The position numbers and the translations under genes were made by a program. Positions 1-15,263 of a stretch of DNA of 15,263 bases are shown one piece after another. The stretch covers positions 1-15,263 of the forward strand of contig CAKQBK010000064.1 in NCBI GenBank assembly GCA_934216155.1, in the 5' to 3' direction. The notes below the pieces were generated by a model, which was not told the origin of the DNA, did no database searches, and saw only the letters and a program-made list of their open reading frames with translations. This DNA comes from an uncultured Dialister sp. GTDB lineage: Bacteria > Bacillota > Negativicutes > Veillonellales > Dialisteraceae. The stretch's first letter is position 1, and each line of letters begins with the position of its first letter.

Positions 1-150
1 AAACTTGAGCAACCTGTCCCCACTAGCGGAATCATGTCTATTAACGCAAATCCTTAACTTAACAGCATTAATATATGGGGGTATTGGGGCACTTTATGAA
101 TTGTGTGCCCCTTCCACCACTCCTCATTCCTCACTCCTCACTCCTAACTG
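1..150. repeat. Right half of a composite palindromic intergenic element
   Basis: The window opens inside the right arm of a nonamer inverted repeat (GAGCAACCT at 7-15). Next comes the conserved ~40-bp motif (24-63, TAGCGGAATC...CTTAACTTAAC). Then a hairpin: GGGGCAC at 86-92 pairs perfectly with GTGCCCC at 105-111 around a 12-nt loop. Heptamer tandem repeats follow (CTCCTCA, TTCCTCA, CTCCTCA, CTCCTAA, 120-147). The same order of parts recurs at 7834-8131 and in degenerate form at 12431-12637. The left half lies outside the window. No gene lies directly beside it, so this copy is not tied to a stop codon in what can be seen. Confidence 0.8.
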
Positions 151-669
151 TCATTAGAAGCGAAATCATTCATTGATTACTGGATTCCTAGTAGCTCTTC
201 CATAGATTCCTCCCGGGCAGAACCCTTGGAAAAGGGAAGAAAGAAACCACTGCATCTCCTCTCCGTCTATTTCTTCTCCCCGGGGCCTAGGATGGGGATC
301 TGAAATGGTCTTTGATTCGATTTCCGGGAAGTGTTTTCTCCCTTCCAATACTAGTATCGTAAAAGGGAACTAGTTTGTGACCCTCTTTGGAAAAATTTTT
401 TCATAATTTCAAACTTCCCACCTGAAAGCACCATAAATTAATCGATGGCACCTAAGAAAACATGGTCATTAGATGTAATTCTCAACGGAAAGCCTCATTT
501 CACACCGAAAATATAACAAAGAGACATGAGGAATAACGCAAAGATTTCTCCACGTTGGTCGAAATGACGAGAGCACCGAACAACGCTAGAGATAAAAAAT
601 AACCCTAGAAATACATACAAGGCTAATTTATCAGTATCATATCCCATCTCATGTAGTCTTTACCTCGCA
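151..669. other. Non-coding stretch, no convincing gene
   Basis: I see no supported gene in these ~520 bases. A 60-codon minus-strand frame at 166-348 starts with TTG and its translation resembles nothing I know. The hexamer ACTAGT occurs twice, at 350-355 and 369-374. A stretch near 552-577 (AGATTTCTCC...GGTCGAAATGAC) resembles an intergenic palindrome I recall from many unrelated bacteria, but I cannot check this. The stretch may be debris from an earlier mobile element next to the Rpn gene. Confidence 0.5.
408..421 (+). repeat. 14-nt direct repeat, left copy, flanking the Rpn gene
   Basis: TTCAAACTTCCCAC here is identical to 1586-1599. The two copies bracket the Rpn nuclease gene in direct orientation, as remnants of a target duplication or recombination site would. 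The left copy is about 250 bp from the gene and the right copy about 60 bp. Confidence 0.55.
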
Positions 670-1521
670 TTACTGATTGGTGGTCTGAGATGCCTGTACC
701 CTATCAATCACATGTTGTACATATTGTGGTGTCTGTCCCACCATTTGGGCAATAGAATCTACCGGCATATGCATTCCAACCATATTCATAATGATAAATT
801 GCTCTTTCTTTTCACTACCTTGTTCAATGCCTTGTTCAATGCCTTGTGCTATGCCTTCTTCTTTGAACTTTCTAAGTTCCATCGCTAATGTCATATATTC
901 TCGCCTCGTTTCATCATGCTTTTTTACTCGCAGTACTTCTTGGTCTAGTTCTTTCGCAAATTCACCATGCGGTGCATTTCCATCTACATACCTTAGAAAA
1001 GCTGCTATATCAGGATCCAAAGTTTCACTTCGTCCTTTACTATTTAGAAATAGCTTTGTTGTTTGATCCCCTAGCTCCAAGCCTTCTTTTTCCACGCATC
1101 GATTACGGAAAGTATACATTGGCAGTCCTTCTTGGAAGGGGTCAAAGGTACAGATAAATATGATAAATGTTGGATTGAGCTTATTATATAGTTCACCCTT
1201 TTCCAATATTTCCATATCTATCATTCCTTGATAATACCTAGTCCGCTTGGCTAGTTCATCATCAACACCATTGGTGCATTGCATTTCAATATCAAACACA
1301 CGACCTGTCTCGTCTTTCACGTACACATCAAGTCGAATCCCCTTGCTATCATATCTGATATCAATGGATTTTTCTGCATCTGGAAATGTAATTTCCTGAA
1401 TCTTAATATCCAAAATCCGTTCAATCAAATGCTTACAAATTCGCTTATTCTGCATCACTTTTTGAAAGAGGAAATTGTCCTGAATTGTCAGTTCTTCCCA
1501 TGTCTTGATTCTACTCACCAC
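670..1521 (-). CDS. Rpn family recombination-promoting nuclease / PD-(D/E)XK putative transposase
   Basis: This is a protein of about 283 residues in the PD-(D/E)XK 'transposase' group (Rpn-like). Characterised Rpn proteins are DNA endonucleases that promote recombination, and some act in phage defence. The N-terminal opening (WEELTIQDNFLFQKVM) is typical. The nuclease core is visible as RLDVYV (D65), then DIEMQ (E79, Q81 in the usual lysine position), followed by KRTRYYQGMID. The C-terminal part has GIAQ-GIEQ-GIEQ tetrapeptide repeats (about 223-234), common in this family. Start choice: GTG at 1521 lies 5 nt after GGGAGG and GTG at 1518 lies 8 nt after it; GTG at 1527 overlaps the Shine-Dalgarno sequence. 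The gene looks more A+T rich than its neighbours, stands alone, and fits a mobile accessory gene. Family call is firm; function here is inferred. Confidence 0.85.
   Translation of the reverse strand: MVSRIKTWEELTIQDNFLFQKVMQNKRICKHLIERILDIKIQEITFPDAEKSIDIRYDSKGIRLDVYVKDETGRVFDIEMQCTNGVDDELAKRTRYYQGMIDMEILEKGELYNKLNPTFIIFICTFDPFQEGLPMYTFRNRCVEKEGLELGDQTTKLFLNSKGRSETLDPDIAAFLRYVDGNAPHGEFAKELDQEVLRVKKHDETRREYMTLAMELRKFKEEGIAQGIEQGIEQGSEKKEQFIIMNMVGMHMPVDSIAQMVGQTPQYVQHVIDRVQASQTTNQ
819..854 (-). repeat. Three 12-bp in-frame tandem repeats coding for GIxQ
   Basis: CTTGTTCAATGC occurs twice in a row (819-830, 831-842), followed by the variant CTTGTGCTATGC (843-854). On the coding strand these give the GIEQ/GIAQ tetrapeptides of the Rpn protein. 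The unit is a multiple of three, so copy number can change by slippage without a frameshift. Confidence 0.85.
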
Positions 1522-1544
1522 TGCCACCTCCCTTTCTTACCTGT

Positions 1545-1573
1545 ATTGTAGCAAAAGAATAAAAAGAAAGCCA
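1545..1573 (-). promoter_or_regulatory. Possible promoter of the Rpn gene
   Basis: On the minus strand TACAAT (1545-1550) is a fair -10 box. With a 17-nt spacer the -35 position holds TGGCTT (1568-1573), which is poor. It would place transcription start about 15-20 nt before the GTG start, leaving the Shine-Dalgarno sequence in the message. Weak evidence. Confidence 0.25.
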
Positions 1574-1585
1574 GTTTTATTACTA

Positions 1586-1599
1586 TTCAAACTTCCCAC
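1586..1599 (+). repeat. 14-nt direct repeat, right copy; part of a small hairpin
   Basis: TTCAAACTTCCCAC is identical to 408-421. CCCACA at 1596-1601 can also pair with TGTGGG about 14 nt further on (around 1616-1621). That gives a 6-bp hairpin between the Rpn gene and the end of clpC. I see nothing else in the 1600-1760 stretch. Confidence 0.5.
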
Positions 1600-1761
1600 A
1601 TGTAAATTAGCAAGTGTGGGCCATGATTACAAGGCACAAAATTTCTCATTTCATTGAAAATCTAGTAATTTTCTCTGAGCCAGAACCTTTTGCTATCTAA
1701 TACCCTCCATGTTTCTCTAGCCATGGCTTCGCCACAGAATCCTAATTCCTCGTTCCCACGC

Positions 1762-1804
1762 AAAAAGGCTACGAGATGATGATTTCTCACAATCTCGCAG
1801 CCTT
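1762..1804 (-). terminator. Intrinsic terminator of clpC
   Basis: On the minus strand GGCTGCGAGAT (1802-1792) pairs with ATCTCGTAGCC (1777-1767). The stem is 11 bp with one G-T wobble, the loop is 14 nt, and TTTTT (1766-1762) follows. It begins 47 nt after the clpC stop and closes the ctsR-mcsA-clpC unit. Confidence 0.8.
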
Positions 1805-1849
1805 CTTGCTTAGGATGAATCAGTCAACCGCTAACTGCCAACGGCCTAC

Positions 1850-4255
1850 TTATTCCGCTTTGAATGTCAATTTCTGCTGTTCATCCACATCGATTTTGAG
1901 GACTTTCTTCTTTTCCAGTCCTTCGGTCAGAATGAGTTCGGAAATCGGGTCTTCCACTTCTTTCTGGATAGTTCTACGAAGCGGACGGGCACCGTATTCC
2001 ACATCCGTGCCGTGGTCGATGAGGATCTTCTTAGCCCCATCGGATACATCCAGTTTCACATGGAAGTGTTCCAGTTTGCCAGCCACTTTATCGAGCATCA
2101 AGTTGACGATAGAGGACAGGTTATCCTGGGTCAGTGGATGGAATACGATGATTTCATCGATACGGTTGATGAATTCTGGACGGAAGGTGTGTTTTACTTC
2201 ATCCAGCATGAGTTTCTTCACGTCTTCAAAGGTTTCTTTCTTCTCGCCTTTTTCATCGGTGGTGAAGCCCAGTTTGCCCATCTTTCCTTTCAGGAAGTTG
2301 GAGCCCAGGTTACTGGTCATGATGATGACGCAGTTGGTGAAGTCCACGGTACGGCCCTGACCATCGGTGAGACGGCCATCGTCCAATACCTGCAGCAAGA
2401 TATTGAAGAAGTCCATATGGGCTTTTTCCACTTCATCGAAGAGAATGACGCTGTATGGGGTCTTACGAACCGCATCGGTCAGCTGGCCACCTTCTTCATA
2501 GCCGACGTATCCTGGAGGTGCCCCAACGAGACGAGACACTTCGTGTTTCTCCATGTATTCTGACATATCGAAACGAATCATGTTCTTTTCACTGCCGAAC
2601 ATGCACTCAGCCAAAGCTCTAGCCAGTTCGGTTTTACCTACACCAGTGGAGCCAAGGAAGAGGAAGGAACCAATCGGACGTTTCGGATCTTTCATGCCTG
2701 CTCTAGCCCGACGAATGGCAGTTGCCACCGCATGGACGGCATCTTCCTGACCGACCACTCTCTTATGGAGTTCATCTTCCAGGTGCATCAGACGCTGGGA
2801 ATCGCTCTGTTTCAAATTCTGTAGCGGTACGCCGGTCCATTTGGATACCACTTCAGCCACATCTTCTTCATCTACGGTCAGATGGTCATGGTCGCCATTT
2901 TTCCAAGCATTTTTCATCTGGGCAATTTCCGCTTCGATTTTCTTTGCCTGGTCCCGATACTGAGCAGCTTTTTCAAAGTCCTGGGTAGAAACAGCAGCTT
3001 CTTTTTCTTTCAGCATAGAAGCCAGTTCTTCTTCTTTCTTTTTCAATCCATCTGGAGTCGAAGCGGCTTCGAGACGGACTTTAGCAGCGGCTTCATCGAT
3101 GACATCGATGGCTTTATCTGGCTGGAAGCGATCGGTGATATACCGACCAGACAGGTCTACAGCAGCTTTCAAAGCGGCATCGCTGATTTTGGCTTTGTGG
3201 AACGCTTCGTACCGATCGCGGAGGCCTTTCAGAATTTCCAACGTATCTTTCGGTGTCGGTTCACCCACTTTGACCGGCTGGAAACGACGTTCCAGTGCGG
3301 CATCTTTTTCGATGTATTTCTTATATTCCTTCAGGGTTGTAGCACCGATGCAACGAAGTTCCCCTCTTGCCAGGGCCGGTTTCATGATGTTGGCCGCATC
3401 CATAGAGCCTTCGGTGGAACCAGCGCCCACCAGGGTATGGAGTTCATCTACGAAGAGAATCCAATCTTTATGTTTCTTCACTTCATCGATGACTTTTTTC
3501 AGTCGTTCTTCAAATTCGCCTCTGTACTTGGTGCCGGCTACTACAGAAGACATGTTCAAGGAAATAATATGACAATTCTTCAAAATTTCCGGTACGTCGT
3601 TATTGACAATCCGCTGTGCCAAGCCTTCTGCAATGGCGGTTTTACCCACGCCAGGTTCACCGATAAGAACAGGGTTGTTCTTGTTACGACGGGACAGAAT
3701 CTGTACGACCCGGTTGATTTCTTCTTTTCTGCCAATCACAGGATCGATTTTCCCCTGCTTTGCTTTTTCATTGAGGTCGATGGCAAAATCGCCCATTTCA
3801 CCCAAGTTGGCACCACCGGAATTCTTTCCATCTTCGGAAATATACTGTTCAAAGGCTTTCTGCAGTTTTTCCTGGGTCACATCGAAGTGCTGCAGAATCT
3901 GCATTGCCAATCCATCGCCTTCCCGAAGAATAGCCAGCAGCAGATGTTCCGTGCCTACGTAGGAATTTTTCAATTCATTGGCTTCCTGCACGGCCATTTC
4001 CAACACTCTCTTGGTGCGAGGTGCTACATACAATTCACCAGAGCTAAAGAAACTACCCTGACCCTCCAAAAGAGGTTCTACTGCTTCTACAGTAACGCCC
4101 AAAGAATTCAGAATTTTACCACCAGCGGTATCTTTTTCATGGGCAATCCCCAAGAGCAAATGCTCGGTGCCCACCGATTCACTGCCCAGTTTCTGTGCTT
4201 CCTGGGTTGCAAATTTCCAAGCGTTTTTCACGCCATCGGTATATCTATCTTCCAT
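1850..4255 (-). CDS. clpC: ClpC-type AAA+ ATPase, class III heat-shock unfoldase
   Basis: This 801-residue HSP100 unfoldase passes substrates to the ClpP protease in the cytosol. Order of domains: N-domain with two Clp repeats (about 1-145), each with a GTEH motif (E31, E103; the equivalent glutamates in Bacillus ClpC bind phospho-arginine); AAA-1 with Walker A GEPGVGKT (199-206) and Walker B ILFVDE (266-271); middle domain with a UVR-like coiled coil (about 410-445); AAA-2 with Walker A GSTGVGKT (535-542) and Walker B VILFDE (603-608). LGF at 662-664 matches the ClpP-docking tripeptide. Start: ATG at 4255 has AAGGAGGG seven nt upstream, whereas an in-frame start at 4306 has none and lies outside the family's N terminus. 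It lies downstream of mcsA across a 400-bp repeat-filled gap instead of directly after mcsB. Confidence 0.97.
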
Positions 4256-4312
4256 AAAAATCCCTCCTTTTAGCGGATTGTTGTTATTTAATGTGTGGTC
4301 ATTCATTCATTT

Positions 4313-4600
4313 TAGAAAAGTGCGGAGTGGTGGAAGTGGTGGAAGTTGTACCGCTAAGGTATGAATAGCATTTGCGTTTATATCGCTGGCGCAGCCCCCT
4401 CTGCCTTCGGCATCTCCCCCAATGGGGGCGATAAATAAGGTGTAAACTTATTTACGCACAAAATTTGGAAGCGCCCAAATACCCTATTTTTTATAAAAAA
4501 TAAAATCGTAAATTTAAAAATATAATCTAATCCGCGGCGCTATATAATTTACGCGCCGCCACCACCATTTCTAACTTCTAACTTCTCACTTCTCACTGCT
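4313..4600. repeat. Composite palindromic element between mcsA and clpC
   Basis: The left part is a degraded heptamer region (GTGCGGAGTGGTGG, 4319 onward) plus a degenerate form of the conserved motif (around 4355-4388, with CATTTGCGTTTATATCGCT). The right part has the hairpin GCGGCGC (4534-4540) / GCGCCGC (4553-4559) around a 12-nt loop, then CACCACC and heptamers TAACTTC/TCACTTC up to about 4598. A weak counterpart of the second hairpin sits at about 4455-4485 (GAAGCGCCC then AATACCC). No nonamer arms are present; another palindrome (4391-4430) occupies the middle. The element would be transcribed with clpC if the operon reads through. Confidence 0.7.
4391..4430. repeat. GC-rich palindromic unit inside the mcsA-clpC repeat element
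   Basis: Two small hairpins lie side by side: TGCC-TTC-GGCA (4402-4412) and CCCCC-AAT-GGGGG (4416-4428). GCCCCC at 4394-4399 could also pair with GGGGGC at 4424-4429. The composition stands out sharply from the A/T-rich surroundings. It resembles short intergenic palindromes I recall from gut Bacillota, but I cannot verify that. Confidence 0.55.
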
Positions 4601-4655
4601 TTTTCCGTTTCTGCTGAAACATATCTCCAACGGACCCAGTCCCTAGTCCCTAGAA

Positions 4656-5162
4656 TCACTTTTCCAACTTTTTCATTTCATCCCGGATATGAGCGGCTTG
4701 CTCATAATCTTCCCGAGCAATGGCTGATTTCATAGCCTTCTGTAATTTTTCCAGTTCCGGATCCACTACAGGTTTGGCGGCGTTTTCCATTTCAATAGTC
4801 ACTTCCTTTTTCGGAGCCGATGCCTGTTCTCCATGAGCAAAGGCAGGACGAATCTTTTCACGGAAAGCTTCATAACTATCATTACTTCTTCTCAATCCTT
4901 TTGGAAATAGGGAACTCTCTCTTTCTTCCGGCTGGGCTTCTATTTCTATAGGAGATCTTCCGAAGAAAGCGGACATCGGTCCATCGAAGAACCCTTCCAA
5001 AGGACTTCTGAATAAGCGGGTTCCGAAATTTCCAAAAGAATGGTGCATGACCCGCTCTTTTCTTGCACATTCTTCACAAAGATGAAGCTCTGTTCTATGA
5101 CCATTGATAATCTGTGTCACATGAACCACAGCTTCTCTTCCATGGCAACGATCACAAAGCAT
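4656..5162 (-). CDS. mcsA: McsA-like protein (UVR domain) with a single zinc finger
   Basis: A 168-residue protein. An N-terminal CxxC...CxxC zinc finger (C3, C6, C29, C32, with MLCDRCHGREAVVHVTQ) and a C-terminal UVR motif (about 133-168, DYEQAAHIRDEMKKLE) identify McsA. In Bacillus, McsA activates the arginine kinase McsB and helps control CtsR and ClpC. Here the second zinc finger of Bacillus McsA is missing: after C32 there is no cysteine, only a low-complexity linker with basic and acidic patches. Start: ATG at 5162 follows GGAG by 7 nt and lies 2 nt after the ctsR stop, so the two are probably translationally coupled; a longer in-frame extension to 5270 would overlap ctsR. The mcsB gene expected next is absent. 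Confidence 0.88.
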   Translation of the reverse strand: MLCDRCHGREAVVHVTQIINGHRTELHLCEECARKERVMHHSFGNFGTRLFRSPLEGFFDGPMSAFFGRSPIEIEAQPEERESSLFPKGLRRSNDSYEAFREKIRPAFAHGEQASAPKKEVTIEMENAAKPVVDPELEKLQKAMKSAIAREDYEQAAHIRDEMKKLEK

Positions 5163-5164
5163 TT

Positions 5165-5677
5165 TTATTCTCCTTTCAATACCCATTCGATACGCCGGAG
5201 CATTGTCTTTACCGCATCTCGTCGGTGCGCTTCCGGACAATACTCGAGCATGGTATGAATCATTTGACAAACCATGTGATACTCTCGTTTCGACATAATG
5301 TCGTAATCGAGAAGCATCTGGAAATATCCATCCAAGCTCTTTTCTATGGCTTCAATGGAATTAGGATTCTTCCGCTGTGCCTGGGCGGTCTCACTAGCTA
5401 TGGCCTTCTGCACGGTCTCCTGGTACGATGGTAGCTTCGGCGGATCCATTCGCCGAAGAGCAATACGGATAAATCCGCCGCTCCCTCGTCTAGACTCCAC
5501 CTCGAAGCGAGCATCCGGAGAGAATCTGGTATTAATCACATAAGTCACTTGGGACGGCGCACAATCCAATTGATTGGCTACATCTCTTCGTTTCAAAAGC
5601 AACTCGTCAGAAGACTGCTGCTTCAGTAAGTTCAAAATGAACTCTTCAATTCTATCCGATAATATGGTCGTATTCAT
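5165..5677 (-). CDS. ctsR: CtsR, repressor of class III heat-shock genes
   Basis: This 170-residue DNA-binding repressor controls clp genes in Bacillota. The winged helix is clear: helix-turn-helix region RRDVANQLDCAPSQVTYVINTRF... (30-52) and wing RRGSGGFIRI (63-72). The wing's glycine loop, four glycines in Bacillus and a heat sensor there, has one Ser here. The C-terminal half keeps the dimer/tetramer region (DYDIMSKREYHMVCQM). Start: ATG at 5677 gives the family's N terminus; GTG at 5689 sits 1 nt from GGAG and is too close. The spacing from AAAGGAG to the ATG is long (about 13 nt). First gene of the ctsR-mcsA(-clpC) unit. Confidence 0.93.
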   Translation of the reverse strand: MNTTILSDRIEEFILNLLKQQSSDELLLKRRDVANQLDCAPSQVTYVINTRFSPDARFEVESRRGSGGFIRIALRRMDPPKLPSYQETVQKAIASETAQAQRKNPNSIEAIEKSLDGYFQMLLDYDIMSKREYHMVCQMIHTMLEYCPEAHRRDAVKTMLRRIEWVLKGE

Positions 5678-5705
5678 TTGATATGCCACTCTCCTTTGTC
5701 TTTAT

Positions 5706-5825
5706 AGGTTTCTCAGGTTACTCAAGTTTCTAAGGTTGCTCAGGTTCCTCGAATGTGCTACTTGACGTTTGCGTCTATAGGTACACTCGAGGAACCTTTA
5801 GAACCCTTAGAGCCTTGTGCAACCT
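5706..5825. repeat. Nonamer inverted-repeat element in the ctsR leader
   Basis: Five consecutive 9-nt units form the left arm (5706-5750: AGGTTTCTC, AGGTTACTC, AAGTTTCTA, AGGTTGCTC, AGGTTCCTC). Four inverted units form the right arm (5789-5825: GAGGAACCT, TTAGAACCC, TTAGAGCCT, then GTGCAACCT at the end). The innermost units, 5742-5750 and 5789-5797, are perfectly complementary. The core holds GACG-TTTG-CGTC (around 5764-5775). No heptamer or GC-rich hairpin layers are attached. It lies between the ctsR promoter and start codon, so it should be transcribed in the 5' leader. Confidence 0.85.
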
Positions 5826-5913
5826 GTTACCTCTATCGGAATTACACCGACTGTCTTATCATGATTGCATGTCCATGAGGCTCCTTTCATTGTTTACCTC
5901 ATTTCTATTTACT

Positions 5914-5941
5914 ATTATACCCACAATAGTCAAATAGTCAA
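5914..5941 (-). promoter_or_regulatory. Sigma-A promoter of ctsR with overlapping CtsR-like half-sites
   Basis: On the minus strand TTGACT (5941-5936), a 16-nt spacer and TATAAT (5919-5914) make a strong vegetative promoter. The TTGACT box repeats 8 nt downstream (5933-5928), giving tandem ATTGACT / TTTGACT heptads like the CtsR half-site TTTGACY. The published CtsR operator has a 3-nt gap (period 10); here the gap is 1 nt (period 8), so the operator call is tentative while the promoter call is fairly firm. Start codon is about 235 nt downstream. Confidence 0.7.
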
Positions 5942-6021
5942 TAGTAAAATCAAAAAGTTTTTTAAAACTTATTCTATGAATGATATATACGGCTGATTCA
6001 GTAGGATGTATCATCGATTAC

Positions 6022-6187
6022 AGGTTGCTCAGGACGCTCAGTTTGCTCAAGTTTCTCAGGTTTCCTGAACGTGCCTATGGACGCTGGCGTATTCATGACA
6101 TATTCGGTCACAATGAATACACTATCGTGTATTAGCACATTTGAGAAACCTGAGCAACTTGAGCAACCTAAGAATCCTGTGCAACCT
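6022..6187. repeat. Nonamer inverted-repeat element between recX and ctsR
   Basis: The left arm has five 9-nt units (6022-6066: AGGTTGCTC, AGGACGCTC, AGTTTGCTC, AAGTTTCTC, AGGTTTCCT). The right arm has five inverted units (6143-6187: GAGAAACCT, GAGCAACTT, GAGCAACCT, AAGAATCCT, GTGCAACCT). The core (6067-6142) is longer than in sister copies and holds two competing hairpins: GTATTCAT/ATGAATAC and AATACAC-TATC-GTGTATT (the latter around 6116-6133). It sits just beyond the recX terminator and upstream of the ctsR promoter. Confidence 0.85.
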
Positions 6188-6192
6188 GTAAC

Positions 6193-6216
6193 AAAAAAGC
6201 ACCCATAAAGGGTGCT
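6193..6216 (-). terminator. Intrinsic terminator of recA-recX
   Basis: AGCACCC (6198-6204) pairs with GGGTGCT (6210-6216) around a 5-nt ATAAA loop. On the minus strand a TTTTTT run follows (6198-6193). It begins about 34 nt after the recX stop. A shorter TCTTTTATT run on the other side means it may work weakly in both directions. Confidence 0.88.
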
Positions 6217-6249
6217 CTTTTATTGCGATCTATATGCAATTAGTCAAAC

Positions 6250-6741
6250 TTATTCTTCGTCTATTTCACAAAAGTCAAACTCTCGCAAAGCGGAAATAAT
6301 GGTGCTGCGAGAAAAGCCGCGACGCAAAAGGAAAGCCGCCGCCTTTCTATAGTCCGTTAGCAGCTTCGGTGTGATTTCTGCTTTTCGCTGCACCAAAGCC
6401 ACTGCATTTTCTATTTCCTCTTCTACCGGAATGTGCTGGTCTGTGAAAAGGCCTTTCTGTTTCATCTTCTGATGAATATAGGCATCGCCATACATGCCCT
6501 TTCGACGGTACGCTTCAAAAAGGTCTTCTGCCATAGAGGCATCATCGATGAAATGATAGTGTTTCAGTTTCACCAAAGCGTCCTCTATTTCTTCTTGGGA
6601 ATACTCCCGGTCTTTCAGCTTCCGCACCAGTTCCTTTTCACTCTGTTCCCGATAGTTCAGCAGGTGCAGTGCCGCTTCATAGGCCGTGCGATTAGTCTTC
6701 TGCTGGCTTTTCCTGTTCTGTCTGTTCCGATAATACGCCAT
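6250..6741 (-). CDS. recX: RecX, RecA regulatory protein
   Basis: A 163-residue protein that binds RecA filaments and limits their activity. It shows the RecX tandem three-helix pattern: [20 protein letters not shown] (first repeat, about 24-43), the conserved [15 protein letters not shown] (about 64-78), and later [20 protein letters not shown] (about 133-152). The N-terminal 20 residues are very basic. It starts with ATG at 6741 inside the last 50 nt of recA; no good Shine-Dalgarno precedes it (GAAG only), so translation probably depends on coupling to recA. It ends before an intrinsic terminator. Confidence 0.9.
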
Positions 6742-7774
6742 CTTCGAAATGATCCGGTTCTACTACCAGTGTGTCGCGGATAATCTTATCGATTTCTGCT
6801 TCCACTTCAGGATGTTCTCTCAAATACTTCTTGGCTGCTTCACGGCCCTGGCTGATGCGGCTTCCTTTATAGGAATACCACGCGCCGCTCTTCTGGATGA
6901 TTTCCATATTGACCGCAATATCCAAGAGGGTGCCTTCCTTAGAAATACCTTCGCCGTACATGATATCAAATTCAGCCACTTTGAATGGTGGGGCCACTTT
7001 GTTCTTGACCACTTTCGCTCTGGTGCGGTTACCAATCACTTCGTTACCATTTTTGATGGCTTCGGCTTTTCTGATTTCAATGCGCATAGAGGAATAGAAT
7101 TTCAGTGCCCGGCCACCGGTGGTGGTTTCTGGATTGCCAAACATGACACCCACTTTTTCACGGAGCTGGTTGATGAAAATCACAATGGTTCTGGACTTGC
7201 TGATAATCCCTGTCAGTTTACGAAGAGCTTTACTCATGAGACGAGCCTGCAGCCCCACGGACTGGTCACTGATGTCCCCTTCAATTTCCTGCTTCGGAAC
7301 CAAAGCGGCTACAGAGTCGATGACAATCATATCCACCGCACCGCTTCGTACCAAAGATTCACAAATGGAAAGGGCCTGTTCGCCGCTATCTGGCTGGGAA
7401 ATCAGAAGATCCTTGGTATCCACGCCCAGATGATGCGCATACATCGGGTCCAGGGCATGTTCCGCATCGATAAACGCAGTGACCCCGCCCATTTTCTGTG
7501 CTTCCGCAATGGCATGAAGTGCCAATGTGGTTTTACCAGAAGATTCAGGTCCATAAATTTCAATCACGCGGCCTCGTGGATATCCACCCACACCGACAGC
7601 AATATCCAAAGCCAAAGAACCGGTCGGGATCACTTCGATGTCCAGTTTGTCTCCCATTTCGCCCAATCTCATAATAGAGCCAGCACCAAATTCCTTGGTA
7701 ATCTGCTTCATAGCATTTTCCAATGCCTTTTTTCTATCCAATGCTGGATTTTTATCTTCTTTACTTGTTGCCAT
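6692..7774 (-). CDS. recA: RecA recombinase
   Basis: A 360-residue ATP-dependent strand-exchange protein for recombinational repair and the SOS response. Visible: Walker [10 protein letters not shown] (75-83), the [14 protein letters not shown]alker B region, the L2-region signature [20 protein letters not shown], and an acidic C-terminal tail ([17 protein letters not shown]). No intein. Start: ATG at 7774 follows GGAGG by 5 nt; an upstream TTG start falls inside that ribosome binding site. Only about 13 nt separate the Shine-Dalgarno sequence from heptamer repeats (7798 onward), so any promoter must lie in or beyond the repeat element. I found no obvious GAAC-N4-GTTC LexA box in the gap. Confidence 0.98.
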
Positions 7775-7797
7775 AAAAACCTCCAAAAAAATCAGTT

Positions 7798-8131
7798 AGA
7801 AGTGAGGAGTTAGAAGTGAGAAGTGGTGATGCTGTTAAGTTAAGGATTTGCGTTAGTAGATATGATTCCGCTAGTGGTGACAGGTTGCTCAAGCTTCTAA
7901 GGGTGCTCAGGTTACTCAGGTTCCCCGAATGTGCCCATAAACGCTAGCGTCATTAGCTCATTCGAGAAACGTGAGAAACCTAAGGAGCCTGAGTAACCTT
8001 TCCCTCAGCAGAAATCATCGCATATTTTGCTTAACTTAACGGTATTGATATAAAAGGGGGGTATTGGGGGCACTATATGAATTGTGTGCCCCCTTCCACC
8101 ATTTCTAACTTCTCACTACTCACTTCTCACT
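7798..8131. repeat. Most complete composite nested-palindrome element, upstream of recA
   Basis: Layers from outside in: heptamers GAAGTGA/GAGTTAG (7798-7827) facing TAACTTC/TCACTTC (8104-8131); a hairpin on the right side only, GGGGGCAC (8066-8073) / GTGCCCCC (8086-8093) with a 12-nt loop; the conserved ~40-bp motif on the left (7834-7873) with a degraded mirror on the right (about 8006-8040), sharing perfect 11-bp ends GTTAAGTTAAG (7834-7844) and CTTAACTTAAC (8030-8040); nonamer arms 7882-7926 and 7964-7999; and a palindromic core ACGCTAGCGT (7941-7950). It fills the gap between the UPF0173 hydrolase stop and recA almost completely, ending 8 nt from the hydrolase stop codon. Confidence 0.85.
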
Positions 8132-8138
8132 GCCTTTA

Positions 8139-8804
8139 TTATAGTTCAATCGATTCACCGGGATGGACCACGGTGACTTCTACATCCTGTTCTTGTGCTG
8201 TTTCTTTAAATGCTTCCACATCCTGTTCAATCACAGGCCAGGTGTTGTAATGGAGCGGAATCACGTGTTTTGCTTTCAAAAATTTAGCGGCCATGATGGC
8301 ATCGTCAGGACCCATGGTATAGTTGTCCCCAATAGGGAGAATCGCATAGTCGATATCATAAAGTTCGCCAAAGAGTTTCATATCGCTGAAGAGAGCTGTA
8401 TCACCAGAGTAGTACACCGTCGGGCCTGCTTTGAACTGAATCACAAAGCCGCAAGGTACCCCACCGGCCACACCGGCACTGTGAAGAGCCACTACCATTT
8501 TCACAGTACCGAAATCAGCGTGATACTGACCACCCAAATTCATAGGCTGCAGGTTGACCACGGTCTTTGGAAATAACCCCAGTACTTCTGGAATAGCAAC
8601 TACCTTGGCCCCAGTCCGCTGAGCAATGGTGACCGCATCGCCGAAATGGTCTCCATGGGCATGGGACAGGAGAATATAATCACACTTCACCTTATCCGCT
8701 GCAATGGTGGCTTCGCTATTTCCTGTCAAAAACGGATCAAAAAGAAGTTTTTCACTACCAGTATCAATTCTGAAACATGCATGTCCAAAAAATGTGTACT
8801 TCAT
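8139..8804 (-). CDS. UPF0173 family metal-dependent hydrolase (metallo-beta-lactamase fold)
   Basis: A 221-residue cytosolic protein of the YtkL/UPF0173 family. The metal site is complete: HAHGDH (H48, H50, D52, H53), the later ALHSAG histidine, SGDTALF aspartate and IPLHYNTWP histidine. The N terminus MKYTFFGHACFRID is diagnostic. The physiological substrate of this family is not established. Start: ATG at 8804 with AGGAGG 7 nt upstream. It is flanked on both sides by repeat elements and has no operon partner: the nearest genes on either side are 260-365 bp away. A possible -10 (TATTAT, 8831-8836) lies next to nonamer repeats, whose CTGAGA could act as a -35; this is weak. Confidence 0.93.
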   Translation of the reverse strand: MKYTFFGHACFRIDTGSEKLLFDPFLTGNSEATIAADKVKCDYILLSHAHGDHFGDAVTIAQRTGAKVVAIPEVLGLFPKTVVNLQPMNLGGQYHADFGTVKMVVALHSAGVAGGVPCGFVIQFKAGPTVYYSGDTALFSDMKLFGELYDIDYAILPIGDNYTMGPDDAIMAAKFLKAKHVIPLHYNTWPVIEQDVEAFKETAQEQDVEVTVVHPGESIEL

Positions 8805-8840
8805 GATGATTCCTCCTATGTGCTCTATGAAATAATAAAA

Positions 8841-8997
8841 AGGGTTCTCAGGGTTCTCAGGGACCCTGAATGAGATAATGACGCTAGTGTCTATCGGCTC
8901 ATTCGAGGAACGTGAGAACCCTTTGTACCCTTAGAACCTTCAGAACCTTATGCTTACTAGCGAAATCATACCTACTAACGCAAATCCTTTACTTAAT
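8841..8997. repeat. Nonamer inverted-repeat element plus conserved ~40-bp motif
   Basis: Left arm AGGGTTCTC, AGGGTTCTC, AGGGACCCT (8841-8867); GAATGAG (8868-8874) pairs perfectly with CTCATTC (8899-8905); the core is GACGCTAGTGTC (8879-8890); the right arm of inverted units runs from about 8906 to 8950. The conserved motif follows at 8958-8997 (TAGCGAAATC...CTTTACTTAAT), about 36 of 40 positions identical to the 7834-7873 copy. No GC-rich hairpin or heptamers are attached, so this is a partial copy between the response regulator and the UPF0173 gene. Confidence 0.8.
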
Positions 8998-9068
8998 GAC
9001 AAGGCAGCGAAAGGAGGGATCCGCTAATGCAGATACCGCTACAAAACCCCAGTCACCCCTATTATATC

Positions 9069-9659
9069 CTACTTGTTTTTTCTCGCCATAATCTCCTTGA
9101 CCACCCGCTGGGCCACTTCGGCTAAGGGAAGGCCCCGTTTCATGCTGGTCTGCTGCATCCGGCGATAGGCATCTTCTTCCGGAATATGATAATAATCCAT
9201 CAAAAGGCCTTTCGCACGGTCTATGATTTTCCGAGCAGCCATTTCCCGTTCCATGGTATTGACCCGGGTTACGATTTCTTTTTTCTGTCGATATTGGCCT
9301 ACGGCAATCTGAATGGCTGGAAATAGATTTCTTTCATCCACCGGCTTCATCACATACCCAAAGACCATGGATTTTTTCGCCTTCTCGATGATGTCTTCAT
9401 CCCCAAAGGCAGTGAGAAGAACCACCGGTGCAATGTTTTCATGGGCAATCATTTTTGCTGCCTGGATCCCATCGAGACGGGGCATTTTCACATCCATAAT
9501 GACCAGGTCCGGTTTCTTTTCCTTCACCAGTTCCAATGCTTCTACCCCATCGGAACCAATGCCGACCACGGTATGTCCCGCTTCTTCCAGCATTTCCCTC
9601 AAGTCCATACATATAAGAGCTTCGTCGTCAGCAATAACGATTCTATACTTTTCTGCCAT
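9069..9659 (-). CDS. ANTAR-domain response regulator (EutV-like transcription antiterminator)
   Basis: A 196-residue receiver plus RNA-binding ANTAR protein. Receiver: acidic pair D11/D12, phospho-acceptor D56 (VIMDVKMP), T83 and K105. ANTAR: about 135-190, with RKIIDRAKGLLMDYYHIPEEDAYRRMQQTSMKRGLPLAEVA. Proteins of this type bind paired RNA hairpins when phosphorylated and stop terminators from forming; known targets include ethanolamine and nitrogen genes. It starts 2 nt after the kinase stop with GGAGG 7 nt upstream, so the two are coupled. No target operon is in this window, so the signal and regulon are unknown. Confidence 0.95.
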   Translation of the reverse strand: MAEKYRIVIADDEALICMDLREMLEEAGHTVVGIGSDGVEALELVKEKKPDLVIMDVKMPRLDGIQAAKMIAHENIAPVVLLTAFGDEDIIEKAKKSMVFGYVMKPVDERNLFPAIQIAVGQYRQKKEIVTRVNTMEREMAARKIIDRAKGLLMDYYHIPEEDAYRRMQQTSMKRGLPLAEVAQRVVKEIMARKNK

Positions 9660-9661
9660 GA

Positions 9662-11080
9662 TTATGCCTCCACCAGAGCCAACGGGCAGTAAATATCTGC
9701 CACGACCATAGAATCCTCATTTTTCAAATCAAACTGTCCCTTCAGTTCGATTTCCGCTAAATTTCTAACAATTTGAAGCCCCAAATCAAATGTTTTTGTG
9801 CTAAAATCATCGGGCAATGGATGTCCATTATTTTTGATATATACATGTAGACGTCCGCCCTCCACGGCTGTGCCTACAATCAAAGTGCCTCTTTTGAGCT
9901 GGTTAAAGCCATGATCAATGGCATTGTGAATCAATTCATTGGTAGCAATCGCCAGTGGCACTGCTTTTTCCGAATTGACAATGAGTGGTATATTTCCCTT
10001 TTCCCGCACCACATCGACAGGGCAAAGGGTCAGACTATCGATGGACAATTTGCAAATTTTATCAAGCAATAAATCCATGTCGATTTTGTCCCCGCTCTGG
10101 TTGGCCAGGATATCATGAATCTGAGAAATACCCAAAATGCGGCTCACCGCCCGTTTCAAAGCATCTTTCGTATCTTCATCTTTGGCCCGGCGCGCCTGCA
10201 TACGAAGCATGCCCGCAATAGTATTCAAGCTATTTTTCACTCGGTGATGAATTTCTTTGATGACCGAATCCTTCACCAAGATTTGCCGTTCCTTTTCACG
10301 GATGGCCGTCACATCGGTCAAGACCAGCACGGTGCGAACTACCCGACCACCGGAAATAATTGGAAGGCCCCACGCAGAAAGCGTCATATTTTCAGACACT
10401 TCATCACTGAAAGCAGGCCGTCCTGTTTTCATGACCTGTTCCACCAGCGGGAATTTCACAATGGTATGACCAATAATATCTTTTTGGTCCACCACTTCTT
10501 TATCCAGCACCAGGTACAAATCATCGGCCATATCATTAGCATAAATGATACGCCCTGTGGCATCTACGATAAGCACCCCATCCTGGGGACGAATGCTGTA
10601 GTAATCACGGGCTGCAAAAGGCACTTGCAATGCCAGATTGGCCGTATCGGTCAGTACCTGCTGCTGTTTCAATGAAGAAGAAGCAAAGCAAACTACCGCA
10701 AAAGGTTGCCCCGCATTGTCCACAATAGGATAGGCCGTTACGGCGATTTCCCGCCCCTGGTCAAGCACCTTGCGCCCCACCACTTTGCGTCCGGTGGCAA
10801 AAACATTTTCCACAATGGCCAAATCATCTACCAGAAACGTATCCCCTTGTTTGAAAAAAGTCGAACCATGGGTATAGGATGGTTTGATGGCCGATAGGAT
10901 CACAGAAATATCTTCATTCTTCCCTCTGGCACAAAGGTAGACCTGGCTTTTGGAAATATCCGATGCACACTGCAGCGCAATCTGCATATGGTCTAGTATC
11001 TTGGCCTGTACCCCCGTGAGTCGGGTCGTATCTCGTATCAGCGTATATAGCTGACTGACTTCAATGCTGCGAGTTTGCAT
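9662..11080 (-). CDS. Cytoplasmic sensor histidine kinase, EutW/PdtaS-like (HisKA_2)
   Basis: A 472-residue kinase with no membrane segment, so it should sense a soluble ligand. Order: N-terminal GAF-like sensor (about 1-150, like EutW-type N domains); PAS (about 165-260, DGVLIVDATGRIIYAND); HisKA_2 phospho-acceptor region EIHHRVKNSLNTIAGML (H278/H279); HATPase with N box NELIHNAIDHGF (381-392, N386), and later NNGHPLPDD and DLGLQIVRNLAE. Start ATG at 11080 has GAGG 6 nt upstream. It lies directly before the ANTAR regulator, its obvious partner. Family is firm; the ligand cannot be read from the sequence. Confidence 0.94.
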   Translation of the reverse strand: MQTRSIEVSQLYTLIRDTTRLTGVQAKILDHMQIALQCASDISKSQVYLCARGKNEDISVILSAIKPSYTHGSTFFKQGDTFLVDDLAIVENVFATGRKVVGRKVLDQGREIAVTAYPIVDNAGQPFAVVCFASSSLKQQQVLTDTANLALQVPFAARDYYSIRPQDGVLIVDATGRIIYANDMADDLYLVLDKEVVDQKDIIGHTIVKFPLVEQVMKTGRPAFSDEVSENMTLSAWGLPIISGGRVVRTVLVLTDVTAIREKERQILVKDSVIKEIHHRVKNSLNTIAGMLRMQARRAKDEDTKDALKRAVSRILGISQIHDILANQSGDKIDMDLLLDKICKLSIDSLTLCPVDVVREKGNIPLIVNSEKAVPLAIATNELIHNAIDHGFNQLKRGTLIVGTAVEGGRLHVYIKNNGHPLPDDFSTKTFDLGLQIVRNLAEIELKGQFDLKNEDSMVVADIYCPLALVEA

Positions 11081-11103
11081 AACATTCCTCTTTCCACTTA
11101 CGA

Positions 11104-11130
11104 ATCATAGTGATACAGTGAAATTGTAAA
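11104..11130 (-). promoter_or_regulatory. Possible promoter of the kinase/ANTAR operon
   Basis: Minus-strand TTTACA (11130-11125) and TATGAT (11109-11104) are separated by 15 nt, which is short of the usual 17. It lies between the start codon (11080) and the heptamer repeats, which begin right behind the -35 box. Tentative. Confidence 0.35.
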
Positions 11131-11132
11131 TA

Positions 11133-11299
11133 GTGAGAAGTGAGAAGTTAGAAGTGAGGAGTGAGAAGTGGTAGAAGGGGCGCATAATAATTTAGAAGCG
11201 CCCCAATACCCCCAATTTATAATATTCATTTCTGCGGCGCTTTATAAGTTGTGCGCCGCCACCACCATTTCTAACTTCTCACTTCTAACTTCTCACTGC
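11133..11299. repeat. Two-hairpin palindromic element between tsaD and the kinase
   Basis: This compact copy lacks the nonamer core. Five heptamers (11133-11167: GTGAGAA, GTGAGAA, GTTAGAA, GTGAGGA, GTGAGAA), then hairpin GGGGCGC (11177-11183) / GCGCCCC (11198-11204), AATACCCCC, an A/T-rich spacer, hairpin GCGGCGC (11234-11240) / GCGCCGC (11253-11259), CACCACC, and inverted heptamers to 11299. The two halves mirror each other. The right end lies 3 nt from the tsaD stop codon. Confidence 0.88.
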
Positions 11300-11302
11300 C
11301 TT

Positions 11303-12325
11303 TTACAGTTTAATCTGGTCTGCCAAAAACGGCAGTCTGGGATCGGCATTGAGAGTCATCGGTGCGTAATCACCAGCTTGGGCCATATAGTAAGCGCGGC
11401 AACCAATCATAGCACCGTTATCGGTACAAAGAATGGAATCAGGACGGCACATGCGGATACCTCTCTTATCACATTCTGCTTTCAGTGCTTCTCGAAGTCC
11501 GCTATTGGCAGCCACCCCGCCAGCCAGAGCAATGGTGGTAAGGCCTGTCACTTCCAGTGCTTTCATGGCTTTTTCTACCAACACATTTACCACTGCTTTT
11601 TGGAAAGAAGCAGCCACATCAGCCTGATTAACTGGTTCCTTTTTCATGTCTGCCGTATGCAGGTAATTGATAACCGCCGATTTCAAACCGCTAAAGGAAA
11701 AGTCAAAGTTGTGTTCTTTGGCAAGTCCCATAGGAAAATGAATGGCACCGGGATTTCCTTCTTTGGCCAGTCGGTCAATATGAGGACCCCCCGGATAAGG
11801 ATAGCCCATGACACGAGCAATTTTATCGAACGCTTCCCCTGCGGCATCATCTCTTGTTTGTCCCAGCAGCTGGAAAGTATTATAATCTTTCACAATCACA
11901 ATCATGGTATGGCCGCCGGACACCACCAGAGCCAGGAACGGTGGTTCCAAATCTGGATATTGCAATAAATTGGCAAAAATATGACCTTCCATATGATTGA
12001 CTGCAATGAGCGGTTTGCCCAGTGCCCAAGCCGCTGCCTTGGCGGCTGCCACACCGACCAGAAGAGCCCCCACCAAACCAGGCCCCTGGGTCACGGCGAT
12101 GGCATCCACATCCTGCCAGTCACAGTTGGCTTGTTCCAGTGCTTCGATAGATACAGGAAGCACATCTTCTATATGATGGCGGGAAGCAATTTCCGGCACC
12201 ACGCCACCGAATTTTTTGTGAATCGGCACCTGGGTGGAAATCACATTGGAAAGGATTCGTCTCCCATCCTCAATGACCGCACAGGACGTTTCATCACAAC
12301 TGGATTCAAAAGCTAATATTTTCAT
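11303..12325 (-). CDS. tsaD: TsaD, tRNA N6-adenosine threonylcarbamoyltransferase catalytic subunit
   Basis: This 340-residue ASKHA protein transfers the threonylcarbamoyl group to A37 of ANN-decoding tRNAs, acting with TsaB and TsaE. Visible: N-terminal [13 protein letters not shown], the metal-binding HMEGH pair (H111, H115), [13 protein letters not shown] (79-91), VSGGHT, and the C-terminal [12 protein letters not shown] and CTDNGAMIG motifs. Length and numbering match E. coli TsaD. Start: ATG at 12325 gives the conserved N terminus; the upstream in-frame start at 12358 lies in repeat DNA. The ribosome site is modest (AAGGA, 10 nt away). It is split from tsaE-tsaB-rimI by a 310-bp gap of repeats. 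Confidence 0.97.
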
Positions 12326-12357
12326 ATATTCTTCTTCCTTTATATTTATTGCTTGCA

Positions 12358-12637
12358 TTAGAAGTGAAAACGATGGAAGGGTATTATTCTGCTAATTACT
12401 TTCTCTAACATGTAACTAACAACGCCTACCAAAAGGGTATATAGGGTTATAAATGGTTATGCATCTACCGCAAGTTTCATAACCCTATATAACCCTTTTA
12501 ACCTTTTGACAAGCGGAGAAATTCGTATGTTAAGAGATGAATAGCAGTAGTACAATACCCATTTTAGCAACCTGCGGCGCTTTATAAATTATGCGCCGCC
12601 ACCACCATTTCTAACTTCTCACTTCTAACTTCTCACT
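12358..12637. repeat. Composite element with a different nonamer, between rimI and tsaD
   Basis: Left edge TTAGAAGTGA (12358-12367) is a remnant heptamer array. The inverted arms use another monomer: GGGTATATAGGGTTAT (12435-12450) faces ATAACCCTATATAACCC (12479-12495), complementary apart from one inserted base, with ...GGTTATG/CATAAC... inside. A degenerate conserved motif follows (AAGCGGAGAAATTC, about 12511-12524). Then hairpin GCGGCGC (12574-12580) / GCGCCGC (12593-12599), CACCACC and heptamers that run into the TAG stop of rimI (12636-12638). It occupies nearly the whole gap. Confidence 0.8.
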
Positions 12638-13094
12638 ATAAATGTATTTCCATCACATACCCATCTTCCACGGGCAGTTCGTAGACTTTTTTCCGAAGTC
12701 CTAAGTTTTGAAAGCCAAATTTCTCATACATCTTCTGGGCCGGTGTGTTGCTGACCCGCACTTCTAGAAACATGGTTTTCATTTCCCGTTGTTTGGCTTC
12801 TTCGATTCCTTTTTGCAAAAGAAGTTCTCCCAATTTCCGTCTTCGGAAAGCAGGATCCACACCGATATTTACCAACTGCCCTTCATCGGCCACGAACCAG
12901 AAACAGCCATAACCGACCACTTGTCCATCCACTTCAGCCACGATGTACCAGCTGCTGTGATTATCTTCCAGATCATGGGTTACCGTTTCCCTACGCCAGG
13001 CATCGGTGAAGCACAGCGTTCCTATTTCATAAATCCGATCAGTATCAGAAGTGCGGCCTTGCCGGATTAGGATTTGTTGTGTCGTTTCTCCCAT
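12636..13094 (-). CDS. rimI: RimI, ribosomal protein S18-alanine N-acetyltransferase (GNAT)
   Basis: A 152-residue GNAT acetyltransferase. The acetyl-CoA site is at RRRKLG (84-89) after VNIGVDPAF; the RimI signature LEVRVSNTPAQKMYEKFGF runs 110-128 and ends in VEDGYVMEI. RimI acetylates the N terminus of S18 and is usually found with tsaB and tsaD, as here. The start ATG at 13094 overlaps the end of tsaB by 28 nt, with GAGG 10 nt upstream. The stop codon TAG touches the repeat element directly. Confidence 0.93.
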   Translation of the reverse strand: MGETTQQILIRQGRTSDTDRIYEIGTLCFTDAWRRETVTHDLEDNHSSWYIVAEVDGQVVGYGCFWFVADEGQLVNIGVDPAFRRRKLGELLLQKGIEEAKQREMKTMFLEVRVSNTPAQKMYEKFGFQNLGLRKKVYELPVEDGYVMEIHL

Positions 13095-13759
13095 AACACT
13101 TCTGCCTCACTTCTACGGATATAATTAGGAAGAAGCTGGAGCGGATTGTCTTTTTCACCCTTTTCCAGATGAGAAAGGCCAGCCATCGCTACGCTGGCTG
13201 CTCGTGCGCATCGATTATGGGGCGCTGCCACAGCAATGCCAGCTGCCAAGAGTTTTTCTTTATATTTATCGGCACATTCCCCTACGGCAATGATAGGACC
13301 ACCGTGTTTGACAGCGGCCGCAATGACTTCATCAATGGGAGCCACTTCCGTAGGCGCTTCTTGCCACATATCCTGGAAAGCACCATAGAGTGCTGCGTAC
13401 ACGTTACCACGCTGGGCATCTTCCAATGGCAAAATGAATGCATGGGAGCCGGCCATGTTCCAAGCCAATGCTTCCAGAGTATCCACCCCAATCAGAGGCA
13501 CTTTCCAAATATAAGAAGCCATCTTCGCTGTAGCCAGGCCAATACGGAGGCCGGTGAAAGAGCCAGGACCGATAGATACGGCAATTCCTGTGATCTGGTT
13601 CTTTTCTACCCCAGCTTCTTTCATCATTTCATCCAAATGTGGAATCAGCTGTTCTGAATGGGTCAGTCGTTTTTGCACTGTCCATTCTGCAATCAATTTA
13701 TCTTTTTCTGCTAACGCGCAACTCAATACCAGAGAAGAGGTATCAATGGCTAGAAGCAT
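13067..13759 (-). CDS. tsaB: TsaB, t6A synthesis partner of TsaD
   Basis: A 230-residue ASKHA paralogue of TsaD that scaffolds the t6A complex. N terminus MLLAIDTSSLVLSCAL, the signature IGPGSFTGLRIG (63-74) and the KVPLIGVDTLEALAW stretch identify it; it lacks the catalytic HxxxH pair, as expected. Start: ATG at 13759 lies 10 nt after GGAG; a TTG at 13768 would be too close to it. The gene overlaps the end of tsaE by 17 nt and rimI by 28 nt, so this is one transcript. Confidence 0.95.
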   Translation of the reverse strand: MLLAIDTSSLVLSCALAEKDKLIAEWTVQKRLTHSEQLIPHLDEMMKEAGVEKNQITGIAVSIGPGSFTGLRIGLATAKMASYIWKVPLIGVDTLEALAWNMAGSHAFILPLEDAQRGNVYAALYGAFQDMWQEAPTEVAPIDEVIAAAVKHGGPIIAVGECADKYKEKLLAAGIAVAAPHNRCARAASVAMAGLSHLEKGEKDNPLQLLPNYIRRSEAEVLWEKRHNKS

Positions 13760-14219
13760 ATGTCTCAATCTCCTTTACAACAGCCGCCGGAGCGCCATCG
13801 TTCCAACTGACTTTTATTTCACGTTTTGTCTCATCAATGACAAGGATTTCTATATGAATGGCTTCCGGCGGAACCAGGGAAGGAAATAAATCTGCCCATT
13901 CCACCACAGTCACACCACCAATGCTATATTCATCCCAGCCTATATTGTATAAATCATCTTCTGTATCCAGACGATAAAAATCAAAATGCTTCAGCGGCAA
14001 CGTTCCTTCATAATAATTCATAATATTAAAGGTAGGGCTGCTCACCACGCCAGTGATGCCCAATCCTTCCGCTAAGCCTTGCACAAAGTGCGTTTTGCCA
14101 GCCCCCAGATCGCCGGTTAAAGCAATAAATAAATCCTCTACGCTATGCTCTCCAAGGAAACGGCCAAAATCCATGGTTTCCTTTTCACTATGGCTATGCC
14201 ACACGATTTCATGCTTCAT
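13743..14219 (-). CDS. tsaE: TsaE, ATPase of the t6A synthesis complex
   Basis: A 158-residue P-loop protein that hydrolyses ATP to reset the TsaB-TsaD complex. Walker A GDLGAGKT (36-43), SPTF (61-64), HFDFYRL (78-84; D80) and VVEWADLFP (105-113; E107, W108) are all present, so it looks fully active. The ATG at 14219 overlaps the patatin gene by 11 nt with GAGG upstream. It continues directly into tsaB. Confidence 0.95.
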   Translation of the reverse strand: MKHEIVWHSHSEKETMDFGRFLGEHSVEDLFIALTGDLGAGKTHFVQGLAEGLGITGVVSSPTFNIMNYYEGTLPLKHFDFYRLDTEDDLYNIGWDEYSIGGVTVVEWADLFPSLVPPEAIHIEILVIDETKREIKVSWNDGAPAAVVKEIETYASSH

Positions 14220-15114
14220 GGAGCCACCTCATCATATCATCAAATTGTGCCAAACCGATGCGATATCCTTCCTGATACAAATCTCGCAATTTCTGGGTAT
14301 TCTTTTCCGTGCGAGATACGGCCACGGGGCGATCGGGACGGATAATAAATACCTTGTGCTCCTTTTCCAATGCCAGTAGCTTTTCCACTTTCCGATTATA
14401 ACGTGCAGGAATGGAACACATTTCTTCTACCACTTTAGGGAAATGCTTCCCATACATAGCATGCAGGAGGCCATGAAATCCCTTTGGTACCGGCTTTTTC
14501 CGGTAATCCAAATCCCGGGTCAAAACATAGACCGGTTTCCGGCAAGCAAAAGGCAATTCCGAAGGGAGGGGCACAAAGGGCATCCCTACGCCGCCATCCA
14601 CATAGTGCTTCCCGTCAATGGGTACCGGCTTGGAAAACAAAGGAATGGAACAACTGGCTTCACAGATTTTGAAAAATTTCTCGATACCACAGGATTTTCC
14701 CGATACATAGACCGGTTCTCCACTTTCCGCATCGGTCATAATGGCATACATCACTTCCGCTGCTTTATGGTAGGCCTCAAAATCAAATGGATCGATGGTA
14801 TGGGTCAATTCTCCAAAAATAAAATCAAAATTGAAATAGCTGCCATTTTTCAGCAAATGGCGAAGCCCCATATATCGTTTATCTTCCGCATAATTCACAT
14901 TGAGCCTGAGGCTTCGTCCCTTTTGATGAGACATATATCCCAGACCTTGCAAGGTGCCAGCAGAAATACCCATCACCTGCGGGAAATAACAATCCTTTTC
15001 CATCAAAGCATCCAATACGCCTGCGGTAAATAAAGCACGCATGGCCCCGCCTTCCAATAGCAGCGCGGAATCCGTCTTCTTGACTTCTGCTGTCTTTTCA
15101 TTCCAAGCTTTCAT
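14209..15114 (-). CDS. Patatin-like phospholipase family protein (YjjU-like)
   Basis: A 301-residue serine acyl hydrolase. The oxyanion region is EGGAMRALFTAGVLDAL (21-37), the nucleophile GISAG (S51) and the catalytic aspartate DGG (D173), so the Ser-Asp dyad is intact. The later part (VLTRDLDYRKKP, then a helical tail) fits the YjjU group of bacterial patatins. There is no signal peptide. The substrate is unknown. It is the first gene of the run into tsaE and shares an 11-nt overlap with it, an uncommon partner for t6A genes. Shine-Dalgarno AAGGGC before ATG at 15114 is moderate. Confidence 0.9.
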   Translation of the reverse strand: MKAWNEKTAEVKKTDSALLLEGGAMRALFTAGVLDALMEKDCYFPQVMGISAGTLQGLGYMSHQKGRSLRLNVNYAEDKRYMGLRHLLKNGSYFNFDFIFGELTHTIDPFDFEAYHKAAEVMYAIMTDAESGEPVYVSGKSCGIEKFFKICEASCSIPLFSKPVPIDGKHYVDGGVGMPFVPLPSELPFACRKPVYVLTRDLDYRKKPVPKGFHGLLHAMYGKHFPKVVEEMCSIPARYNRKVEKLLALEKEHKVFIIRPDRPVAVSRTEKNTQKLRDLYQEGYRIGLAQFDDMMRWLHEA

Positions 15115-15145
15115 GGACGCCCTTCTTGTTTATAAATACTAATTA

Positions 15146-15151
15146 ATTATA
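15146..15151 (-). promoter_or_regulatory. Candidate -10 box of the patatin-tsaE-tsaB-rimI operon
   Basis: Minus-strand TATAAT (15151-15146) lies 32 nt before the patatin start and touches the nonamer array. The -35 position falls within the repeats (TAACCT at 17 nt), which is a poor match. Confidence 0.4.
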
Positions 15152-15263
15152 GGTTACTCAGGTTACTCAGGTTACTCAGGTTACTCAGGTTACTCAAGGT
15201 TCTCAAGGTTCTCAAGGTTCTCAAGGTTCTCAAGGTTCTCAAGGTTCTCAAGGTTCTCAAGGT
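15151..15263. repeat. Homogeneous nonamer tandem array, cut by the window edge
   Basis: Five identical AGGTTACTC units (15151-15195) are followed by seven identical AAGGTTCTC units (15196-15258) and a partial eighth. The period is exactly 9 with no substitutions within each block. The units match those in the arms of the other elements, so this is probably the expanded arm of one more inverted element whose other half lies beyond the window. Confidence 0.95.

Follow-up and report, generated by a model that had tools for sequence, protein, structure and literature searches.

Among the small repeats of bacterial genomes, pneumococcal BOX is a modular intergenic element, REP/BIME sequences are short palindromes linked to the RAYT transposase, and the short tandem heptamer arrays of cyanobacteria are known as STRR. 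We know of no mirrored tandem arrays as a feature of BOX, and the likeness of the element considered here to BOX, judged by description of the latter only, is that of a modular small intergenic repeat. Proteins of the bAvd type are linked to diversity-generating retroelements, and the bAvd entry PF22296 weakly matches an IVP protein (E 1.4e-4, below the cut-off). MITEs are short, gene-less and intergenic, have inverted ends and differ by presence or absence between relatives; the present element resembles them in all these respects and is unlike them in that its ends keep a period and a symmetry instead of a sequence, and in that no fixed target duplication was found. The heptamer arrays of cyanobacteria, Beggiatoaceae and other bacteria are likewise intergenic and sporadic, their horizontal transfer being regarded as possible by a mechanism that is not evident, while the TAACTGA sets differ from our element in being direct repeats placed mostly just upstream of start codons (PMC4679880). 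The text of that paper makes no mention of S23, four helix or palindrome; on cyanobacterial plasmids, IVP genes are flanked by such arrays (see below). Intervening sequences (IVS) of 23S rRNA, known here by description, are selfish and sporadic hairpin inserts located at stem-loops and having complementary ends around an S23 gene (PMC4990558); that paper also describes a ring formed by IVP and the cutting of IVP-carrying 23S rRNA inserts by RNase III, and ascribes no known function to PF05635 proteins, for which solved structures are available (2gsc, 2rld). Our inserts share with IVS the hairpin form and differ from them in lying between protein genes, in having arrays of 7-9 nt as ends and, in the copies from which we started, in lacking a gene. 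No report of IVP or S23 genes inside inverted short-repeat arrays was found in the accessible parts of the open-access literature on IVP, S23 and rRNA intervening sequences. Here, we describe a layered palindrome at positions 7793-8131 of a 15,263-nt contig of an uncultured Dialister sp. (the whole of this stretch is called the window) and relate it to PF05635 genes enclosed by mirrored arrays in several bacterial groups.

Genomic Setting and Layout of the Palindrome

The genes of the window are presumably clpC, mcsA, ctsR, recX, recA, a metallo-hydrolase, an ANTAR regulator and kinase, tsaD, rimI, tsaB, tsaE and a patatin-like gene; Pfam matches back the names of five proteins, the rest being named from sequence. 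The window's RecX shares 99% identity with a metagenome cluster and 53-60% with Dialister-named proteins. Relatives were taken from a protein search over 380 Negativicutes genomes, the closest falling into one family group of 12 genomes with G322, G326 and G327 at the head (hydrolase identity 74-77%). recA and the hydrolase gene, adjacent in the window (7787-8138), stand about 62 kb apart in G327 and about 293 kb apart in G322, so that this interval is a rearrangement point relative to these genomes.

The element measures 339 nt, carries inverted arrays of period 7-9, heptameric at its very ends, and has no coding capacity, only the ends of open reading frames reaching in; it sits between protein genes and not in a helix of 23S rRNA. 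In the palindrome scan, whose quoted scores come from a milder mismatch cost (a harsher one leaves a single peak of the window above threshold), it scores 56, compared with a best of 40 after shuffling the whole window 10 times under a first-order Markov model; the window itself has six peaks at 36 or more and five at 44 or more over 15 kb. The RNA fold of 7790-8140 reaches -145.2 kcal/mol compared with -93.3 (sd 5.5) in 100 shuffles (z -9.4), and the segments 7785-7828 and 8097-8140 are 82% complementary in the inverted-repeat comparison. The symmetry is imperfect, 43 of 57 columns being identical in the best local alignment of the arms, and the palindrome is real and far from chance. The earlier note on this DNA had four modules mirrored about one centre; that holds for the heptamers, the motif and the nonamer arms, while the GC hairpin stands on the right only and the inverted motif is degenerate (Table 1). 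An Rfam search of the element returned one chance-level match only (asX2, E 0.4; 24.5 bits, the gathering score being 70).

Table 1. Modules of the layered palindrome and its sister copies in the window (R1, model of the GC hairpin module; TRF, tandem repeat calls)
Feature	Positions	Evidence or remark
Left terminal heptamer array, AGAAGTG/AGAAGTT type	7793-7825	Direct reading; period-7 array at 7794-7825
Motif M, left copy	7829-7880	Inside 7829-7896, 94% complementary to window 1-68
Nonamer arm, AGGTTNCTC units	7881-7925	TRF period 9, 7881-7922
Centre, ACGCTAGCGT at 7941-7950	7926-7963	Direct reading and repeat families in window self-comparison
Inverted nonamer arm	7964-7999	Inverted-repeat comparison
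Motif M', degenerate inverted copy	about 8000-8046	Direct reading; partial pairing with M in RNA fold
GC hairpin with AT-rich loop TATATGAATTGT, then CCACC	8067-8092	R1 match 8067-8104, 47.8 bits, E 3.5e-10, by construction (the sequence belongs to the building set of R1)
Right terminal heptamer array	8103-8131	TRF period 7; 7 nt short of the stop-codon end of gene 8139-8804
Right half only, comprising M, a GC hairpin (86-111) and heptamers (118-149)	1-150	Self-comparison, R1, TRF
Sister copy whose left end is degenerate, with hairpin (4534-4559) and heptamers (4569-4597) at the right	4320-4600	Reading, R1, TRF
Nonamer palindrome alone	5704-5827	Palindrome score 54
Nonamer palindrome alone, the most regular	6018-6192	Arms 78% complementary; score 90
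Nonamer palindrome with one-sided M, in inverse orientation to 7835-7990	8841-8997	Self-comparison; score 38
Shell only: heptamers, two GC hairpins, heptamers	11132-11297	Palindrome score 80
Second copy of the full layout, differing in its stem (AGGGTTATA-like)	12355-12637	Palindrome score 62; R1 match 12574-12610
One-sided nonamer array at window edge, possibly the arm of a further copy	15151-15263	12.4 units (TRF)

Sister Copies and the Shared GC Hairpin

Seven sister copies or part-copies of the palindrome occur in the 15-kb window. Those that the earlier note had listed as carrying subsets of the modules (5704-5827, 6018-6192, 8841-8997, 11132-11297 and 1-150) were all recovered, and the copies at 12355-12637 and 4320-4600 together with the array at 15151-15263 add to them. 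Homology extends beyond the arrays: the right-half copy is 94% complementary to 7829-7896 over 68 nt, and 8841-8997 is 78% complementary to 7835-7990 over 156 nt, its own palindrome score of 38 lying below the best shuffle (40). In the copy at 4320-4600 the arms match weakly (18 of 24 columns), and the palindrome scan shows no peak; the copy also holds GCAGCCCCCTCTGCCTTCGGCATCTCCCCCAATGGGGG at 4390-4440, which looks by eye like repeats in the GC-rich complexes of G325 and G327. The right array of 12355-12637 overlaps the gene end at 12636. From the end of the copy to the stop codon of the upstream gene the distance is 7, 5 and -2 nt in three copies and 58 and 71 nt in two others. Near the right-half copy at 1-150 lies a PDDEXK_2 gene (Pfam; 670-1527) with an in-frame 12-bp tandem repeat (811-865), and a similar-looking frame adjoins an R1 hairpin in G326 (L164; by eye).

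The GC hairpin with its 12-nt AT-rich loop followed by CCACC is common to five window copies, G325 and G327. An alignment of 12 sequences (A2), which favours clean pairing by leaving out the window copy 11201-11166 (14-nt loop) and copies with 13-nt loops, pairs in 98.8% of its cells and has changes on both sides in 4 of 7 pairs, the remaining 3 being invariant. None of 500 shuffles reaches the observed number of cells with two-sided changes (18) or the observed covariation score (0.576); the count of four changed pairs is in itself no excess, being reached in 227 of the 500. The shell-only copy matches R1 at 11234-11270 (+) and at 11166-11204 (-; E 2.4e-4), the latter lying outside the model.

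A profile search with related genomes had been proposed as the check on the hairpin module, and it came out in favour of recurrence: run with stricter filters over 380 genomes of the class, R1 matches three, with at least 17 places in G327, at least 16 in G325 and at least 4 in G326, of which the first two supplied sequences to the model, leaving G326 as the independent genome (E 0.002-0.006). Dispersed homologous copies, of the kind that characterizes MITEs, are thus given by the parts found in the window and by the R1 module in G325, G326 and G327, and the palindrome family appears, within the genomes searched, to be confined to a small clade of Negativicutes which includes the Dialister-related host of the window. 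Three of the four R1 sites of G326 have arrays, on both sides in one (L161, identical with L168) and on one side in the others (AAAGGGG heptamers in L158, nonamers in L164). At L161/L168 the R1 hairpin (E 7.8e-5) stands directly behind a PF05635 gene (Pfam E 3.6e-37), its 12-nt loop TATATGAATTGT is the same as that at window 8067, and gene and hairpin are enclosed by a left array of GGATTGG heptamers and a right array of the inverse unit. An end module consisting of array, GGTGG or GAAGG and GC hairpin is in this way common to the gene-less palindromes and to the IVP gene of a sister species. Among the family's 14 IVP loci, however, this is the one at which the window's hairpin module is significant; L179 and L174 give only E 0.27-0.88.

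Presence and Absence among Related Negativicutes

The order patatin-tsaE-tsaB-rimI-tsaD-kinase-regulator-hydrolase is kept in G326, G322, G327, G324 and G321, allowing gaps to be compared. In the window the gaps rimI-tsaD, tsaD-kinase and regulator-hydrolase measure 277, 222 and 264 bp; by tblastn ends the same gaps are 24/36/57 bp in G326, 24/38/33 in G322, 23/117/1201 in G327, 12/38/90 in G324 and 23/overlap/48 in G321. Fourteen of the 15 matching gaps in these relatives, which are related at the family level, are therefore no longer than 117 bp, as expected of empty sites, and the fifteenth (G327, 1201 bp) is a nest of mirrored hairpins and AGGGTTCTTAAGTTTGAC units. These empty sites correspond to gaps of the window other than that of 7793-8131, whose junction between recA and the hydrolase gene is absent from the relatives read.

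G325 and G327, whose DNA around recA is 80-84% identical, differ by whole complexes present or absent at the same junctions (107 versus 703 bp and 334 versus 126 bp). Nine of 21 indel candidates from a BLAST comparison of the two were examined, and seven of the nine could be assigned, as two whole-complex differences, one difference inside a complex and four cases of another MITE, one of these four with a run of N. Filled and empty junctions among the relatives imply that the architecture is a property of the clade and that single copies come and go. The check by related genomes raised in the earlier note accordingly supports it, modules recurring together and whole inserts being present or absent at matching junctions. 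Palindrome peaks at 44 or more, part of which are ordinary terminators or MITEs, number 24 in 392 kb of G327, 4 in 102 kb of G325, 3 in 138 kb of G326 and 1 in 78 kb of G322, and seven further stretches from six relatives (129 kb) have none; the scan step was 3 in the window and 6 in the relatives, whose peaks may be slightly undercounted.

A search with DNA of the whole element found no match in the 12 family genomes and G001, and motif M has no match in viral contigs. The array pattern TTCTMAC occurs in one of the 380 class genomes (G160) and in 28 stretches of viral contigs; in G160, which has three PF05635 matches, the arrays stand by eye in inverted order too (L024, L025). One-sequence phmmer detected no IVP relative at the 32 TTCTMAC loci (the 28 viral-contig stretches and four of G160, three of them overlapping). 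An ordinary MITE of the sister genomes has the terminal repeat GGAAGCRCTGATTAA, a TTAA duplication and a clean empty/filled pair with flanks 94-97% identical; its sites are L081 near 19020, G327:C1 near 607340-607500, L076 (two places) and the G327 partner of L131.

IVP Genes inside Inverted Arrays

PF05635 loci were collected from the family (14), from two genomes of other groups (10), from samples of the classes of these two, tied to L002 (Anaerolineae) and L003 (Ignavibacteriae; 29 and 30 loci), and from further Negativicutes (28 new loci), with 30 ParE loci as control. Flanks were read up to 500 bp on each side, and loci with a flank shorter than 250 bp were dropped (10 of 111 IVP and 1 of 30 ParE). 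An array pair means arrays of the same period scoring at least 10 in both flanks, and inverted flanks mean an inverted similarity of at least 40. Array pairs accompany 53 of 101 IVP genes, which are the best-scoring matches of each search and not a random draw, with overlap among G326 loci (L171/L173; L174/L176/L178), against none of 29 ParE genes (Fisher p 3.4e-8); for inverted flanks the figures are 66/101 and 1/29 (p 6.5e-10). Across four IVP sets array pairs amount to 5/13, 19/30, 12/31 and 17/27 and inverted flanks to 10/13, 20/30, 15/31 and 21/27. The one class with its own control gives 12/31 versus 0/29 for arrays (p 1.4e-4) and 15/31 versus 1/29 for inverted flanks (p 7.7e-5). None of 300 random positions in DNA of G326, G322 and G320 passes either test. 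When flanks of different loci are paired crosswise, the inverted test is passed by 24, 39, 20 and 24 of 300, a null which is non-zero because array units resemble one another. At this threshold 48 of the 101 usable IVP genes are without an array pair.

The period is 7 in 46 and 8 in 7 of the 53 array loci, and the density of period-7 arrays is 1.3-3.1 per kb up to 300 bp from IVP genes, 0-0.25 farther off and 0.11 near ParE. In the first 36 array loci, having 35 distinct left units, 32 match better in inverted orientation, two in direct orientation and two tie. The unit varies from locus to locus and the two arms of one locus mostly agree. The oddest fact is that the period and symmetry of the arrays are kept and the sequence is not, as in G326, in which the terminal modules of L168 and L171 (56 and 94 columns) are 91% and 85% identical and L173 has parts of them at 80-84% identity to L168, and the arrays of the three are GGATTGG (7), TCGGGATTN (9, weaker, with scores of 10 and 8.5) and TCGTGAT (7), each mirrored within its locus.

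An IVP gene is present in 9 of 11 genomes with a match to the heptamer pattern versus 80 of 369 without, a post hoc comparison in which 10 of the 11 have matches to nothing but the reversed control, a pattern that is a period-7 array too. One-sequence phmmer detected neither an IVP gene nor a clear trace of one in the window (best E 0.027), so the copies there can only be gene-less relatives and not gene-carrying members. PF05635 likewise has no match in G325, with its R1 sites, and the sole IVP gene of G327 (L169) lacks an array pair.

Cyanobacterial Plasmid Junctions

In a plasmid search IVP relatives turned up in 28 records, of which 22 are cyanobacterial by genus name. Of 12 cyanobacterial loci read with flanks of 350 bp, 8 have inverted flanks of at least 40 and 7 have array pairs; in L286 and L290 8-nt arrays form weaker pairs (9.5 and 8), and L287, L288 and L289 have a left array only. 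The genes occupy junctions such as nrdB-nrdA (L279), cas6-cas4 (L280, L283) and cas10 with a Cmr3-family gene (L290), and several of the plasmid insertions abut stop codons.

Matching records without the insert are available for some junctions. The nrd junction is empty in L291 (40 bp; 2 of 2 matching records read). The integrase junction measures 2-3 bp in five of six other records and contains in L302 a 651-bp insert without inverted ends (score 24; 7 of 41 matching records read). At cas6-cas4, L306 is empty with 23 bp (4 of 14 matching records read); the Dolichospermum plasmid L292 carries there another palindromic insert of 245 bp (1120-1364, GTAGGTTGGGTT ... AACCCAACCTAC) where Anabaena sp. 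90 has an IVP element, which implies that this junction was hit more than once. The TraM junction, with 8 of 30 matching records read, exists in four empty, two IVP-filled and two gene-less palindromic forms. It is empty at 50-52 bp in L293, L294, L300 and L301 and has the order array-IVP-array in L284 and L297. L298 is by eye a gene-less palindrome of 260 bp (-72.4 kcal/mol) with heptamers clear in the right arm and irregular in the left, and L299 one of 340 bp (-87.5 kcal/mol) with short ATTCAAA-type arms. The left junction of L298 is common to the IVP-filled copies, and L298 could be a precursor of the filled state instead of its derivative; L299 is a separate insertion. Comparison of L299 with L300 gave the sole candidate target duplication, 7 of 8 bases, which thus concerns a gene-less cyanobacterial palindrome; no consistent target duplication was found.

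Origin of the Layered Palindromes

A non-autonomous mobile element, as the earlier note had proposed, remains the best reading of 7793-8131, since modules recur together, copies carry subsets of them and relatives vary by whole inserts. We go somewhat further and regard it as probable, by a modest preponderance, that the element is a MITE-like palindromic insertion representing the gene-less form of a wider IVP-element class, whose gene-carrying form has, under the same joint reading and with the same modest preference, one PF05635 gene (IVP or S23, a four-helix bundle) enclosed by inverted arrays with repeats of 7-9 nt. This assignment follows from the mirrored heptamer ends, the inner GC hairpin and a variable interior as in gene-less palindromes, and from ends lying near stop codons. 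On present sequence comparisons, the tie of the window copies to IVP is best read from this architecture and the one significant hairpin match.

Concentric layers might also come about, in keeping with the earlier note's other suggestion of elements that insert into each other, if palindromic arrays formed first and modules, the IVP core among them, then inserted into the hairpin loop in repeated rounds. Such an order would explain layers and subsets directly, would account for one conserved IVP core in different arrays and agrees with L298, a palindrome without a gene at the junction where L284 and L297 carry one; there is a precedent in rRNA, in which IVP inserts replace tetraloops of 23S rRNA helices (PMC4990558). 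At L291, L293/L294 and L295, however, arrays and gene are absent together and no hairpin is seen by eye in the empty site, and half of the IVP loci have no array pair although the core should always sit in a hairpin, which makes this route unlikely. Growth in place, by slippage producing tandem units and template switching within the fork producing the inversion so that nothing moves, would fit units that are locus-specific and agree between two arms, and work cited by PMC4679880 ranks heptamers as the most abundant category among these repeats in most genomes. It appears improbable given that dispersed copies are homologous beyond the arrays, that the R1 module is common to several species and that inserts span hundreds of bases at discrete sites.

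An ordinary MITE with no relation to IVP, mobilized by a host DDE transposase, would likewise be a gene-less, intergenic and multicopy element with inverted ends, the more so as the sister genomes do carry such MITEs (GGAAGCRCTGATTAA, TTAA); but the end sequences vary between the element's relatives, with only period and symmetry conserved, and the fixed target duplication is not seen, so we hold this to be very improbable. A regulatory RNA element selected operon by operon as attenuator, processing site or mRNA stabilizer receives the least credence: stable structure, stem pairs changed on both sides and placement between co-directional genes speak for it, and the element is missing from the matching operon junctions of relatives and matches no Rfam family above chance level.

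If the assignment to a gene-less form of an IVP-element class is right, the element would settle just behind stop codons, where disruption may be tolerated, its arms would stay complementary as one is recopied from the other when DNA snaps back, and array units would grow by slippage. Transcripts would fold into long hairpins, possible substrates of RNase III, which cuts 23S rRNA inserts with IVP. IVP might help to mobilize or maintain the element, with gene-less copies borrowing it; we know of no mobilizing activity of IVP. As a tentative extension, to which we lean less than halfway, IVP (S23) genes and heptamer-armed palindromes could form one class of mobile elements over several phyla, whose terminal arrays, instead of being inherited as a fixed sequence, would be generated anew at every site by a process of period seven and copied from arm to arm; heptamer arrays of cyanobacteria, TAACTGA-type arrays, 23S rRNA intervening sequences and the window palindromes would then be faces of this class, mobilized or maintained by the IVP ring. 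The puzzling short-repeat arrays of many bacteria may in this way be linked to one kind of mobile element. The tie between IVP and arrays, controlled and found in several bacterial groups, offers a setting for the protein and a partner for the arrays, and the named plasmids provide natural series of empty, filled and gene-less sites for testing mobility and array growth.

In an exploratory count, array units read outward contain a stop codon at 24 of 53 loci on each side compared with about 13 in shuffles (reached in 0 of 500), and units read inward do so at 29 and 30 of 53 compared with about 26 and 24 (reached in 93 and 19 of 500). A stop-bearing unit of period 7 or 8 closes all three frames.
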